Part shown: one piece after another, positions 1 to 64,000 of the stretch
Numbering within the stretch: position 1 is the stretch's first letter
Layout: each line of letters begins with the position of its first letter
From: Micromonospora sp. NBC_01796
GTDB taxonomy: Bacteria; Actinomycetota; Actinomycetes; Mycobacteriales; Micromonosporaceae
Length of the DNA: 64,000 nt
Assembly: GCF_035917455.1 (NCBI RefSeq)
Contig: NZ_CP109078.1
Coordinates: 3,844,001-3,908,000, forward strand
Direction: 5' to 3'
Translations under genes and position numbers: made by a program
Notes under the pieces: generated by a model
What the model was told of the DNA's origin: nothing
The model's database searches: none
The model's input: the letters and a program-made list of their open reading frames with translations, nothing else

Positions 1-164
1 CATGGCTAGACCCCTCCTTCTGTCCCGCAGGGCTGGGTTCGGCTTTGTCCCGTCCCCCCGCCGACGACGAGCCCAAGCAGTACGAAAAGGCACGTTAGCG
101 CGCGTGTTCAGGTGCTGGTGCGGTACGCGTGAGACGCATGTTGATTCTTGCGCCATTTGAGGAA

Positions 165-725
165 CTAGCCTGCCCGCTTACCCCCTTTTCGGACATCTCC
201 TGGCAAGGTGGGCCGGTAAGCCAGATATCTGATTGTCTCTCTGATGTGAAATTTCTCCGCCTCGGAGACATTTGGATCTACCAGTCGGCGGAGCAGCGCC
301 TCGACGTCCGGATCCATCGGCGGAGCGCTCGGGGCGGGTCGTCCGGAGGTGGCCCGGTCCCAGCCGAGCACCCCGAAGGCGGTGGTAGGCGGGATGCCGA
401 GTCCTTCACAGAACGCGACGACGCGTTCGGCCTCCGGGTCGCTGGCCCACTCGCCGCGTACCCATCGGTTGATGGTCTGGCGGGAGACGCCGGTACGGCG
501 GGAGACCTCCGTGCCGGACCACGCCCGGGTGGCGCGGGCGTCGTCGAGGGCCTTGCGTACGAAGGCGGCGAAGGCGATCTTGCGCCCGTGGGCACTGTCC
601 GGCACGCGGTGACGGTACGGCCAGTCGTCCGATTCTGCCGGGGGCGGTGTGCTTTCGTGCCGTGCACGTGACACTTGGGTGGGGATCCCGGTAAACGACT
701 TGGTGCTCGTGTTGAGGGGTATCAC
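165..725 (-). CDS. XRE-family helix-turn-helix regulator
   Basis: Predicted cytoplasmic DNA-binding regulator of 186 residues. Residues about 52-115 form a lambda-repressor-type helix-turn-helix (SGTEVSRRTGVSRQTINRW); the first 50 residues look disordered and the C-terminus is a short acidic helix. No enzymatic or ligand domain is visible. The GTG start at 725 is preferred because the hexamer TAGTCT lies six bases upstream and there is no Shine-Dalgarno site, the pattern of a leaderless message; GTG at codon 18 is an alternative. The gene is divergent from the small-gene operon at 870, and the gap carries several TCACGTG motifs, one overlapping this start, so autoregulation is plausible (inference). 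Its target is unknown. Confidence 0.75.
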   Translation of the reverse strand: MIPLNTSTKSFTGIPTQVSRARHESTPPPAESDDWPYRHRVPDSAHGRKIAFAAFVRKALDDARATRAWSGTEVSRRTGVSRQTINRWVRGEWASDPEAERVVAFCEGLGIPPTTAFGVLGWDRATSGRPAPSAPPMDPDVEALLRRLVDPNVSEAEKFHIRETIRYLAYRPTLPGDVRKGGKRAG

Positions 726-857
726 GTGGTCAGACTAGTGGTACGCAGGTCTGGGGGTAATCAGACGAAAAGATGATACTGTCACGTACGTGGGACGATC
801 TAACGTGTGTCACGTGCTTGAGACCATCTGTGCTCACGTGGGTCACTTCCTCGTGAC
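664..857. promoter_or_regulatory. cluster of CACGTG motifs (candidate operators)
   Basis: CACGTG occurs at 665-670, 723-728, 811-816 and 835-840. A stretched version CACGTACGTG lies at 783-792, and a GTCAC-N6-GTGAC inverted repeat at 842-857. All fall within 200 bp in the divergent promoter between the XRE regulator and the gene at 870, with one site at each gene start. The density suggests a multi-site operator for the XRE protein; that binding is inferred. Confidence 0.5.
726..737 (-). promoter_or_regulatory. leaderless -10 element of the XRE gene
   Basis: On the minus strand TAGTCT is followed by six bases (GACCAC) and then the GTG start. This TANNNT-N6-8-start layout is typical of leaderless actinobacterial transcripts. 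It lies next to a CACGTG palindrome (723-728). Confidence 0.45.
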
Positions 858-869
858 AGGAGGGATTCG

Positions 870-1214
870 GTGACCGAACTCGCAACCCGTGCCCAGGCAT
901 TCGGGTTGATCGCCGACGGGGTGGCCGCCGGGCTCAGTGCCCCGTGGCGCCTCTATCTGGCCCGTGGTTGTCGTTACCTGTCGCTGAACGTCGGCGACCG
1001 GGCCGAGTGGAACTCGTGGCGTACGCACCTGGGCTGCCCCGAGTTGAGCGTGCGGGTCTACGACGCGGGCGGGGAGATCCGTCGGGCCTCGGTGGCCGAG
1101 ATCGTGCTCGACGGCTGCCGGATCAGTGTCGAGCTGGTCGAAGAGGTGAGTACGGACGATCTCGATCGGCTGCTCATCGCCGATCCCACCCCGACCGAGT
1201 CGGAGGACTCATGA
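870..1214 (+). CDS. small conserved-type protein of unknown function
   Basis: A 114-residue protein that I do not recognise. It is soluble and acidic toward the C-terminus, with a mixed alpha/beta look and no signal peptide, membrane helix, cysteine cluster or known catalytic motif. The GTG start at 870 is well set behind AGGAGGGA. It is the first gene of a three-frame operon: its stop overlaps a 12-codon open frame (1211-1249), which overlaps the membrane protein at 1246. The shared divergent promoter with the XRE gene suggests that regulator controls it. Codon use is that of a normal high-GC gene. Confidence 0.65.
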   Translation: MTELATRAQAFGLIADGVAAGLSAPWRLYLARGCRYLSLNVGDRAEWNSWRTHLGCPELSVRVYDAGGEIRRASVAEIVLDGCRISVELVEEVSTDDLDRLLIADPTPTESEDS

Positions 1215-1249
1215 ACGGGCGACACGTACCGGCCGGGGTGGCCCGATGA
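1211..1249 (+). CDS. 12-codon bridging ORF with ATGA overlaps on both sides
   Basis: Reads MNGRHVPAGVAR. Its ATG overlaps the TGA of the gene ending at 1214, and its own TGA overlaps the ATG of the gene at 1246. Both junctions are the classic ATGA of translational coupling. It may be a coupling device that hands ribosomes across the 31-base gap rather than a functional peptide. Nothing shows that the peptide is made. Confidence 0.35.
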   Translation: MNGRHVPAGVAR

Positions 1250-1581
1250 GCCCCTTCTTCGCGGTTTTCCTCGTACTCCTGCTTGGCTCGTCCAGTTACG
1301 CCGCAGGGCGACTGCACGGCCAGCTCAGTTACCGGATCGGCTACCGGTTCGGTTACCGCCAGGGCTACTTCGACGGCGACCGGGGGGCCTGGAACCGCCG
1401 TCGGCGGGAAGCCCAGGCCGCCATCGCCTCGGTACTTGCCGGCCCACCGGCCGGTACTCCATCCGCCCCGGACCCCGCCGCCGGGGACCAGGGCACGACG
1501 TACACGGGTTCTTCTTTCGCGGGGACCGCAACCAACGGCGGACGGCACTCCACCGACGCGTACGCCGGCCGGAACGCTTAG
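1246..1581 (+). CDS. small membrane-anchored protein, unknown function
   Basis: A 111-residue protein with one N-terminal hydrophobic segment (residues about 4-20, FFAVFLVLLLG) that acts as a signal anchor. A Tyr/Gly/Arg-rich stretch follows (residues about 24-45, with spaced YRIGYRFGYRQGY repeats), then a basic helix and a Pro/Thr/Gly-rich, probably disordered, tail. No cysteine or catalytic signature. The ATG start sits in an ATGA overlap with the upstream mini-ORF, so it is probably co-translated with the gene at 870. The family is unknown to me; function not assigned. Confidence 0.6.
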   Translation: MSPFFAVFLVLLLGSSSYAAGRLHGQLSYRIGYRFGYRQGYFDGDRGAWNRRRREAQAAIASVLAGPPAGTPSAPDPAAGDQGTTYTGSSFAGTATNGGRHSTDAYAGRNA

Positions 1582-1617
1582 CCGGTGGCGCGGTGGGGTG
1601 AGCGGTCACTCGCGATC

Positions 1618-1649
1618 ACGGTGCGTCGTCCGCGGCGGACGCGCACCGT
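1618..1649 (+). terminator. GC-rich hairpin after the small-gene operon
   Basis: ACGGTGCG (1618-1625) pairs with CGCACCGT (1642-1649), and inside it GTCCGC pairs with GCGGAC, giving a nearly continuous 14-bp stem about 40 bases after the stop at 1581. There is no T-tract, as is common in actinobacteria. Confidence 0.45.
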
Positions 1650-1940
1650 CGGGATCACGTCAGACCGGTGACGGTGATCCCACCGGCCGGGGTGCGCGCA
1701 GGGGGCATGCATCCCGGCCGGTCTCCGTACCGCCGGGTCGGGGGTCGAGCGGACTCCCGGCCCGGCGGGTTCCACCGGTGGGTCGGCCCGGTCCGCCGGA
1801 TCCGGCCCCGACCGTGCTCACCTGCTGTTACCGGTACGGACGCGCGGCTGTCACCGGCGCGGACGAGGGGCGGGCGGGCTATGGCGAGATGCATTCCGTA
1901 TGCCCTAGCCGCGTCGGCGTCCGGCAGCTAGCGTCTAGGC

Positions 1941-1985
1941 ATGGCGAGGGGTCCTCCCACGCCAGCCGGCCGGCCCGGACTCTGA
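1941..1985 (+). CDS. possible leaderless 14-codon upstream ORF of phoH
   Basis: ATG at 1941 is preceded by TAGCGT-N6, the leaderless promoter layout seen elsewhere in this window. The frame encodes a 14-residue Gly/Pro/Arg-rich peptide ending in TGA at 1983-1985, 96 bases before the phoH start. It may mark the phoH transcription start and act as a leader ORF. Low confidence that the peptide matters. Confidence 0.25.
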   Translation: MARGPPTPAGRPGL

Positions 1986-2081
1986 GTACTGATCCATGGG
2001 GCCCGCATCCGACCCCGTGGTTCCGGGCACCGGACGAGGCGGAACGCGGGTGGACCGGGTGCACGCCCGCCGGAGCAGCCT

Positions 2082-3494
2082 GTGACGACTCGCCGTACCA
2101 ACTCCAGGGCCGACCAGGACCCGGGCGCGACTCCCGCGACCGGCCGTGCAAAGGGCGGACGGAGGGCCACCACGGCCCCGGCCGCCGGTCTGGAGCCCGC
2201 ACCAACCGGCCGTGCCTATGTTCTGGACACCTCGGTGTTGCTCTCCGACCCGGCGGCTTTCCACCGGTTCGCCGAGCACGAGGTCGTCCTCCCGCTCGTG
2301 GTGATCTCCGAGTTGGAGGGGAAACGACACCATCCGGAGCTGGGCTGGTTCGCCCGCCAGGCCCTGCGCATGCTCGACGAACTGCGGATCAAGCACGGCC
2401 GGCTGGACCAGCCGGTGCCGACCAACGACGCCGGCGGCACGCTGCGGGTCGAGCTGAACCACGCCGACGACTCGGTGCTGCCGCCCGGTTTCCGGAACGA
2501 GTCCAACGACACGCGGATCCTCTCGGTCGCGCTCAACCTCGCCGCCGAGGGCCGCGAGGTGATCCTGGTCAGCAAGGACATGCCGCTGCGGGTCAAGGCC
2601 GCCTCGGTCGGCCTGACCGCGGACGAGTACCGGCACGGCCAGGCCAGCGACCCGACCTGGACCGGCATGGCCGAGCTGGAGCTGGGGGAGGAGCAGATAA
2701 ACCAGCTGTACGCGGGTGAGCCGCTGGACCTGGACGAGGCGGCCGGGATGCCGTGTCACACCGGTCTGGTCCTGCACTCGCCCCGGGGCTCGGCGCTCGG
2801 CCGTACCGCCCCGGACAAGACCGTACGGCTGGTTCGCGGCGACCGGGAGGCGTTCGGGTTGCGCGGGCGCTCGGCGGAGCAGCGGATCGCCCTGGACCTG
2901 TTGCTCGACGAGTCGATCGGGATCATCTCGCTCGGCGGACGGGCCGGCACCGGGAAGTCCGCGCTGGCGCTCTGCGCCGGGCTGGAGGCGGTGATGGAGC
3001 GCCGCCGGCACAAGAAGGTGATCGTGTTCCGCCCGCTCTACGCGGTCGGTGGCCAGGAGTTGGGCTACCTGCCGGGGTCGGAGTCGGAGAAGATGTCGCC
3101 GTGGGCCCAGGCGGTCTTCGACACCCTCGGCGCCGTGGTGCACGACAACGTGATGGACGAGGTGCTCGCCCGCGGGATGCTCGAGGTGCTCCCGCTGACC
3201 CACATCCGGGGCCGGAGCCTGCACGACGCCTTCGTCATCGTGGACGAGGCGCAGTCGCTGGAGCGTGGGGTCCTGCTCACCGTCCTGTCTCGGGTCGGTC
3301 AGGGGTCCAGGGTGGTGCTCACCCACGATGTCGCCCAGCGCGACAACCTCCGGGTCGGCCGGCACGACGGGGTCACCGCGGTGATCGAGGCGCTCAAGGG
3401 GCACCCGCTCTTCGCGCACGTCACGCTGACCCGGTCGGAACGGTCCCCGATCGCGGAGGTTGTCACCGATCTGTTGGAGGACATCCCGTTGTAA
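2082..3494 (+). CDS. phoH2: PIN-PhoH ATPase (PhoH2-type)
   Basis: Two-domain cytoplasmic protein of 470 residues. After a disordered basic N-terminus, residues about 45-190 form a PIN RNase domain ([12 protein letters not shown], then acidic residues in [10 protein letters not shown]). Residues about 245-465 form a PhoH P-loop ATPase with Walker [13 protein letters not shown] (about 287) and Walker [11 protein letters not shown] (about 386). Mycobacterial PhoH2 proteins of this architecture are reported to be ATP-dependent RNA helicase/RNases, so an RNA-processing role is likely. The GTG start at 2082 precedes the domain by about 40 residues; no strong ribosome site is visible, and a start nearer the PIN domain cannot be excluded. 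PhoH2 also precedes the glpX/ispH/ychF group in mycobacteria as I recall. Confidence 0.92.
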
Positions 3495-3781
3495 CGGGAA
3501 CGTACTGGGGCCTTTGACCTGGTTTAGGGCGAATATTTGAGTGGTCCGGGTCACAATCATGGTTGTTGGTTTCCCAGCCGACTCACTGTGCGCGATGGTG
3601 TGCTTCGAGCAACTCCTGTCCCAGGGACATCGGTAAAGATCGGTATCCTGGGGGCAAACGGTACGGATGATCACGAGTCGTCCGGTCCGGAGATCCCCGT
3701 GATCTGGGTGCTCGCGGTGCGTACGTGCCGGCCTCCGGGTCGGCTCGCGCCAGTCCTTGTCCCCGACGAAGGGATCACTTC
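3495..3781 (+). other. structured leader/promoter region of the transglycosylase gene
   Basis: 287 bases without a gene. CCCAGG near 3620 and CCTGGG near 3650 pair around a tandem ATCGGTA-AAG-ATCGGTA repeat. Further on, GATCACG (about 3668) pairs with CGTGATC (about 3698). Cell-wall hydrolase genes of actinobacteria often have regulated leaders, but the conserved core of the ydaO (c-di-AMP) riboswitch is not present, so no class is assigned. Confidence 0.35.
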
Positions 3782-4456
3782 GTGAGTCGGCTGTGGAGCC
3801 GCTTCGGCGTCCGGACACTCGCGGTCTCACTGCTGGTGGTGGGCGTCACCGGCGGATATTTCCTGGGCCAGGACCGGGAAACCCAGCAGGTCGGCATCAA
3901 CGCCCAACTCATCGCCGACGCCGAGCGCGCGGAGTTCGACCTGTTGCGTGAGCGCAACGCCGCGCACAAGCAGGCGATGGCCGCCCAGTTGACCGCCGAG
4001 CGGGAAGCCACCCGCAAGGCCGCCGAAACCGCGAAGGCGGCTGCTGAGCGGGCGCGCAAGGCCGACGCGGCGGCCGACCGGAAGAAGCGGGAAGCCAAGG
4101 CGGCCAACGCACCGGTCAAGCCGTACGACGGGCCGATCCCGGACTCGTGCAACGAGTACAGCGGCAACCGCGCGGTCGGCTGCGCGCTCATGCTGGAAGC
4201 CGGGTTCCCGCTGGCCGAGATGCCCTGCCTGGAGAAGCTCTGGACCAAGGAGAGCGGCTGGAACCCCAAGGCGAGCAACCCCTCGGGGGCGTACGGCATC
4301 CCGCAGGCCAAGCCCGGCAACAAGATGAGCAGCGCCGGTGCGGACTGGCAGAACAGCGCCGCCACCCAGATCAAGTGGGGGCTGGGCTACGTCAAGAGTC
4401 GGTACAAGACGCCCTGCGGGGCGTGGTCGTTCTTCCAGAGCAAGGGCTACTACTGA
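3782..4456 (+). CDS. membrane-anchored lytic transglycosylase-like protein
   Basis: A 224-residue exported protein. Residues about 9-26 (VRTLAVSLLVVGVTGGYFL) are a signal anchor. Residues about 40-110 are an Ala/Lys/Glu-rich coiled coil. Residues about 120-224 are a lysozyme-like domain of the SLT/Rpf-related kind (ESGWNPKASNPSGAYGIPQ, and WGLGYVKSRY near the end). The Glu of KESGW is the probable catalytic acid, cleaving peptidoglycan outside the membrane. The GTG at 3782 is chosen because the upstream extension is not hydrophobic and would bury the anchor. It has a long structured leader and a strong terminator, so it is monocistronic. Confidence 0.85.
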   Translation: MSRLWSRFGVRTLAVSLLVVGVTGGYFLGQDRETQQVGINAQLIADAERAEFDLLRERNAAHKQAMAAQLTAEREATRKAAETAKAAAERARKADAAADRKKREAKAANAPVKPYDGPIPDSCNEYSGNRAVGCALMLEAGFPLAEMPCLEKLWTKESGWNPKASNPSGAYGIPQAKPGNKMSSAGADWQNSAATQIKWGLGYVKSRYKTPCGAWSFFQSKGYY

Positions 4457-4480
4457 GCACGGACGAACCGCAGCGACGTC

Positions 4481-4510
4481 GAAGGGTACGGGCGAGCGCC
4501 CGTACCCTTC
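4481..4510 (+). terminator. intrinsic terminator after the transglycosylase gene
   Basis: GAAGGGTACGGGCG (4481-4494) pairs perfectly with CGCCCGTACCCTTC (4497-4510), a 14-bp stem 24 bases after the stop, followed by CGTCTGTTTC. Confidence 0.85.
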
Positions 4511-4591
4511 CGTCTGTTTCGGGGCGGACCGGGAGATTCGCCACGGGCTGGCCGGTGGGAGCGGTGCCGGTCGTGCCGAGTCGGGTGGCGG

Positions 4592-5272
4592 TTGTCGGCG
4601 ATAGCTGATAGCTACTTGAGGGTGACATTCGATTCCCGTAGCGGCGGAGACCCGTACCGGTTCGGCACCGACGCCTTCTACGCCTCCCTGGGCAAGGCGT
4701 TCGTGGCCATGTGCGCGGTCGTCCCGGTGCTCTTCGCGATCGAGGGGATCGACTACTGGCTGGGCGCGGGACTGGACGCCACGGCCGGGATCATCCCGCA
4801 CCGGATCGACGGCCTGGACGGCGTGTTCTTCGCGCCGTTCCTGCACCACGGCTTCAACCACCTCTACAGCAACAGCGTGCCGCTGATCCTGCTCGGTACG
4901 TTCGTGCTCGCCGCCGGAGCCCGCCGGTTCCTCTACTCCACCCTGGTGATCATGTTCGTCAGCGGGCTGGGGGTGTGGTTCACCGGCTCGGCGAACTCGA
5001 TCGTGGTGGGTGCCAGCGGGATCATCTTCGGCTACCTGGGACTGCTGCTCATGCGCGGCATCGTCGAGCGGAGCTGGTGGAACTTCGCGGTGGTCCTGCT
5101 GGTCGGGCTCCTGTACGGCGGGCAGCTGTTCGGCGTACTGCCGACCGACGAGCCGATCTCCTGGCAGGGGCACCTGTTCGGGCTGATCGGCGGGCTGGTG
5201 GCGGCGATCCTGTTCCGGCGCCGCCCGCAACGGGACGCCTACTCCTCCGAGTCGACGCTGAGCTACCCCTGA
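4592..5272 (+). CDS. rhomboid-family intramembrane serine protease
   Basis: Integral membrane protein with about six transmembrane helices. The catalytic serine is in GASGIIFGYLG (residues about 140-150) and the catalytic histidine in SWQGHLFGLIGG (about 195). The rhomboid HxxxN-like element HHGFNHLYSNS is near residue 90. Rhomboids cleave substrate transmembrane segments within the bilayer; the substrate here is unknown. The start is uncertain: TTG 4592 gives 226 residues, GTG 4622 gives 216 and keeps all helices, and neither has a strong ribosome site. It stands alone between a terminator and the reductase gene. Confidence 0.85.
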   Translation: MSAIADSYLRVTFDSRSGGDPYRFGTDAFYASLGKAFVAMCAVVPVLFAIEGIDYWLGAGLDATAGIIPHRIDGLDGVFFAPFLHHGFNHLYSNSVPLILLGTFVLAAGARRFLYSTLVIMFVSGLGVWFTGSANSIVVGASGIIFGYLGLLLMRGIVERSWWNFAVVLLVGLLYGGQLFGVLPTDEPISWQGHLFGLIGGLVAAILFRRRPQRDAYSSESTLSYP

Positions 5273-5407
5273 CCGGAGTTCCGCCCCGCCTCGGCGTGCC
5301 GACGCCGGACACATTGGCCGTGGGAGTGTCTTGCCTAGTCCTCATCCGTCCGCCTACGGTCGAAATCAGCAGATGTTGATCCGTAGGCGGAAGGCGACGG
5401 TGAGCAC

Positions 5408-6376
5408 ATGCGCGAGGTCGATGTCGCCATAATCGGGGCCGGTCCGACCGGCCTCTTCGCCGCCTACTACGCCGGCTTCCGGGGCCTTTCCGTCGCGCTG
5501 ATCGACGCGTTGCCCGAGCCCGGTGGCCAGGTCACCGCGATGTACCCGGAGAAGGTCATCTACGACGTGGCGGGGTTCCCGTCGATCAAGGGTCGGGACC
5601 TGGTGTCGAACCTGGTGGTCCAGGCCGCCGCGTTCGACCCCGAGTACCTGCTCGGCGTACGGGCCGAGAAGCTCTCGTACCAGGCGGACCGGCCGGTGCT
5701 GAGCCTGAGCGACGGCACCGTGCTGCACTGCGGGTCGGTGCTGATCACCGGCGGGCTGGGCAGCTTCACCCCCCGCCCACTGCCGGCGGCGGACAGCTTC
5801 GTCGGCGGCGGCATCGTCTTCTTCGTACCGCACCTGGCCGACCTGGCCGGCCACGACGTGCTGATCATCGGTGGCGGGGACTCGGCCTTCGACTGGGCTC
5901 AGGCACTGGCGCCACTGGCCGCGTCGGTCACCCTGGTGCACCGGCGGGAGAAGTTCCGGGCACACGCCGCGACCGTGGACCGGGTACGCAAGCTCCCGGT
6001 CCGGATCGTGGTCAACGCCGAGGTGACCAGGATCCACGGTGACGGCACGGTCACCGGCGCGGACATCGTCGTCAAGGGTGGGGTCGCGGAAACGGTGCCG
6101 GTGAACACCGTGGTCGCCGCGCTCGGCTTCACCGCCGACCTCGGTCCGCTGGCCGAGTGGGGGCTGGCGCTCGACAAGCGGCACATCCTGGTCGACAGCA
6201 CCATGCTGACCAACCTGCCGAGGGTCTTCGCCGCCGGTGACATCACCGAATATCCGGGCAAGGTCCGGCTGATCGCCACCGGGTTCGGCGAGGCGGCCAC
6301 CGCGGTCAACAACGCCGCCGTGGTGATCGACCCGGCCGCCCACCTCTTCCCCGGCCACTCCTCCGACGCCGGCTGA
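5408..6376 (+). CDS. ferredoxin--NADP+ reductase, thioredoxin-reductase-like (type 2)
   Basis: A 322-residue FAD/NAD(P)-binding oxidoreductase. The FAD-binding Rossmann motif GAGPTGLFAAYYAG lies at residues 10-23, the NADPH motif IIGGGDSAFDWA near 158, and the C-terminal FAD motif FAAGDITEYPGKVRL near 277. The CxxC redox pair of thioredoxin reductases is absent, which with the length places it with the YumC/type-2 ferredoxin-NADP reductases that move electrons between NADPH and ferredoxin or flavodoxin. The ATG follows GAAGGCGACGGTGAGCAC, a weak ribosome site. Convergent with the transporter gene at 6414. Confidence 0.88.
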   Translation: MREVDVAIIGAGPTGLFAAYYAGFRGLSVALIDALPEPGGQVTAMYPEKVIYDVAGFPSIKGRDLVSNLVVQAAAFDPEYLLGVRAEKLSYQADRPVLSLSDGTVLHCGSVLITGGLGSFTPRPLPAADSFVGGGIVFFVPHLADLAGHDVLIIGGGDSAFDWAQALAPLAASVTLVHRREKFRAHAATVDRVRKLPVRIVVNAEVTRIHGDGTVTGADIVVKGGVAETVPVNTVVAALGFTADLGPLAEWGLALDKRHILVDSTMLTNLPRVFAAGDITEYPGKVRLIATGFGEAATAVNNAAVVIDPAAHLFPGHSSDAG

Positions 6377-6393
6377 CACCGCCGCCCCGGCCA

Positions 6394-6423
6394 CTCCTCC
6401 GACGACCCTCGGGTCAGGAGGAG
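6394..6423. terminator. hairpin between convergent genes
   Basis: CTCCTCC (6394-6400) pairs with GGAGGAG (6417-6423) and GACCC (6404-6408) with GGGTC (6411-6415). It lies between the two convergent stops and overlaps the stop of the minus-strand gene, so it could end transcription both ways. Confidence 0.5.
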
Positions 6424-7403
6424 CCCTTCCGTGCGGCCTTGTTACGGCGGCCGCCTACGACCACCGCGACCAGGGTGAGGGCCGCTCCGAGCAGGGTGAA
6501 CGGTCCCGGTCGGGCGGCGTCGCCGGGTGCGGCGAGGTCGATCAGGACCGCGCCGACCACCTGCCCCGCGATCGTCGCCAGGCTGAGCAGCAGCACCCCG
6601 GTGAACCGGACCAGGGCGGCGGCGATCGCGATGAACAGGATCCCGATCGGGCCGCCGAGATACAGCCACGGCTCGGTGGGCAGCGAGCCGGACGGCCAGC
6701 CACGGAACAGGAGGCTGACCGCGAAGGCGGCCAGGAGGGCCGCCGCGCCGACCGCGAAGTTGACGAACGTCGCGGTCAGGACGCTGCCGGAGGCGGCCCG
6801 TACCCGGCCGTTGACGGCCTGCTGCCAGGCCAGGCCGAGCCCGGCGAGGAGCGGCAGCAGGGCCAGGACCAGCCCGGCCGGGTCGTCCGGGCGGTCACCG
6901 ACCGCGAGGAACACCGCCGGTACGGTGAGCGCCGCACCGGCCAGCCGGGCCGGGGTGACCAGTTGCCGCCCCGCCGGCCCGATTCCGGCCCGGTCGACCA
7001 CCAGACTGCTCGCCGACTGGCCGGCGACCACGGCGACGGTGAAGATCGCCACCCCGAGCCGGCCGACGGTCAGTCCCTGGTTGGCCACCATGAACGCGCC
7101 GCAGGCACCGCCGAGGCACTGCCACGGGCGCAGCGAGCCGTCGCGCAGGGCGGAGCGGAACACCCCGAGGTGGCGGCGTCCGGCGCGACTGCCGAAGACC
7201 AGCAGGACGAGCGCGATCAGCCCCAGGCCGAACGAGACGACGGCGGCGGCGATGCCGTCGTGCAGCCGTACGCCGAGTTCGCCGTTGATCCGGGACTGCA
7301 CGGCGACCGCGCCGCCGGAGACGACGGCGAGTCCGACGGCGCCGGCCCGGCGGCGGGTGTCGGGGGCTGGTTGTGCGACGGTACGCGTCTCGAGCAGGCT
7401 CAT
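6414..7403 (-). CDS. YdcZ/DUF606-type membrane transporter (DMT superfamily)
   Basis: A 329-residue integral membrane protein with about ten helices arranged as two repeats of the YdcZ (DUF606) unit (first starting [19 protein letters not shown], second [15 protein letters not shown]). Members belong to the drug/metabolite transporter superfamily; the substrate cannot be read from sequence. The ATG at 7403 overlaps the TGA of glpX as ATGA, so it is translationally coupled and co-transcribed with glpX. The upstream extension of the open frame is simply the glpX region in another frame. Confidence 0.85.
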
Positions 7404-8431
7404 TCCTGCTCGGCCAGCGGACGGCCGTCGTAGTCGACGGCCGAGTAGAGGTTGAGCTTCTCCAGCCGGTGGTAGGAGTCGATCACGCGGATCGTGCCGC
7501 TCTTGGACCGCATCACGATCGACTGCGTGTACGCCCCACCGGAGCGGTAGCTGACCCCGCGCAGCAGGTCGCCGGAGGTGACCCCGGTCGCGACGAAGAA
7601 ACAGTTGTCCCCGGTGACCAGGTCGTCGGTGAACAGCACCCGGTCGAGGTCGTGGCCGGCGGCGAGCGCCTTGGCCCGCTCGTTCTCGTCCTGCGGCCAG
7701 AGCTTCGCCTGCATCGCCCCGCCCATGCACTTGAGGGCGCAGGCGGCGGTGATGCCCTCGGGGGTGCCGCCGATGCCCATCAGGACGTCGACCCCGGACT
7801 CGCCCCGGGCGGCGGCGATGGCACCGGCGATGTCGCCGTCGGAGATGAACCGGATGCCCGCGCCGACCCGTCGGATCTCCCGGATCAGCCCGTCGTGCCG
7901 GGGCCGGTCGAGTACGCAGACAGTGACGTCGGACACCTCGGTGTCCTTGATCTCGGCGATCCGGCGCAGGTTGTCGGCCACCCCGGCGTTGATGTCGATC
8001 ACGTCGGCGTACGCCGGGCCGACGGCGATCTTCTCCATGTAGAAGACGGCGCTCGGGTCGAACATGGCGCCCCGCTCGGCGACCGCGAGCACGGCCAGGG
8101 CGTTCGGCATGCCCTTGCTCATCAGCGTGGTGCCGTCCACCGGGTCGACCGCCACGTCGACCTCGGGACCGGTCCCGTCGCCGACCACCTCGCCGTTGAA
8201 CAACATGGGCGCGTTGTCCTTTTCGCCCTCACCGATCACCACCACCCCGCGCATCGGGATCGAGTTGATCAGCTTCCGCATGGCGTCGACGGCCGCGCCG
8301 TCGCCGCCCTCCTTGTCGCCGCGGCCGACCCAGCGACCGGCGGCCATGGCCGCGGCCTCGGTCACCCGGACCAGGTCCAGGGCAAGGTTGCGGTCCAGGT
8401 CCTGGGGGATTCGAGTCCTGGTGACGGTCAT
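7400..8431 (-). CDS. glpX: class II fructose-1,6-bisphosphatase
   Basis: Cytoplasmic metal-dependent phosphatase of 343 residues that hydrolyses fructose 1,6-bisphosphate to fructose 6-phosphate, the committed step of gluconeogenesis. GlpX motifs are intact: [16 protein letters not shown] (about 36), GEGEKD (about 67), DPVDGTT (about 96) and GIGGTPEGI (about 220). Length matches the family. The ATG is preceded on the coding strand by GAGGAGGAGCCCCGCC, a strong ribosome site. It is first in a two-gene unit with the YdcZ-like transporter and divergent from the DUF4245 gene, an arrangement also seen in mycobacteria. Confidence 0.97.
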
Positions 8432-8577
8432 GGCGGGGCTCCTCCTCGCGACGGTGCGGGGTGAACCGGCGGAAGGCCGAGCCTGCCGCCGGCCATGTCA
8501 TAGATCCTGGCATGGTTCCGAACGTTGATCAGGTTCGGGGCGCGGGTGGTCCGGGTCGCGGCGGCCGGAGCGGCTGC

Positions 8578-8583
8578 CAAGAT
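8578..8583 (+). promoter_or_regulatory. possible leaderless -10 of the DUF4245 gene
   Basis: CAAGAT followed by six bases and GTG 8590. It departs from TANNNT in the first base. It supports the internal GTG as start. Confidence 0.3.
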
Positions 8584-8589
8584 GGGTAC

Positions 8590-9267
8590 GTGGACTCCGC
8601 TGCGCCTACCGACCGTGACTCGTTCGACGGCACCCCGACCGACCGTACCCAGAGTGACCGCGCGCCGGGCCGGCTCGGGTCAAGTGACCGCACTCCGAGT
8701 GACCAGTATCGGGCCGATCCGGACGGCGCCGCCACGGAAGAGGTTGTGGCGGCCGCCACCCGTTCCGAGCGCTCGCCGAAGGACATGGCGATCTCGCTGC
8801 TCGTTCTCCTGATCCCGATCGCGTTGCTGATCGGGTTCTACCGGGTCTTCCTCGGTGGGGACCAGGCGGCCGAGATCGACCCGTCCCCGACCGTCGCCCA
8901 GGCCCGGTCGATCAACGCGTTCCCGGTCAGCGAGCCGGCCGGGCTCGCCGACGGCTGGCGCAGCATCACCGCGACCCTCCAGCGGCCCGAGGGCGCCGTG
9001 ACCCTGCGGCTGGGCTACCTGAGCCCGGACGGCGGCGGCGTCCAGCTCGTGCAGAGCAACGTACCGGCGGAGCGGTTGCTGCCGGCGGAGCTGACCGACC
9101 AGGGTCAGCCGCAGGGCCCGGCCGACGTCGCCGGGCGGAGCTGGCTGACGTACACGGCTCGGGCGGGCGAGCGGGCTCTGGTGCTGATGGAGCCGGGACG
9201 AACGGTGATCGTGGTCGGTTCGGCCCGGGAGAGCGAACTGCGCGATCTGGCCGGATCACTGCGCTAG
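8590..9267 (+). CDS. DUF4245 single-pass membrane protein
   Basis: A 225-residue protein. Its first 60 residues are Asp/Thr/Ser/Arg-rich and disordered, followed by one transmembrane helix (DMAISLLVLLIPIALLIGFY) and an extracytoplasmic beta-rich domain of about 130 residues ending ELRDLAGSLR. DUF4245 proteins sit beside glpX throughout actinobacteria; their function is unknown. The GTG at 8590 is chosen over the longer GTG 8461 frame because the extra 43 residues are Gly/Arg-rich non-coding-like sequence and a -10-like hexamer lies six bases before 8590. Confidence 0.8.
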   Translation: MDSAAPTDRDSFDGTPTDRTQSDRAPGRLGSSDRTPSDQYRADPDGAATEEVVAAATRSERSPKDMAISLLVLLIPIALLIGFYRVFLGGDQAAEIDPSPTVAQARSINAFPVSEPAGLADGWRSITATLQRPEGAVTLRLGYLSPDGGGVQLVQSNVPAERLLPAELTDQGQPQGPADVAGRSWLTYTARAGERALVLMEPGRTVIVVGSARESELRDLAGSLR

Positions 9268-9321
9268 CGAGCGGCGCCGGTGTCGGAAAACCGGGCCGGG
9301 GGCGGATCGGGCCGGGAATGG

Positions 9322-9327
9322 CACACT
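9322..9327 (+). promoter_or_regulatory. possible leaderless -10 of the GntR gene
   Basis: CACACT followed by seven bases and the GTG at 9335; a one-base variant of TANNNT. No Shine-Dalgarno site is present, which supports a leaderless start. Confidence 0.3.
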
Positions 9328-9334
9328 CATCAGG

Positions 9335-10000
9335 GTGAGCGACGTGGCCGCATCGCCGGTGGATGGTGAGCTGGAAAGCTTCAGCCTGGTGGAACTGGCC
9401 GTGCTGCGGCTGAGCCGCGAGATCCTGAGCGGCAAGAGTGATCCCGGCCAGCGCCTGGTCGAGGAGCAGCTGACCCGGCGGCTGGGGATCAGCCGGGCAC
9501 CGTTGCGGGAGGCGCTGCGGCTGCTGGCCCAGCAGGGGCTGGTCGAGCACGTACCGCGCCGGGGAGCCAGGGTCGCCACCCTCTCCGACCGGGACGTGGC
9601 CGAGCTGTACGCCGTACGGGACGTGCTGGAGCGGCACGCGGTGGAGTCGGCGTTGCCGGTGGCGCAGGACAGTGACCTGAGCGGGTTGCGGGACGCGATC
9701 GAGCGGATGCGCGAGGCGACCGCGTCCGAGGACCGGTTGGGGGTGGCAGAGGCGCACCGGGCGTTCCACGTGGCGGTGGTCGCGCTCGCCGGCAACCGCC
9801 AGCTCACCGTGATCTACGAGTCGATCCTGGTCCGGTTGCAGCTCTACATGGCGGTAAACCTGCGCCGGGAGTCCGAGAACGCACAGCCGTCGGACGCCGT
9901 ACGCCGGCACGAGCGGCTGCTCAAGGCGGTGGCGGCGGGGGAGCCGGCAGCGGTGATCGCCGAGTTGGGCGCGCACGGGGGCCGTTCGTACCTCGACTGA
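9335..10000 (+). CDS. GntR-family regulator, FCD subfamily
   Basis: A 221-residue cytoplasmic repressor-type protein. It has an N-terminal winged helix (residues about 20-85: LSREILSGKSDPGQRLVEE, then LGISRAPLREALRLL) and a C-terminal all-helical FCD ligand domain (residues about 92-215) with acidic and His residues suited to metal or carboxylate binding (DVLERHAVE, AEAHRAFHVAV). It lies directly upstream of the allophanate hydrolase operon on the same strand, 142 bp away. That gap holds two CGACA/TGTCG palindromes, so it is the likely local regulator and its effector is probably a pathway intermediate (inference). Confidence 0.88.
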   Translation: MSDVAASPVDGELESFSLVELAVLRLSREILSGKSDPGQRLVEEQLTRRLGISRAPLREALRLLAQQGLVEHVPRRGARVATLSDRDVAELYAVRDVLERHAVESALPVAQDSDLSGLRDAIERMREATASEDRLGVAEAHRAFHVAVVALAGNRQLTVIYESILVRLQLYMAVNLRRESENAQPSDAVRRHERLLKAVAAGEPAAVIAELGAHGGRSYLD

Positions 10001-10080
10001 TCCGGGTCCGGCGGGCTCCCGCTGCCGGCCGGAGTCCGGCGGCGGTGAACCGAACTGCCGACGGGCGGGGGAGTGATCCG

Positions 10081-10133
10081 CGACACATTGTCGTTACCTT
10101 TGCCGCCGTTGGCGGAAACAGAAACTGTCGACA
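10081..10133. promoter_or_regulatory. paired palindromes, candidate GntR operators
   Basis: CGACA-CAT-TGTCG at 10081-10093 and TGTCGACA at 10126-10133 share the same half-site. The second overlaps the putative -10 hexamer GACAAT (10130-10135), where a bound repressor would block RNA polymerase. FCD-type GntR proteins commonly bind short palindromes of this kind. Confidence 0.5.
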
Positions 10134-10135
10134 AT
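10130..10135 (+). promoter_or_regulatory. putative leaderless -10 of the allophanate hydrolase operon
   Basis: GACAAT followed by seven bases and ATG 10143, with no Shine-Dalgarno site. TTGGCG at 10109-10114 is a possible -35 with a short 15-bp spacer. Confidence 0.35.
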
Positions 10136-10142
10136 CGACCGT

Positions 10143-11993
10143 ATGGCAGCCCCGACATCCCCGCTGACCGACCTCCGGCAGGCGTACACCGGTGGCCGGC
10201 GGACCACCGTCGACACGGTGGAACAGGTCCTGACGGAGTTGGCCCGCGAGGACGACCGGAACGTCTGGATCAGCACGGTGCCGCCGGCCGAGCTGCGGGC
10301 CCGCGCAGCCGACCTGCACCGGATGAGGGACCGGATGGACCGGCTCCCGCTCTACGGGGTGCCGTTCGCGGTCAAGGACAACATCGACGTCGCGGGGCTG
10401 CCCACCACCGCCGGCTGTCCCGAGTTCGCGTACCTGCCCGAGCGGACCGCCCCGGTGGTCCGGCGACTGCTCGACGCGGGCGCGATCCTGGTCGGCAAGA
10501 CCAACCTCGACCAGTTCGCCACCGGGCTGACCGGATCGCGGTCGCCGTACGGCAGGGTCGAGAGCGTCTTCGGCGGCGGTCTCGTCGCCGGCGGCTCCAG
10601 TTCCGGTTCGGCCGTCGCGGTCGCCGCCGGCTCGGTCACCTTCGCACTGGGTACGGACACCGCCGGCTCCGGTCGGGTGCCGGCCGCCCTCAACGGCATC
10701 GTCGGCCTCAAACCGACCCGAGGACTGCTCAGCACGTCCGGCGTGGTGCCGGCGTGCCGCTCGCTGGACTGCGTCTCCGTCTTCACCGCCGAGGTGACCG
10801 ACGCGGTGACCGTCCTGGAGGTCGCCCGTGGTGTCGACGCCGAAGACCCGTGGAGCCGGCCGCTGCCGGCTCACCTGGTCGAGCCGCGCGACCCGGCGAC
10901 GCTCCGGCTCGGTCTCCCGCCCGTGGCACAACTCGACTTCTTCGGCGACCAAGGCCAGGCCGACCGGTACGCACACAGCCTCGCCGGGCTGACCAAAGCG
11001 GTGGCCGGCACGTCCCCGATCGACCCGGTGCCGCTGCTCGAAGCCGGTGACCTGCTCTACCAGGGCCCCTGGGTCGCCGAACGGCTGGCCACCCTCGACG
11101 GTTTCCTCCGGGCACGTCCGGACGCGCTGCTGCCGGTCACCCGTACCGTCCTGGAGAGTGGCCGGCGGTTCGACGCGGTCGACACGTTCCGGGCGCTGCA
11201 CCGGTTGCAGGAGCTCCGGGCCTGGACCGACCGGCTCTGGGAGCGGGTCGACGTGCTGGTGCTGCCGACCATCGGGACCACGTTCACCCTCGCGGAGATC
11301 GCCGAGGAGCCGATCGCCCGCAACCTGGTGCTCGGCCGGTACACCCAGTTCGTCAACCTGCTCGACCTGGCCGCCGTGACGATCCCGAACGGCTTCACCG
11401 CCGACGGCCGCCCGGCCAGCCTCACCCTGATCGGACCGGCGTTCAGCGACACCACGCTCGCCCGGCTCGCCGCCGCGATCACCGCACCGGACCAGCCGGC
11501 TGTCGCTCCCGCGCCACCCGCGAACGGGAGCGCGGTCACGCCTGAGCGGATCGACGAACCCGCGCTGCTGGTCGCCGTGGTCGGTCGGCACCTGACCGGT
11601 GAGTCGCACAACGGTGAACTGGTCGAACGCGGAGCGGTGCTGGCGGGTACGGCGTACACGGCTCCGCTCTACCGGCTCTACCGCCTGCCCACGCCGGACG
11701 GGACCGGGCTGCCGGGTCTGGTCCGGGTGAGCACCACCGGGCACTCCGGCACCGGGGTGTCGATCGAGGTGGAGCTCTGGCGACTGCCCCCGACCGCCCT
11801 CGGCGGCCTGCTGGACGGCGTACCCGCCCCGCTCGGGCTGGGCCGGCTCCGGCTCACCGACGGGCGCGAGGTCCTCGGCTTCCTCTGCGAGTCCTACGCC
11901 GCCGGCGCCGGAACCGAGGACATCAGCGCGACCGGCGGCTGGCGGGCGTACCGCCGGACCGTGGCATCGACGACAACAGGGAGGACCACATGA
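10143..11993 (+). CDS. atzF: allophanate hydrolase (AtzF-like)
   Basis: Cytoplasmic amidase of 616 residues that hydrolyses allophanate, releasing ammonia and CO2. The amidase-signature domain fills residues about 20-450, with a Ser-Ser-Lys triad read as Lys78 (PFAVKDN), Ser152 (GGSSSGS) and Ser176 (DTAGSGR). The spacings of 74 and 24 equal those I recall for AtzF of Pseudomonas sp. ADP (Lys91, Ser165, Ser189). The second, GGCT-like domain of true allophanate hydrolases is present at about 475-605, which separates it from generic amidases. First gene of the operon; its TGA overlaps the ATG of the next gene. No biotin carboxylase partner is nearby, so allophanate is more likely to come from biuret-type compounds than from urea carboxylation. 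Confidence 0.93.
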
Positions 11994-12679
11994 CGCGGAT
12001 AGGGCCGGTCAAGGCCGACCCGTACCTCTGGCCGTACGACGGTTCGGCTCCGGTCGAGCGCACCGCACTGCTCTGCATCGACTGGCAGACCGACTTCTGC
12101 GGGCCGGGCGGCTACGTCGACAGCATGGGTTACGACATCGGGCTGACCAGGGCAGGCCTGCCGGCCACCGCCCGACTGCTCGCCCACGTCCGGGCGCTCG
12201 GGATGCTGGTCGTACACACCCGGGAGGGACACGATCCGGACCTGTCCGACCTGCCCGCCAACAAGCGGTGGCGGTCCGCGCAGATCGGCGCGGAGATCGG
12301 TGCTCCCGGCCCGCGTGGCCGGATCCTGGTACGGGGCGAGCCGGGCTGGGAGATCGTGCCCGAGGTCGCACCGGCACCGGGGGAGGTCGTGGTCGACAAG
12401 CCCGGCAAGGGCGCGTTCTACGCCACCAACCTCGACCTGGTGCTGCGTACCCGGGGCATCACCCACCTGATCCTCACCGGGATCACCACCGACGTGTGCG
12501 TGCACACCACGATGCGGGAGGCCAACGACCGGGGCTACGAGTGCCTCATCCTCGCCGACTGCACCGGGGCCACCGACCCGACCAACCACGCCGCCGCGCT
12601 GCACATGGTGACCATGCAGGGCGGCGTCTTCGGTGCCGTCGCCACCGCCGACGACGTCATCAACGCCACCACGACCTGA
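11990..12679 (+). CDS. biuH: cysteine hydrolase, biuret hydrolase-like
   Basis: A 229-residue isochorismatase-superfamily amidohydrolase. The triad is read as Asp31 (CIDWQTDF), Lys137 (VVDKPGK) and Cys170 (TTDVCVHTT), with Gln210 (MQGGVFG). Spacings 106, 33 and 40 equal those I recall for biuret hydrolase of Rhizobium leguminosarum (Asp36, Lys142, Cys175, Gln215). Predicted to convert biuret to allophanate and ammonia, feeding the coupled AtzF-like enzyme. The ATG overlaps the atzF stop (ATGA). It is a diverged paralogue of the next gene. Other family members act on N-carbamoyl compounds or ureidoacrylate, so biuret is a strong inference, not proof. Confidence 0.82.
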
Positions 12680-12711
12680 TCCGGCACCCCCCGAGTCGTT
12701 GAGGAGTGGTC

Positions 12712-13398
12712 ATGCGCAGCGTCGACGCGCGCCCTTCCCCGTACACCTTCGACCCCGCGACCACCGCGCTGCTGGTGATCGACATGCAGCGCGACTTCCT
12801 GGAGCCCGGCGGCTTCGGCGAGAGCCTCGGGAACGACGTCGCCGAACTCCGGCGCACCATCCCCCCGCTGGCCGCGCTGCTGACCGCCGTACGGGCGGCC
12901 GGTCTGACCGTCATCCACACCCGTGAGGGCCATCGGCCCGACCTGTCCGACTGCCCACCGGCGAAGCTGCACCGGGGCGCCCCGAGCAAACGGATCGGTG
13001 ACCCCGGCCCGAACGGCCGGATCCTGATCCGGGGCGAGTACGGCCACGACATCATCGACGAGCTGAGGCCGGTCGCCGGTGAGCCGGTGGTCGACAAGCC
13101 GGGCAAGGGCGCCTTCTACGACACCGAACTCGAATCCCTGCTCGCCGAGCGGGGGATCCGCAGTCTGCTGGTGACCGGGGTGACCACCGAGGTCTGCGTA
13201 CACACCACTGTCCGGGAGGCCAACGACCGGGGGTACGAGTGCCTCGTGCTCGCCGACTGCGTCGGGTCCTACTTCCCCGAGTTCCAGCGGATCGGGCTCG
13301 ACATGATCGCCGCCCAGGGCGGGATCTTCGGCTGGGTCGGGGACTCCGCCGACCTGCGCCACGCACTGCACACCACGTCCGTGTTGCAATCCTCCTGA
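12712..13398 (+). CDS. second cysteine hydrolase, possible triuret or ureido hydrolase
   Basis: A 228-residue isochorismatase-superfamily hydrolase and paralogue of the preceding gene. The triad is read as Asp24 (VIDMQRDF), Lys129 (VVDKPGK) and Cys162 (TTEVCVHTT), with Gln202 (AQGGIFG). The ATG at 12712 is chosen because GAGGAG ends five bases upstream; the GTG at 12706 is part of that ribosome site. It shares HTREGHxPDLSD and [10 protein letters not shown] with its neighbour but differs around the pocket (for example [10 protein letters not shown] in place of TNHAAALHM). Two such enzymes in one operon fit successive steps, such as triuret to carboxybiuret and biuret to allophanate. Substrate assignment is inferred. 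Confidence 0.75.
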
Positions 13399-13410
13399 CC
13401 GGGAGCAGTC

Positions 13411-15018
13411 ATGGTCAAGATCGAGTCGTCCGCCGCCCCGCTGCCGTACTGGGTCCGCGGCGACACCAACGCCTTCTTCGGCTTCGGCGTCAACGTCCTG
13501 GTCAACGTACTCACGTTGACCGGGCTCTGCCTCGGAGTGATCAAACTCGGCTCCGGTGACGTGTTCGGCACCATCCTGCCCGCGCTGGGCATCGCCCTGG
13601 TCGCCGGCAACGTCTACTACACGCTGCTCGCCCGCCGGCTGGCCCGCCGGGAGAACCGGACCGACGTCACCGCGCTGCCGTACGGGCCGAGCGTGCCACA
13701 CATGTTCATCGTCATCTTCGTGATCATGTTGCCGATCTACCTGCGTACGCAGGACCCCCGGCAGGCCTGGCAGGCCGGTGTCGCCTGGGCGTTCATCATT
13801 GGCGTGATCGTGCTCATCGGCGCGTTCGTCGGCCCGTACATCCGCCGGTACGCGCCGCGCGCCGCACTGCTCGGCACCCTCGCCGGCATCTCCATCACCT
13901 TCATCTCGATGAACCCGGCCGGTCAGATGTGGCGGATGGCCTGGATCGCCCTGCCGGTGCTGGCGCTGCTGCTGATCGGCCTGCTCACCGACGTCAAACT
14001 TCCCGGCAACATCCCGATCGGCCTGGCCGCCCTGCTGCTCGGTACGGCCATCGGCTGGATCGGTGGGGCGATGTCGGTGCCGGACGTGAGCGCCGCGGCG
14101 CGGGACATCGCGTTCGCCGTACCGTCGTTCGAGTTCGGGTTGCTGGTCGACGGGCTCACCGACATGGCGCCCCTGCTCGCCACCGCCATCCCGCTCGGGG
14201 TCTACAACTTCACCGAGGGCATGACAAACGTGGAGAGCGCGGCCACCGCCGGTGACAACTACAACCTGCGCAGCGTGCTGCTCGCCGACGGTGCGGGTGC
14301 GGTGGTCGGGGCGGCGCTCGGCTCCCCGTTCCCGCCCGCGGTCTACGTCGGGCACCCCGGCTGGAAGGCGGCCGGTGGCCGGAGCGGCTATTCGATGGCC
14401 ACCGGCGTGGTCATCGCGCTCCTCTGCTTCCTGGGCATGTTCGGCCTGTTGTCCACCATCTTCCCGACCGCGGCGATCGTACCGATCCTGCTCTACATCG
14501 GACTGCTGATCGGGGCGCAGGCGTTCCAGGCGACTCCCCGGGCCCACGCGGCGGCGGTGGTCGCGGCGCTGATCCCGAACATCGCGGCGTGGGCGACCGG
14601 TCAGATGGACAACGCCCTGGCCGCTGCCGGTACGAGCGCCGCCGAGGTCGGCGATGCCGCGCTGGCCGGCGCCGGGGTGGTGTACGACGGGCTGCTGGTG
14701 CTCGGTCAGGGCGCCATCCTCGCCGGGCTGGTGCTGGGCGCACTGGTCGCGTTCATCATCGACAAACGCTTCTGGCAGGCGACGAGCACAGCCGGGGCGG
14801 GAGCGGTCCTGTCCTTCATCGGGTTGATCCACGGCCCGCAGATCGAGTGGAACGCGAACGGTCAGGTCGCCCTCGGTTACCTCTTCGTCGCACTGATCTG
14901 CGCCGCCTTCGCCCTCGCGAAGATCCCCCCGCGCGTACCCGACCCCGACGAACAGGATCTCGACTCCCCGCCCACCCCGGAACCCGCCCCCGTTCCCGCC
15001 CCCGCCTCGTCGGTCTGA
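13411..15018 (+). CDS. NCS2/AzgA-like permease
   Basis: A 535-residue integral membrane protein with about 12-14 helices. The central stretch (FTEGMTNVESAATAGDNYN, LLADGAGAVVGAALGS, then GGRSGYSMATGV) matches the nucleobase-cation symporter-2/AzgA fold, whose members import purines, pyrimidines or similar planar nitrogen compounds. The C-terminal 30 residues are a Pro/Glu-rich tail. Starting 12 bases after the second cysteine hydrolase, behind GGGAGCAG, it is clearly in the same operon. The likely cargo is therefore the pathway substrate (biuret, triuret or a related ureide), which is inference from context. Confidence 0.8.
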   Translation: MVKIESSAAPLPYWVRGDTNAFFGFGVNVLVNVLTLTGLCLGVIKLGSGDVFGTILPALGIALVAGNVYYTLLARRLARRENRTDVTALPYGPSVPHMFIVIFVIMLPIYLRTQDPRQAWQAGVAWAFIIGVIVLIGAFVGPYIRRYAPRAALLGTLAGISITFISMNPAGQMWRMAWIALPVLALLLIGLLTDVKLPGNIPIGLAALLLGTAIGWIGGAMSVPDVSAAARDIAFAVPSFEFGLLVDGLTDMAPLLATAIPLGVYNFTEGMTNVESAATAGDNYNLRSVLLADGAGAVVGAALGSPFPPAVYVGHPGWKAAGGRSGYSMATGVVIALLCFLGMFGLLSTIFPTAAIVPILLYIGLLIGAQAFQATPRAHAAAVVAALIPNIAAWATGQMDNALAAAGTSAAEVGDAALAGAGVVYDGLLVLGQGAILAGLVLGALVAFIIDKRFWQATSTAGAGAVLSFIGLIHGPQIEWNANGQVALGYLFVALICAAFALAKIPPRVPDPDEQDLDSPPTPEPAPVPAPASSV

Positions 15019-15021
15019 GCC

Positions 15022-15435
15022 ATGGGGGTGGAGACGGGCGTGGAGTTGGCGGTGGATCGGGGTGAGGTGGTGGCCGAGGTGATGGCGGCCTTCCTCGCGT
15101 ACGAGGAGGCGTTGGTGGCGGGCGATCCGGAGCGGATCGTCGGGTACTTCTGGGATGCGCCGCAGACGGTACGGTTCGGCATCGCCGACCATCAGGACGG
15201 CTTCGAGGAGCAGCGGGCGTGGCGGGCGGCCCAGCCGCCGCTGCCGCCGGGCCGGTGGCTGCGGGGCACCCGGGTCACCACGTTCGGTGCCGACTTCGCC
15301 GTGGTCACCACCCTCTTCGGGTACGCCGACGGCGACGCGACCGGACGCCAGTCCCAGACCTGGGTACGCCTGCCGGTCGGTTGGCGGATCGTCGGCGCGC
15401 ACGTCTCCGAACCGCAGTCGACGGTGGTGCCGTGA
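15022..15435 (+). CDS. AtzH/HpxZ-like protein (DUF3225, SnoaL-like)
   Basis: A 137-residue single-domain protein of the NTF2/SnoaL fold; RFGIADHQDGFEEQRAWR and the C-terminal WVRLPVGWRIVGAHVSEP are typical of the AtzH/HpxZ group. AtzH is reported to hydrolyse 1,3-dicarboxyurea to allophanate, with Tyr22 and Arg46 essential. Here Tyr27 (FLAYEEAL) and Arg51 (TVRFGIAD) have exactly the same 24-residue spacing. It starts four bases after the permease and is the last gene of the operon. AtzG and AtzE, its usual partners, are absent, so either the carboxybiuret amidase role is taken by one of the cysteine hydrolases or the protein acts on another ureide. Confidence 0.75.
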   Translation: MGVETGVELAVDRGEVVAEVMAAFLAYEEALVAGDPERIVGYFWDAPQTVRFGIADHQDGFEEQRAWRAAQPPLPPGRWLRGTRVTTFGADFAVVTTLFGYADGDATGRQSQTWVRLPVGWRIVGAHVSEPQSTVVP

Positions 15436-15569
15436 GGGAAATTTATGGCAGACCTGAGCTAGGTTTATGTAACAATTAAGGGTTTCTGCGGCAAAGATGT
15501 CCAGGCGTTAGGCTACGGCGTTCAGCCAGCGGCGTACCGACGCCGAGACATCTCGAAGGGGATCCCCAC

Positions 15570-16370
15570 GTGAGAATTCGGCGATCGAGCGTCATCGTTC
15601 TCGTCGGCGCGGTTCTGTTCGTCCCCGGGCTCGCCGCGTGCGAGCCGGGGGGCGTCAAGACCGCCGCCTCGCAGAGCCCGTCCACCTCCACCGATCCCAA
15701 GCAGGCCCTGCTCGCCTCCACCCTGGAGATCGCCAAGGGCAACTTCAGCTTTGCCATGAAGGGCGACAGCCTGGCCGGCGAGGGTGTGGTGCACCTGCCC
15801 AGCAACAGCGCCCGGGTGAAGCTGACCACCGGCGACGCCGGCAGCTCCGCCCTGGCGATGGACATGATCTACATCGGGTCGGACAGCTGGATCAAGATCA
15901 AGGGCGCGGGGCTGGAGAGCGTGCCCGGGTTGGGTCAGCTCGCCACCGGCAACTACCACCACCTCGACAAGACCAAGATCAAGGGGATCGCGGCGCTGGA
16001 CTTCGACTTCCAGGACGTCGACCCGGCCGGTGCCGCCCAGCTCACCCAGGCCGTGGTTGACGTACAGAGGAGCGGCGCCGACCTGTTCACCGGCAACATC
16101 GACCTGACCAAGGCAACCGATTCCCGGCTGGCCGAGCAGTCGGTCATCGAGAACCTCGGCGCCCAGGCGACCAAGCTGCCCTTCGAGGCGAAGGTCGACC
16201 AGCAGGGCCGGCTCGTCCAGTTGACCATCAAGGTGCCGGCGGTCGGCCAGAACGCGGCACAGGACCTTCAGGTGACCTACTCCGACTACGGTTCGGCCAC
16301 CGCGCCGACGGCACCGCCGGCCGGCGAGGTCGTCGAGACGCCGGCCTCGGTGTACGACCTGTTCAAGTAG
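15570..16370 (+). CDS. LppX/LprG-family lipoprotein
   Basis: A 266-residue secreted lipoprotein. The signal peptide ends in the lipobox LAAC (Cys24), giving attachment to the outer face of the membrane. Residues about 35-255 form the LppX_LprAFG beta/alpha half-barrel, whose hydrophobic cavity in mycobacterial members carries lipids or lipoglycans across the envelope. The GTG at 15570 follows AAGGGGA with good spacing. An AT-richer promoter stretch (15436-15540) and a terminator at 16391-16421 make it monocistronic. The bound lipid is not predictable. Confidence 0.85.
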   Translation: MRIRRSSVIVLVGAVLFVPGLAACEPGGVKTAASQSPSTSTDPKQALLASTLEIAKGNFSFAMKGDSLAGEGVVHLPSNSARVKLTTGDAGSSALAMDMIYIGSDSWIKIKGAGLESVPGLGQLATGNYHHLDKTKIKGIAALDFDFQDVDPAGAAQLTQAVVDVQRSGADLFTGNIDLTKATDSRLAEQSVIENLGAQATKLPFEAKVDQQGRLVQLTIKVPAVGQNAAQDLQVTYSDYGSATAPTAPPAGEVVETPASVYDLFK

Positions 16371-16390
16371 GTCGACACCCGGTACTGACC

Positions 16391-16421
16391 CGATGGGGAC
16401 GGCCACGTGCCGTCCCCATCG
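16391..16421. terminator. bidirectional terminator between the lipoprotein gene and xseB
   Basis: CGATGGGGACGGC (16391-16403) pairs perfectly with GCCGTCCCCATCG (16409-16421) around a 5-base loop, between two convergent genes. Confidence 0.85.
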
Positions 16422-16463
16422 CGTACCCGGATCCGGGCTGCGGACCGGCGGCGGGGTCGGGGA

Positions 16464-16703
16464 TCAGGCGGTGGCGTTGCCCTCCCGGGCCCGGCGGGCG
16501 GCGTCGATCCGGTCCCGGGCGCCGTCGAGCCAGCGCTGGCAGACCTCGGCCAGCCGCTCGCCGCGCTCCCAGAGCGCCAACGACTCCTCCAGCGAGGTCC
16601 CGCCGGTCTCCAGCCGCTCCACCACCGACGCCAACTCGGCCCGGGCCTGCTCGTAACTGAGCTTCTCGTCCGGGGCGGCGGTCCGCTTCTTCTCGTCAGT
16701 CAT
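16464..16703 (-). CDS. xseB: exodeoxyribonuclease VII small subunit
   Basis: A 79-residue helical protein ([37 protein letters not shown]), the canonical XseB fold of two antiparallel helices. Several copies bind one XseA to form exonuclease VII, which degrades single-stranded DNA in recombination and mismatch repair. The ATG at 16703 is favoured (MTDEKK), behind GAGATGGGA; a longer frame adds six residues. It lies downstream of xseA on the same strand, separated by a repeat-containing spacer of 113 bp. Confidence 0.95.
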
Positions 16704-16718
16704 GATTTCCCATCTCGG

Positions 16719-16808
16719 CACGGCAGGTCACGTCGGAGGCACGGCAGGTTACGTCGAAGGCGCGGCAGGTCACGTCGAAGGGCACGGCGCGGCAGGTCAC
16801 GTCGGAAG
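16719..16808. repeat. four 21-bp direct repeats between xseA and xseB
   Basis: Units at 16719-16739, 16740-16760, 16761-16781 and 16788-16808 share the core CGGCAGGTCACGTCG with one to three changes each; the last is offset by six bases. The array fills the xseA-xseB spacer and ends just before the xseB ribosome site. Confidence 0.85.
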
Positions 16809-16816
16809 ATCACCCG

Positions 16817-18037
16817 TCAGTCGTTCACGGTCGCGGACAGCTCACCCTCGGCGAGGCGGATCCGGAGCCGGTCACCGTCGGCCACCTCATCCGAGGCGCG
16901 TACGACCTGGTTGTCGGCGCGCTGCACGATGGCGTACCCGCGCTCCAGGGTCGCCGCCGGCGAGAGAGCGCGCAGCCGCGCCACGGTCTGGCGCAGGTCC
17001 CCGGTCGCGGTGCCGATCCGGTGGTCCAGGCATCGGCCGGCCCGGTCGCGCAGCGCACCGAGATCGGACGCGCGCTGGTCGATCATGACCTCCGGCCGGG
17101 CCAGCACCGGTCGGGACCGGAGCCCGTCGAGCCGGTGCGACTCCCGGTCCAGCAGACCGCGTACGGCCCGGTCCAGCCGGTGCCGGGCCTGCCCGATCAG
17201 CCGCTGCTCCTCGCCCAGGTCGGGGACGATCCGCTTGGCGGCGTCGGTCGGCGTGGAGGCGCGCAGGTCGGCGACGTAGTCGACCAGCGGGGCGTCGCTC
17301 TCGTGCCCGATCGCGCTGACCACCGGCGTACGGCAGCCGAAAACCGCCCGGCACAGCGCCTCGTCGGAGAAGGGGAGCAGATCCTCCACCCCGCCCCCGC
17401 CCCGGGCCAGCACGATCACGTCCACGCTCTCGTCCGCGTCCAGTACGCGCAGCGCGTCGATGATCTGCGGTACGGCGGTCGGCCCCTGGACCGCCACGTT
17501 GATGGTCCGGAAGTCCACCGCCGGCCACCGGCGCTGGGTGTTGAGCAGGACGTCCCGCTCCGCCGCTGAAGCCCGTCCGGTGATCAACCCGATCCGGTTC
17601 GGCAGGAACGGCAGGCGTCGCTTGCGGGCGCGGTCGAAGAGGCCCTCGGCGGCGAGCAGCTTCTTCAGCTTCTCCAGCCGGGCCAGCAGCTCGCCGAGCC
17701 CCACCTGGCGGATCTCGTCGGCCCGCAGGCTCAGGGTGCCGCGCCCGGCGTAGAACTCCGGTTTTGCGTGCAGGATCACCCGGGCTCCCTCGGCGAGCTC
17801 GGGGGCCCCGGTGTCGAGCACGTCCCGGCTGGCGGTGACGGTGAGGCTGAGGTCGGCCGAGGGGTCACGCAGGGTGAGGAAGACGGTGGCGGCGCCGGGA
17901 CGACGGCTGATCTGGGCGATCTGTCCGTCGACCCAGACCCAGCCCAGTTTGGCGATCCAGGCGCTCACCTTCTGGCTGACCACCCGTACCGGCCACGGCT
18001 CTTCGGGGGTGCTGCGCCCAGCGCCGGCCTCGGTCAT
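16817..18037 (-). CDS. xseA: exodeoxyribonuclease VII large subunit
   Basis: Catalytic subunit of exonuclease VII, 406 residues, slightly shorter than E. coli XseA (456). N-terminal OB-fold (residues about 20-110; [34 protein letters not shown]) for single-stranded DNA. The central nuclease domain (about 135-300) contains [29 protein letters not shown] and [20 protein letters not shown], and a coiled C-terminus binds XseB. Start ATG 18037 has TAGGCT six bases upstream (leaderless type). Divergent from ispH; xseB follows. Confidence 0.96.
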
Positions 18038-18043
18038 CCGGTC

Positions 18044-18049
18044 AGCCTA
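18044..18049 (-). promoter_or_regulatory. leaderless -10 of xseA
   Basis: TAGGCT-N6-ATG on the minus strand, without a Shine-Dalgarno site. Confidence 0.5.
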
Positions 18050-18179
18050 CGGCCGGCCCGCCCGAGCGCCGGCCCGGCCCGCCCCGCGCCCGGCCATCGG
18101 CGCGTCCCCGGTCACAGCGGCCGGGTGCCCCCGGTGTGCGGTGCTGCGGCGGCCCGCTGCCCCGGCCCGGATCGGCACG

Positions 18180-18185
18180 TAGACT
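18180..18185 (+). promoter_or_regulatory. leaderless -10 of ispH
   Basis: TAGACT followed by seven bases and the GTG at 18193; no Shine-Dalgarno site. It decides the ispH start. Confidence 0.55.
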
Positions 18186-18192
18186 GACCCCT

Positions 18193-19221
18193 GTGATCGA
18201 GGCTGAGGCGACTCCCCAGACCCGCAAGCGTGTGCTGCTGGCCAAGCCGCGCGGCTACTGTGCCGGCGTCGACCGGGCGGTGCAGACCGTGGAGGAGGCT
18301 CTCAAGCTCTACGGCGCGCCGATCTACGTACGCAAGCAGATCGTGCACAACAAGCACGTGGTCTCGACCCTGGAGCGGCAGGGCGCGATCTTCGTCGAGG
18401 AGAACGACGAGGTGCCCGAGGGGGCGACCGTGATCTTCTCCGCGCACGGGGTCGCCCCGGAGGTCTACGAGCAGGCGAAGCAGCGCTCACTGCGGGCGAT
18501 CGACGCGACCTGCCCACTGGTCACCAAGGTGCACCACGAGGCCCGTCGGTTCGCCGCCGAGGACTACGACATCCTGCTGATCGGCCACGAGGGCCACGAG
18601 GAGGTCGTCGGTACGGCCGGCGAGGCTCCCGCGCACATCCAACTCGTCGACGGGCCGGACGGCGCCGACCAGGTGACCGTACGGGACCCGTCAAAGGTGG
18701 TCTGGCTGTCCCAGACCACGCTGTCGGTGGACGAGACGCTGGAGACGGTGGCCCGGCTCAAGCAGCGGCTGCCGCTGTTGCAGTCGCCGCCGAGCGACGA
18801 CATCTGCTACGCCACCTCGAACCGGCAGCACGTGGTCAAGCAGATCGCGGCGGACTGCGACGTGGTGATCGTGGTCGGTTCGCCCAATTCGTCCAACTCG
18901 GTCCGCCTGGTCGAGGTGGCCGTCGACGCCGGTGCCCGCGCGGGCTACCTGGTCGACTACGCCTCGGAGATCTCCGACGAGTGGTTGACCGGCGCCACCA
19001 CGGTCGGGCTGACCTCGGGTGCCAGCGTCCCGGACGAGCTGGTCATGCAGGTGCTGGACCACCTCGCCGAGCGCGGTTTCACCGACGTGGCCGAGGTGAC
19101 CACCGCCGACGAGCGGCTCACCTTCTCCCTGCCGCAGGAGCTGAAGCGGGACATGAAGGCCGCCGCCGCGGCCCGATCCGTCGAAGCCGCCGCGCTCGCC
19201 GCCAGCGCCGGCAACGGCTGA
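18193..19221 (+). CDS. ispH: 4-hydroxy-3-methylbut-2-enyl diphosphate reductase
   Basis: Last enzyme of the MEP isoprenoid pathway, a cytoplasmic [4Fe-4S] protein that reduces HMBPP to IPP and DMAPP. The three cluster cysteines are in [11 protein letters not shown] (about residue 23), [12 protein letters not shown] (about 115) and [11 protein letters not shown] (about 213). Proton-relay elements HNKHVV and SAHGV and the substrate motif GSPNSSNS are present. 342 residues from the GTG at 18193, the family's normal length plus an Ala-rich tail. The GTG is set by the TAGACT-N7 leaderless pattern. Divergent from xseA, as in mycobacteria. Confidence 0.97.
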
Positions 19222-19347
19222 CCGGGGTACGCGGTGCCGGCCGACGAGCACACCACGCGGACCGTACCGCGCCCCGCCCACAACGGGGTGCGGACCGGGT
19301 CACCGCTGTGGTGGAACGGGCCGGGATCCGGCAGCGTCCCATCCCCC

Positions 19348-19797
19348 ATGAAGTCGATCCGGATCGGATTTGCCGCGGTGGCCGCCTGCCTGGCACTCGG
19401 CGCCTGCGGGGAGTCCGGGAACGCCCCCTCGGTCAACCCGTCAGGAGGACCGTCGTTGTCATCCGTGAAGCCCAGTGACCCCAACGCGGAACCGCCGGTG
19501 CCGCCGGCCAACTCGACCGCGCCGGCCAGCCCGACCCGATCCAACCCCGCAGGTCCCACGCCGACCAAGTCGCCCGGTGCGCCCGCCTCGGCCGGTGCGC
19601 TCACCCTGACCGGAGTGGTCACCGCGGGGGTGGAGCCCAACTGCCTGCTGCTCGACGGTTACCTGCTGCTCAACGGCCCGCGCGATCAGCTGCGCAGCGG
19701 TGCGCGGGTCACGGTGACCGGTCAGGTGCGACCGGGCATGATGACCACCTGCCAGCAGGGCACCCCGTTCATGGTGGAGAGCGTCAAGCCGGCCTGA
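19348..19797 (+). CDS. small secreted lipoprotein, OB-like domain
   Basis: A 149-residue lipoprotein: signal peptide with lipobox LGAC (Cys about 19), then a 60-residue Pro/Ser/Thr-rich linker, then a short beta-rich domain (residues about 90-148; LTLTGVVTAGVEPNCLLLDG, GARVTVTGQVRPGMMTTC) resembling small OB folds. The two cysteines of that domain could form a disulfide outside the cell. The ATG at 19348 gives a clean signal peptide; the longer GTG frame does not. Function unknown. Ended by a strong terminator. Confidence 0.75.
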   Translation: MKSIRIGFAAVAACLALGACGESGNAPSVNPSGGPSLSSVKPSDPNAEPPVPPANSTAPASPTRSNPAGPTPTKSPGAPASAGALTLTGVVTAGVEPNCLLLDGYLLLNGPRDQLRSGARVTVTGQVRPGMMTTCQQGTPFMVESVKPA

Positions 19798-19814
19798 CCC
19801 GACAGCCCGTACGC

Positions 19815-19848
19815 GTAGAGCCCGCCCCCTGCCGGGGACGGGCTCTAC
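19815..19848 (+). terminator. intrinsic terminator after the small lipoprotein gene
   Basis: GTAGAGCCCG (19815-19824) pairs with CGGGCTCTAC (19839-19848), with further G-C pairing in the loop, followed by GTTTTGTTG. It lies between convergent genes. Confidence 0.9.
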
Positions 19849-19869
19849 GTTTTGTTGCGGCGGTACCGG

Positions 19870-22800
19870 TTAGCTGACCGAGCCGATCGACACGTTGCCG
19901 CGGCCGACGACCGCGCCCTCGTTGGTCACGACCTGGAGCTCACCGAAGAGCTGCCGGCCGGCGGCCGGTGCGCTCAGGGCGGTGACCGAGCCGGTGATGC
20001 TGGCGGTCGCGCCGGTCTTCGGCAGGGTCACCGACGTGCTGGACGCCGAGACGTTGCCGAGCGCGGCCGAGTAGAACACGTCCCGGTAGTCGTACGCGGT
20101 GGTCCCGGCGGGTACGGCGTACCCGTCGATCTCGACCGTGTAGACGCCCGCGGGCGGGTTCGTCACCGCCACCGCTTCCTCGGAGTCACCATCGGCGGCC
20201 TGGCCGACGAGGGTGCCGTTGCGGTAGACGAACAGGTCCAGGTCGGCGCCCGGGTCGCTGGTGTTGCCGATCCGGACGTCGAGCCGGGTGGCGCCGGCCG
20301 GCACCGTCACCTCGAAGGTCTGCACCTCGTGGTTGGCGATGGTCGGACGCTCCGACTGGGCGCTACCGAGCGAACCGCCCTGGCCGGCCACAGTGACCGG
20401 GCCGTAGGTGTTGCTCAGCGACCAGGTGACCGGGGTCGGCTGACCGGCGGTGACGCTGGGCAGTTCGACCACGGCCGGCTGCACCGCGACACCCTGGATC
20501 CGGGCCTGCAGCGCGAACGGGTTCTCCAGCAGCGGAGACGTACGGCGGGACTCCACCTCGATCTCCCAGATACCCGGAACCGGGTTCAGGTACGACCGCT
20601 CGTCCGGCTTGCACACCGCCGGGTCCGAGAAGTTGGTGTAGCAGTTCAGGCTCGAGGTGCTCTCGACCGGAACGCCGTACGGGTTGTTCGCGATGAACCG
20701 GGTCTGCGAGCCGCCGGCCACCCCGGAGAGGTTGACCTGCAACGCCGCCGCACCCTCGGGAACGGTGACGAAGTAGCTCTTGAAGTTGTTCCGGTCCACC
20801 GTGCCGCTGGTGGTGAAGTCGAAGTTCGGCTTCGTCGGCACGTTGGAGACAACAACCGTGTTGAGGAAGGCGAAGTCGACGATCGGGGTCGCCGGGTCGT
20901 CCACCTGCATGATCGCGCTGTGCGTCCCGTACCCGGGCCGCGCCTCGATCGTGAAGGTCACGGTCTTGTTCAGCGGGAGGATCAGGTTCTTCGGCGCGTT
21001 ACGGAAGGTGCCGTCGTTGCCGACCCACTTGACCGTGTGCTTGATGTCCTTCTTGGCCCCGGTGGTACGGGTGACCTTGACGGTGTAGTTCTTCGCCGTG
21101 TTCGGCCGCTGGCCGCCCTCGGTCACCGCACACCGGTTGTAGATCCCGACGCCCTTGTCCGGGGTGGCCAGGAAGTCGGAGAGCGGGGTGCAGACCGGAG
21201 CGCTCGCCTCGTAGCCACGGACGTCGAAGCCGGTGGCGAGCAGGTCCCAGGCACCCGGCACGTTGAACTTGCCGTTGCCCTGGCCCTGCGCGCTGACGCC
21301 GTCGATCCACGTGGCGGAGGAGTAGATCGCCTTGCGGAGCTTGACCGGGGAGGCGTCCTTGCCGGTGGCCTTGGCCGCCGAGAGCAGCAGTGCGGCGGCG
21401 CCGGTGGCCTGCGGCGAGGACATCGACGTGCCGTTGATCATCTGGATGCCCGGCGGGAGCTGGTAGCCGGCCTCGGCCACCGGGATGCCCGGCTGCCACA
21501 CCGGCGTGGTCGACAGGGCCGACCCCGGTGCGGTGATGCTCGGCTTGAACGCGCCGTCCTCACGCGGTCCACGCGAGGAGAAGTTGAACAACTGGTACGG
21601 CGTGCGGGTCTCCGAGCCGTAGTTCGCCAGGTAGGTCTCCTGGCTGATGCCGGCGGCCACGCTGACCACGTCGGTCGCGGTAGACGGGTCGCCGAGGGTG
21701 TTCACGCCCGGGCCGTCGTTGCCGGCCGAGATGAACATCTGCACGCCGTAGTCCTGGATGAGCCGGTTGTAGAGCTCAGCCCGGGCGTTGTTGCCGTCGT
21801 TCAGCGTCGGCAGGCCGCCGATCGACATGTTGACCACGTCGACGCCACGGTTGACGACCAGTTCGACCATGCCGTCGGTGAGCGCGGCGGCGGTGCAGCC
21901 ACCGCCCCAGGAGCAGGCGCGGGCGGAGACCAGCTTGGCGCCGGGGGCGGCGCCGTCGAAGTTGGCGTTGCCCAGCATGTCGTTGGCTGCGGTGATGCCG
22001 GCGACGTGCGAGCCGTGCTCGTCCTCGATGATGCCGATGTTCACGAAGTCGGCGACACCGGGCAGGCCGGCGGGGGTCACGTCGACGTCCTCGCGGTACT
22101 CGACCACGAACGGGATCTGGTCACGCACGGCGGTGGCGGGGTTGTCGGTACCGAAGTGACCGATGTCGTACCGCTCGCCGTAGGGGCGCATGACCGCGTC
22201 GTCGTTGAAGTCGCGGTTCTGGTTGGCGTCGACCCGGATGTCGTGGCTCACCGGGTCGTAGAGCACGCCGAACGCGTCGGTGGTGTCGCCGTCCCGGTTG
22301 ACGTCACCGCCGGGGGAGCTGGCCGCGGTGATGTTCTCCGAGAACCGGTTGATCTTGTAGGTGCCGGCCGGCGCGGTCCAGCTCGTCCCGCCGTAGTTGA
22401 AGGCCGGGCCGACCACGTCGGTCAGCATCGCGCGCCAGGTGCCGTCCGAGTCGAACAGCGGGTCGGTCGCGGTGAACCAGTCGACGATCTTGCGCTCGCC
22501 GGTGGTGGTGGTCTGCAGCGCCGGGTTGTCCAGGTCGACGCCGGAGTCCATGATGCCGATGGTCACCCCCCGGCCGTCCCACTCGGGGTGCGCCTGCTTG
22601 AAGGCGACCGCGCCGGTCTCGCTGGTCGGCATGTACGGGTTGACCGCGGGGGTTTCCGCGTTCGGCCCGCTCGCCGTGACCGCGGCCTTGACGCCCGCCT
22701 TCACCGGCTCGGGCTTCGGCAGTTGGATCGTCTCGTTCAGGTCCAGTGCGGCGACCCCGGGCAGCTTGGCCGCCTTGAGTACGGCACTGGTGGGGACGCG

Positions 22801-23127
22801 GGCACGGACGTAGCCGACGCCGTCCACCTGCTTGCCGACGATGCCGCCGAGCTTCTTCAGCTCCGCCGCGACATCGCTGGCCTCACCCTTGTCCGTCGCC
22901 ACGATGACCGTGACGTCCTTCTCGCGGTTGGCCTCGGCCTTGGCGAGCAGTTCGAGGTCATGGGAACCCAACGTGTCCGTGGGGGTCCCCTTGAGAACGT
23001 CGGCTTCGGTCGACGGGTTGGCGCTGGCGGTGGTGACACCACCCGTCAGTGTCATGGCGCCCGCCGCCACGACTGACGCGAGGAGACCGGCGGAGGTACG
23101 CCGACTCCAGGTGCGGGGTTTACTCAC
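19870..23127 (-). CDS. secreted subtilisin-like serine protease (S8)
   Basis: A large exported protease of 1085 residues. Signal peptide 1-35 (ASVVAAGAMTLTGGVTTASA), then an I9-like propeptide (about 70-145). The S8 catalytic domain has Asp in GIMDSGVD (about 195), His in EDEHGSHVAG (about 372), oxyanion Asn in ISAGNDGPG and Ser in NGTSMSSPQATG (about 567). A long insertion between Asp and His includes an Asp-rich, possibly calcium-binding, stretch (GGDVNRDGDTTD). About 450 C-terminal residues form beta-sandwich domains, the last PPC-like (NTSDPGADLDLFVYRNG). Predicted to degrade extracellular protein. The GTG start follows GGAGGAAGAGAAC. An AT-rich promoter lies upstream. Confidence 0.93.
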   Translation of the reverse strand: MSKPRTWSRRTSAGLLASVVAAGAMTLTGGVTTASANPSTEADVLKGTPTDTLGSHDLELLAKAEANREKDVTVIVATDKGEASDVAAELKKLGGIVGKQVDGVGYVRARVPTSAVLKAAKLPGVAALDLNETIQLPKPEPVKAGVKAAVTASGPNAETPAVNPYMPTSETGAVAFKQAHPEWDGRGVTIGIMDSGVDLDNPALQTTTTGERKIVDWFTATDPLFDSDGTWRAMLTDVVGPAFNYGGTSWTAPAGTYKINRFSENITAASSPGGDVNRDGDTTDAFGVLYDPVSHDIRVDANQNRDFNDDAVMRPYGERYDIGHFGTDNPATAVRDQIPFVVEYREDVDVTPAGLPGVADFVNIGIIEDEHGSHVAGITAANDMLGNANFDGAAPGAKLVSARACSWGGGCTAAALTDGMVELVVNRGVDVVNMSIGGLPTLNDGNNARAELYNRLIQDYGVQMFISAGNDGPGVNTLGDPSTATDVVSVAAGISQETYLANYGSETRTPYQLFNFSSRGPREDGAFKPSITAPGSALSTTPVWQPGIPVAEAGYQLPPGIQMINGTSMSSPQATGAAALLLSAAKATGKDASPVKLRKAIYSSATWIDGVSAQGQGNGKFNVPGAWDLLATGFDVRGYEASAPVCTPLSDFLATPDKGVGIYNRCAVTEGGQRPNTAKNYTVKVTRTTGAKKDIKHTVKWVGNDGTFRNAPKNLILPLNKTVTFTIEARPGYGTHSAIMQVDDPATPIVDFAFLNTVVVSNVPTKPNFDFTTSGTVDRNNFKSYFVTVPEGAAALQVNLSGVAGGSQTRFIANNPYGVPVESTSSLNCYTNFSDPAVCKPDERSYLNPVPGIWEIEVESRRTSPLLENPFALQARIQGVAVQPAVVELPSVTAGQPTPVTWSLSNTYGPVTVAGQGGSLGSAQSERPTIANHEVQTFEVTVPAGATRLDVRIGNTSDPGADLDLFVYRNGTLVGQAADGDSEEAVAVTNPPAGVYTVEIDGYAVPAGTTAYDYRDVFYSAALGNVSASSTSVTLPKTGATASITGSVTALSAPAAGRQLFGELQVVTNEGAVVGRGNVSIGSVS

Positions 23128-23282
23128 GTTCTCTTCCTCCAGAGAACAGGGCCCTTAGAAACAGGGCACGTGTGAGCGCATCCTTCGCGTCGGCTCGGAT
23201 CCTGTCACTAGTCCTGAGATCGTTGTGACCAGCCCGTGATATTGACTGGACGGTATTCGAATATTCATATGTTACTATTCCG
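23128..23282 (-). promoter_or_regulatory. AT-rich promoter region of the S8 protease gene
   Basis: 155 bp with an AT-rich core unlike its surroundings (TATTCGAATATTCATATG at 23253-23270, two overlapping palindromes TTCGAA and GAATATTC), followed by the ribosome site GGAGGAAG. The promoter hexamers themselves cannot be fixed by eye. Confidence 0.4.
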
Positions 23283-24458
23283 CTACTCTGTGTGAGTTTC
23301 GTGCTGGCCGTTATCGGTCAGCTCCGGCGCCTGTAGCTGGCGCGTGGTCAGCTCGACCTGTGCCGGTGCCGGCAAATCCTCGCCGGACACCCCGAGGTCG
23401 GCCAGCTTGCGCGCACTGACCAGCACCCGTGACTCCAGCGATCCCACCGCACGGTTGTAAGCGGTCACCGCCCCACCGAGCGAGCTGCCGAGCTTGGCCA
23501 CGTGTTCACCCAGAGTGGACAGTCGACCGTAGAGTTCCCTGGCCAGGGTGTGCACCGCCACCGCGTTGCGGGCGAGCGCCTCCTGCCGCCAGGCATAGGC
23601 CACCGTACGGAGCAGAGCGACCAGGGTCGCCGGTGTGGCAAGCACGATGTTGCGGGTGAAGGCGTGCTCCAGCAGCGTCGGATCGCGCTGCAACGCGACG
23701 TCCAGGAACGGGTCGGCCGGCACGAACAGCACCACGAACTCCGGCGTCTGCGCGAACGCCGACCAGTACGCCTTGGCCGACAGGGCGTCCACGTGCGCAC
23801 GCAGGTGCCGGGCGTGGTTGTCCAGGTGGGCGTCGCGCCCGCGTTCGTCGCGCGCCTCCAGCGCGGTCAGGTACGCCTCGAACGGTGCCTTCGCGTCGAC
23901 CACCACCGACCGGCCACCGTGCAGCCGGACCACCAGGTCGGGGCGGACCACCCGGTCCTCGACGGTCGAGGTGACCTGCTCGGCGAAGTCGCAGTGCTCC
24001 AGCAGCCCGGCCGCCTCGACGATCCGGCGCAACTGGTGCTCGCCCCATCTGCCCCGGACCTGGGGGGCCCGCAGCGCCGCCACCAACTGCTTGGTCTCCG
24101 TACGCAGCTCGCCGGAGACCGCGCCCATCGAGCGGACCTGCTCGCGCAGCTCGGCGTACGCGTCGACCCGGTCGCGCTCCAGCTCGTTCACCTGGGACTC
24201 GTAGCGGCGTAACGTCTCGTGCAGCGGTGCCACCGCGCGGGCCACCGCCTCCTGGGACTGCGCGGTCGCCTCGTAGGAGAGCGCCCGCATCGACTGCTCC
24301 AGGCGGGCCTCGCCGTCGCGGGTCGCGCTGAGGGTGGCGTCCAGTCGGGCGATGTCGGCCGCCGAGCGGGCACGGGCGGCGAGCCAGCCCAGCGCTCCAC
24401 CGGCGCCGAGACAGACGATCACCAGGAGCACCGCCGACAGTCCCACGGTGGTGAGCAT
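23283..24458 (-). CDS. rmuC: DNA recombination protein RmuC
   Basis: A 391-residue protein. An N-terminal membrane helix (LSAVLLVIVCLGAGGALGWLA) is followed by a long coiled coil (about 40-150) and the RmuC nuclease-like domain (about 155-350: LRAPQVRGRWGEHQLRRIVE, VVDAKAPFEAYL, FVLFVPADPFLDVAL), a restriction-endonuclease-like fold whose members limit inversions at inverted repeats. The ATG at 24458 (MLTTVGLSA) starts just before the helix; earlier in-frame codons would overlap the divergent gene at 24538. No clear ribosome site. Confidence 0.88.
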   Translation of the reverse strand: MLTTVGLSAVLLVIVCLGAGGALGWLAARARSAADIARLDATLSATRDGEARLEQSMRALSYEATAQSQEAVARAVAPLHETLRRYESQVNELERDRVDAYAELREQVRSMGAVSGELRTETKQLVAALRAPQVRGRWGEHQLRRIVEAAGLLEHCDFAEQVTSTVEDRVVRPDLVVRLHGGRSVVVDAKAPFEAYLTALEARDERGRDAHLDNHARHLRAHVDALSAKAYWSAFAQTPEFVVLFVPADPFLDVALQRDPTLLEHAFTRNIVLATPATLVALLRTVAYAWRQEALARNAVAVHTLARELYGRLSTLGEHVAKLGSSLGGAVTAYNRAVGSLESRVLVSARKLADLGVSGEDLPAPAQVELTTRQLQAPELTDNGQHETHTE

Positions 24459-24524
24459 GCCAAACGCGTACGACACCGGTGTGACCTGGATCGCCGGGAA
24501 GGCGGGCGGGTTGGCGGACGGCGC

Positions 24525-24530
24525 TACCGT
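24525..24530 (+). promoter_or_regulatory. leaderless -10 of the membrane protein at 24538
   Basis: TACCGT followed by seven bases and ATG 24538; no Shine-Dalgarno site. Confidence 0.5.
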
Positions 24531-24537
24531 CGTACGC

Positions 24538-25410
24538 ATGGTATGGGTCTTGGTTCTGCTGGTTCTGCTGGTCGGCGGCGTCACCTGGTGGCGGCGGGAG
24601 ACCAGCGCCCGACAGGCGCGCGAGCTGGCCGACGCGCGGGCCGACGCGCTGCGCTGGTACGAGCGCCTGGGCGGGCAGGTGCTGGGGCTGCGGGGCGACG
24701 AGCCGGCGGTCCGGCAGGCGCTCAGCGACGCCGGGGAGCGTTACAACGCGGCCGGCGGCCAGTTGGAGCAGGCCCGCAGCCTGAAGCAGTACGAGCTGGC
24801 CCGGGAGACCTCGCTGGAGGGGCTGGCGTACGTCCGGGCGGCCCGGATCGCGCTCGGTCTCGACCCCGGTCCCGAACTGCCGCCGCTGGCCGCCGCGCGG
24901 GGTGCCGGAACGCTCACCCGCGAGCGCGAGGTCAACGTACAGGGGCAGACCTTCCGGGCCGGTCCGCAGCCGGGCGCCGGCACGCCCTACTACTACCCCG
25001 GTGGTCGCTATCAGGGCCGGCCGGTGCCGTCGGGTTGGTACTCGACGCCCTGGTGGAAGACCGGCCTGGCGGCCGGGGCGGGCGTACTCGGCGGGATGTT
25101 GATCGCCGACGCGCTCTTCTCGCCCGCGTTCGCCGACCCCGGGTACGGCTACGACGCCGGTTACCAGGAGGGCTTCACCGACGGCGCCGACTCCGGCGAC
25201 GCTGGTGACCCCGGCGCGGCCGACGCCGGCGGTGCGGGCGACCCCGGCTACACCGATGCCGGCTACGACGGCGGCGGCGACTACACCGCCACCGACTACT
25301 CCTCCGACTCCGGCTTCGGCGCCCCCGACTCCTCCGACTGGTCCAGCGGCGGCGACTGGGGCGGCGGCGGCGACTGGGGCGGCGGCGACTTCGGCGGCGG
25401 CGACTTCTAA
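24538..25410 (+). CDS. membrane protein with Gly/Asp-rich C-terminus
   Basis: A 290-residue protein of unknown function. An N-terminal helix (VWVLVLLVLLVGGVTWW) is followed by a charged coiled coil (about 22-110), a second hydrophobic segment (GLAAGAGVLGGMLIADALF, about 180-200) and a low-complexity tail. In that tail Gly, Asp, Tyr and Ser alternate (GYDAGYQEGFTDGADSG), ending in GGGDWGGGDFGGGDF. Such tails are flexible and strongly acidic. The ATG is fixed by a TACCGT-N7 leaderless element and avoids overlap with rmuC, from which it diverges. It resembles actinobacterial membrane proteins with a TPM-like glycine-rich end, but I would not assign a role. Confidence 0.7.
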   Translation: MVWVLVLLVLLVGGVTWWRRETSARQARELADARADALRWYERLGGQVLGLRGDEPAVRQALSDAGERYNAAGGQLEQARSLKQYELARETSLEGLAYVRAARIALGLDPGPELPPLAAARGAGTLTREREVNVQGQTFRAGPQPGAGTPYYYPGGRYQGRPVPSGWYSTPWWKTGLAAGAGVLGGMLIADALFSPAFADPGYGYDAGYQEGFTDGADSGDAGDPGAADAGGAGDPGYTDAGYDGGGDYTATDYSSDSGFGAPDSSDWSSGGDWGGGGDWGGGDFGGGDF

Positions 25411-25458
25411 CCCCACCCCCCACCCCCCACCCCCACCCCCCACCCCCACCCCCACCCA
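25411..25458. repeat. C-rich homopyrimidine tract (G-runs on the minus strand)
   Basis: About 48 bases made only of runs of 3-6 C separated by single A. The minus strand therefore has many GGG to GGGGGG runs one base apart, enough for G-quadruplexes or triplex formation. It begins directly after the stop codon at 25410 and runs into the hairpin at 25455. Confidence 0.85.
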
Positions 25459-25531
25459 CCCCGTTGATCATGAAGTTAGCGACGCCCCGGGGCCCTTGGA
25501 GCGTCGCTAACTTCATGATCAACGGGGTGGG
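25455..25531. repeat. 31-bp perfect inverted repeat around a 15-base loop
   Basis: Left arm 25455-25485 and right arm 25501-25531 are exact reverse complements, with the core GTTGATCATGAAGTTAGCG. From memory this core recurs between genes in Micromonosporaceae genomes. The position, 45 bases after a stop codon and 75 before the next gene, suits a terminator or attenuator, but the length exceeds ordinary terminators and suggests a mobile or structural repeat. Confidence 0.85.
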
Positions 25532-25606
25532 GGTGGGTTAGCCCGTCTGGGGATGGTAGGGCTGGCGGGATGGTATGGGGGCGTTTGAGGGGGCAGAGTC
25601 GGCGGG

Positions 25607-26257
25607 GTGAGCACAGACATCCGTACCGTGGGATCGGGTCGGCCGGGAGCGGCGGCGAGCTGGCTGGGGAGTGTGGCCGTGGCGGCCCTGGCGGTCGCGG
25701 CGGTGACCGTGACCGCACAGTCGATCGACCGGTTCCACTGGTGGGCCGGTTTCATCCTGGTGCCCGGAGCGCTGATCGCGGCCACCGGTGGCCCGCTGCT
25801 GATGCGCGGTGGGGGGAGGGCCTTCGGTGGCTACCTGGTCGCCTGCATCGGCACGCTGGTCTTCACCGTGGGCGCCCTGCTCATGTTCGGCGCGATGGGC
25901 CAGGGTTGGCCACTCATGATCATCCTGCCGTCGTTCGCCGTCGCCGGTACGTACGGGTGGCACGCGGTGCACCCGCTGGCCCGCGCCGCCCACCGTACGG
26001 TCGCCATGCTGGCGCTCGGCGGGGTGGCGCTCGGGGCGACCTTCCTGCTGATCCATGCCGGCCGGGTCGACTTCGGCGGGACCGACTGGTGGGGCGGGTT
26101 CATGATGCTCGCCGGTGTGATCGTCTTCCTGAACGCGGTGGAGCTGACCCGGCACCGGATCCCGTACCGGTTGCAGGCCATCACCCTGCTGCTCGGGCCG
26201 GCGGTGATCACCTTCCTGCTCGGCCTGCGTTTCCTGCGCGGCGACTGGCCGTACTGA
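25607..26257 (+). CDS. multi-pass membrane protein, unknown function
   Basis: A 216-residue protein with six predicted transmembrane helices (SVAVAALAVAAVTVTAQ, WWAGFILVPGALIAATGG, CIGTLVFTVGALLMFG, MIILPSFAVAGTYG, MLALGGVALGATFLL and a final pair). A repeated element, HWWAGFILVPG in the first half and DWWGGFMMLAGVIVF in the second, suggests internal duplication. No catalytic or transport signature. The GTG at 25607 (GTGAGCACAGAC) lacks a strong ribosome site. It lies between the long hairpin and a strong terminator, so is probably monocistronic. Confidence 0.7.
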   Translation: MSTDIRTVGSGRPGAAASWLGSVAVAALAVAAVTVTAQSIDRFHWWAGFILVPGALIAATGGPLLMRGGGRAFGGYLVACIGTLVFTVGALLMFGAMGQGWPLMIILPSFAVAGTYGWHAVHPLARAAHRTVAMLALGGVALGATFLLIHAGRVDFGGTDWWGGFMMLAGVIVFLNAVELTRHRIPYRLQAITLLLGPAVITFLLGLRFLRGDWPY

Positions 26258-26287
26258 GCCGACCTGTTCCGCCGACCCGTGCCAGAA

Positions 26288-26327
26288 GAAAGGGCCGCTT
26301 CCGTGCAGACACGGAAGCGGCCCTTTC
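26288..26327. terminator. strong bidirectional terminator downstream of valS
   Basis: GAAAGGGCCGCTTCCGTG (26288-26305) pairs perfectly with 26310-26327 around a 4-base loop, an 18-bp stem with A-rich and T-rich flanks, between convergent genes. Confidence 0.93.
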
Positions 26328-26332
26328 CCTAC

Positions 26333-28912
26333 TCAGAAGGCGCAGGCGATCACGAGGTCGGGGGCGCGGTCGGGCAGGAAGTCGAGCTTGGCGATCCGGC
26401 CCGCGGCCCGCAGGTCATCGCCGACCAGGGCCAACCGCTCCAGCACCTCGGCCGGACCGAGCGCCTCGGCCAGCGGGACATCGGTCCGCATGGAGAGCTT
26501 GCGGTCCGACTTGGCCCGGCGGACCTGGGTCAGCGCCGCGCCGGCGAGCCGGAGCAACTCCGGGTCGCCGTCCGCCGCCACCGAATCCAGCTCGTACGTC
26601 GTCGGCCACGGCGCCTGGTGCACCGAGCCGTACCGCCACCAGGACCAGACCTCCTCGGTGACGTACGGCAGGAACGGGGCGAAGAGGCGCAACTGGACCG
26701 ACAGCGCGGTGGCCAGGGCGGCCCGTGCCGAATCGGCGGCCGGACCGGACCCGTACGCCCGTTCCTTCACCAACTCGATGTAGTCGTCGCAGAAGGTCCA
26801 GAAGAAGGACTCGGTGGCCTGGAGAGCGGCCGTGTGGTCGTACGCGTCGAAGGCGGAGGTGGCGGTGGCGACCACCGTGCCGAGCCCGGCCAGCATGGCC
26901 CGGTCCAGCGGCTCGGTGACCTCGGCCCGCAGCGCGTCGGCGGCGCCCAGCCCGAGCGCGAACTTGGACGCGTTGAGCAGTTTGGTGGCGAGCCGCCGGC
27001 CGACCTTGATCTGGGCCGGATCGAACGCGAGGTCGGTGCCGGGACGTCCGTTCGCCGCCCAGTACCGCACCGCGTCGGCGCCGCTTTCCTCCAGCAGCGC
27101 CATCGGGGTGACCACGTTCCCCTTCGACTTCGACATCTTCTTCCGGTCCGGGTCGAGGATCCAGCCGGAGAGGACCGCGTCCCGCCAGGGCAGCACCCCG
27201 TGTTCCAGGTGCGCGCGGACCACCGAGGAGAACAACCAGGTACGGATGATCTCCTGCCCCTGTGGCCGCAGGTCCATCGGGAAGACCCGGTCGAACAGGT
27301 CCGGATCGGTCTCCCAACCGCCGACGATCTGCGGGGTGAGCGAGGAGGTGGCCCAGGTGTCCATCACGTCCGGATCAGCGGTGAAACCGCCCGGTTCACC
27401 GCGCTGTCCCTCGTCATAGCCGGGCGGCACGTCGCTGGATGGGTCGATCGGGAGCGCGGACTCGTCCGGCGTGAGAGGGTGACGGTAGTCCGGCTCGCCA
27501 GCGTCGTCGAGCCGGTACCAGACCGGGATCGGCACCCCGAAGAAGCGCTGCCGGCTGACCAGCCAGTCACCGGTGAGACCGCCCACCCAGTGCTCGTAGC
27601 GGTGCCGCATGTGTGCCGGCACCCAGTTCAGCTCCTCGCCCCTGGACAGCAGGTCGGCCCGCAGCTCGGGCTCCCTGCCCCCGTTGCGCAGGTACCACTG
27701 CCGACTGGAGATGATCTCGAGCGGGCTCTCGCCCCGCTCGTAGAACTTCACCGGGTGGGTGATCGGCTTCGGTTCGCCGACCAGGTCACCGGAGGCGGTC
27801 AGCAGGGCCACCAGCTCCCGCCGGGCCGCGTTCACGCTCTTACCGGCGAGCGGCAGGTAGGCCACCGGGTCCACCCCGGCCGGCGGCTCGGGCAGCAACC
27901 GACCGGTGCGACCGATCACCACCCGGGTCTCCAGTTGCAGATCCCGCCACCAGGTCACGTCGGTCAGGTCGCCGAAGGTGCAGACCATCACCAGACCGGT
28001 GCCCTTGGCCGGGTCGGCCAGCGAATGCGCGTGCACCGGCACCTCGACCCCGAAGACCGGTGTCCGTACGGTGCCGCCGACCAGGTGGGCGTACCGCTCG
28101 TCGTCCGGGTGGCAGACCAGCGCCACACAGGCCGGCAGCAGCTCCGGTCGGGTGGTGTCGATCTCCACGTACCCGTCGGCGGGCCCGGTGCCGTCGGCCG
28201 CGACCGCGAAGCGGAGCCGGTGGTACGCACCCGACCGCTCCCGGTCCTCCAACTCCGCCTGGGCGACCGCGGTGGCGAAGCCGACGTCCCAGAGCGTCGG
28301 CGCCTCGGCCTGGTACGCCTCACCCCGGGCCAGGTTGCGCAGGAACGCCCGCTGCGAGGTCGCCTGGGCGTGCGCGCCGATCGTCGTGTACGTCAACGAC
28401 CAGTCCACCGACAGGCCGAGTCGCCGCCACAGCGCCTCGAAGACCTGCTCGTCCTCACCGGTGAGCCGGGTGCACAACTCGACGAAGTTGCGCCGGGAGA
28501 TCGGGATCGGGTTCTTCCGCGCGTCGGCGGTGATCGGCGGCTGCGGCGGTTGCCAGTCCGGGTCGTACGGCAGCGACGGCTCGCAGCGGACGCCGTACAC
28601 GTTCTGCACCCGGCGTTCGGTGGGCAGGCCGTTGTCGTCCCAGCCCATCGGGTAGAAGACCGTACGGCCGCGCATCCGCTGGAACCGGGCCACCGTGTCC
28701 GTGTGGGTGTACGAGAAGACGTGACCCATGTGCAGTTCGCCGGATACGGTCGGTGGCGGGGTATCGATGGCGTATACGCTCGTCCGCCCCTTTGAGCGGT
28801 CGAACGCGTACGTGCCCTCCTCCTGCCAACGGCGCGACCAGGTCTCCTCGAGTCCGTCCAGGGTGGGACGCTCGGGGACACCGGCGCGCTGGTTCTTCGC
28901 CGTATCCGTCAT
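26333..28912 (-). CDS. valS: valyl-tRNA synthetase, archaeal-type
   Basis: Class I synthetase that charges tRNA-Val, 859 residues. HIGH-type signature SGELHMGH (about 57) and KMSKSKGN (about 590) are intact. An editing (CP1) domain spans roughly 175-400 and an anticodon-binding domain about 680-800. The motif [16 protein letters not shown] and [14 protein letters not shown] are those of the archaeal/rickettsial lineage; typical bacterial ValS has a GTDHAGIATQ-like segment there and a C-terminal coiled-coil arm, both missing here. It is probably a second or replacement ValS gained by transfer (inference). Last gene of a minus-strand series behind the ABC exporter, with a strong terminator. Confidence 0.95.
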
Positions 28913-29034
28913 GACCCGAATGCTACCGAGCCGGCGGACCGGATCGTGGCCGCCAATACCGACATCCGGGACGGTGGTCGGTCACCGGAGGTAACCACCG
29001 GGCCGGTGGCCCACCGGGTTGGGAGGAGCCGGGT

Positions 29035-30942
29035 TCAGACGAGGGAGTCGCGCCACTGGCGGTGCAGTACCGCGTACCGGCCGCCGGTCCGGACCAGTCC
29101 GGCCGGCGGGCCGTCCTCGACGATCCGGCCGGCGTCGACCACCAGCACCCGGTCGGCGATCTCGACGGTGGAGAGCCGGTGCGCGATCACCAGCGCGGTC
29201 CGCCCCCGCAGGATGGTCCGCAGCGCCCGCTGCACCAGCCGTTCGCTCGGTACGTCCAGCGACGAGGTCGCCTCGTCCAGGATCAGCACGGTCGGGTCGG
29301 CGAGGAAGGCTCGGGCGAACGCGACGAGTTGGCGCTGCCCGGCGGAGAGCCGCCCGCCGCGCCGGTGCACGTCGGTGTCGTAGCCGTCGGGCAGGGCGGT
29401 GATGAAGTCGTGCGCGCCGATCGCCCGTGCCGCCGCCTCGACGTCCCGCCGGGCGGCGCCGGGACGGCCGAACCGGATGTTGTCGGCGATCGAGCCGGCG
29501 AACAGGTGGTTCTCCTGGGTCACCATCACCACTGCCCGGCGCAACCGGTCGTCGTCGATCTGGCGCAGGTCGACCCCGTCCAGGCTGACCGTACCGCCGG
29601 TCGGGTCGTAGAAGCGGGCGACCAGCTTGGCCACGGTGGACTTGCCCGCCCCGGTCGCACCGACCAGCGCCACGATCTGCCCCGCCGGAATCCGCAGGGT
29701 CAGCTCCGGCAGGACCGGGGTTCCGTCCCGGTAGCCGAACGTCACCCCGCGGAACTCGATCGCGCCGCCGCCGGTGGCAGGCAGCGCCGCCGGGGTTTCC
29801 GGTTCGGGTACGCCCGGTTTCTCGTCGAGCACCCCGGACAGCTTCTCCAGCGCGGCGGTGGCCGACTGGAGCGCGTTGTAGAACTGGCTCAGCTCCTGCA
29901 TCGGCTCGAAGAACCGGCGCAGGTAGAGCAGGAACGCCGCCAGTACGCCGATCTCGGCATGCCCGCCCATCACCCGCCACCCGCCGTACGTGAGTCCCAC
30001 CGCCACGGTCACGTTCCCGATCACCGTGATGCCCGGGGAGTAGGTGGCGATGAGCCGGAAGGCGCGCAGGTTCGCCCGCCGGTACTCGTCGTTGACCTCG
30101 GCGAAGATGTGCTGGTTGCGGGGCTCGCGGCGGAACGCCTGGACCGCCCGGATCCCGCCCAGCGACTCCACGAAGTGCACGATCACCAGGGCGACCGCCT
30201 CCCGCGTACGGCGGTAGGCGAGTCCGGACGCGCGGGCGAACCACCGGGAGATCAACAGCAGGAACGGGAAGGCGAGCAGGGTCACCGCCGCGAGCGGGGC
30301 GTCGAGCCAGAGCAGGATGCCGGCGACCGAGACGATGGACAACCCGGCCAGCACCAGATCGTCGATGCCGCCGTCGACCAGTTCCGCGATCGAGTCCATG
30401 TCGCTGGTCAGCCGGGCGATCACCCTTCCCGAGGTGTACCGCTCGTGGAAGCCGACCGACAGGCGCAGGAAGTGGGCGTACACCCGCTGGCGCAGGTCGA
30501 TCAGGACGGCCTGGCCGATCCGCGAGGAGAGGGTGAGGAAGCCGCGCTTGCCCACGTACTCGCCGGCCGTGGCGGCGGCGAACGCGATCCCGACCGCGAT
30601 GAGGATCCGCGGGTCACCCTCGCGCAGCGGCTCGATGGCCCGGTCGATGCCGAGCATCACCAGGTACGGGCCGGCCATCCCGGCGGCGTTCTGGAGCAGG
30701 AGCAGCAGCACCGCCGCCCCGATCAGCCGACGGTGCGGCCGGAGCAGGGAGCCGAGCAACGCCCGGCTGCGGGACCGGAGCCGGGCGAGCGCAAGGGAGC
30801 CGCTCTGCTCGGCGACGGTCCGCTCGGCGTCCGGGTCGGTCGCGATGCCCCGCCAACCGGTACGCCCACCGTCCGGGTCCGCGATCGACCCGGCGGCGGT
30901 TGCCTGACGGTCTCGGCCGCCCTCCGGCACCGTGGTGGTCAC
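29035..30942 (-). CDS. ABC exporter, fused membrane/ATPase subunit (canonical site)
   Basis: A 635-residue half-transporter: about 70 disordered residues, six transmembrane helices (about 75-350) and a nucleotide-binding domain (about 385-625). Walker A is GATGAGKSTV, Q-loop TQENHLF, signature LSAGQRQLVAFARA, Walker B VLILDEATSSLD with the catalytic Glu, and H-loop IAHRLST. The GTG at 30942 overlaps the TGA of the upstream half-transporter (GTGA), so the two are co-translated and should form a heterodimer exporting a lipid or drug-like compound. The long upstream frame is antisense-like sequence of the partner gene and is not coding. Confidence 0.9.
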   Translation of the reverse strand: MTTTVPEGGRDRQATAAGSIADPDGGRTGWRGIATDPDAERTVAEQSGSLALARLRSRSRALLGSLLRPHRRLIGAAVLLLLLQNAAGMAGPYLVMLGIDRAIEPLREGDPRILIAVGIAFAAATAGEYVGKRGFLTLSSRIGQAVLIDLRQRVYAHFLRLSVGFHERYTSGRVIARLTSDMDSIAELVDGGIDDLVLAGLSIVSVAGILLWLDAPLAAVTLLAFPFLLLISRWFARASGLAYRRTREAVALVIVHFVESLGGIRAVQAFRREPRNQHIFAEVNDEYRRANLRAFRLIATYSPGITVIGNVTVAVGLTYGGWRVMGGHAEIGVLAAFLLYLRRFFEPMQELSQFYNALQSATAALEKLSGVLDEKPGVPEPETPAALPATGGGAIEFRGVTFGYRDGTPVLPELTLRIPAGQIVALVGATGAGKSTVAKLVARFYDPTGGTVSLDGVDLRQIDDDRLRRAVVMVTQENHLFAGSIADNIRFGRPGAARRDVEAAARAIGAHDFITALPDGYDTDVHRRGGRLSAGQRQLVAFARAFLADPTVLILDEATSSLDVPSERLVQRALRTILRGRTALVIAHRLSTVEIADRVLVVDAGRIVEDGPPAGLVRTGGRYAVLHRQWRDSLV

Positions 30943-32747
30943 GAGCGGATCAGGCCGGAGTCGTCGGGTTCCCCGGCGGCGGAGAGGACCGCCCGGTAGT
31001 CCGGCACGGTGGCGAGCAGTTCCGAGTGGGTGCCGACGGCGACGATCCGGCCGTCGGCGAGCAACGCCACCCGGTCGGCGAGGGCGACGGTCGACGGTCG
31101 GTGCACCACCAGCAGTGCGGTGGTGTCCCGCAGCATCCGGGCCAGCGCCGCCTCCACCAGCGCCTCGGTGTGTACGTCGAGCGCGGAGAGCGGATCGTCG
31201 AGCACCAGTACCCCCGGTTGGCCGAGTATCGCGCGGGCCAGGGCGATCCGTTGCCGCTGCCCGCCGGAGAGGGAGAGCCCCTGCTCGCCGACCCGGGTGG
31301 CGAGGCCCCACGGCAGGTCGTACACAAAATCGGCCTGGACCACGGCGAGCGCGTCGCGGACCTCGTCCTCGGTGGCGTCGGGCCGGCCCAGGGTGAGGTT
31401 CTCCCAGACCGACATGGAGAACAGCGTCGGTTCCTCGAAGGCCACTCCGACGACCCGGCGCAGCCCGGTGAGCCGGATGTCGCGGATGTCCCGCCCGTCC
31501 AGGGTGACCCGCCCCGAGGTGACGTCGTAGAGCCTCGGTACGAGGGACAGCAGGGTGGTCTTGCCGGAGCCGGTCGCGCCGACGATCGCCATCGTCTCGC
31601 CCGGTTCGACCTCCAGGGTGACGTCCCGGAGCACCGGTCGGGCGACCCCCGGGTAACCGAAGGCCACCTGTTCGAACCGGAGCCGGCCGCGGACCATCGG
31701 CGGGTGCAGGGCGACCGCGTGCGGGCGGTCCACGATGGTCGGCTCGGTGTCGAGCACCTCGTGGATCCGGTCGGCGGCGGTGATCGCCTCCTGCCCGTTG
31801 GCGATGATCCAGCCGAGGGACTCGATCGGCCAGATCAGCATCAGTTGCAGGGTGACGAAGGCGACCAGTTCACCGATGGTCAACGCGTTCCGTGCCACCG
31901 CGACCGTCCCGGCGACCAGGACCACCGCCAGGGTCAGGTTCGGCACCAGGTCGAACTCGGCCGACGAACGGGCGAGCAGCCGGCCCTTGCCGGTCGCGGT
32001 GTCGTGCAACTGCCGGGCCCGTACGGCGAACCGCCGCGCCATCTCCGGTTGCCGCCCGAATGACTTGATCGTGCGCAGTCCCTGGGTCGACTCCTCGACC
32101 AGGGTGGCCAGATCACCCTGCTCGTCCTGCATCTGCCGGGAGGCGGCCAGGTAGGACCGGGTGAACCGGCGGCTGACGACGAACAACGGCACCGCGCTCG
32201 CCGCGACCAGCAGCCCGAGGGGCCAGTAGAGATGGGTCAGGAGCACCACCACGGCGAGGTAGGTGACGGTGTTGACGATCAGGAAGAGCAGTCCGAAGGA
32301 GAGGAACCGGCGGATTACCGAGAGGTCGGTGGTGATCCGGGAGAGGAGCTGGCCCGACTGCCACCGGTCGTGGAAACCCACGTGTAGTTGTTGCAGGTGG
32401 GCGTAGATGTCGTCGCGGATGGCGGACTCGATGCCGAGGGCGGTGGACGACTGCACCCAGCGCCGTACGAAGATCAGCGCGGCCTCGGCCAGCCCGAACA
32501 GCAGGGCCAGGGCGCCGAGCCGGAACAGGCCGTCCGAGTCGTGCTCCGCGATCGGACCGTCGACCACCTCCCGGATGACCAGCGGTACGGAGATGCTCGC
32601 CCCGGTGGCCGTGAACGCGGCGATCAGCAGCCAGCCGAGCCGTCCGGCGTACGGGCGGACGTAGCGTCGCAGGCGCCAGAGGTTGTGCAGGAGGTGCGGA
32701 CCGGTGCCCGCTCGGGAAGTGGTGTCATTCTCACTGTCCGGAGGCAC
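30939..32747 (-). CDS. ABC exporter, fused membrane/ATPase subunit (degenerate site)
   Basis: A 602-residue half-transporter with six helices (about 30-310) and a nucleotide-binding domain (about 355-585). Walker A is GATGSGKTTL and the signature [14 protein letters not shown], but Walker B reads VLVLDDPLSALD with Asp in place of the catalytic Glu, and the Q-loop Gln is replaced (AFEEPTLF). This pattern marks the degenerate half of heterodimeric exporters such as TM287/288. The GTG start has TACCGT six bases upstream (leaderless type). It lies 37 bp after ogt on the same strand; stop overlaps its partner's start. Confidence 0.9.
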   Translation of the reverse strand: MPPDSENDTTSRAGTGPHLLHNLWRLRRYVRPYAGRLGWLLIAAFTATGASISVPLVIREVVDGPIAEHDSDGLFRLGALALLFGLAEAALIFVRRWVQSSTALGIESAIRDDIYAHLQQLHVGFHDRWQSGQLLSRITTDLSVIRRFLSFGLLFLIVNTVTYLAVVVLLTHLYWPLGLLVAASAVPLFVVSRRFTRSYLAASRQMQDEQGDLATLVEESTQGLRTIKSFGRQPEMARRFAVRARQLHDTATGKGRLLARSSAEFDLVPNLTLAVVLVAGTVAVARNALTIGELVAFVTLQLMLIWPIESLGWIIANGQEAITAADRIHEVLDTEPTIVDRPHAVALHPPMVRGRLRFEQVAFGYPGVARPVLRDVTLEVEPGETMAIVGATGSGKTTLLSLVPRLYDVTSGRVTLDGRDIRDIRLTGLRRVVGVAFEEPTLFSMSVWENLTLGRPDATEDEVRDALAVVQADFVYDLPWGLATRVGEQGLSLSGGQRQRIALARAILGQPGVLVLDDPLSALDVHTEALVEAALARMLRDTTALLVVHRPSTVALADRVALLADGRIVAVGTHSELLATVPDYRAVLSAAGEPDDSGLIRS

Positions 32748-32753
32748 TACTGA

Positions 32754-32759
32754 ACGGTA
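32754..32759 (-). promoter_or_regulatory. possible leaderless -10 of the ABC exporter operon
   Basis: TACCGT-N6-GTG on the minus strand, giving the exporter pair its own promoter apart from the ogt message. Confidence 0.4.
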
Positions 32760-32784
32760 TCGGTAACTGCCGATCCGGTGGAGG

Positions 32785-33297
32785 TCAGCTTCCCGTCAAC
32801 TGGCGCTCATGACCGAGCAGCCACCGCTTCACGTCCAGCCCCCACCGGAACCCGCCGAGGGTGCCGTCGGTGCGCAGCACCCGGTGGCAGGGGACGAAGA
32901 GCGCGGCGGCGTTGCGGGCGCAGGCCGCCGCCGCGGCCCGGACCGCGAGCGGCCGGCCGGCCAGCTCGGCAAAACCGGTGTACGTCACCGGCTCACCCGG
33001 CTTCACCTCCCGCAGCGTCTGCCAGGCATGGGCCATGAACTCGCCGCCGGTGTACTGCTCGACTGGCACCTCGTCGATCGCGGTCAGCTCACCGTCGAGA
33101 TAGGAGCGGGCCGCGACGGTCACCGCACCCAGGTCGGCGCGGGCCCGGACCGGGGCGCGCAGACTCGGGTGTACGACCGCCAGCAGCGGCTCGACGTCGG
33201 CGGTGAAGCCGGCGGCGCGTACCCGCCCGTCGGGGCCGGTGAGGATGGTCAGCGGACCGGCCGGCGTGGCCAGGGTGCTGCTGTTCAGCTCGTTCAT
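32785..33297 (-). CDS. ogt: methylated-DNA--protein-cysteine methyltransferase
   Basis: A 170-residue suicide repair protein that moves alkyl groups from O6-alkylguanine to its own cysteine. The active site is FVPCHRVLRTDG (about residue 130), and the DNA-binding helix-turn-helix lies in VTYTGFAELAGRPLAVRAA. GGFRWGLDVKRWLLGHE closes the domain. The ATG at 33297 overlaps the TGA of the Ada-AlkA gene (ATGA), so both repair activities are made from one message. The upstream extension of the open frame is not coding. Confidence 0.95.
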   Translation of the reverse strand: MNELNSSTLATPAGPLTILTGPDGRVRAAGFTADVEPLLAVVHPSLRAPVRARADLGAVTVAARSYLDGELTAIDEVPVEQYTGGEFMAHAWQTLREVKPGEPVTYTGFAELAGRPLAVRAAAAACARNAAALFVPCHRVLRTDGTLGGFRWGLDVKRWLLGHERQLTGS

Positions 33298-34817
33298 GCT
33301 GCTCTCCAGAGTCGGATCGTGGCGTAGGAGCGCCAGGGGCGCCATCCGGTGGCGTGCTCGGCGAGGGCCGCCGGGGTGTCGGGTAGGCCGAGCGCGGTCG
33401 CGCCGTGGCGTACGCCGAGGTCGGTGGGGAGGAACGCGTCCGGGTCGCCGACCGCGCGCAGCAGGACGTACGCGGCGGTCCATGGGCCGATGCCCGGCAA
33501 CCCGGTGAGTTGGGCGGTGAGCTGTTCCCGGTCCGCGCCCGGATCGAGGTCGAGGCTGCCGTCGGCGACCGCTCGGGCCACCGTACGGATCGTCTCCCGG
33601 CGGGCCGCCGGCATGGCGAACGCCGAGTCGGGCAGTGCCAGCAGGTCCGTCGCCGACGGGAACGCCCGCAGCACCCGCTCGCCCGTTCCGGCGGGCGCCG
33701 TCGGCTCAGACTGCTCCGTCTGCTCCGTCTGCTCCGTCGGCTCAGACTGCTCCGTCTGTCCGGGTTGCTGCTCCCGGTCGACCGGGTCGGCGTCGACCAG
33801 CCGGGTCAGGACGGTTCGGGCACCGGCGACGGAGACCTGCTGGCCGACGATCGCCCGTACCGCCATCTCGAAGCCGTCGACCGCGCGCGGTACCCGTACG
33901 CCGGGTTCCTTCGCGACCGAGGCGGCGAGCGCGGGGTCGGCGGCGAGCGTGCCGTCCACCGCCTCCGGGTCGGCGTCCAGGTCCAGCAGCCGGCGGCAGC
34001 GGGCCACCGCCGGGGCCAGGTCGCGTACGTCGCTCAGGCGCAACGTCGCCGCCACGTATCCGGGCAGCGGGGTGAGCGTCACCTCGGCCGGACCGTGCGG
34101 GAGCCGCAGCGCCCGGGTGTACGACCCGTCGCCGACCCGTTCCACCCCCGGCAGCGCCCGCAGGGCGAAGAAGTCGAGCAGCGCGTCGACGTGCAGCGGC
34201 GCCCGGTACGCGAGCCGCAGCGAGACCGTGCCCGCCCCGGTACCGGACGGCCGGTGCCGGGCGGTCGCCCGCAGTTGCGACGGTACGGCCGCGTACACCT
34301 CCCGGATGGTGTCGTTGAACTGCCGTACGCTGCCGAAACCGGCGGCGAACGCGATCTCGGCCAGGCCGAGGTCGGTCGTCTCGATCAGGATCCGGGCGGT
34401 CTGCGCGCGCTGGGCCCGGGCCAGTGCCAGCGGACCGGCGCCGACCTGGGCGGTGAGCATCCGGTGCAGGTGCCGTTCGGTGTAACCGAGCCGGGTGGCG
34501 AGTCCCGGCACCCCGTCCCGGTCGACCACCCCGTCCGCGATCAGTCGCATGGCCCGGCCGACCACGTCGGCGCGGACGTCCCAGTCCGGTGAGCCGGGTG
34601 CCGCGTCCGGCCGGCACCGACGGCAGGCCCGGAGCCCGCCCCGCTGCGCGGCAGCCGCCGACGGGTAGAAGTCGACGTTCTCCCGCTTGGGCGTGACGGC
34701 GGGGCAGGACGGCCGGCAGTAGATCCCGGTGGTCCGTACGCCGGTGTAGAACCAGCCGTCGAACCGCTGGTCACGGCTGTCGACCGCCCGGTAGCACCGC
34801 TCGAAGTCCAACTCCAT
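33294..34817 (-). CDS. alkA: Ada-like regulator fused to AlkA DNA glycosylase
   Basis: A 507-residue fusion. The N-terminal Ada zinc domain has Cys34, Cys38, Cys65 and Cys68 (GIYCRPSCPAV, RACRRCRPD), the set that senses methylphosphotriesters by methylation. An AraC-type helix-turn-helix follows (about 85-190), then an AlkA N-terminal domain (about 195-310) and a HhH-GPD glycosylase (about 320-500) with LPGIGPWTAAYVLL and the catalytic Asp in FLPTDLGVRHG. It therefore both senses alkylation and excises 3-methyladenine. A 30-residue Gln/Glu/Thr repeat insert interrupts the glycosylase near residue 345-372. Start ATG has CACGAT-N7 upstream. Coupled to ogt. Confidence 0.93.
   Translation of the reverse strand: MELDFERCYRAVDSRDQRFDGWFYTGVRTTGIYCRPSCPAVTPKRENVDFYPSAAAAQRGGLRACRRCRPDAAPGSPDWDVRADVVGRAMRLIADGVVDRDGVPGLATRLGYTERHLHRMLTAQVGAGPLALARAQRAQTARILIETTDLGLAEIAFAAGFGSVRQFNDTIREVYAAVPSQLRATARHRPSGTGAGTVSLRLAYRAPLHVDALLDFFALRALPGVERVGDGSYTRALRLPHGPAEVTLTPLPGYVAATLRLSDVRDLAPAVARCRRLLDLDADPEAVDGTLAADPALAASVAKEPGVRVPRAVDGFEMAVRAIVGQQVSVAGARTVLTRLVDADPVDREQQPGQTEQSEPTEQTEQTEQSEPTAPAGTGERVLRAFPSATDLLALPDSAFAMPAARRETIRTVARAVADGSLDLDPGADREQLTAQLTGLPGIGPWTAAYVLLRAVGDPDAFLPTDLGVRHGATALGLPDTPAALAEHATGWRPWRSYATIRLWRAA
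33699..33759. repeat. in-frame 9-bp repeats within alkA
   Basis: TGCTCCGTC-type units and a GTCGGCTCAGAC element recur several times and encode the Gln/Glu/Thr-rich insert of the glycosylase domain. The length is a multiple of three, so the frame is kept. Confidence 0.75.
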
Positions 34818-34824
34818 GTCACCG

Positions 34825-34830
34825 ATCGTG
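34825..34830 (-). promoter_or_regulatory. possible leaderless -10 of the alkA-ogt operon
   Basis: CACGAT-N7-ATG on the minus strand, a one-base variant of TANNNT; no Shine-Dalgarno site. Confidence 0.3.
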
Positions 34831-34909
34831 CCCCGTGATCCCGCCCCCTGCTAGCGGGATTCGGACCTCACCGTGCGGCCGTCCCGGCGGGGGTGCCGGG
34901 ACCCTTGCG

Positions 34910-34915
34910 TATGCT
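34910..34915 (+). promoter_or_regulatory. leaderless -10 of ychF
   Basis: TATGCT followed by eight bases and the GTG at 34924; no ribosome site. It fixes the ychF start. Confidence 0.5.
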
Positions 34916-34923
34916 GGTCTGTC

Positions 34924-36009
<1,086 letters not shown>

Positions 36010-36048
36010 TGACGTTCCGGTTCAACTCTGACGGAGTCGGCGCCCGGC

Positions 36049-36630
36049 TCAGCCCTTGCGTCCAGGCAGCAGCCCATTCAGATCGAGCGTGATCGTGAAC
36101 GGTGTCGTGGTGCGCAGCTCGCTTCGATGAATCGCGCTCGGCACATACGACCGAGTGGGCCCGTCGAGTTCATAGGCGTGGACCACAGGTGATCCATCCT
36201 CCTCCTCGATGCGCCAGTAGTTGGCGATGCCGGCTTCCGCATATTTGCGCAGCTTGACCGTACGATCGCGGTGGGCTGACTCCGGGGAGACCACCTCCAC
36301 GACCAGGAGAGTCTCCTCCGGCGTGTAGAACGTTCGGGACGGATCGTAGGATGCTGCTGCGGCCAAGAGGTCGGGCTCGGGACGATTCCATCTGTCGAGT
36401 CGGATCGTGATCTCCCGATCGACCTCGACGCCGGGCGGTGCCTGGGCAGTGATGCTGTTCACCAGCGCGGTCACCACCCGTGCGTGCCAGACCCGCTGGG
36501 GAGACATCATGAAGACGAGGGCTCCATCGATCAGTTCGGTATGACGGGGTGCTTCGGCGAGTTTGTCAAGATCTTCGGCGTACCACCCCTCGGGGCGAGG
36601 CGGCCGCATCCACTCGGGCACCGCAGTCAT
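36049..36630 (-). CDS. Uma2-family (DUF820) restriction endonuclease-like protein
   Basis: A 193-residue protein of the Uma2/DUF820 family, a PD-(D/E)xK nuclease fold. The core is the Asp of RPEPDLLAA, the Glu-x-x pair in LLVVEVVSPESA, and KLRKYAEAGIANYWRIEEE. The ATG at 36630 (MTAVPEW) is favoured; TACCGT lies six bases upstream. The biological role of the family is unclear, though many members are mobile and present in multiple copies. Base composition is visibly less GC-rich than its neighbours, and it sits between ychF and two extra copies of the ychF 3' end, consistent with acquisition. Confidence 0.85.
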   Translation of the reverse strand: MTAVPEWMRPPRPEGWYAEDLDKLAEAPRHTELIDGALVFMMSPQRVWHARVVTALVNSITAQAPPGVEVDREITIRLDRWNRPEPDLLAAAASYDPSRTFYTPEETLLVVEVVSPESAHRDRTVKLRKYAEAGIANYWRIEEEDGSPVVHAYELDGPTRSYVPSAIHRSELRTTTPFTITLDLNGLLPGRKG

Positions 36631-36636
36631 GCCGTC

Positions 36637-36642
36637 ACGGTA
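36637..36642 (-). promoter_or_regulatory. leaderless -10 of the first Uma2 gene
   Basis: TACCGT-N6-ATG on the minus strand. Confidence 0.35.
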
Positions 36643-36709
36643 GCATTCGGTAGTCACGGCTCCGGCCCGCTGAGCTCGACCATCCCGGTGTCGCATGGCG
36701 ACGGAATCC

Positions 36710-36730
36710 GGTCGAGTTCAGGTTCAACGT
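36710..36730 (+). repeat. direct repeat copy 2
   Basis: Identical over 21 bases to the ychF 3' end at 35985-36005, 725 bp apart and in the same orientation, bracketing the Uma2 gene. Confidence 0.9.
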
Positions 36731-36861
36731 CTGGGCACGGCGCAGCAGTCGGGTGCTCGGCAAGCGGACGGGCCCTCCGATGAGCGCCGAGCATCGCCGC
36801 TGGCGGGATGGACGCGCGAATGGCCCCTTTCGTCAGTCCTCGTCGTATTGAACCAGGTCGC

Positions 36862-36885
36862 GTCGAGTTCAGGTTCGAGGTCTGA
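36862..36885 (+). repeat. direct repeat copy 3 (partial)
   Basis: GTCGAGTTCAGGTTC is identical to copies 1 and 2; the tail GAGGTCTGA diverges but still resembles the AACGTCTGG of copy 2. Confidence 0.75.
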
Positions 36886-36926
36886 AGTCCAGGTGCCCGT
36901 CGGAGGTGCAATTCGAGGAGGCCCGG

Positions 36927-37763
36927 ATGCCCGTCGGCTGGGAGTGGGACGAGACGCTGTTCCGGGGCAGTGCGCCCTACTACGAGGCGGGCCGGCTGCC
37001 GTACGCCCCCGGGGTGGTCGACGCGCTGACCGACGCGCTGGCGCTCGACGGCACCGGGCGGCTGCTCGACGTCGGCTGCGGGCCCGGCACCGCCACCCTG
37101 CCGCTGGCCGGCTCGTTCGAGGAGGCCGTGGGGGTCGACCCGGACACCGACATGCTCGCCGAGGCCCGGCGGCGTGCCGAGCGTGCCGGCATCGGCAACG
37201 TCCGATGGGTACGCGCCCGCGCCGAGGACCTGCCCGCCGGTCTCGGCACCTTCCGGGTGGCGATGTTCGCGCAGTCCTTCCACTGGATGGCGCGTGACCG
37301 GGTGGCCACGACGATTCGCGGCATGCTTCAACCGGGCGGTGCTTTCGTCCAGCTCAGCGACGTCAAGGAGCCGGTGTCGACAACCGACCTCCCGTTCCCG
37401 GCGCCCCCGTACGCCGCCATCGCCGAACTCGTACGCGACTACCTGGGACCGGTACGCCGAGCCGGTCAGGGCGTGCTGCGCAGCGGGACACCCGGCGACG
37501 AGGCGGCCGTGCTGAGCCGGGCGGGCTTTGCCGCTCCACTGCGGTTGCGGGTGCCGGCCGGCGCCGTGTTGGAGCGGTCGGTGGACGACGTGGTCGCCAC
37601 GGTCTACTCACTCTCCTTCTCCGCGCCCCACCTCTTCGGCGAGCGCCGGGAACGTTTCGAGGACGACCTCCGGAGACTGCTGCATCGGGCGGCGGACCAC
37701 GGCAGGTTCGCGCAGCGGGTGCCCGACAGTGAACTGTTCGTCTGGCGTACGACGGATCGCTAG
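36927..37763 (+). CDS. SAM-dependent class I methyltransferase
   Basis: A 278-residue cytoplasmic methyltransferase. Motif I LLDVGCGPGTATLPLA (residues about 47-62) binds S-adenosylmethionine, with motif II acidic VGVDPDTDMLAEA and a post-motif FAQSFHWM, the methyltransferase type 11/25 pattern. The C-terminal 100 residues form a variable substrate domain. The ATG at 36927 is chosen because GAGGAGG ends six bases upstream. The substrate is unknown and the neighbours give no pathway. Confidence 0.85.
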   Translation: MPVGWEWDETLFRGSAPYYEAGRLPYAPGVVDALTDALALDGTGRLLDVGCGPGTATLPLAGSFEEAVGVDPDTDMLAEARRRAERAGIGNVRWVRARAEDLPAGLGTFRVAMFAQSFHWMARDRVATTIRGMLQPGGAFVQLSDVKEPVSTTDLPFPAPPYAAIAELVRDYLGPVRRAGQGVLRSGTPGDEAAVLSRAGFAAPLRLRVPAGAVLERSVDDVVATVYSLSFSAPHLFGERRERFEDDLRRLLHRAADHGRFAQRVPDSELFVWRTTDR

Positions 37764-38128
37764 CCGGTACGGGCGGGGTGACGGTTCCGACGCCCCCGTT
37801 AGTTGCCGGAACCATCACCCTCGCGGCCGGTGCCGGCCCCCCGACACCACACCCCCGGCACCAGGAGGATGGTGCCGGCCCTTCGCCCCCGACAGCGCTC
37901 GTCGGTACTGGAACCAGCTTGACCAACTCGGTCGGAATCCGGAATGGGTTGACCTTGTCCCGGACATGTCGGTAGCTGTCCGGCCTGCTCAGGACGGGTG
38001 TGGACGATCTGTCCGGGACGACCGGAGGGGGTATGCGGGCTGGGGCTCCGGCTTGCGCGGGTGCCGGGCATCGACGTGTACTGGTGCGGAAGGGTGTCTG
38101 ACGGTGACCAGTACCTCGGGGGGAACGC
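37764..38128. other. 365-bp intergenic region with hairpins and a 9-bp inverted repeat
   Basis: No gene seen. It contains a terminator-like hairpin (37776-37820), a second hairpin CCGGCACC/GGTGCCGG (37855-37878) with AGGAGG in its loop, and the inverted repeat GTCCCGGAC (37957-37965) / GTCCGGGAC (38011-38019), which may be an operator for the regulator-like gene downstream. Confidence 0.45.
37776..37820 (+). terminator. hairpin after the methyltransferase gene
   Basis: A 14-base stem with one mismatch (GGGTGACGGTTCCG against CGGAACCATCACCC) and a 17-base loop, starting 12 bases after the stop. Confidence 0.55.
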
Positions 38129-39172
38129 GTGTTGCGCAACGACGCCGACCGGACCGACGTCGCGTCGGTGGCCACGGCCGGCGACTACGTCGCACTGCTG
38201 CGAGGCATCCGGGAAGAGTCCGGACTGACCTATCGGGAGATCGAGCGCCGCTCCGCGGCTGCCGGCCACTGGTTGCCACGGAGCACGCTGGCGAACTCGC
38301 TCGGTCGCGCCACCCTGCCCCGTGAGGATCTGGTGGTCGCGCTGCTGACCGCCTGCGGCCGAAAGCCGGGGGAGGTGCAGTGCTGGCTGTCGGTCCGGGA
38401 ACGGATCGCGGTCGGCCAGGTCGAGCGGGCAACGGCCGCCTCGGCGGATCCGCCCTCGACAGGCTCGCCCTCGGCGGCCTCGACCCCGCCGGCCTCGACC
38501 CCGCCGGAGCTTGGGAGGCGGCGCTGGCGGCTGCGTGGTCGGCGGGCGGCGATCCTCATGACGTGTGTGCTGCTCACCGCCCTGGCGGCTGTTTTTGTGG
38601 TGGCGGTCGGGCCGTCCGCCAACGCCCGGCGTACGGAGGTTCCGCTGCTGCTGTCGGGTTCCTGCCCGGCCGCTCTGGAGATGGGGGCGAACAGTCGCTG
38701 CGTACAGGAGTTGCAGGAGCGGTTGCAGGCCCACGGCTTCGGCCTGCCGGCGGATGGCTGGTTCGGGCCGTACACCGGAACCCGGGTGATGGCGTTCCAG
38801 GTCATGTCCGGGCTGCCGTCGACGGCGATCGTGGACGAGCGGGTGAAACGCGCCCTGTACGCCGAGCCGATCAACGCCCCCTCCTGGCCGAGGAGCGAGA
38901 TCAAGCGGACTCTGCGGGAGGCGTTCCCGGAGGATCCGGCCAGCGCGGTGCAGCTTGCCACCTGCCTGTCACAGCTTGACCCGTACTGGATCCAGGGTGC
39001 TCCGGACGGGTCGCGGCGGTGGGGGCTCTTCCAGTTCTCCGACCGGGAGCTGATCGCGCTCGGGGTCGAGCCCCGGGTGGCGCTGGACCTGCGGTGGAAC
39101 GTGCAGGCGGCCCGGACCGTGTGGAGCCGTACCGGGGACTTCCGGCACTGGAAGTGTGCCGCCCCGATCTGA
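38129..39172 (+). CDS. HTH - transmembrane - peptidoglycan-binding - lysozyme-like fusion
   Basis: A 347-residue protein with an unusual order. A cytoplasmic helix-turn-helix of the actinobacterial XRE type (about 18-95: LLRGIREESGLTYREIERRS, LPRSTLANSLGRATLP) is followed by a Pro/Ser/Thr linker, one membrane helix (about 142-162, ILMTCVLLTALAAVFVVAVG) and a PG_binding_1 domain (about 178-235: RCVQELQERLQAHGFGLP, DGWFGPYTGTRVMAFQ). A lysozyme/transglycosylase-like end lies at about 255-345 (DPYWIQGAPDGSRRWGLFQF). GTG 38129 follows GGGGGGAA. It could relay wall status to DNA (inference); a clear catalytic Glu is not obvious in the last domain. Confidence 0.85.
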   Translation: MLRNDADRTDVASVATAGDYVALLRGIREESGLTYREIERRSAAAGHWLPRSTLANSLGRATLPREDLVVALLTACGRKPGEVQCWLSVRERIAVGQVERATAASADPPSTGSPSAASTPPASTPPELGRRRWRLRGRRAAILMTCVLLTALAAVFVVAVGPSANARRTEVPLLLSGSCPAALEMGANSRCVQELQERLQAHGFGLPADGWFGPYTGTRVMAFQVMSGLPSTAIVDERVKRALYAEPINAPSWPRSEIKRTLREAFPEDPASAVQLATCLSQLDPYWIQGAPDGSRRWGLFQFSDRELIALGVEPRVALDLRWNVQAARTVWSRTGDFRHWKCAAPI

Positions 39173-39191
39173 GCCGGCCGCTCCGGGGATC

Positions 39192-39557
39192 TCAGGAGAT
39201 GTACTGGAGGATCACGTTGTGTACGTGGTGGCTCTTCTGGTCACCGCGGAACTCGACCTCGTACGTGTGCGTACCGACGTGGATGGCGATCGCGCCGGTG
39301 GAGAAGAAGGACCCGCCCCAGGACTTGTTGCTCACCACGCTCACACTCGTGATCTTCGAGTACGGGATGCTGGTGATGGCGAACTTCTTGCCGACGAACG
39401 ACTTGTCCTGGATGATCACCCGGCGGTTGGTCAGGCCGATGAAGCCGGTGCCGGTGCCGATCGCGTCGTAGACCGCGATGATCTGCTCACCGTCGAGCAG
39501 CCCGCTCTGGATCTGCTGGAACTGCTCGCGCCGGTCGTACGTGACGTTGTTTGCCAT
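39192..39557 (-). CDS. bacterial PH-domain protein
   Basis: A 121-residue single-domain protein of the bacterial pleckstrin-homology type (LLDGEQIIAVYDAIGTG, FIGLTNRRVIIQDKSFVG, IPYSKITSVSVVSNKS, then an amphipathic C-terminal helix). These small proteins form oligomeric rings; their role is not settled. Its composition is milder and less GC-rich than the neighbours. The ATG is set by TACCCT-N7 upstream. Convergent with the HTH fusion gene 19 bp away. Confidence 0.85.
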   Translation of the reverse strand: MANNVTYDRREQFQQIQSGLLDGEQIIAVYDAIGTGTGFIGLTNRRVIIQDKSFVGKKFAITSIPYSKITSVSVVSNKSWGGSFFSTGAIAIHVGTHTYEVEFRGDQKSHHVHNVILQYIS

Positions 39558-39564
39558 ACGGCCG

Positions 39565-39570
39565 AGGGTA
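39565..39570 (-). promoter_or_regulatory. leaderless -10 of the PH-domain gene
   Basis: TACCCT-N7-ATG on the minus strand; no ribosome site. Confidence 0.5.
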
Positions 39571-39649
39571 GGAGCGGCCCGCCACCCGGCCCCGCCCCGC
39601 CGTTGCCCGTGGTGATGGTTCAGCTCGGGCGGAGCGGGTAACCCCCGCC

Positions 39650-40843
39650 GTGATCTCGGTCCGGATCGGCTCCGTCCGTCAGCGCGCTCCCGCGCTGCCG
39701 GCCGACTCGATCACGAAACGCATCGACGGGATCCTTGCCGGCTGGGCGGAGGCGAGCAGGACCAAACTGCGCGACCGGTTCCGTCAGCTCGAGATCAACA
39801 TCATGGTCGCGGTCCAGGCCGGTGTCGCGGCGGCGCTCGCCTGGGGCATAGCGCACGAGGTCCTGAACACCCCGCAACCGGTGTTCGCGCCCGCGGCCGC
39901 GGTGGGCACGATCGCCTCGTCCGTGGGTCAGCGCCTGCCCCGGACCATCGCGCTGATCCTCGGGGTAGCCGTGGGCATCGGGTTCGGCGACCTGTTGATG
40001 CTGCTCGCCGGCAACGGTCCATGGCAGTTGGGGGTGATCGTCGGGCTCGCCGTGATCGGCGCGCTCCTGCTCAGTGGCCGGGGCGTGCTGGTGGCACAGG
40101 CGGGCGGTACGGCGGTGCTGATCGCGGCCCTCTCCCCCGAGGTGGGCGAGCTCGAGTACCCACGGTTCGTGGACGCCCTGATCGGTGGCGGGGTGGGGTT
40201 GGTGGTCGTCCTCCTGCTCCTGCCGCTGAATCCGCGTCGGGTGGTGCAGCGGGCGGCCAGCTATCCGATCGAGGAGTTGGCCCGGCAGTTGAAGGTGACC
40301 GCGCAGGCACTGAGCGACCGGAACGAGGCCCGGCTCGGTCAGGCGGTGGAGGGGCTCGGGGCGATCGAGTCGGATCTGGAGAACCTGAAGACGGCGGTGG
40401 AGGGGGCGAAGGAGGTGGTCCAGCTCTCGCCCGCACGATGGCACCGGCGGCAGACGCTGGCGCTGTTCGCCCAGGGGGCCGAGCACATGGACCACGCGGT
40501 GTGGAGCAGTCGCGGCCTGGCCCGGCGTGCGGTCGGACTGATCGAGGACAACGAGCCACTGCCGGCGGGTCTGCCGATCGCGGTCGACCGGCTCTCCGAG
40601 GCGGTGCTCATGCTGCACGACGAGTTCCGTCACGGCCGGGTTCCGGAGGAGGCGCGCAGACGGGTGCTCCGTGCGGTCCACGAGGCCACCCTCGCGTACG
40701 AGGACGGGGTCGAGCTGTCGGGCGCGGCGGTCGTGGCCCAGGTCAGATCCGCGGCCACCGACCTGTTGCGGGCGACCGGGATCGACAACGACGATGCCAA
40801 CCGGTTGATCCACCAGGCGGCCGAGTCCGCCGTCGGGTCGTGA
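39650..40843 (+). CDS. FUSC-like inner-membrane protein (aromatic acid exporter-like)
   Basis: A 397-residue protein. Residues about 45-195 hold five to six transmembrane helices (IMVAVQAGVAAALAWG, TIALILGVAVGIGFGDLL, LGVIVGLAVIGALLLSG, ALIGGGVGLVVVLLLLP) ending in LNPRRVVQRA. The remaining 200 residues are a helical cytoplasmic domain. This is the FUSC/ArAE layout of putative aromatic acid exporters; no partner subunits are adjacent. The GTG start at 39650 is not backed by a good ribosome site, and a later start before the first helix is possible. Confidence 0.8.
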   Translation: MISVRIGSVRQRAPALPADSITKRIDGILAGWAEASRTKLRDRFRQLEINIMVAVQAGVAAALAWGIAHEVLNTPQPVFAPAAAVGTIASSVGQRLPRTIALILGVAVGIGFGDLLMLLAGNGPWQLGVIVGLAVIGALLLSGRGVLVAQAGGTAVLIAALSPEVGELEYPRFVDALIGGGVGLVVVLLLLPLNPRRVVQRAASYPIEELARQLKVTAQALSDRNEARLGQAVEGLGAIESDLENLKTAVEGAKEVVQLSPARWHRRQTLALFAQGAEHMDHAVWSSRGLARRAVGLIEDNEPLPAGLPIAVDRLSEAVLMLHDEFRHGRVPEEARRRVLRAVHEATLAYEDGVELSGAAVVAQVRSAATDLLRATGIDNDDANRLIHQAAESAVGS

Positions 40844-40860
40844 GGGGACGCCCGGCGGGG

Positions 40861-41175
40861 TCAGTCGCTGCTGGTGACGCCGCGGTAGACGTCCTCGATC
40901 CGGGCGGCGAGGGTGACCACGTTCTCGGTGATCGTGTCCTCGTCGGGCGCACCGATCTTGATCTGGGTGTGGCCGTCGAGTCGGCGGATCTCGGGGCGGA
41001 TGTGCACCGCGTCTGCCACGATCTTGATACGTTCGGTCAGCGCCGCGTGCTGGGTGTCGTCGAGAATGAGGGTGCGCTTGAGTTGGCGCCCCTCGCGAAG
41101 CCAGCCGGGCAGTAGGGTGAGCGCGTCTGTCAGGTAGTCACGCTGGGATCGATTGCGCCAGAGCGCACGCTTCAC
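40861..41175 (-). CDS. pterin-4a-carbinolamine dehydratase-like protein, degenerate
   Basis: A 104-residue protein with the outline of PCD/DCoH: LLPGWLREGRQLKRTLILDD at the N-terminus, a helix, then VHIRPEIRRLDGHTQIKI and a final helix (TENVVTLAARIEDV). The family's catalytic HH-P motif reads His58-Ile-Arg-Pro, and the later His/Trp is missing, so dehydratase activity is doubtful. The GTG at 41175 is chosen because GGGAGG ends four bases before it. It is convergent with the FUSC-like gene and divergent from the NUDIX gene. It may be a structural or regulatory relative (inference). Confidence 0.6.
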   Translation of the reverse strand: MKRALWRNRSQRDYLTDALTLLPGWLREGRQLKRTLILDDTQHAALTERIKIVADAVHIRPEIRRLDGHTQIKIGAPDEDTITENVVTLAARIEDVYRGVTSSD

Positions 41176-41431
41176 GATGCCTCCCAAGCGTCGTTGCCGG
41201 CTTGTGGCCAAATCGTCGCTATCCCGTGTCCTAGTCGGTGCCCCCTAGTCTGTCGCCGGCCGGCTGGTGTGTCCACGTCCACAGTTCCGTGTTCTTTTGC
41301 CCTACGGTCTACCCAAGGCACCCGAACCGCCGATTGATCTGGCACCGTTGATGCCCGTGCAGACCGAACGGGCGAGTGGGGACGACAGTGGCGGTTACAG
41401 CAGCGATTCATCTGATCACGCAACGCGAAGA

Positions 41432-41827
41432 ATGAGGGTTATTGTCGGGGCCGCCATCATCGAGGGCGGACGCGTACTCGGCTGTGCTCGGGCGAAACCG
41501 CCGGAGGTAGCTGGAAAATGGGAGTTTCCCGGCGGGAAAGTCGAACCCGGTGAAACCGAGGTCGCCGCGCTGGTCCGGGAGTGTGTCGAGGAACTGGCCG
41601 TACGGATCGAGGTCGGCGACCGGGTCGGTACGGACGTCCCGCTCGCCCACGGCCGGGCGGTTCTCCGGATCTACCGGGCCCGGCTCCTCGGCGGGGACCA
41701 GCCGCAACGCCTCGAGCACGCCGAGCTGCGGTGGCTCGCTGCCGACGAGCTCGACCAGGTGCCCTGGCTGCCCGCGGACGAGCCGATCGTGGACGCCCTC
41801 CGCCCACTGCTGACCGCCACCGACTAG
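41432..41827 (+). CDS. NUDIX hydrolase, MutT-like
   Basis: A 131-residue pyrophosphohydrolase. The Nudix box is complete from GKVEPGETEVAALVRE to CVEELAV (about 35-58), with the REx2EE glutamates that bind Mg2+. The N-terminal VIVGAAIIEGGRVLGCARA and KWEFPGGK are typical of MutT-type enzymes that cleanse oxidised nucleotides. ATG 41432 gives the family's usual length; ATG 41351 would add a 27-residue polar extension. Followed by a strong terminator. Confidence 0.9.
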   Translation: MRVIVGAAIIEGGRVLGCARAKPPEVAGKWEFPGGKVEPGETEVAALVRECVEELAVRIEVGDRVGTDVPLAHGRAVLRIYRARLLGGDQPQRLEHAELRWLAADELDQVPWLPADEPIVDALRPLLTATD

Positions 41828-42001
41828 CGGTACGGAAGCACGTCGGCGACCGCGTACCGGGCGGGAGTGGTCCTGGACGGTATCCGTCAGTCGTGGAGAA
41901 ATGCACCGGGGAATGCGTTGATCGGCGGATGAGCGGGGTGTCGTACCAGAAGGGCCTGGAAGGGGCTGTCATGCCCCAATGGGTGTTGTGACCGGAATAC
42001 G

Positions 42002-42035
42002 ACGAGGGATCGGCGGACAACCGCCGATCCCTCGT
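42002..42035. terminator. bidirectional terminator between the NUDIX gene and sdhB
   Basis: ACGAGGGATCGGCGG (42002-42016) pairs perfectly with CCGCCGATCCCTCGT (42021-42035) around a 4-base loop. Confidence 0.9.
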
Positions 42036-42059
42036 TGACGTACGGCTGAATGCGCCGAA

Positions 42060-43100
42060 TCAGTCCTTCTGGTCCGGGTGCGCGTAGTTCAGGTGGTCGG
42101 CCGGCAACGGGAAGCTCACGTCGTCACCGAAGGGCGACGGCGCGGCCGGCCGGTCGAAGGTGAACTCGCTGAGCGGCATCTTGCCCCGCTCGTCCACCAT
42201 GGGGGTGGTCGGGTGTGGCACCTGCCGGTGCCAGTTCACCCCGCGCTGCCCCTGCTCCTCGGCTGCCACGTCACCGGACGCGCCCCCGTGGGAATGCGCC
42301 TCGGGGACGGCCGGATCGGTGCGTGCACCGCTCTCGTTGCCGTCCGTCTGACCCCGTCGGAATATCTTGCTACCAAGCCACACAAGAGGATCGTACCTGC
42401 GATCGACCACGCGTTCCTTCATCGGGATGATCGCGTTGTCTGTGATCTTGATGTGCTCGGGGCAAACCTCCGAGCAGCACTTGGTGATGTTGCAGTAGCC
42501 GAGGCCCTGGGACGCCTGGGCGTACTCCTTGCGGTCGGTCTTGGTGTCCAGCGGGTGCATGTCCAGCTCGGCGGCCCGGATGAAGTAACGCGGGCCGGAG
42601 AACGCGACCTTGTTCTCCTCGTGGTCACGTACCACGTGGCAGGTGTTCTGGCACAGGAAGCACTCGATGCACTTGCGGAACTCCTGCGACCGCTCGACGT
42701 CGACCTGCTTCATCCGGTAGTCGCCGGGGGCGACGTCCGTCGGCGGGGCGAACGCGGGCGTCTCACGGGCCTTCTCGTAGTTGAACGAGACGTCCGTGAC
42801 CAGGTCCCGGATCACCGGGAACGTACGCAGCGGGGTGACCGTGACCGTGTCGGTCTCCTCGAAGGTCGACATCCGGGTCATGCAGCCCAGCCGGGGCATG
42901 CCGTTGATCTCCATCGAGCAGGAGCCGCACTTGCCGGCCTTGCAGTTCCAGCGGCAGGCCAGGTCGGGCGCCTCGGTGGCCTGGAGTCGGTGGATGACGT
43001 CGAGGACAACCTCGCCCTCGTTCACCTCGATCTGGTAGTCCTGCAGGTCGCCGCCGGTCTCGTCGCCCCGCCAGACCTTGAAGTGGCGCTTGGTGCCCAT
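42060..43100 (-). CDS. sdhB: succinate dehydrogenase iron-sulfur subunit
   Basis: A 346-residue electron-transfer subunit. The plant-type [2Fe-2S] site is CRWNCKAGKCGSCSMEING (about 49-67) plus Cys73. The C-terminal [4Fe-4S]/[3Fe-4S] motifs are KCIECFLCQNTCH (about 143) and CNITKCCSEVCPEH (about 203). Core homology ends near residue 240, and about 100 more residues follow, hydrophilic and rich in His, Pro, Gly and Asp, less GC-rich than the core. The gene starts within the stop of sdhA (TAATG), so translation is coupled. Passes electrons from SdhA to menaquinone through SdhC. Confidence 0.95.
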   Translation of the reverse strand: MGTKRHFKVWRGDETGGDLQDYQIEVNEGEVVLDVIHRLQATEAPDLACRWNCKAGKCGSCSMEINGMPRLGCMTRMSTFEETDTVTVTPLRTFPVIRDLVTDVSFNYEKARETPAFAPPTDVAPGDYRMKQVDVERSQEFRKCIECFLCQNTCHVVRDHEENKVAFSGPRYFIRAAELDMHPLDTKTDRKEYAQASQGLGYCNITKCCSEVCPEHIKITDNAIIPMKERVVDRRYDPLVWLGSKIFRRGQTDGNESGARTDPAVPEAHSHGGASGDVAAEEQGQRGVNWHRQVPHPTTPMVDERGKMPLSEFTFDRPAAPSPFGDDVSFPLPADHLNYAHPDQKD

Positions 43101-45055
43101 TACTTGCCCGCCTCCTCAGCGTGCACGCCGCCGGTGCGTACGCCCTCGCTGAGGGCATCGAAGTCGGCCAGCTCGTCTTCGGTCAGGTACTTGGACAGCT
43201 CGGTGCGGTCGAAGAGCTGGATCAGCTCCGCCCGCATCTTCGGCAGGGGCTTGTGCTCCAGCCGTACCTTGTCGCCGTCGAGCGAGCAGACCAGGTTGAC
43301 CATGCGCCAGTCCGGCGCCATCTTCGGGAAGTCCTCCCGGGTGTGCCCGCCGCGCGACTCCTCGCGCTCCAGCGCCGCCTTCGCGGTGCACTCCGAGACG
43401 ATCAGCATGTTGCGCAGGTCGAGCGCCAGGTGCCAGCCCGGGTTGTACCGCCGGCCCCCGGTCGCACCCACCTTCGCCACCCGCTCCCGCAGGTCGGCCA
43501 GGCGGACCAGGGCGTCCTCCAGCTCGCCCTTGCGCCGGATGATGCCGACCAGGTCGCCCATCACCGCCTGGAGGTCCTGCTGCAGCTTGTACGGGTTCTC
43601 GCCGTCCGGCCGCTCCAGCGGAGCCAGGGCCCGGTCCACCGAGGCCGCGACGTCGGTCGCCGACACCTTCGGGCGCGAGGTCAGCCCGTCGGCGTACGAG
43701 GCGGCGTGGCCGCCCGCGCGCCGGCCGAAGACCAGCAGGTCGGACAGCGAGTTGCCGCCGAGCCGGTTGGAGCCGTGCATCCCGCCGGAGACCTCACCGG
43801 CGGCGAACAGCCCGTGGATGTGACCGTGTGCCGCCGCGGTGTCCGGGTCGACCTCGACCCCGCCCATCACGTAGTGGCAGGTCGGACCGACCTCCATCGG
43901 CTGCTTGGTGATGTCGACGTCGGCCAGCTCCTTGAACTGGTGGTACATCGACGGAAGTCGCCGCTTGACCTCCTCGGCCGGCAGCCGGCTGGCGATGTCC
44001 AGGTAGACGCCACCGGCCGGGGTGCCGCGCCCCGCCTTCACCTCGCTGTTGATCGCGCGGGCGACCTCGTCGCGGGGGAGCAGCTCGGGCGGGCGCCGGT
44101 TGTTGTCCGGGTCGGAGTACCAGCGGTCCGCCTCCTCCTCGGTCTCCGCGTACTGCTTGCGGAAGACGTCGGGGACGTAGTCGAACATGAACCGCTTGCC
44201 GTCGGAGTTCTTCAGGACGCCGCCGTCACCCCGGACCGACTCGGTGACCAGGATGCCCTTCACCGACGGCGGCCAGACCATGCCGGTCGGGTGGAACTGG
44301 AGGAACTCCATGTTGATCAGGGTGGCGCCGGCGCGCAGGGCCAGCGCGTGCCCGTCCCCGGTGTACTCCCAGGAGTTCGAGGTGACCTTGTACGACTTGC
44401 CGACCCCGCCGGTGGCGAGGACCACGGACGGCGCCTCGAACAGGACGAACTCGCCGGACTCCCGGTAGTAGCCGAACGCCCCGGCGACCCGGGGGCCGTC
44501 CGGGCCGGACGAGTCGAGCAGCAGCTCGGTGATGGTGGTCTCGGCGAACACCTTGATCCGGGCGTCGTAGTCGCCGAACTCCCGCTTGTCCTCCTGCTGC
44601 AGCGAGACGATCTTCTGCTGCAGGGTACGGATCAGTTCCAGCCCGGTCCGGTCACCGACGTGCGCCAGGCGCGGGTACTCGTGGCCACCGAAGTTGCGCT
44701 GCGAGATCTTGCCGTCCTTGGTGCGGTCGAAGAGCGCACCGTACGTCTCCAGCTCCCAGATCCGCTGCGGCGACTCCTTCGCGTGCAGCTCGGCCATCCG
44801 GAAGTTGTTCAGGAACTTGCCGCCGCGCATGGTGTCCCGGAAGTGGACCTGCCAGTTGTCCCGGCTGTTCACGTTCCCCATGGCCGCCGCCGCGCCGCCC
44901 TCGGCCATCACCGTGTGGGCCTTGCCGAACAGCGACTTGGAGATGATCGCGGTGCGCTTGCCGGCCATCCGGGCCTCGATCGCCGCCCGCAGGCCGGCGC
45001 CGCCGGCCCCGATCACGACGACATCGTAGTGGTGCCGTTCGATTCGCGTAGTCAT
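43100..45055 (-). CDS. sdhA: succinate dehydrogenase flavoprotein subunit
   Basis: A 651-residue catalytic subunit that oxidises succinate to fumarate in the TCA cycle and respiratory chain. FAD-binding GAGGAGLRAAIEARMAG (residues about 17-33), the flavinylation-site region SLFGKAHTVMAEGGAAAA with its His, fumarate-site Arg/His (GRGTPAGGVYLDI, NRLGGNSLSDLLVFGRRAG) and the C-terminal helical domain are all present. Ten bases after sdhC and overlapping sdhB by one base, within the sdhCAB operon. Actinobacterial Sdh of this form uses menaquinone. Confidence 0.97.
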   Translation of the reverse strand: MTTRIERHHYDVVVIGAGGAGLRAAIEARMAGKRTAIISKSLFGKAHTVMAEGGAAAAMGNVNSRDNWQVHFRDTMRGGKFLNNFRMAELHAKESPQRIWELETYGALFDRTKDGKISQRNFGGHEYPRLAHVGDRTGLELIRTLQQKIVSLQQEDKREFGDYDARIKVFAETTITELLLDSSGPDGPRVAGAFGYYRESGEFVLFEAPSVVLATGGVGKSYKVTSNSWEYTGDGHALALRAGATLINMEFLQFHPTGMVWPPSVKGILVTESVRGDGGVLKNSDGKRFMFDYVPDVFRKQYAETEEEADRWYSDPDNNRRPPELLPRDEVARAINSEVKAGRGTPAGGVYLDIASRLPAEEVKRRLPSMYHQFKELADVDITKQPMEVGPTCHYVMGGVEVDPDTAAAHGHIHGLFAAGEVSGGMHGSNRLGGNSLSDLLVFGRRAGGHAASYADGLTSRPKVSATDVAASVDRALAPLERPDGENPYKLQQDLQAVMGDLVGIIRRKGELEDALVRLADLRERVAKVGATGGRRYNPGWHLALDLRNMLIVSECTAKAALEREESRGGHTREDFPKMAPDWRMVNLVCSLDGDKVRLEHKPLPKMRAELIQLFDRTELSKYLTEDELADFDALSEGVRTGGVHAEEAGK

Positions 45056-45064
45056 GTCAGGCCC

Positions 45065-45871
45065 TCAGTTGATGAACCGCAGGTCGCCGAACCAGTCGGC
45101 GGACAGCGCCATGATGTAGAAGTCGGTGAACGCCAGCGTGCCCAGCGTGATCCAGGCGAGTTGCATGTGTCGGGTGTTGAGTTTGGACACGAAGGTCCAG
45201 AAGCGGTAGCGCACCGGGTGCTTGGAGAAGTGCTTCAGCCGGCCACCGGCGATGTGCCGGCAGGAGTGGCAGGAAAGCGTGTACGCCCACAGCGCGATCA
45301 CGTTGATCCACAGGATCACGTTGCCCAGCCCGAAGCCGAAGCCCTCGGGGCTGCGGAAGGCGAGAACGGCGTCCCAGGTGTTGATCAGCGAGATGATCCC
45401 GGCGGCGTAGAACGCGTACCGGTGCGCGTTCTGGAAAATGAGCGGGAAGCGCGTCTCGCCACTGTAGGTCTTGTGTCCGTCCGGGACGGCGCAGGCCGGC
45501 GGGGAGAGCCAGAAGGCCCGGTAGTAGGCCTTGCGGTAGTAGTAGCAGGTGAGCCGGAAGAGCAGCAGGAACGGCAGGGTCAGCGCGGCGTCCGGGATGA
45601 TCCACCAGCCCGGCAGGATCCGGCCGAAGTGCGCGGCCTCGGGGACACAGGTCTGGGTCACGCAGGGCGAGTAGAACGGGGTCAGATAGTGATAATCCTC
45701 GACCCAGTAGAAGTCGTGCATGAACACCCGGACCGTGGCGTAGGTGACCCAGGCGCCGAGCCCGATGACCGTGATCAGCGGCGCGAGCCACCAACGGTCG
45801 GTACGCAACGTCCTCGCCGCAATGGCGGCGCGCGGTCGCGCACCCCTCGGCCTCGTTGCCGTCGTAGTCAT
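45065..45871 (-). CDS. sdhC: succinate dehydrogenase membrane anchor (cytochrome b-like)
   Basis: A 268-residue membrane anchor with five predicted helices (WLAPLITVIGLGAWVTYA, IIPDAALTLPFLLLFRL, YAFYAAGIISLINTWDAV, VILWINVIALWAYTLS, LAWITLGTLAFTDFYIMAL). Histidines in NAHRYAF, CHSCRHIAG and NTRHMQL are candidates for heme ligands. It is the single five-helix anchor of the actinobacterial SdhCAB type; no sdhD is expected. ATG 45871 (MTTTATRP) is chosen because AGGGAGA lies seven bases upstream; the longer frame adds 61 unstructured residues. Confidence 0.9.
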   Translation of the reverse strand: MTTTATRPRGARPRAAIAARTLRTDRWWLAPLITVIGLGAWVTYATVRVFMHDFYWVEDYHYLTPFYSPCVTQTCVPEAAHFGRILPGWWIIPDAALTLPFLLLFRLTCYYYRKAYYRAFWLSPPACAVPDGHKTYSGETRFPLIFQNAHRYAFYAAGIISLINTWDAVLAFRSPEGFGFGLGNVILWINVIALWAYTLSCHSCRHIAGGRLKHFSKHPVRYRFWTFVSKLNTRHMQLAWITLGTLAFTDFYIMALSADWFGDLRFIN

Positions 45872-45885
45872 TCCTATGTCTCCCT

Positions 45886-45899
45886 GACAGGGCCCTGTC
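45886..45899. promoter_or_regulatory. 14-bp palindrome before sdhC
   Basis: GACAGGGCCCTGTC, a perfect palindrome immediately upstream of the sdhC ribosome site in the 5' leader of the sdh operon. It may be an operator or a hairpin affecting translation. Confidence 0.35.
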
Positions 45900-46159
45900 T
45901 GGCTGACGGGCACGGATGGTCTTCCGGCGGGGGTGCACGGAGGCAGCGATGCAAACCCACAGCCGCGCCACCCGCGCGTAGTACACCAGGACCTATGCCT
46001 TCCGGCGCAGTTCGGCGTACACGTTACGCCGCACGCCGGGCGTACGATGCGCAAGGGAGTCTCGCGTGTGTCCTACCGGTTACGAAAGCCCCAGCCCCTA
46101 TTCCGGGCGTGGTTGTGCAGAACTTCACTCATGATCGTGAGCGCGGATGACGCCGGTGA

Positions 46160-47548
46160 TCAGCCGGAGGCACCGCCGGTGAAGTTCCACGAGGCGAGTC
46201 GCAGCGCCGGTGCCGACCACCAGGACGCGTCCCAACTGTCCGGCAGCAGTGACGCGTACCGGCCGATGCCGAGGACCGAGCCGGGGGCGAGGGCCTGCGG
46301 GTACGACTGGGTGAAGCGGAAGTTCTGCACCGCCGTGGTCACCTGGCCATCCTCGACCAGCCACACCCCGTTGCGGGTAAGACCGGTGATGACCAGGGAC
46401 TTCGGGTCCAGGACCCGGGTGTACCAGAAGTCGGTGACCAGGAGTCCACGTCGTACACCGGCGATCAGGGCGGCGGTGTCGGAGTCGACGACCGGCCCGT
46501 CGACCTCGGTCGGCGCGGTGCCGTCCCCGGCCGAGCCGTCCGGCAGCAGTCGCAGGTTGGTCGGTACCGCGCCGAAGGACGCGCCACCGGCGATCGCGTG
46601 CCCGGTCGAGGTCGCGCCCGCCTCGGCCGCGGTCCGGCGGTCGTGCGCGACCGTACGGGTGACGCCCTGCTCGACCAGCGCGATCCGGCGCTTGGGCGTG
46701 CCCTCGGCGTCGAACGGCAGGCCGAGCGTGCCGAGCGCGTCGTCGACCAGCGTGATCGCCGGGTCGAACTGCGCCGCGCCCGGTTCGGCGAAGGACCGCC
46801 GCTCGTTGTACGCCTTGCCGTTGAAGCCGAAGAGGGCGAAGTTCTGCAGGATGTCGACCACCGCGGTCGGTTCGAGTACCACCTCGTAGCGCCCCGGTGC
46901 GAGTTCGACCGGTGCCGCCGCGGCGCGTGCCTTGGCCGCCGCCCGCGCGCCGAGCACCGCCCCGTCCAGATCGGAGAGCCGGCCGGTGTTGCGCCGGGCC
47001 ACCCCGTCGATGCCCCCGGTGCGGGCCACCCCGTCCATCGCGGCCTCGGCCGACCGGCCGGTCACCGCCTGCCCGGCGCTGTTCGCGAACGCGCCGGCCC
47101 AGTTCACCGTACGGCAGTAGCCGGCCGTCTCCAGCCCGCCGGCCGCCTCGACGAACGCCCGTACCCGATCGGCCCGGTCGTCCGGGGACGCGTTCGCGGT
47201 CGCCTCGTCCCAGTTGCCCGGTCCGGCCACCGGCGACGTCTGGGTCAGCCCCGGCCACGCCTGGTCGGGCGGGCAGAGCCGGGCGGCGGCGACGGTCCGC
47301 TCGACCAGGCCGCGCAGTCCCTCGTCGGTGACGACGGTGCTGGAGCCGGCGGCGGTCCGACCGTCGACGTGCAGCCGCAGCCGCAGGCCGGTGGTCTCGT
47401 CGGCCACGTTCTGGTGGATGGACGAGTTCGCGAACCGGGTCAACGCCCGGTCGGTGTACGTGACGGCGGCTTCCGCTTCGGCGTCCGGGCCGGCGATCTC
47501 CCGGACCAGTTCCACCACCCGACCGGCGAGATCGAGTTCCCGGCTCAT
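46160..47548 (-). CDS. tldE: TldE/PmbA-type protease subunit
   Basis: A 462-residue protein of the TldD/PmbA fold, the non-catalytic partner of TldD: it lacks the HExxxH metal site but keeps the N-terminal DNA-gyrase-modulator-like domain (AEAAVTYTDRALTRFANSSI) and the C-terminal barrel (LVITGLTRNGVWLVEDGQ). In known systems TldD/TldE together degrade unfolded peptides or trim modified peptide precursors. ATG 47548 (MSRELDL) is chosen over the long open frame, whose first 47 residues run into tldD in another frame. It lies 49 bp downstream of tldD on the same strand. Confidence 0.9.
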   Translation of the reverse strand: MSRELDLAGRVVELVREIAGPDAEAEAAVTYTDRALTRFANSSIHQNVADETTGLRLRLHVDGRTAAGSSTVVTDEGLRGLVERTVAAARLCPPDQAWPGLTQTSPVAGPGNWDEATANASPDDRADRVRAFVEAAGGLETAGYCRTVNWAGAFANSAGQAVTGRSAEAAMDGVARTGGIDGVARRNTGRLSDLDGAVLGARAAAKARAAAAPVELAPGRYEVVLEPTAVVDILQNFALFGFNGKAYNERRSFAEPGAAQFDPAITLVDDALGTLGLPFDAEGTPKRRIALVEQGVTRTVAHDRRTAAEAGATSTGHAIAGGASFGAVPTNLRLLPDGSAGDGTAPTEVDGPVVDSDTAALIAGVRRGLLVTDFWYTRVLDPKSLVITGLTRNGVWLVEDGQVTTAVQNFRFTQSYPQALAPGSVLGIGRYASLLPDSWDASWWSAPALRLASWNFTGGASG

Positions 47549-47597
47549 CGAGACAGTTCCCTTCGCTTGTCGCGTACCGCCATGGTTGCCGTGCCGG

Positions 47598-49034
47598 TCA
47601 TCCGCGTACCCCCACCCGGACGTTGGTGAAGCGGGCCGGTGCGGCCGGGTGGCCGGTGTGCCCGACCTGGCCGGGCTGGCCCTTTCCACAGTTGGGGGTG
47701 CCCCAGGCGACCGTCTCGCCGGAGAGCATGTCCATCGAGCGCCAGAACTGCGGCCCGATCCCGGTGTACGTGGGGTTGCGCAGCATCCGACCCCGCCGAC
47801 CGTTCTTGATCTCCCACCCGACCTCGCAGCCGAACTGGAAGTTGAGCCGCTTGTCGTCGATCGACCAGGACCGGTTGATGTCCATCAGGATGCCGTCGTC
47901 GGTGGCGTCGATGATCTCGTCGAGGGTGTGCGGTCCCGGCTCCAGGCCGACGTTCGTCATCCGTACCATCGGCAGCCGCGACCAGCCGTCGGAGCGCACG
48001 CTGCCGGCGTAGTCGAGCCCGGCGACGGCGGCCGAGTCGCGTCCGGCCAGGACGCCCACCCAGCGGCCCTCGCGGACCGCGTCGCGTTTGGTCGCCGGGG
48101 TGCCCTCGTCGTCGAAACCGAAGCTGCCCAGTGCGCCGGGGATGGTCGGGTCGATGGTGATGTTCATCAGCTCGGAGCCGTACCGGAGCTGACCGAGCTG
48201 GGTGAGGTCGAGCCAGGAGGTGCCGGCGAAGGCGGCCTCCCAGCCGAGGATCCGGTCCAGCTCGATGGCGTGCCCGACCGACTCGTGGATCTGCAACGCG
48301 AGCTGCTCGCCGCCGAGGATCAGGGTGGTCTCGCCGGAGGGGCACATCGGTGCGGTGAGCAGCTCGCGGGCCTCCTGGGCGATCCGGGCCGCGTGCGCGC
48401 CGAGGTCGAGCGAGTCGACCAGCTCCCACCCGCTGGTGCCGTACTGGCCGCGGTAGCTGGGGTAGGAGCGGCGCTGGGTCTCCCCGTCGCCGATCACGGT
48501 GGCGGAGATGCCCGCCCCGCACTCGCGTACGTGCTGGTCGATCCGGTGTCCCTCGCTGGAGACGAACCACTTGCTGGTGTCCCAGATCTGGTAGAGCCCC
48601 TCGGCGACGTCGGCACCGTTCTCGTGCGAGATCTTGGTCGCGTGCACCAGCAGGTCGCCCTTGTCGGACAGGGCGACCGACAGCGGGTCGACCGCGCAGG
48701 CCGAGGCCCAGGATCCGCTCTGCCCGCCGGTCGGGACCAGGTCGACGGCGGGACCGGGCACGCGGGCACTGGCCTTGGCGATCCGCGCGGCGCGGGTGCC
48801 GGCCGTCCGGGCGGCGGCGTCGGAGAGATCGGGTACGGCGAAGAAGCCCCAACTCGAGCCGACCAGCGCCCGTACGCCGATGCCGGCGTCCTCGTCCTGG
48901 GACAGTTCCTCGATCTCGCCGTTGCGGGCGGACATCGACTCGTAGCGCCGGTGCATCACCCGCGCGTCGGCGTAGCGCGCGCCCGCGTCCAGCGCTGCCT
49001 GCACCGCGGCCGTGGCCACGTCGAAGTGGGTCAT
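47598..49034 (-). CDS. tldD: TldD metalloprotease
   Basis: A 478-residue cytoplasmic zinc protease. The metal site HESVGH is in LALQIHESVGHAIELD (about 260), followed by a Cys-containing C-terminal region (GTPNCGKGQPGQV) that supplies the third ligand in family members. Forms a heterodimer with TldE, which narrows substrates to unfolded peptides. ATG 49034 (MTHFDVA). The tldD-tldE pair lies back to back with a peptide importer, suggesting intracellular peptide turnover rather than a RiPP; no precursor peptide was found nearby. Confidence 0.93.
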   Translation of the reverse strand: MTHFDVATAAVQAALDAGARYADARVMHRRYESMSARNGEIEELSQDEDAGIGVRALVGSSWGFFAVPDLSDAAARTAGTRAARIAKASARVPGPAVDLVPTGGQSGSWASACAVDPLSVALSDKGDLLVHATKISHENGADVAEGLYQIWDTSKWFVSSEGHRIDQHVRECGAGISATVIGDGETQRRSYPSYRGQYGTSGWELVDSLDLGAHAARIAQEARELLTAPMCPSGETTLILGGEQLALQIHESVGHAIELDRILGWEAAFAGTSWLDLTQLGQLRYGSELMNITIDPTIPGALGSFGFDDEGTPATKRDAVREGRWVGVLAGRDSAAVAGLDYAGSVRSDGWSRLPMVRMTNVGLEPGPHTLDEIIDATDDGILMDINRSWSIDDKRLNFQFGCEVGWEIKNGRRGRMLRNPTYTGIGPQFWRSMDMLSGETVAWGTPNCGKGQPGQVGHTGHPAAPARFTNVRVGVRG

Positions 49035-49060
49035 GACCCGACCCTAAACGAGATCGCCGC

Positions 49061-49615
49061 TCAGCGGCGGGGCAGCAGGGCGGTCGGGTTGATCTCGGCG
49101 GTCACCGGTTCGGTGAGGTGCAGGGTGTCGCCGGGCTTGGTCACCGACTGCTCGACGTAGTGGCTGCCCTGGAGTCGGTAGAGGTGCAGTGCCCCGGTGT
49201 CCTGCTCGACCAGGAGGTACCAGGGGATGCCGGCGGCGGCGTAGTAGTGCATCTTCAGCACCTTGTCGGCGGACGCGTTGCTCGGCGAGATGATCTCGCA
49301 GACCAGGTGTACGTCGGCGGCCTCGACGACCGGCTGGTCGAAGTCGATCTCTCCGGTGATGACCAGGTCCGGGATGGGCATCCGGCCCGGTCGGAGCCGG
49401 ACGTTCACCGCCTCCAGCACGTGCAGGCCGACAGTCTCCGCGCCCGGGTCGAGGGCGCCTGCCAGCCGCCGCGAGAGGTGCTGGTGGCGGGGGGTGGGTG
49501 CCGGGGTCACGTAAAGGCTCCCGTCGAACAGTTCCACGCGTTCCGGAGTTTCGCCGAGCGCCAGGTACTCCGCTTCGGTCCACGGCCCGGCGTGCCCGAA
49601 CAGCGCCGAGGTCAT
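49061..49615 (-). CDS. second Uma2-family (DUF820) nuclease-like protein
   Basis: A 184-residue PD-(D/E)xK-fold protein: PWTEAEYLALGETPERVELFDGSL at the start, core Asp in MPIPDLVITGE, Glu in VHLVCEIISPSNA and KVLKMHYYAAAGIPWYLLVE. ATG 49615 is chosen because GGAGG ends five bases upstream; GTG 49621 is inside the ribosome site region. It is upstream of tldD by 26 bp and may be co-transcribed. Distant paralogue of the Uma2 protein at 36049. Function of the family unknown. Confidence 0.85.
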   Translation of the reverse strand: MTSALFGHAGPWTEAEYLALGETPERVELFDGSLYVTPAPTPRHQHLSRRLAGALDPGAETVGLHVLEAVNVRLRPGRMPIPDLVITGEIDFDQPVVEAADVHLVCEIISPSNASADKVLKMHYYAAAGIPWYLLVEQDTGALHLYRLQGSHYVEQSVTKPGDTLHLTEPVTAEINPTALLPRR

Positions 49616-50088
49616 GGTCACCTCCGACTTTTCCCGGCGAACAGCGTCGCATGGCGACTTTCCGCTGCTCAGTCTCGCACAGACGCACGATTTACGAGGT
49701 CCGCGAAGCCGCGAGGATTCGGCGGCTATGGGTCACGCACGGTAATGGTCGATCAGATCTTGCGGGGCGCGGTGGGAGCGGGTGGGGCGGAGTCGTCGGG
49801 GGTTGCGCGATCCGGTTTACGGGTTGTCCGGTGGCCGGTTCGGTCGGGGGTTGTCAACGCGTCAGCCAGTTATGTTAACGGTTCAATCGCGGTGGAATCA
49901 GGACAGTGGGCTGAGACCGTCCTCGATGCGGAGTCGTTACTGTTTGCCGGCTGACACGCCCGATTTTGTAGCTTAGTTTCGCCCTCTACCCCCGTCGTAG
50001 GCGTTTTCCGGCGACACGCACCGGGCTCACCGGCTGTGACGAACGGAGATCCAGTTCCGACGGGAGTGGAGAAAGGCGGTCGAGGAGC
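49616..50088 (+). other. 473-bp promoter region of the peptide importer operon
   Basis: No gene seen. It is less GC-rich in its second half, where the promoter at 49951-49979 lies; the rest shows no repeats or hairpins that stand out. Confidence 0.5.
49951..49979 (+). promoter_or_regulatory. sigma-70-type promoter of the dpp operon
   Basis: CTGACA (49951-49956), a 17-bp spacer, then TAGTTT (49974-49979). The predicted transcript starts about 100 bases before the dppD ATG. Confidence 0.55.
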
Positions 50089-51153
50089 ATGCCCGGATTA
50101 CCGCGTCAGCGGGTGGACGACGGTCCATACCTGCGGGTCGATGACCTCAAGGTGCGCTTCGATACCCCGGACGGTTCGGTGCGTGCCGTGGACGGCGTCT
50201 CGTTCACCGTCGACCGTGGTCGTACGCTCGGCATCGTCGGCGAGTCGGGCTCCGGCAAGAGCGTGACCAGCCTGGCCGTACTCGGGTTGCACGACCCGAG
50301 GCGGACTCGGGTCAGCGGCGAGATCCGGGTGGGTGGGCGGGACATCGTCGGCCGACCGGAGGAGGAGATCCGCCGGCTGCGCGGGCGGGACATGGCAATG
50401 ATCTTCCAGGATCCGCTGTCCGCACTCCATCCGTACTATTCGGTCGGGCGGCAGATCGGTGAGGCGTACCGGATCCACCATCCGGACGCGAGTCGGCGGC
50501 AGGCCCGCCAGCGGTCGATCGATCTGCTGGACCGGGTCGGTATTCCACAGCCGGACAAGCGGATCGACCAGTATCCACACGAGTTCTCCGGCGGCATGCG
50601 TCAACGGGCGATGATCGCGATGGCGCTGGTCAATGACCCGGACCTGCTGATCGCCGACGAACCCACCACCGCCCTCGACGTCACCGTGCAGGCCCAGATT
50701 CTCGACCTGCTGGCCGATCTCCAGGCCGAGTTCAACTCCGCGATCATCCTGATCACGCACGACCTCGGGGTGGTCAGCCAGGTGGCACACGAGGTCCTGG
50801 TGATGTACGGCGGACGGGCGGTCGAGCACGGCAGCGTCGAGCAGGTGCTCCGCCGGCCGCAGCATCCGTACACCTGGGGTCTGCTGGCAAGCGTGCCGTC
50901 GTTGCGCGGTGCGCCGGACGCGGACCTGGTGCCGATCGGTGGCAATCCGCCGAGTCTGATCAACCTGCCGCCGGGCTGCGCGTTCCACCCCCGGTGCCGG
51001 TACGCCGACCGCAACGGCGACCGGTCCCGCACCGACGTCCCGGAACTGCGGCAGGTGCAGGAACGCGGCCACCTGGTCGCCTGCCACCTGGCCGAGCCCG
51101 AACGCAAACGGCTCTACGCCGAGGAGATCGCCGCAGCGGGGGCCGACCGATGA
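50089..51153 (+). CDS. dppD: peptide ABC importer, ATP-binding protein DppD/OppD
   Basis: A 354-residue ATPase that powers uptake of di- or oligopeptides. Walker [12 protein letters not shown] (about 50), signature [12 protein letters not shown], Walker [13 protein letters not shown] and H-loop ILITHDLG are intact. The C-terminal oligopeptide-transporter extension [14 protein letters not shown] carries its usual cysteines. ATG 50089 follows CGAGGAGC. First gene of a five-gene operon D-F-C-B-A; its TGA overlaps the next ATG. Confidence 0.95.
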
Positions 51154-52130
51154 CCGAGCCGTTGCTGCGGGTCGAGGGACTCGTCAAACACTTCCCGGTA
51201 CGCGGCGGCTGGCGCTCCCCGGCGCTGGTCCGTGCGGTCGACGGCGTCGACTTCGAGGTACGCGCCGGCGAGACGCTCGGCCTGGTCGGTGAGTCCGGGT
51301 GCGGCAAGACCACCACCGGTCGGATGCTGGTCCGGCTGCTCGAACCGAGCGGGGGACGGATCACCTTCGAGGGGCGGGACATCACCCACGCCCGACGTGG
51401 TGAGCTGCGCCCGCTCCGCCAGGACCTCCAGATCATCTTCCAGGACCCGTTCGCCTCGCTGAACCCGCGACACACGGTCGGCCGGATCGTGGCGATGCCG
51501 TTGCAGGTCAACGGGATCAAGCCGGCCGGCGGCGTCCGGGCGCGGGTACGCGAACTGCTGGAACTGGTCGGGCTGAACCCGGAGCACTACAACCGCTACC
51601 CGCACGAGTTCTCCGGCGGGCAACGACAGCGGATCGGGATCGCGCGGGCGCTGGCCCTGCAACCGAAGCTGATCGTCGCCGACGAGCCGGTCTCCGCGCT
51701 GGACGTGTCGATCCAGGCGCAGGTGATCAACCTGCTCCGGCAGTTGCAGCGCGAACTGGACCTCGGTTTTGTCTTCATCGCCCACGACCTCGCCGTGGTC
51801 CGGCACTTCTGCCAGCGGGTGGCGGTGATGTACCTCGGCAAGATCGTCGAGGTGGGCGACCGGGCCGACATCTACGCCCGGCCACAGCATCCGTACACCC
51901 GGGCTCTGCTCTCGGCCATCCCGGACGTCACCCGGCTGGGCCCGACCGGGCGGATCCGGCTCACCGGTGACGTACCGACGCCGTTGGATCCGCCGTCCGG
52001 GTGCCGGTTCCGGACCCGGTGCTGGAAGGCGCAGGAGATCTGCGCCTCGACCGAACCCGAACTCGTTTCGCGCGACGGCGGTCGGCAGCTCACCGCCTGC
52101 CACTTCCCGGAGAAGGGGGACCTGGCATGA
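51150..52130 (+). CDS. dppF: peptide ABC importer, ATP-binding protein DppF/OppF
   Basis: A 326-residue second ATPase of the importer, pairing with DppD. Walker [12 protein letters not shown] (about 48), signature [14 protein letters not shown], Walker [14 protein letters not shown]-loop FIAHDLAVV, and the C-terminal [17 protein letters not shown] element. The ATG at 51150 sits in an ATGA overlap with dppD, and its own stop overlaps dppC in the same way, ensuring coordinated synthesis. Confidence 0.95.
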
Positions 52131-53140
52131 GCGAGCAACAGGTGGTCGCGCAGGCGGCGGTGGTCGACGGCGCAGGCGGGCTGGAGCCGGGTGCCGTACC
52201 GGCCGGTGGCGGGGGGTTCGTCGGCCGGTCGCCGGGACAGCTCGCCTGGCTGCGGCTGCGCCGCGACCGGGTCGGCCTGGCCAGCGGCGGGGCACTGCTC
52301 TTTTTCATCCTGCTGGCCCTCGCCGCGCCGCTGGTCGAGCGGCTGTACGGCAAGGGCCCGCTGGAGCGGTTCCCGGAACGGCTGGACCGCAACGGGTTCC
52401 CGCTCGGGTACGCCGGGGTGGACGCCGACCACTGGCTCGGCATCCAGCCCAACCTGGGGCGGGACGTGTTCATCCAGCTCGTCTACGGGCTGCGTACGTC
52501 GCTGCTGGTGGCGTTCACCGCGGCCCTGCTCACCATCGGGCTCGGCATCCTGGTCGGAGTGGTCGCCGGTTACCTGGGCGGGCGGATCGACGCCGTGCTG
52601 ACCTGGTTCATCGACCTGACCATGGCGTTCCCGTTCTTCATCTTCTGCTTCGCGTTCATCCCGGTCGCGGTCAACCAGTTCTACGGCGTACGCGACGCCG
52701 AGGCGTCCTGGTTCCGGCCGATGCTGCTGATCGCCATCTTCGTCCTGTTCAACTGGACCTACACCGCCCGGCTGGTCCGGGGACAGGTGCTGTCGCTGCG
52801 GGAGCGGGAGTTCGTCGACGCGGCCCGCGCCGCCGGGGCGGGACTCGGGCACATCCTGTTCCGGCAACTGCTGCCGAACCTGTGGGCGCCGATCCTGGTC
52901 ACCTTCTCGCTGAACGTACCGGCGTTGATCACCGCCGAGGCCGCGCTGTCGTTCCTCGGCATCGGGATCCTCGAACCCACCCCGGACCTGGGTCGGTTGA
53001 TCAGCGACAGCGTCGACTTCATCCGGGAGGTGCCGACCTTCACCATCGTCGGCGGCACCACGCTCTTCCTGCTCGTGCTCTCCTTCAACCTCTTCGGTGA
53101 CGCGCTGCGGGATGCGCTGGACCCGAAGTCGACCCGATAG
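52127..53140 (+). CDS. dppC: peptide ABC importer, permease DppC/OppC
   Basis: A 337-residue membrane permease. About 55 N-terminal cytoplasmic residues are followed by six helices. The EAA coupling loop with [20 protein letters not shown], and the C-terminal [19 protein letters not shown], are family hallmarks. It has a longer periplasmic loop after helix 1 (about 75-125) than E. coli DppC. The ATG overlaps the dppF stop (ATGA). Confidence 0.93.
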
Positions 53141-53152
53141 GGGGCGGCGACG

Positions 53153-54148
53153 ATGCTCCGTTTCTTCGTACGGAAGCTGCTGCTCGCGGTGAGCACGCTG
53201 TTCGCGGTCAGCGTGCTGACGTTCGGACTCTTCTTCGCCGTACCGAACAATCCGGCCGAGCTGATGTGCGGCAACGGCAAGGTGTGCAGCCCGGAACGGC
53301 TGGAGATGATCGAGCGCCGGATGGGCCTGGACGTGCCGGTGCCGCAGCAGTACGGCGCCTTCATGAAGGGGATCTTCGCCGGTCGTACGATCGGCGAGGG
53401 TGACGCCGCCCGCGAGTGCCCTCGCCCCTGCCTGGGGTTCTCCTTCCGCAACGACGAACCGGTGTCGCGGATCGTCGGGCGGACCCTGCCGGTGACGCTG
53501 AGCCTGGTCGCCGGGGCGGCGGTGGTCTGGCTGCTGATCGGGGTCTCGGTCGGGATGATCTCGGCGCTGCGCCGGGGGACCGTGTTCGACCGGCTGGCGG
53601 TCGGCTTCTCGCTGGTCGGGGCGTCCATGCCGATCCTGCTCTTCGGGCCGCTGCTGCTGATCGTCTTCGTCTACGAGACCGGTTGGCTGAGCTATCCGCG
53701 TTACGTGCCGCTCACCGAGAACCCGTTGGCCTGGGCGAGCGCGATGATCCTGCCCTGGCTGGCGCTGGGCTTCCTCAACTCGGCCTCGTACGCCCGGCTG
53801 TCCCGGGCCCAGATGCTGGAGACGCTCACCGAGGACTTCGTCCGTACGGCGAGGGCGAAGGGCCTGCCCAAGGCCACCGTGTACGGCCGGCACGCGCTCC
53901 GGGCGGCGATCACCCCGATCGTCACCATCGCCGGGCTGGACCTCGGCACGTACCTCGGCGGCACGGTGATCACCGAGACCATCTTCGGCTTCACCGGCCT
54001 GGGCAAGGCGTCGCTGAACGCGGCGATCAACCTCGACATGCCGGTGGTGATGGCCACCGTCCTGCTCGCCGCGGTTTTCATCGTGGCCGCGAACGTGGTG
54101 GTCGACGCCCTCTACGCGGTGATCGACCCGCGAGTACGACTGGGCTGA
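53153..54148 (+). CDS. dppB: peptide ABC importer, permease DppB/OppB
   Basis: A 331-residue membrane permease with six helices. N-terminal RFFVRKLLLAVSTLFAVSVL, EAA loop TARAKGLPKATVYGRHALR and the terminal YAVIDPRVRLG identify DppB/OppB. A short insert with paired cysteines (ELMCGNGKVC, then ECPRPC) lies in the extracytoplasmic loop and may form disulfides. Starts 12 bases after dppC behind GGGGGCGGCG. Confidence 0.93.
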   Translation: MLRFFVRKLLLAVSTLFAVSVLTFGLFFAVPNNPAELMCGNGKVCSPERLEMIERRMGLDVPVPQQYGAFMKGIFAGRTIGEGDAARECPRPCLGFSFRNDEPVSRIVGRTLPVTLSLVAGAAVVWLLIGVSVGMISALRRGTVFDRLAVGFSLVGASMPILLFGPLLLIVFVYETGWLSYPRYVPLTENPLAWASAMILPWLALGFLNSASYARLSRAQMLETLTEDFVRTARAKGLPKATVYGRHALRAAITPIVTIAGLDLGTYLGGTVITETIFGFTGLGKASLNAAINLDMPVVMATVLLAAVFIVAANVVVDALYAVIDPRVRLG

Positions 54149-54263
54149 CCCGGCCGGCGTCGTCGGCGCCGCCGCCCGCTGCCCGGTAACCGAAGGAAAG
54201 TTCTGTCAACCAACGGTGGAGGCGCACTTTTCCTTCATCGGAGTCGAACGGGAGGACCGACTG

Positions 54264-56021
54264 ATGCGAACAGGACGTGCGGTGGCCGTGACGGGCGTCG
54301 CGCTGCTGCTGGCCTCGGCGCTGGCGGCGTGCTCGGAGAACACCGGGGACACCGACGCAGGGCCCGACGACGGCAACATCCAGCAGCAGACCAGCGCGAT
54401 CGCCACCGACCCGAAGGAATCGCAGGGACCGGCACCGGAGATCGCCGGGGCCAAGCGGGGCGGCACCATCCGGACCATCGTCCAGCAGGACTTCGAGCAC
54501 CTCGACCCGCAACGTACGTACCTGGTGGGGGCGATGGCCGCCGAGCACCTGCTGGTCCGGACGCTGACCCAGTTCCGCGAGGACGGCAAGGGCAAACTCA
54601 CCCTGGTCGGTGACCTCGGTGAGACGCCCGGCAAGGACGTCAACGGCGACTGCAAGGTCTGGGAGTACAAGATCAAGCAGGGCGTCAAGTACGAGGACGG
54701 CACCGACGTCAAGGCGGCCGACGTCGCGTACGGCATCGCCCGCTCGTTCGAGGAGTCGATCGACGGGGGTCCGACGTACATCCAGGAGTGGCTGGCCGAC
54801 AACCAGGCCTACAACGCGAACTACAAGGGCCCGTACACCTCAGGCAGCACCACCGTGCCGGGGCTGACCACGCCGGACGACCGTACGCTGGTCTTCACGT
54901 TCGCCAAGCCGCACTGCGACCTGCCGTTCGCGGCCTCCCTGCCCACCACGGCGCCGGTGCCGCAGGCCAAGGACACCAAGACCGAGTACGACCGCAGGAT
55001 TTTCTCCTCCGGCCCGTACAAGATCAAGGAGTACCTCAAGGACACCCGGCTGGTGCTGGAGCGCAACCCGCACTGGAAGGCGGAGACCGACCCGCTGCGG
55101 CACGACTACCCGGACAGCTTCGTCTGGGAACTCGGCCCGGACGACACCGCCCAGACCGAGCGGATCATCGCCGACGCCGGTGACGACGCGTACGCGATCA
55201 GCACCGACGGCGCCCCGCAGGCACTGGTCAACCAGGTGCTGAACAACCCTTCGCTGAAGGAGCGGACGATCTCGGCGCCGCAGCCGTTCGTGCACTACCT
55301 GAGCATCAACAACGAGCGGATCAAGGACATCAACGTCCGCAAGGCCATCGCGTACGCGATCGACAAGCAGGGCATCGTGCTCACCCAGGGCGGCGACGCC
55401 GGTGGCAAGGTCACCAACACCCTGCTCGCCGACAGCACGATCGGGTGGAAGAACTACCCCAACCCGTGGGACGGCGGCCCGAACGGCAACCCGGAGAAGG
55501 CGAGGGAACTGCTCGGCGGACAGAAGATCAAGCTGGTCTTCATGGCCCGGAGCAACGCGTTCGGCCAGGTCACCGCGCCGGTGGTCAAGGAGAGCCTGGA
55601 AAAGGCCGGCTTCGAGGTCGTGGTGAAGACCGTCGAGACCCCGCAGCACAACCCGACCGCCCGGACCCGGGGCAACGAGTACGACATCTACATCTCGAAC
55701 TGGGCCGCCGACTGGCCCAGCGCGGCCTCCACCATCCCGGTCCTCTGGGACGGTCGCAGCCTCGGCCCGAAGGGCAACTCGAACGTGTCGTACTTCAACT
55801 CCGACGAGGTCAACCAGAAAATCGACGAGGTGAGCGCCCTGCCGGCCGGTGAGGCCGGACCGAAGTGGGCCGAGATCGATCAGTTGATCAACGAGAAGTA
55901 CGTCCCGGTGGTGCCGCTGTTCCAGGCGTACTTCACCGGCGTGGTGGGCTCGAAGGTCGGCGGGGTCTTCTTCTCCGACGTCATCGGCACCCACGTGCTC
56001 TACAACGCGTACGCCAAGTAG
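54264..56021 (+). CDS. dppA: peptide ABC importer, substrate-binding lipoprotein (SBP family 5)
   Basis: A 585-residue lipoprotein on the outer membrane face. Signal peptide with lipobox LAAC (Cys about 22), a 40-residue acidic linker, then the family 5 binding fold (GGTIRTIVQQDFEHLDPQRT, LVGDLGETPG, VKYEDGTDVKAADVAYGI, INVRKAIAYAIDKQGI). Delivers peptides to DppBC. ATG 54264 follows GGGAGGACC; the longer frame adds 16 residues before the signal peptide. Last gene of the operon, ended by the hairpin at 56029. Confidence 0.94.
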   Translation: MRTGRAVAVTGVALLLASALAACSENTGDTDAGPDDGNIQQQTSAIATDPKESQGPAPEIAGAKRGGTIRTIVQQDFEHLDPQRTYLVGAMAAEHLLVRTLTQFREDGKGKLTLVGDLGETPGKDVNGDCKVWEYKIKQGVKYEDGTDVKAADVAYGIARSFEESIDGGPTYIQEWLADNQAYNANYKGPYTSGSTTVPGLTTPDDRTLVFTFAKPHCDLPFAASLPTTAPVPQAKDTKTEYDRRIFSSGPYKIKEYLKDTRLVLERNPHWKAETDPLRHDYPDSFVWELGPDDTAQTERIIADAGDDAYAISTDGAPQALVNQVLNNPSLKERTISAPQPFVHYLSINNERIKDINVRKAIAYAIDKQGIVLTQGGDAGGKVTNTLLADSTIGWKNYPNPWDGGPNGNPEKARELLGGQKIKLVFMARSNAFGQVTAPVVKESLEKAGFEVVVKTVETPQHNPTARTRGNEYDIYISNWAADWPSAASTIPVLWDGRSLGPKGNSNVSYFNSDEVNQKIDEVSALPAGEAGPKWAEIDQLINEKYVPVVPLFQAYFTGVVGSKVGGVFFSDVIGTHVLYNAYAK

Positions 56022-56028
56022 GCGCACC

Positions 56029-56061
56029 GGTCGGGGAGGGGCCGCGTGCTCCTCCCCGACC
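56029..56061. terminator. hairpin between dppA and the S9 peptidase gene
   Basis: GGTCGGGGAGG (56029-56039) pairs with CCTCCCCGACC (56051-56061) between convergent genes; no T-tract. Confidence 0.7.
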
Positions 56062-56063
56062 CC

Positions 56064-58262
56064 TCACAGGTGGCGGCGGAGGAAGTCGAGTTCGAGGCGG
56101 AGCAGGCGCTCGGCCGTGCCGCCCGCGGCCATGTGGGTGGCACCGGTCAGCGGGATCATCGCGTGCGGGCGGCCGGTGGCCAGCATCGCCGCCGACAGGC
56201 GCAGGGTGTGCGCGGCCACCACGTTGTCGTCGACCATCCCGTGCACCAGCAGCATCGGCCGGGCGTCGTCCGGGGTGACCGGCGGCTCACCGGCGATCTC
56301 CAGCAGGCTGTGGTGGGCGTACACCTCCGGGCTGTCGTCCGGCAGGCCGAGATAACGCTCGGCGTACGCGGTGTCGTAGAGGCTCCAGTCGGTCACCGGC
56401 GCCCCGACGATGGCGCACCGGAACAGGTCGGGCCGGCAGAGCGCCGCCAGCCCGGCCAGCCAACCCCCGAACGACCAGCCACGGATCGCCACCCGGCCCA
56501 GATCCAGGTCCGGGTGCTTGCCGGCGAGCGCGGTCAACGCGTCCACCTGGTCGAGCATGATCACGTCGGCGAGCCGCCGGTGGATCACCTTCTCGAACGA
56601 GGGCGCCACGCCCGGCGTACCCCGGTTGTCGATCGTGACCACGGCGAACCCGGCATCGGCCCACCACTGCCGCTCCAGCCACCGGGACCGGGCGGCCCGC
56701 ACCTCCTGGACTCCCGGCCCGCCGTAGATGTCGACCAGCACCGGCAGCCGCCGGCCGGCGACGTGGCTGCGCGGGTAGAGCACGGCCGAGGGCAACCGGC
56801 GGTCGGTGACCCGTTCCAGCACCGGACGCGGCGCGTACGGCGGGTTCGCGGCCAGCGAGGCCAGCGTGCCCAGCTCCCGGTCGCCCTGCCAGACGGTCCA
56901 CCGGATCCCCGCGTGGTCCAGCGACGCGGCGCCGACCACCAGCACGTCCCCGCCGACGACCCCGGTGTGCCAGCCCGGATCGGCGGTCAGCCGGCGCGAC
57001 TCGACCCCGCCGCCGATCGCGGTACGGACCCGGAACAGGTGCTGCTGGCTGGGCTCGCCGTCGCTCGCCTCGACCAGCAGGTCGGCCGCGCCGGACCCGG
57101 CCGGCAGCGGGCCGACCACCCGGCGTACGTAGAGCGACGGCGGGGTGAGCAGGGTCCCGTCGGCGAACAGGCACCGGGCGTCGTAACCGTCGTGGGCCAG
57201 TTCACCGCCGACCAGGACCCGGCCGTCGGGCAGGTGCCTCGGGGTGCCGGCGACCGGCTCCACCCAGCGCGGATCGGCCAGCTCGGCGTGCACCTGGGTC
57301 TCCCCGGTACGCGGGTCGACCGCGAGCACCAGACCGTGCTGCTGCAGCCGGCGCAGGACCGTGATCAGCGGCCCGGTGTCGGCCCACCGCACCGACACCA
57401 GGTACGGGTAGGTCTCCCGGTCCCAGTGCACGTCGACCCAGCCGCCGTCCAGGTCGAGCAGGTGCAGGCTCACCTCGGCGTTCGGCCCGCCGGCCCGGGG
57501 GTACGCGACACTGCGCGGCAGGCTGGCCGGGTCACCGGGATCGTGCAGGTGCCACCGGGGCAGCCGGGACTCGTCGACCCGGGCGGCGAGGATCGACCGC
57601 CCGTCCGGCGCCCACCAGTAGCCCCGGAAGCGGGAGAACTCCTCGGCCGCGATGAACTCGGCCAACCCCCAGCTCACCCCGGCTTCCTCCCCGGCGAGGA
57701 GGTTGTCGGTCCCGTCGGCCTCGATCACCCGCAACTGCCCGCCGCACTGGCCGCCGTTGCCGTTGCCGCTGTTCGGGCCGAGCGTGCGGCCGGGGACGCC
57801 GGGGCCCTCGGTGACGTACGCCAGCCGTTCCCCGGTCGGGTCGGGGCGGGGGTCGATCACCGGACCGGTGACCGCCACCTCCACCACGTCGCCGTGCACC
57901 AGGTCGGCCCGGAAGAGGCGACCGGCCAGGGCGAAGACCGCCACCCGGGCGGCGGGGTCGGTGGCGTACCCGCCGATGCCGCCGGCCTGCAGCCGCTGCC
58001 GTTCCCGCAGGGCCTGCTCGGCGGCGGGCAGCGGCACGATCCCGACCGGGTTCGCCGGGTCGGTCTCCAGCAGCATGGCCGGGTCGGCGACCAGCCGTTC
58101 CGTCGCCGAGGCGACGTCGAACAGCCAGAGCGCGTCGGCCGGGTCCTCGGGGCCCGCGGACCGGAGGAAAACCACCCGGGAGCCGTCCCCGGCCACCGTC
58201 AGCGACCGTGGCGCGCCGTGACTGAACCGGCGGGTACGGGCGGCCAGTTCCGGATACTCCAC
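56064..58262 (-). CDS. S9 family serine peptidase (DPP IV/prolyl oligopeptidase type)
   Basis: A 732-residue cytoplasmic peptidase without signal peptide. The N-terminal beta-propeller (residues about 40-460) filters small peptides. The alpha/beta-hydrolase domain has the nucleophile Ser in RGWSFGGWLAG (about 590), Asp in HGMVDDNVV (about 680) and His in TGATHMAAG (about 712). PVLVDIYGGPGVQEV marks the oxyanion region. Probably removes dipeptides from proline-containing peptides, which fits its place next to the importer and TldD/E. GTG 58262 is preceded by TACGAT-N7 (leaderless). Confidence 0.92.
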   Translation of the reverse strand: MEYPELAARTRRFSHGAPRSLTVAGDGSRVVFLRSAGPEDPADALWLFDVASATERLVADPAMLLETDPANPVGIVPLPAAEQALRERQRLQAGGIGGYATDPAARVAVFALAGRLFRADLVHGDVVEVAVTGPVIDPRPDPTGERLAYVTEGPGVPGRTLGPNSGNGNGGQCGGQLRVIEADGTDNLLAGEEAGVSWGLAEFIAAEEFSRFRGYWWAPDGRSILAARVDESRLPRWHLHDPGDPASLPRSVAYPRAGGPNAEVSLHLLDLDGGWVDVHWDRETYPYLVSVRWADTGPLITVLRRLQQHGLVLAVDPRTGETQVHAELADPRWVEPVAGTPRHLPDGRVLVGGELAHDGYDARCLFADGTLLTPPSLYVRRVVGPLPAGSGAADLLVEASDGEPSQQHLFRVRTAIGGGVESRRLTADPGWHTGVVGGDVLVVGAASLDHAGIRWTVWQGDRELGTLASLAANPPYAPRPVLERVTDRRLPSAVLYPRSHVAGRRLPVLVDIYGGPGVQEVRAARSRWLERQWWADAGFAVVTIDNRGTPGVAPSFEKVIHRRLADVIMLDQVDALTALAGKHPDLDLGRVAIRGWSFGGWLAGLAALCRPDLFRCAIVGAPVTDWSLYDTAYAERYLGLPDDSPEVYAHHSLLEIAGEPPVTPDDARPMLLVHGMVDDNVVAAHTLRLSAAMLATGRPHAMIPLTGATHMAAGGTAERLLRLELDFLRRHL

Positions 58263-58269
58263 ATCGCCG

Positions 58270-58275
58270 ATCGTA
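58270..58275 (-). promoter_or_regulatory. leaderless -10 of the S9 peptidase gene
   Basis: TACGAT-N7-GTG on the minus strand. Confidence 0.5.
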
Positions 58276-58353
58276 GAGTGGCGCGATCGATGATGGGGCT
58301 GAGCTGGTTATCGTGTCCGGTCCGCGACCCGGTTGGCCCGATGCGTGGACGCG

Positions 58354-58359
58354 TAGAGT
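58354..58359 (+). promoter_or_regulatory. leaderless -10 of mshB
   Basis: TAGAGT-N7-GTG; no ribosome site. It selects GTG 58367 over the longer frame. Confidence 0.55.
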
Positions 58360-58366
58360 GACTGGC

Positions 58367-59305
58367 GTGACGAACCCGGCCGCGCGGCGGCTTCTCCTGG
58401 TCCACGCACACCCCGACGACGAGGCGATCGGGACCGGCGCGACGATGGCGCGCTACGCCGCCGCCGGAGCCGGGGTCACCCTGGTGACCTGCACGCTCGG
58501 CGAAGAGGGCGAGATCCACGTGCCGGCGCTGGCCGGACTGGCCGCGGACGCCGCCGACCAGCTCGGCGGGTACCGGATCGCCGAACTCGACGCCGCCTGC
58601 GCGGCGCTCGGCGTGACCGACCACCGCTTCCTCGGCGGCGCCGGCCGCTACCGCGACTCCGGGATGATGGGGCTTTCCACCAACAACCATCCGCGGGCCT
58701 TCTGGCAGGCGGACCTGGACGAGGCCGCCGGGCACCTGGTCGAGATCATGCGGGAGGTACGCCCGCAGGTCGTGATCACGTACGACGCGAACGGCTTCTA
58801 CGGACATCCGGACCACATCCAGGCCCACCGGGTCGCCATGCGCGCCGCCGAACTGGCCACCGAGGAGGGCTTCGGCCCGTCCAAGATCTACTGGACGGCG
58901 ATGCCGAAGAGTGTGCTGGAGGCGGGCATGGCCGCCTTCGGGGAGTCCTCGGACAACCCGTTCGCCGGTATCGACCAGTTCGAGGACCTGCCCTTCGGCA
59001 CCCCGGACGACGAGGTCGCGGCCCGGATCGACGGAACCGACGCGCACGCGGCCAAGGAGGCGGCGATGCGGGCGCACGCCACCCAGATCCCGGACAACTC
59101 GTGGCTCTACACGATCGCCGGCAACTTCGGCAGCGAGTTCATGGGAGTGGAGTACTACACCCTGGCGGTGGGCGAGCGCGGACCCGGCAACGGCCCGTTC
59201 GGCTGGGAGGACGACCTCTTCGCCGGCCTGGCACTCGAACCCGGGGGCCCGACCGGACCGGCCGGTACGGGCGCCGACCGGCTGGCGGAGAGCGGAGCGC
59301 GGTGA
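58367..59305 (+). CDS. mshB: GlcNAc-Ins deacetylase (mycothiol biosynthesis)
   Basis: A 312-residue zinc deacetylase of mycothiol synthesis; removes acetate from 1-D-myo-inosityl-GlcNAc. Metal and catalytic residues are His15, Asp17 and Asp18 ([10 protein letters not shown]) and His147/His150 ([12 protein letters not shown]), which correspond to His13, Asp15, Asp16, His144 and His147 of the M. tuberculosis enzyme as I recall them. Start by the leaderless hexamer. Mycothiol marks actinobacteria. Its stop overlaps the start of the next membrane protein (GTGA). Confidence 0.96.
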
Positions 59306-59787
59306 CCCTGTCCAGTCCACCGGTGTCCGAGTCCCCGCAGTTGTCGCCCGATCCGCAGCCACCGCGCCGGGCGGCGCTCGCCGGGATCATCGACCGGCTG
59401 CTCCGGATCGCCGGTGGCGCGGTGGCGGTGGTCGCCGCCGTGGTGACCGCCACGCTGGAACTCCTGCTGTCCACGCTCCGGGTCGACGGGCACCTGATCG
59501 GCGCGTCGGTGCTGGTCGCGGTGCTGGCGAACCTGGTGTTGAGCTGGTTCGCGTACCGGACGGTGGGGCGGCGCTGGGCGGTGGCGCTGCCCGCCGTCCC
59601 GTGGTTCGGGCTGATGGTGGTGGCCGCCGGCAAGACCAGCGAGGGCGACGTCCTGCTGGCCGGGGACAACTGGGTCGGCATCGTCATGATCTTCGCCGGG
59701 TCGATGGCCTTCGCCGTGATGGCGTTCCGGCTGATGCTCGCCCCCCGCCCCGGTACGCCCCCGCCGCCAACCCGCCTGGCTGGCTGA
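59302..59787 (+). CDS. membrane protein coupled to mshB
   Basis: A 161-residue protein with a 35-residue Pro/Ser-rich cytoplasmic start and four predicted helices ([75 protein letters not shown]). No known signature. The GTG overlaps the mshB stop, so it is co-translated; it may serve in thiol metabolism or only share the promoter. Confidence 0.75.
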
Positions 59788-59858
59788 TGGAACCTCCCAG
59801 GTCGGGATGGTAAGTATCTGGGAGCGTTACGGGGTTCGGCTGCTTCTGGAGGCGTGCG

Positions 59859-60323
59859 ATGAAGGACCGTTGGCTGCCGGTCGGGGTGCTCGCGGCAGTG
59901 CTTTTCCTGATCAACGTGGTCGCCCGGCTGGTCATCCGGATCGGGTTCGACAACGATGCCGAGACCTCCGACCGGCTCTCGCTGGGCATGTTCGCGCTGA
60001 TCGGGCTGATCCTGGCGACGATCGCGTTCGTACGGGGACGGCGCCAACCCGCCGCCCGGTGGGGCGGGGACGTGGCGGTCGCGGTGCTGAGCGCGATGGC
60101 CCTCACCGTCATCGTCGGGCCGTTCGTCAGCGGTAGCTACCCGTTCGCCAACGGCGCGGGGGAGTTCTTCTCCCAGATCTGGCTCTATGCCGGGTTCGCC
60201 GGTGCCGGCACGCTGCTCGGGTTCCTGGTGCTGACCGCGCTCGGGCTGGACTACCGCTCCCAGTCCCTCAAGCGGTACGCCGAGACCAAGCTCGCCAAGC
60301 CCCGCCGGGTGGTACGGCGCTGA
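59859..60323 (+). CDS. four-helix membrane protein, unknown function
   Basis: A 154-residue protein with four helices (VGVLAAVLFLINVVARLV, LGMFALIGLILATIAFV, DVAVAVLSAMALTVIVGP, YAGFAGAGTLLGFLVLTALG) and a basic C-terminal tail (KLAKPRRVVRR). ATG 59859 follows GGAGGCG. It lies 71 bp after the mshB-coupled gene on the same strand and is ended by a hairpin across its stop codon. Function unknown. Confidence 0.75.
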   Translation: MKDRWLPVGVLAAVLFLINVVARLVIRIGFDNDAETSDRLSLGMFALIGLILATIAFVRGRRQPAARWGGDVAVAVLSAMALTVIVGPFVSGSYPFANGAGEFFSQIWLYAGFAGAGTLLGFLVLTALGLDYRSQSLKRYAETKLAKPRRVVRR

Positions 60324-60336
60324 ACCGCGCCGTACC
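60311..60336 (+). terminator. hairpin spanning the stop codon at 60321
   Basis: GGTACGGCGC (60311-60320) pairs perfectly with GCGCCGTACC (60327-60336); the TGA lies in the 6-base loop. It may terminate both this gene and the convergent GNAT gene. Confidence 0.55.
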
Positions 60337-60339
60337 GGC

Positions 60340-61344
60340 TCATCCGGTGGGTTGCACCCGGGTGAGGTAGGTGTGGTGGGTGGTGAAGCCGAGCCGCCGG
60401 TAGAGCGCCACCGCGGCCGTGTTCCGCTCCTCGACCTGGAGGAACACGTCGGTGGCGCCGAGTGCTGCGGCCCAGTCGACCAGCGCCCGCACCACGTGCT
60501 GGGCGAGCCCCTGCCGGCGCGCTTCGGGCACCACCTCGATGCTCATCAGGCCCAGCCACCTTCCGGCACCGGTGACCGTGCCCCGACCGGCGGCGAGCAA
60601 CGCGCCGCTGGGTCCGTACAGGTGGGCGAAGCGGACCTGGTCCACGGCGGTGAGCAGGTGTCGGGCGGCGGCCGGGAGGCTGTCCAGCGGGTCCGCGCCG
60701 ACGGTGCGGCCGGCGTGGGCGGCCTTGCGGGCGGCGGCCAGGGCGAGCCAGCCGTCCGACGGGGTCGCGGCCAGCTCCACCGGGGGCAGGTCGGTCCGGT
60801 CCGGCGTACGGCCACGGACCGTGGCGAGCGGGGCGGTCTGCATCAGGGTCGGCGGGCGGGTGGTCCAGCCGCGCTCGTCGAGCGCCACGCCGACCGGTGC
60901 GGCGAGCGGTAGCGGCGTGTTGACGATCGCGGGTTGGCCGCGGTCGGCGTACCAGCGTTCGACGGCGTCGATCGCGGCCTCCAGGGGCCGGTCCGGGTCG
61001 CCGATCGGCAGCGCGGAGTTGCCCCGACCGGTCCACCCGTCGGCGGAGCGCAGCAGCCAGCCGCCGAGCCGGTCCTGTACGGGCGCCGGCCAGGCCTCGT
61101 TGGCGGCGAGTTCGAGGTCGACGACCGCCGTCGCGTTCGGGCGTCGGGCCGGCGGCACCCGCTTGGCCCGGTGCACCTCGGCCAGCGGCACCTGAAGCTT
61201 CCCCCGGTCGGTGGCGAGGGTGAGATGGGTCTCGGTGAGGTCGACCAGTTCACCCAGAGCATCGGTGAAGACCTGCCGGTCGTCACGAACCCCTACAATT
61301 CGACGGACTACCACCCGGTGTCCCACATCCTGCCGTCGGAGCAC
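60340..61344 (-). CDS. GNAT-family N-acetyltransferase, two-domain
   Basis: A 334-residue protein. The N-terminal 60 residues form a small beta-rich domain (LGELVDLTETHLTLATDRGK). The C-terminal GNAT domain (about 230-332) has the acetyl-CoA loop VVPEARRQGLAQHVV and the terminal NTAAVALYRRLGFTTHH; a degenerate GNAT copy probably fills the middle. GTG 61344 follows GAGGAGGGGG. It is divergent from fdxA, an arrangement common in actinobacteria. The acceptor substrate is unknown. Confidence 0.85.
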   Translation of the reverse strand: MLRRQDVGHRVVVRRIVGVRDDRQVFTDALGELVDLTETHLTLATDRGKLQVPLAEVHRAKRVPPARRPNATAVVDLELAANEAWPAPVQDRLGGWLLRSADGWTGRGNSALPIGDPDRPLEAAIDAVERWYADRGQPAIVNTPLPLAAPVGVALDERGWTTRPPTLMQTAPLATVRGRTPDRTDLPPVELAATPSDGWLALAAARKAAHAGRTVGADPLDSLPAAARHLLTAVDQVRFAHLYGPSGALLAAGRGTVTGAGRWLGLMSIEVVPEARRQGLAQHVVRALVDWAAALGATDVFLQVEERNTAAVALYRRLGFTTHHTYLTRVQPTG

Positions 61345-61423
61345 GATCGCCCCCCTCCTCGGCGAGATACTAGGCTCTTACCCGTCGCGGTTGATCGCGG
61401 CGTAGCTTGCGGAGGAGAGATCG

Positions 61424-61750
61424 GTGACCTACATCATCGCCGAGCCGTGCGTCGATGTGCTCGACAAGGCATGTATCGAGGAGTGCCCGGTCGACTGCAT
61501 CTACGAGGGCAACCGGATGCTCTACATCCACCCCGATGAGTGCGTCGACTGTGGGGCCTGTGAGCCGGTCTGTCCGGTGGAGGCCATCTTCTACGAGGAC
61601 GACGTGCCGGAGCAGTGGAAGGACTACACCTCGGCGAACTACGAGTTCTTCGAGGACCTCGGCTCGCCCGGGGGCGCATCCAAGGTCGGCAAGGTGGAGA
61701 AGGACGCCACCTTCGTCGCGGCACAGGAGCGGCGCGGAGAGGGACACTGA
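61424..61750 (+). CDS. fdxA: seven-iron ferredoxin
   Basis: A 108-residue electron carrier. The first cluster motif, Cys9-x7-Cys17-x3-Cys21-Pro, is that of a [3Fe-4S] site, and [12 protein letters not shown] is the [4Fe-4S] site; Cys25 (DCIYEG) completes the set. This is the FdxA type of 7Fe ferredoxins. GTG 61424 follows GGAGGAGAG. A likely electron partner is the ferredoxin-NADP reductase at 5408, though they are not linked. Its stop overlaps the proposed dapC start. Confidence 0.96.
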
Positions 61751-62913
61751 GCGGCGTACCGACCGGTGGGGGCGTCGCCCCCGGTGGTGGGAACGGGAGT
61801 GGGCCGTCGGGTCCGGCGCGGAGCCGGATCGACGGCCTGCCGGACTTTCCGTGGGACCTGCTGGCGCCGGCGAAGGTCGTCGCCGGCGGGCACCCCGACG
61901 GGATCGTCGACCTCTCCATCGGCACGCCGGTCGACCCCGTACCGGAGCTGATCCGGGACGCGCTGGCGGCCGGTTCGGACGCGCCGGGCTACCCGCTCAC
62001 GGCGGGCACACCCGCGCTGCGGGCGGCGATCGCCGCCTGGGCCGGGCGTAACTGCGGCGCCGATCCTGCCGGGATCGGCGTACTGCCCACGCTCGGCTCC
62101 AAGGAGCTGGTCGCCTGGCTGCCCACCCTGCTCGGCATCGGGCCGGGTGACGTGGTGGTCATTCCCCAGGTCTGCTACCCGACCTACGAGGTCGGCGCCC
62201 GGCTCGCCGGGGCCACCGTGGTCCGGGCCGACTCGATGACCGCGGTCGGTCCGACCTCCCGGGTACGCCTGGTCTGGGTCAACTCCCCGTCCAACCCGAC
62301 CGGCCAGGTGCTGCCGCAGGCGCACCTGCGCAAGGTGGTCGACTGGGCCCGTGAGCGCGGTGCGGTGGTGGCCAGCGACGAGTGTTACCTGACCCTGGGC
62401 TGGGAGTCCGAGCCGGTCTCGGTGCTCTCCCCGGAGGTCTCCGGTGGCTCGTACGACGGGCTGCTGGCGGTGCACTCGCTCTCCAAGCGGTCCAACCTCG
62501 CCGGCTACCGGGCCGGGTTCGTGGCCGGTGACCCGGCGCTGGTGAGCAACCTGCTGGCGGTACGCAAGCACGCCGGCATGATCGTGCCGGAGCCGGTGCA
62601 GGCGGCCATGGTCGCCGCGCTCGGCGACGAGGAGCACGTGGCGGTGCAGCGCGACCGATACGCGGCCCGGCGCGAGGTGCTGCGGCCGGCGCTGCTGAAG
62701 GCGGGCTTCACGCTCAGCCACTCGGTGGCCGGGCTCTACTTCTGGGCCAGCCGGGACGAGGACTGCTGGACCACGATCGACTGGCTGGCCGAGCGCGGCA
62801 TCCTCGCCGCTCCGGGCGCCTTCTACGGTCCCGCCGGCCAACGACACGTCCGGTTCGCGGTCACCGCGACCGACGAGCGGATCGCCGCCGCGGCGGAGCG
62901 CCTCGCGGGTTGA
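61747..62913 (+). CDS. dapC: succinyldiaminopimelate transaminase
   Basis: A 388-residue class I/II aminotransferase for lysine and peptidoglycan synthesis. The PLP lysine is in [17 protein letters not shown] (about 245), with NSPSNPTGQ (about 180), the phosphate-binding region and the C-terminal Arg (HVRFAVTAT). FdxA-DapC is a standard actinobacterial pair. No ATG, GTG or TTG exists in frame between the upstream ATG at 61615, deep inside fdxA, and the conserved [11 protein letters not shown]; a CTG at 61747 overlapping the fdxA TGA, six to seven bases after GGAGAGGG, is the likely start. Confidence 0.92.
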
Positions 62914-63017
62914 TCGGCTGCGCCTCGCCGGCTGATCACCCGCCGGCGGGGCCCGGTAATCCCGGCGCGGAAATTCTGTAATCGATCAAGGGCTTTCCGG
63001 TCCACTCGGGCTTTTGG

Positions 63018-63029
63018 GAGAGCGCTCTC
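63018..63029. promoter_or_regulatory. LacI-type operator, upstream copy
   Basis: GAGAGCGCTCTC, a perfect 12-bp palindrome with the central CG of LacI-family sites, upstream of the -35 of the ThuA-domain gene. Confidence 0.6.
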
Positions 63030-63030
63030 A

Positions 63031-63048
63031 GGATTGTCGAAACAATCC
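63031..63048. promoter_or_regulatory. second inverted repeat before the ThuA gene
   Basis: GGATTGT-CGAA-ACAATCC, perfect 7-bp arms, immediately upstream of the -35. It may bind a different regulator or form a hairpin. Confidence 0.4.
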
Positions 63049-63077
63049 TTGACGAGCCCGCAATCCAGCCGTAACGA
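63049..63077 (+). promoter_or_regulatory. promoter of the ThuA-domain gene
   Basis: TTGACG (63049-63054), 17-bp spacer, TAACGA (63072-63077). It lies between the two LacI-type operators. Confidence 0.6.
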
Positions 63078-63131
63078 TGTATGCGCATACCTCGCTCAGC
63101 CACCGACCGTCGGCGTGTCGGTCATGGGCGG

Positions 63132-63143
63132 GAGAGCGCTCTC
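63132..63143. promoter_or_regulatory. LacI-type operator, downstream copy
   Basis: A second exact GAGAGCGCTCTC, 114 bp after the first and downstream of the predicted transcription start, where bound repressor would block elongation or loop with the first site. Confidence 0.6.
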
Positions 63144-63210
63144 GTCACCACACACCGCAAGGGCGTGATCGGCGCACGCCGTCCTCCATCGCACCAGGAA
63201 AGGACTCCCC

Positions 63211-64000
63211 GTGCGTAGATCACTGCGATCGTGGCTCGGCGCTGTGCTGAGTGCGGTCCTCGTGGTGGGCGGCATCGTCGCCATACCACCGGCGGCCAGT
63301 GCCGCCGCGTTCAGTGTTCTCGTCTTCTCCAAGACCGCCGGCTTCCGGCACGGCTCGATCACCCCCGGCATCGCCGCCATCCAGGCGCTCGGCTCGGCCA
63401 ACGACTTCACCGTGGAGGCCACCGAGGACGCCGCCCAGTTCACCGACGCGAACCTGGCCCGGTTCAAGGCGGTCATCTGGCTCTCCACCACCGGGGACGT
63501 ACTCAACGCGGCGCAGCAGGCCTCGTTCGAGCGGTACATCGCGGCCGGTGGCGGTTACGTGGGCGTACACGCCGCCTCCGACACCGAGTACGACTGGCCC
63601 TGGTACGGCGGGCTCGTCGGCGCGTACTTCGCCTCGCACCCGGCCGAGCAGACCGCGACGGTCAAGGTGGCCGACCAGGTGCACACGTCCACCGTCGGCC
63701 TGCCGCAGCGCTGGTCCCGGTTCGACGAGTGGTACAACTACCGGACCAACCCCCGGGGCACCGTGCACGTGCTCGCCACCCTGGACGAGACCACGTACAC
63801 CGGCGGCAGCAACGGCGCCGACCACCCGATCAGCTGGTGCCAGAACTACGGCGGCGGCCGGTCCTGGTACACCGGGATGGGGCACACCGACGCGTCGTAC
63901 GCCGACGCGAACTTCCGCAAGCACCTGCTCGGCGGCATCCTCGGCGCCTCCGGCACCGTGGCCACCGACTGCGGCGGCACCGTCAACAGCAACTTCCAGC
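63211..64000 (+). CDS. secreted ThuA-domain protein (5' part, truncated by window end)
   Basis: 263 residues are visible and the frame is open at the window edge. GTG 63211 follows AGGAAAGGA. Signal peptide 1-31 (LGAVLSAVLVVGGIVAIPPAASA). Residues about 35-245 are a ThuA (trehalose-utilisation, glutamine-amidotransferase-like) domain: VLVFSKTAGFRHGSI, GGYVGVHAASDTEYDWPWYGG, PISWCQNYGGGRSWYTGMGH. In actinobacteria this domain usually begins long extracellular proteins with PKD, sorbosone-dehydrogenase or carbohydrate-binding modules, consistent with the Gly/Thr linker at the end. LacI-type operators suggest sugar control. Confidence 0.9.
   Translation, partial: MRRSLRSWLGAVLSAVLVVGGIVAIPPAASAAAFSVLVFSKTAGFRHGSITPGIAAIQALGSANDFTVEATEDAAQFTDANLARFKAVIWLSTTGDVLNAAQQASFERYIAAGGGYVGVHAASDTEYDWPWYGGLVGAYFASHPAEQTATVKVADQVHTSTVGLPQRWSRFDEWYNYRTNPRGTVHVLATLDETTYTGGSNGADHPISWCQNYGGGRSWYTGMGHTDASYADANFRKHLLGGILGASGTVATDCGGTVNSNFQ

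Follow-up and report, generated by a model that had tools for sequence, protein, structure and literature searches.

Six reading frames, all on the forward strand, occupy positions 9335-15435 of the 64,000-nucleotide stretch of DNA that was analysed (the window), encoding a GntR regulator, the allophanate hydrolase AtzF, two cysteine hydrolases, a permease and an AtzH-like protein (Table 1). The GntR gene and atzF are separated by 142 bp, after which the gaps along the operon are -4, 26, 12 and 3 bp. The reading frames and gaps thus bear out a preliminary description of one GntR gene with five tightly packed genes, with the qualification that the spacing quoted there, 4-32 bp, was slightly off. 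Pfam families corresponding to GntR and FCD, Amidase and AH_C, Isochorismatase (twice) and AtzH-like were found in the respective products, the permease having none. The same gene set, whose search in other genomes the description had proposed, recurs there, and is therefore real rather than a chance arrangement.

Table 1. Genes and candidate control elements of the operon region (positions in the window)
Feature	Position	Strand	Length	Remarks
GntR/FCD regulator gene	9335..10000	+	221 aa	exceeds the cut-offs of PF00392 and PF07729; probably controls the operon locally
GlnR-type box AC-n9-AC	10085..10097	+		candidate; starts 42 bases 5' of the palindrome
Palindrome GTCGACAATCGAC	10127..10139	+		candidate GntR operator; 3 bp 5' of the atzF start
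AtzF, allophanate hydrolase	10143..11993	+	616 aa	amidase and AH_C domains
BiuH, biuret hydrolase	11990..12679	+	229 aa	NF050097, 6xjm, residues
TrtA-type triuret hydrolase	12706..13398	+	230 aa	6xix, residues
Permease, candidate triuret (or ureide) importer	13411..15018	+	535 aa	UraA/SLC26-like predicted fold
AtzH-like protein, candidate carboxybiuret decarboxylase	15022..15435	+	137 aa	PF11533

AtzF scores 694 bits with TIGR02713 (cut-off 511), matches structure 4gyr in a search of PDB sequences (E 2.7e-150), and carries an AH_C domain (PF21986, 128 bits) and a GPWVAER motif. The Lys-Ser-Ser spacing of 74/24 previously ascribed to it holds if the first serine of SSS is counted, and becomes 75/23 with the middle one. 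The first cysteine hydrolase exceeds the curated BiuH model (NF050097, 417.3 bits, cut-off 370), matches 6xjm (E 5.3e-115) and possesses the Asp-Lys-Cys triad, the glutamine and all of the BiuH-type residues Y/Y/D/T/V, with the Asp-Lys-Cys-Gln spacing of 106/33/40 given in the description. The second, with a spacing of 105/33/40, falls under the BiuH cut-off at 268 bits; its best solved-structure match is 6xix (E 8.8e-85), it is 62% identical to the assayed TrtA of Herbaspirillum, and it combines the triad with the published TrtA residues F35, N41, E160, Y187, Q202 and I205. This residue list, taken from PMC7948467, is found in all 80 loci of a TrtA-type locus set as well as in the window. Identification of the first hydrolase as BiuH and of the second as TrtA-type is well supported by these sequence features. 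A RutB-type identity was rejected for both, at 120 and 131 bits against a cut-off of 378.

The permease has no Pfam or NCBIfam family at E 0.001 and no match among PDB sequences; a further family search gave only MotA_ExbB, at E 0.26. Its AlphaFold2 model (pLDDT 88.5) retrieves SVCT1, UraA, SLC26Dg and UapA in Foldseek searches, with TM values of about 0.5; the earlier label 'NCS2-like' therefore stands for the predicted fold but not for family membership. In a class sample of genomes, the permease is present in 32 of 33 with TrtA, the exception being G202, as against none of 361 others, nine of which carry BiuH only. It is also missing from six of the 61 BiuH-TrtA genomes in a second sample, consisting of 200 genomes of one actinobacterial family. 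The permease thus appears to track TrtA, making it a candidate importer of triuret or a related ureide.

The AtzH-like protein is recognised by PF11533 (132.7 bits, cut-off 27) and falls below the cut-off of 135 of the HpxZ model (NF033625, 125.6 bits). It keeps Tyr22 and Arg46, and has Gln at position 66 and Tyr at position 96. Both Arg66 and Arg96 are absent from AtzH at all 55 loci with a BiuH-TrtA context (18 from the 80-locus set and 37 from the 61 family genomes, some genomes being counted twice), and Tyr22 and Arg46 are retained in 54 of them, L138 having Arg at position 22. Among AtzE-linked homologues both arginines are kept in 23 of 23, and locus L153 pairs TrtA with an AtzH of the Arg66/Arg96 type, no AtzE being seen within its 3.4 kb. 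Phylum as the only cause of this split is weakened as an explanation, since in one actinobacterial family Arg66 is retained by 14 of 14 AtzE-linked domains and Arg96 by 13 of 14. The BiuH-type AtzH proteins form one clade (support 0.889), which tempers that argument and means that the residue change may have been a single event. Variants at Arg66 and Arg96 do not figure among the AtzH variants reported as weaker (PMC6219798). Judged from the pocket residues, an AtzH that lacks both arginines would suit a substrate with one carboxylate, for example carboxybiuret, and the pair at positions 66 and 96 may be a predictor of the N-carboxy compound on which an AtzH protein acts.

Candidate control elements precede atzF. 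Of 36 regions lying downstream of GntR, the window counted in, 31 contain the palindrome core; the 80 loci hold 42 core sites, one of them in the window, as compared to a mean of 1.05 in mononucleotide shuffles. The pattern TGTCGANNNTCGAC has 18 exact genome matches listed, TGTCGACAATCGAC among them, but with at most one mismatch it occurs 493 times in the whole genome against 112 for the reversed control, and so is too frequent to define a regulon. A box of the form A[C/T]-n9-AC, the GlnR motif form given in PMC3662644, accompanies 35 of 35 exact palindrome sites (500 draws of random positions gave 0.8 on average and 5 at most), in a test that was set up after the alignment had been viewed and in which the strict form AC-n9-AC, present at 27 of the 35, was then widened. 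A further upstream motif, GTnAC-n17-GAAAC, was dropped because it occurs at just 10 of 35 sites. The palindrome together with the candidate GlnR-type box suggests nitrogen control.

The proposal in the preliminary description of biuret or triuret scavenging is well supported by the BiuH score over the NF050097 cut-off and by the TrtA-type residues of the second hydrolase, and the operon is probably a self-contained triuret and biuret nitrogen-scavenging unit. The permease would, with reasonable likelihood, import triuret, from which TrtA would take one ammonia to yield 1-carboxybiuret. On balance, the AtzH-like protein may then speed decarboxylation of 1-carboxybiuret to biuret in place of TrtB. 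BiuH would very probably convert biuret to allophanate and ammonia, and AtzF allophanate to ammonia and carbon dioxide. Regulation is fairly likely to involve repression by GntR from the palindrome before atzF and activation by GlnR from the upstream box under nitrogen shortage.

Another explanation concerns the role of AtzH: the hydrolases would act as stated, but carboxybiuret would be lost through spontaneous decay alone, and AtzH would have a different unstable N-carboxy compound as its substrate or be non-catalytic. We regard this as the less probable case. In its favour, carboxybiuret also breaks down spontaneously with a half-life of about 20 min (PMC7948467), one genome has BiuH and AtzH with no TrtA match, and of 26 class-sample genomes with both hydrolases only two have a strong AtzH, 15 having only weaker AtzE-linked domains and nine none at E 1e-10. 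In 22 of these 26, all from one family (Frankia and kin, as judged by matching coordinates), the two hydrolases are separated by 35 kb or more or sit on separate contigs. Against this explanation, 61 of the 200 family genomes contain BiuH together with TrtA, their match starts 642-800 bp apart, and AtzH lies within 2.5 kb in all 61, the other 139 genomes having no strong AtzH match (best 30.3 bits); the retention of Tyr22 and Arg46 in 54 of the 55 loci also counts against it. No cupin lies beside BiuH and TrtA in the window, where the best of five cupin queries reaches E 0.13, outside the operon; cupins near these genes in other loci are probably TrtB. Among 23 loci of the 80-locus set with both hydrolases, 18 have AtzH and two a cupin; the three with neither favour a different role for AtzH, but in none of the 23 are the two genes found together. 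Five of the six cupin loci were the source of the cupin queries, which leaves L074 as the one independent case.

A bolder proposal can be put forward, tentatively and at somewhat less than an even chance: BiuH-linked AtzH would be a distinct carboxybiuret decarboxylase replacing the cupin TrtB, adapted by loss of the two pocket arginines to which a second carboxylate would bind, and the permease would be the founder of a triuret transporter family. If true, bacteria would process the TrtA product in three ways or more: by cupin and BiuH, by AtzH and BiuH, and by AtzEG and AtzH.

It is unlikely that the second hydrolase cleaves another ureide in a wider ureide pathway. TrtA-type genes without BiuH are found in 26 of 50 genomes (hand-chosen from the 80 loci), where a triuret chain would miss the biuret step, and at 17 of these 26 loci TrtA is paired with a short AtzF without AH_C; however, the identity of the window's enzyme to the Herbaspirillum TrtA, its full set of TrtA-type residues, the adjoining BiuH, and the nearly triuret-only activity of the assayed TrtA (PMC7948467) all favour triuret. 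That the operon is what remains of a Pseudomonas ADP-type cyanuric acid operon, its first genes lost, is very improbable: AtzH and AtzF are common to both (PMC6219798), but AtzE and AtzG are missing from the operon, TrtA is present, AtzH is without Arg66 and Arg96, and cyanuric acid hydrolase (AtzD) has no match in the genome, a weak point as 14 control genomes were silent too. No urea carboxylase in the genome exceeds the curated cut-off (best 517 versus 1304 bits; one of 14 controls positive).

Triuret is a by-product in urea fertiliser and arises from oxidised uric acid (PMC7948467). The preliminary suggestion that such a pathway was undescribed in actinobacteria holds only in part: the route from triuret through biuret and allophanate to ammonia was reported from Herbaspirillum and Rhizobium in 2020 (PMC7948467), in a paper that also recalls the older isolation of a Corynebacterium growing on triuret and assays a Rhodococcus BiuH, so that neither the pathway nor its actinobacterial use is wholly new. 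No description of the form with AtzH and the permease was found among the open-access papers searched. For nitrifiers, 'trtA, biuH, and atzH' are listed in the abstract of PMC12625717, but the body refers to atzF and the word atzH occurs a single time; we read it as a slip for atzF. In the present operon, from a soil-type actinobacterium, an unusual AtzH-like protein seems to take over from the decarboxylase normally found, and import seems to fall to a transporter of no recognised family. The operon names one candidate importer and one candidate second decarboxylase, in a pathway seen with likely control signals in the 61 family genomes.

Comparison with known systems places the operon among several partial relatives. 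The TrtA-(TrtB)-BiuH-AtzF pathway of Herbaspirillum sp. BH-1 and Rhizobium leguminosarum 3841 (PMC7948467) shares the clustered TrtA-, BiuH- and AtzF-type genes and their diagnostic residues, whereas the window has AtzH instead of a cupin, together with the GntR palindrome and candidate GlnR-type box. An Agrobacterium TrtA-BiuH cluster has a BMP-type ABC transporter where the window has one permease, the predicted fold of which is shared with the NCS2/NAT, SLC26 and SLC4 transporters (UraA, UapA, SVCT1) with no family match at the sequence level. The atzDGEHF operon of Pseudomonas sp. ADP has AtzH and AtzF in common with the window, which is without AtzD, AtzE and AtzG and whose AtzH is without the two arginines. 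Plasmid clusters of Paroceanicella and Terrarubrum share the TrtA-type hydrolase, the permease family and AtzH, and in Terrarubrum AtzF, but they possess AtzE with an AtzG-like DUF4089 protein in place of BiuH, and their AtzH keeps both Arg66 and Arg96.

All six genes of the preliminary description, a GntR gene and five tightly packed ones, are present where it had placed them, in a genome that consists of one 8.56 Mb contig. AtzF scores 694 bits against TIGR02713 (cut-off 511) and BiuH 417 bits against NF050097 (cut-off 370), a model on which the second hydrolase reaches 268 bits, below the cut-off. The closest solved structure to BiuH is Rhodococcus BiuH (6xjm), and that to the second hydrolase is Herbaspirillum TrtA (6xix). 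Residues described in the sections consulted of PMC7948467 as discriminating TrtA from BiuH (F35, N41, E160, Y187 and I205 versus Y, Y, D, T and V, with Q202 common to both) split the pair, placing one on each side, and the TrtA set is kept in 80 of 80 TrtA loci fetched out of 577 confirmed. The Ala134/Ser marker from the same sections is unclean, with Ala in the window's BiuH and Ser in some TrtA loci. In the pathway outlined there, TrtA produces carboxybiuret; this either decays or is converted by TrtB, through decarboxylation, into biuret, and BiuH and AtzF complete the route.

The gene set recurs in other genomes: BiuH and TrtA adjoin in 61 of 200 genomes sampled from the window's family. 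AtzH lies within 2.5 kb in 61/61, and no AtzH match in the remaining 139 genomes scores above 30.3 bits. The permease is found in 55 of the 61; the six genomes without it form one genus, where AtzH directly follows TrtA. Within the window's own genus, the operon occurs in one further genome (G489) and is absent from another (G452). A class sample of 394 genomes yielded BiuH in 35, TrtA in 33 and both in 26.

The permease accompanies TrtA in 74 of the 80 loci (at L035 the contig ends) and occurs in 32 genomes of the class sample, all TrtA-bearing, lying apart from TrtA in two (G053 and G209). It matched no Pfam or NCBIfam model and no solved-structure sequence, and its predicted model (pLDDT 88.5) resembles SVCT1, UraA, SLC26Dg and UapA at a TM of about 0.5. 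Because the permease tracks TrtA, not BiuH, triuret is its likeliest cargo. Among plasmids, 272 records carry TrtA homologues (78 from Escherichia) and 5 carry the permease (none from Escherichia); among the matches listed, the E. coli homologues are 66.4% identical, several coming from chicken, hen or duck.

In the part of PMC6219798 consulted, AtzH is proposed to be a 1,3-dicarboxyurea decarboxylase whose pocket comprises Tyr22, Arg46, Arg63, Arg66, Arg73, Phe94, Arg96, Gln106 and Gln108. The window's AtzH-like protein keeps this pocket except for Arg66, replaced by Gln, and Arg96, replaced by Tyr. Both arginines are absent in 55/55 loci of BiuH-TrtA context (residues 66/96 being QY in 53, HY in 1 and HH in 1), of which 37 are 1 kb pieces with context taken from the family genome searches, some genomes being counted twice. 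Where AtzE is nearby both are kept, in 23/23 (the homologue search gave 56 placements, 30 turned into loci), and likewise in ten more loci with short flanks and no labelled neighbour and in L153, a locus with TrtA and AtzF. Arg66 is retained in three second AtzH copies from the window's family, which have Ala, Pro or Arg at 96; the structure 2owp has Cys and Ser. In a single actinobacterial family, 15 loci with AtzE-linked domains gave 14 usable matches, with Arg66 kept in 14/14 and Arg96 in 13/14. Arg66, kept more consistently in the second copies and the AtzE-linked domains, is thus the better marker. Together, Arg66 and Arg96 would hold the second carboxylate; the weaker variants reported in that part of PMC6219798 do not include either.

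The decarboxylation of carboxybiuret has two candidate proteins, in different clusters. That the AtzH-like protein is a carboxybiuret decarboxylase is weakened by the class sample, where only 2 of the 26 genomes with both hydrolases have a strong AtzH, and by G143, a genome with a BiuH-AtzH pair and no TrtA match. A small cupin adjoins the BiuH-type gene in Rhizobium, Agrobacterium and Salipiger plasmid clusters, and also the TrtA-type gene in that of Agrobacterium; relatives are present in L062, L074 and L083, and the four cupins tested belong to Cupin_7. This BiuH-adjacent cupin is probably TrtB; cupin queries found none in the window operon. AtzH is present in 18 of the 23 both-hydrolase loci within the 80-locus TrtA set and the cupin in 2, which leaves 3 with neither.

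A palindrome just before atzF is a candidate GntR operator. GTCGAnnnTCGAC stands directly downstream of GntR in 31 of 36 regions, and its 42 sites in 80 loci compare with an average of 1.05 after mononucleotide shuffling; a few fall within genes or ahead of GntR. The window and 34 loci supply 35 exact GTCGACAATCGAC sites, which are related and so not independent. At every one of these sites a match to the GlnR consensus A[C/T]-n9-AC, as reported in PMC3662644, starts 40 to 42 bases upstream (controls: mean 0.8 at random positions, 1.6 in shuffled upstream sequence).

Other neighbourhoods differ in composition. BiuH is absent in 26 of 50 TrtA genomes searched, and 17 of those 26 loci have a short AtzF. 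In genomes that lack BiuH, loci such as L031, L045 and L060 hold TrtA, the permease and a short AtzF without AH_C, under the same palindrome. TrtA clusters with AtzE and AtzH in L079, L088, L093 and L094 (AtzF in three), within which no BiuH-type gene was seen; the L079 genome has BiuH outside the locus. This grouping is possibly a triuret route without BiuH. A small IHL paralogue adjoins BiuH and AtzF in L195, L198, L200 and L201, its catalytic Cys position reading, by eye, Ser, Ala, Gly and Ser, respectively.

Coordinates of the operon and of individual genes in the window and fetched loci
Location	Position	Strand	Observation
Window	9335-15435	+	Six-gene operon
Window	15570-16370		Gene 3' of the operon; start lipoprotein-like by eye; no Pfam family matched
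L048	11319-11714		Stand-alone AH_C domain near TrtA
L084	12620-13981		Carbamate kinase fused to allophanate-hydrolase C-terminal part, near TrtA; adjoins AllG and FdrA-like genes
L093	8719-10302		Permease labelled 'regulator' in public records
L094	8700-10301		Permease labelled 'regulator' in public records
L194	6774-7879		BiuH-AtzH pair, genome without TrtA match; AtzH with Ala66 and Tyr96

No description of the form with AtzH and the permease was found in the open-access papers searched, yet the abstract of PMC12625717 lists atzH with trtA and biuH. The operon is a variant of an already known pathway; AtzH and the permease are its two well-defined candidates.
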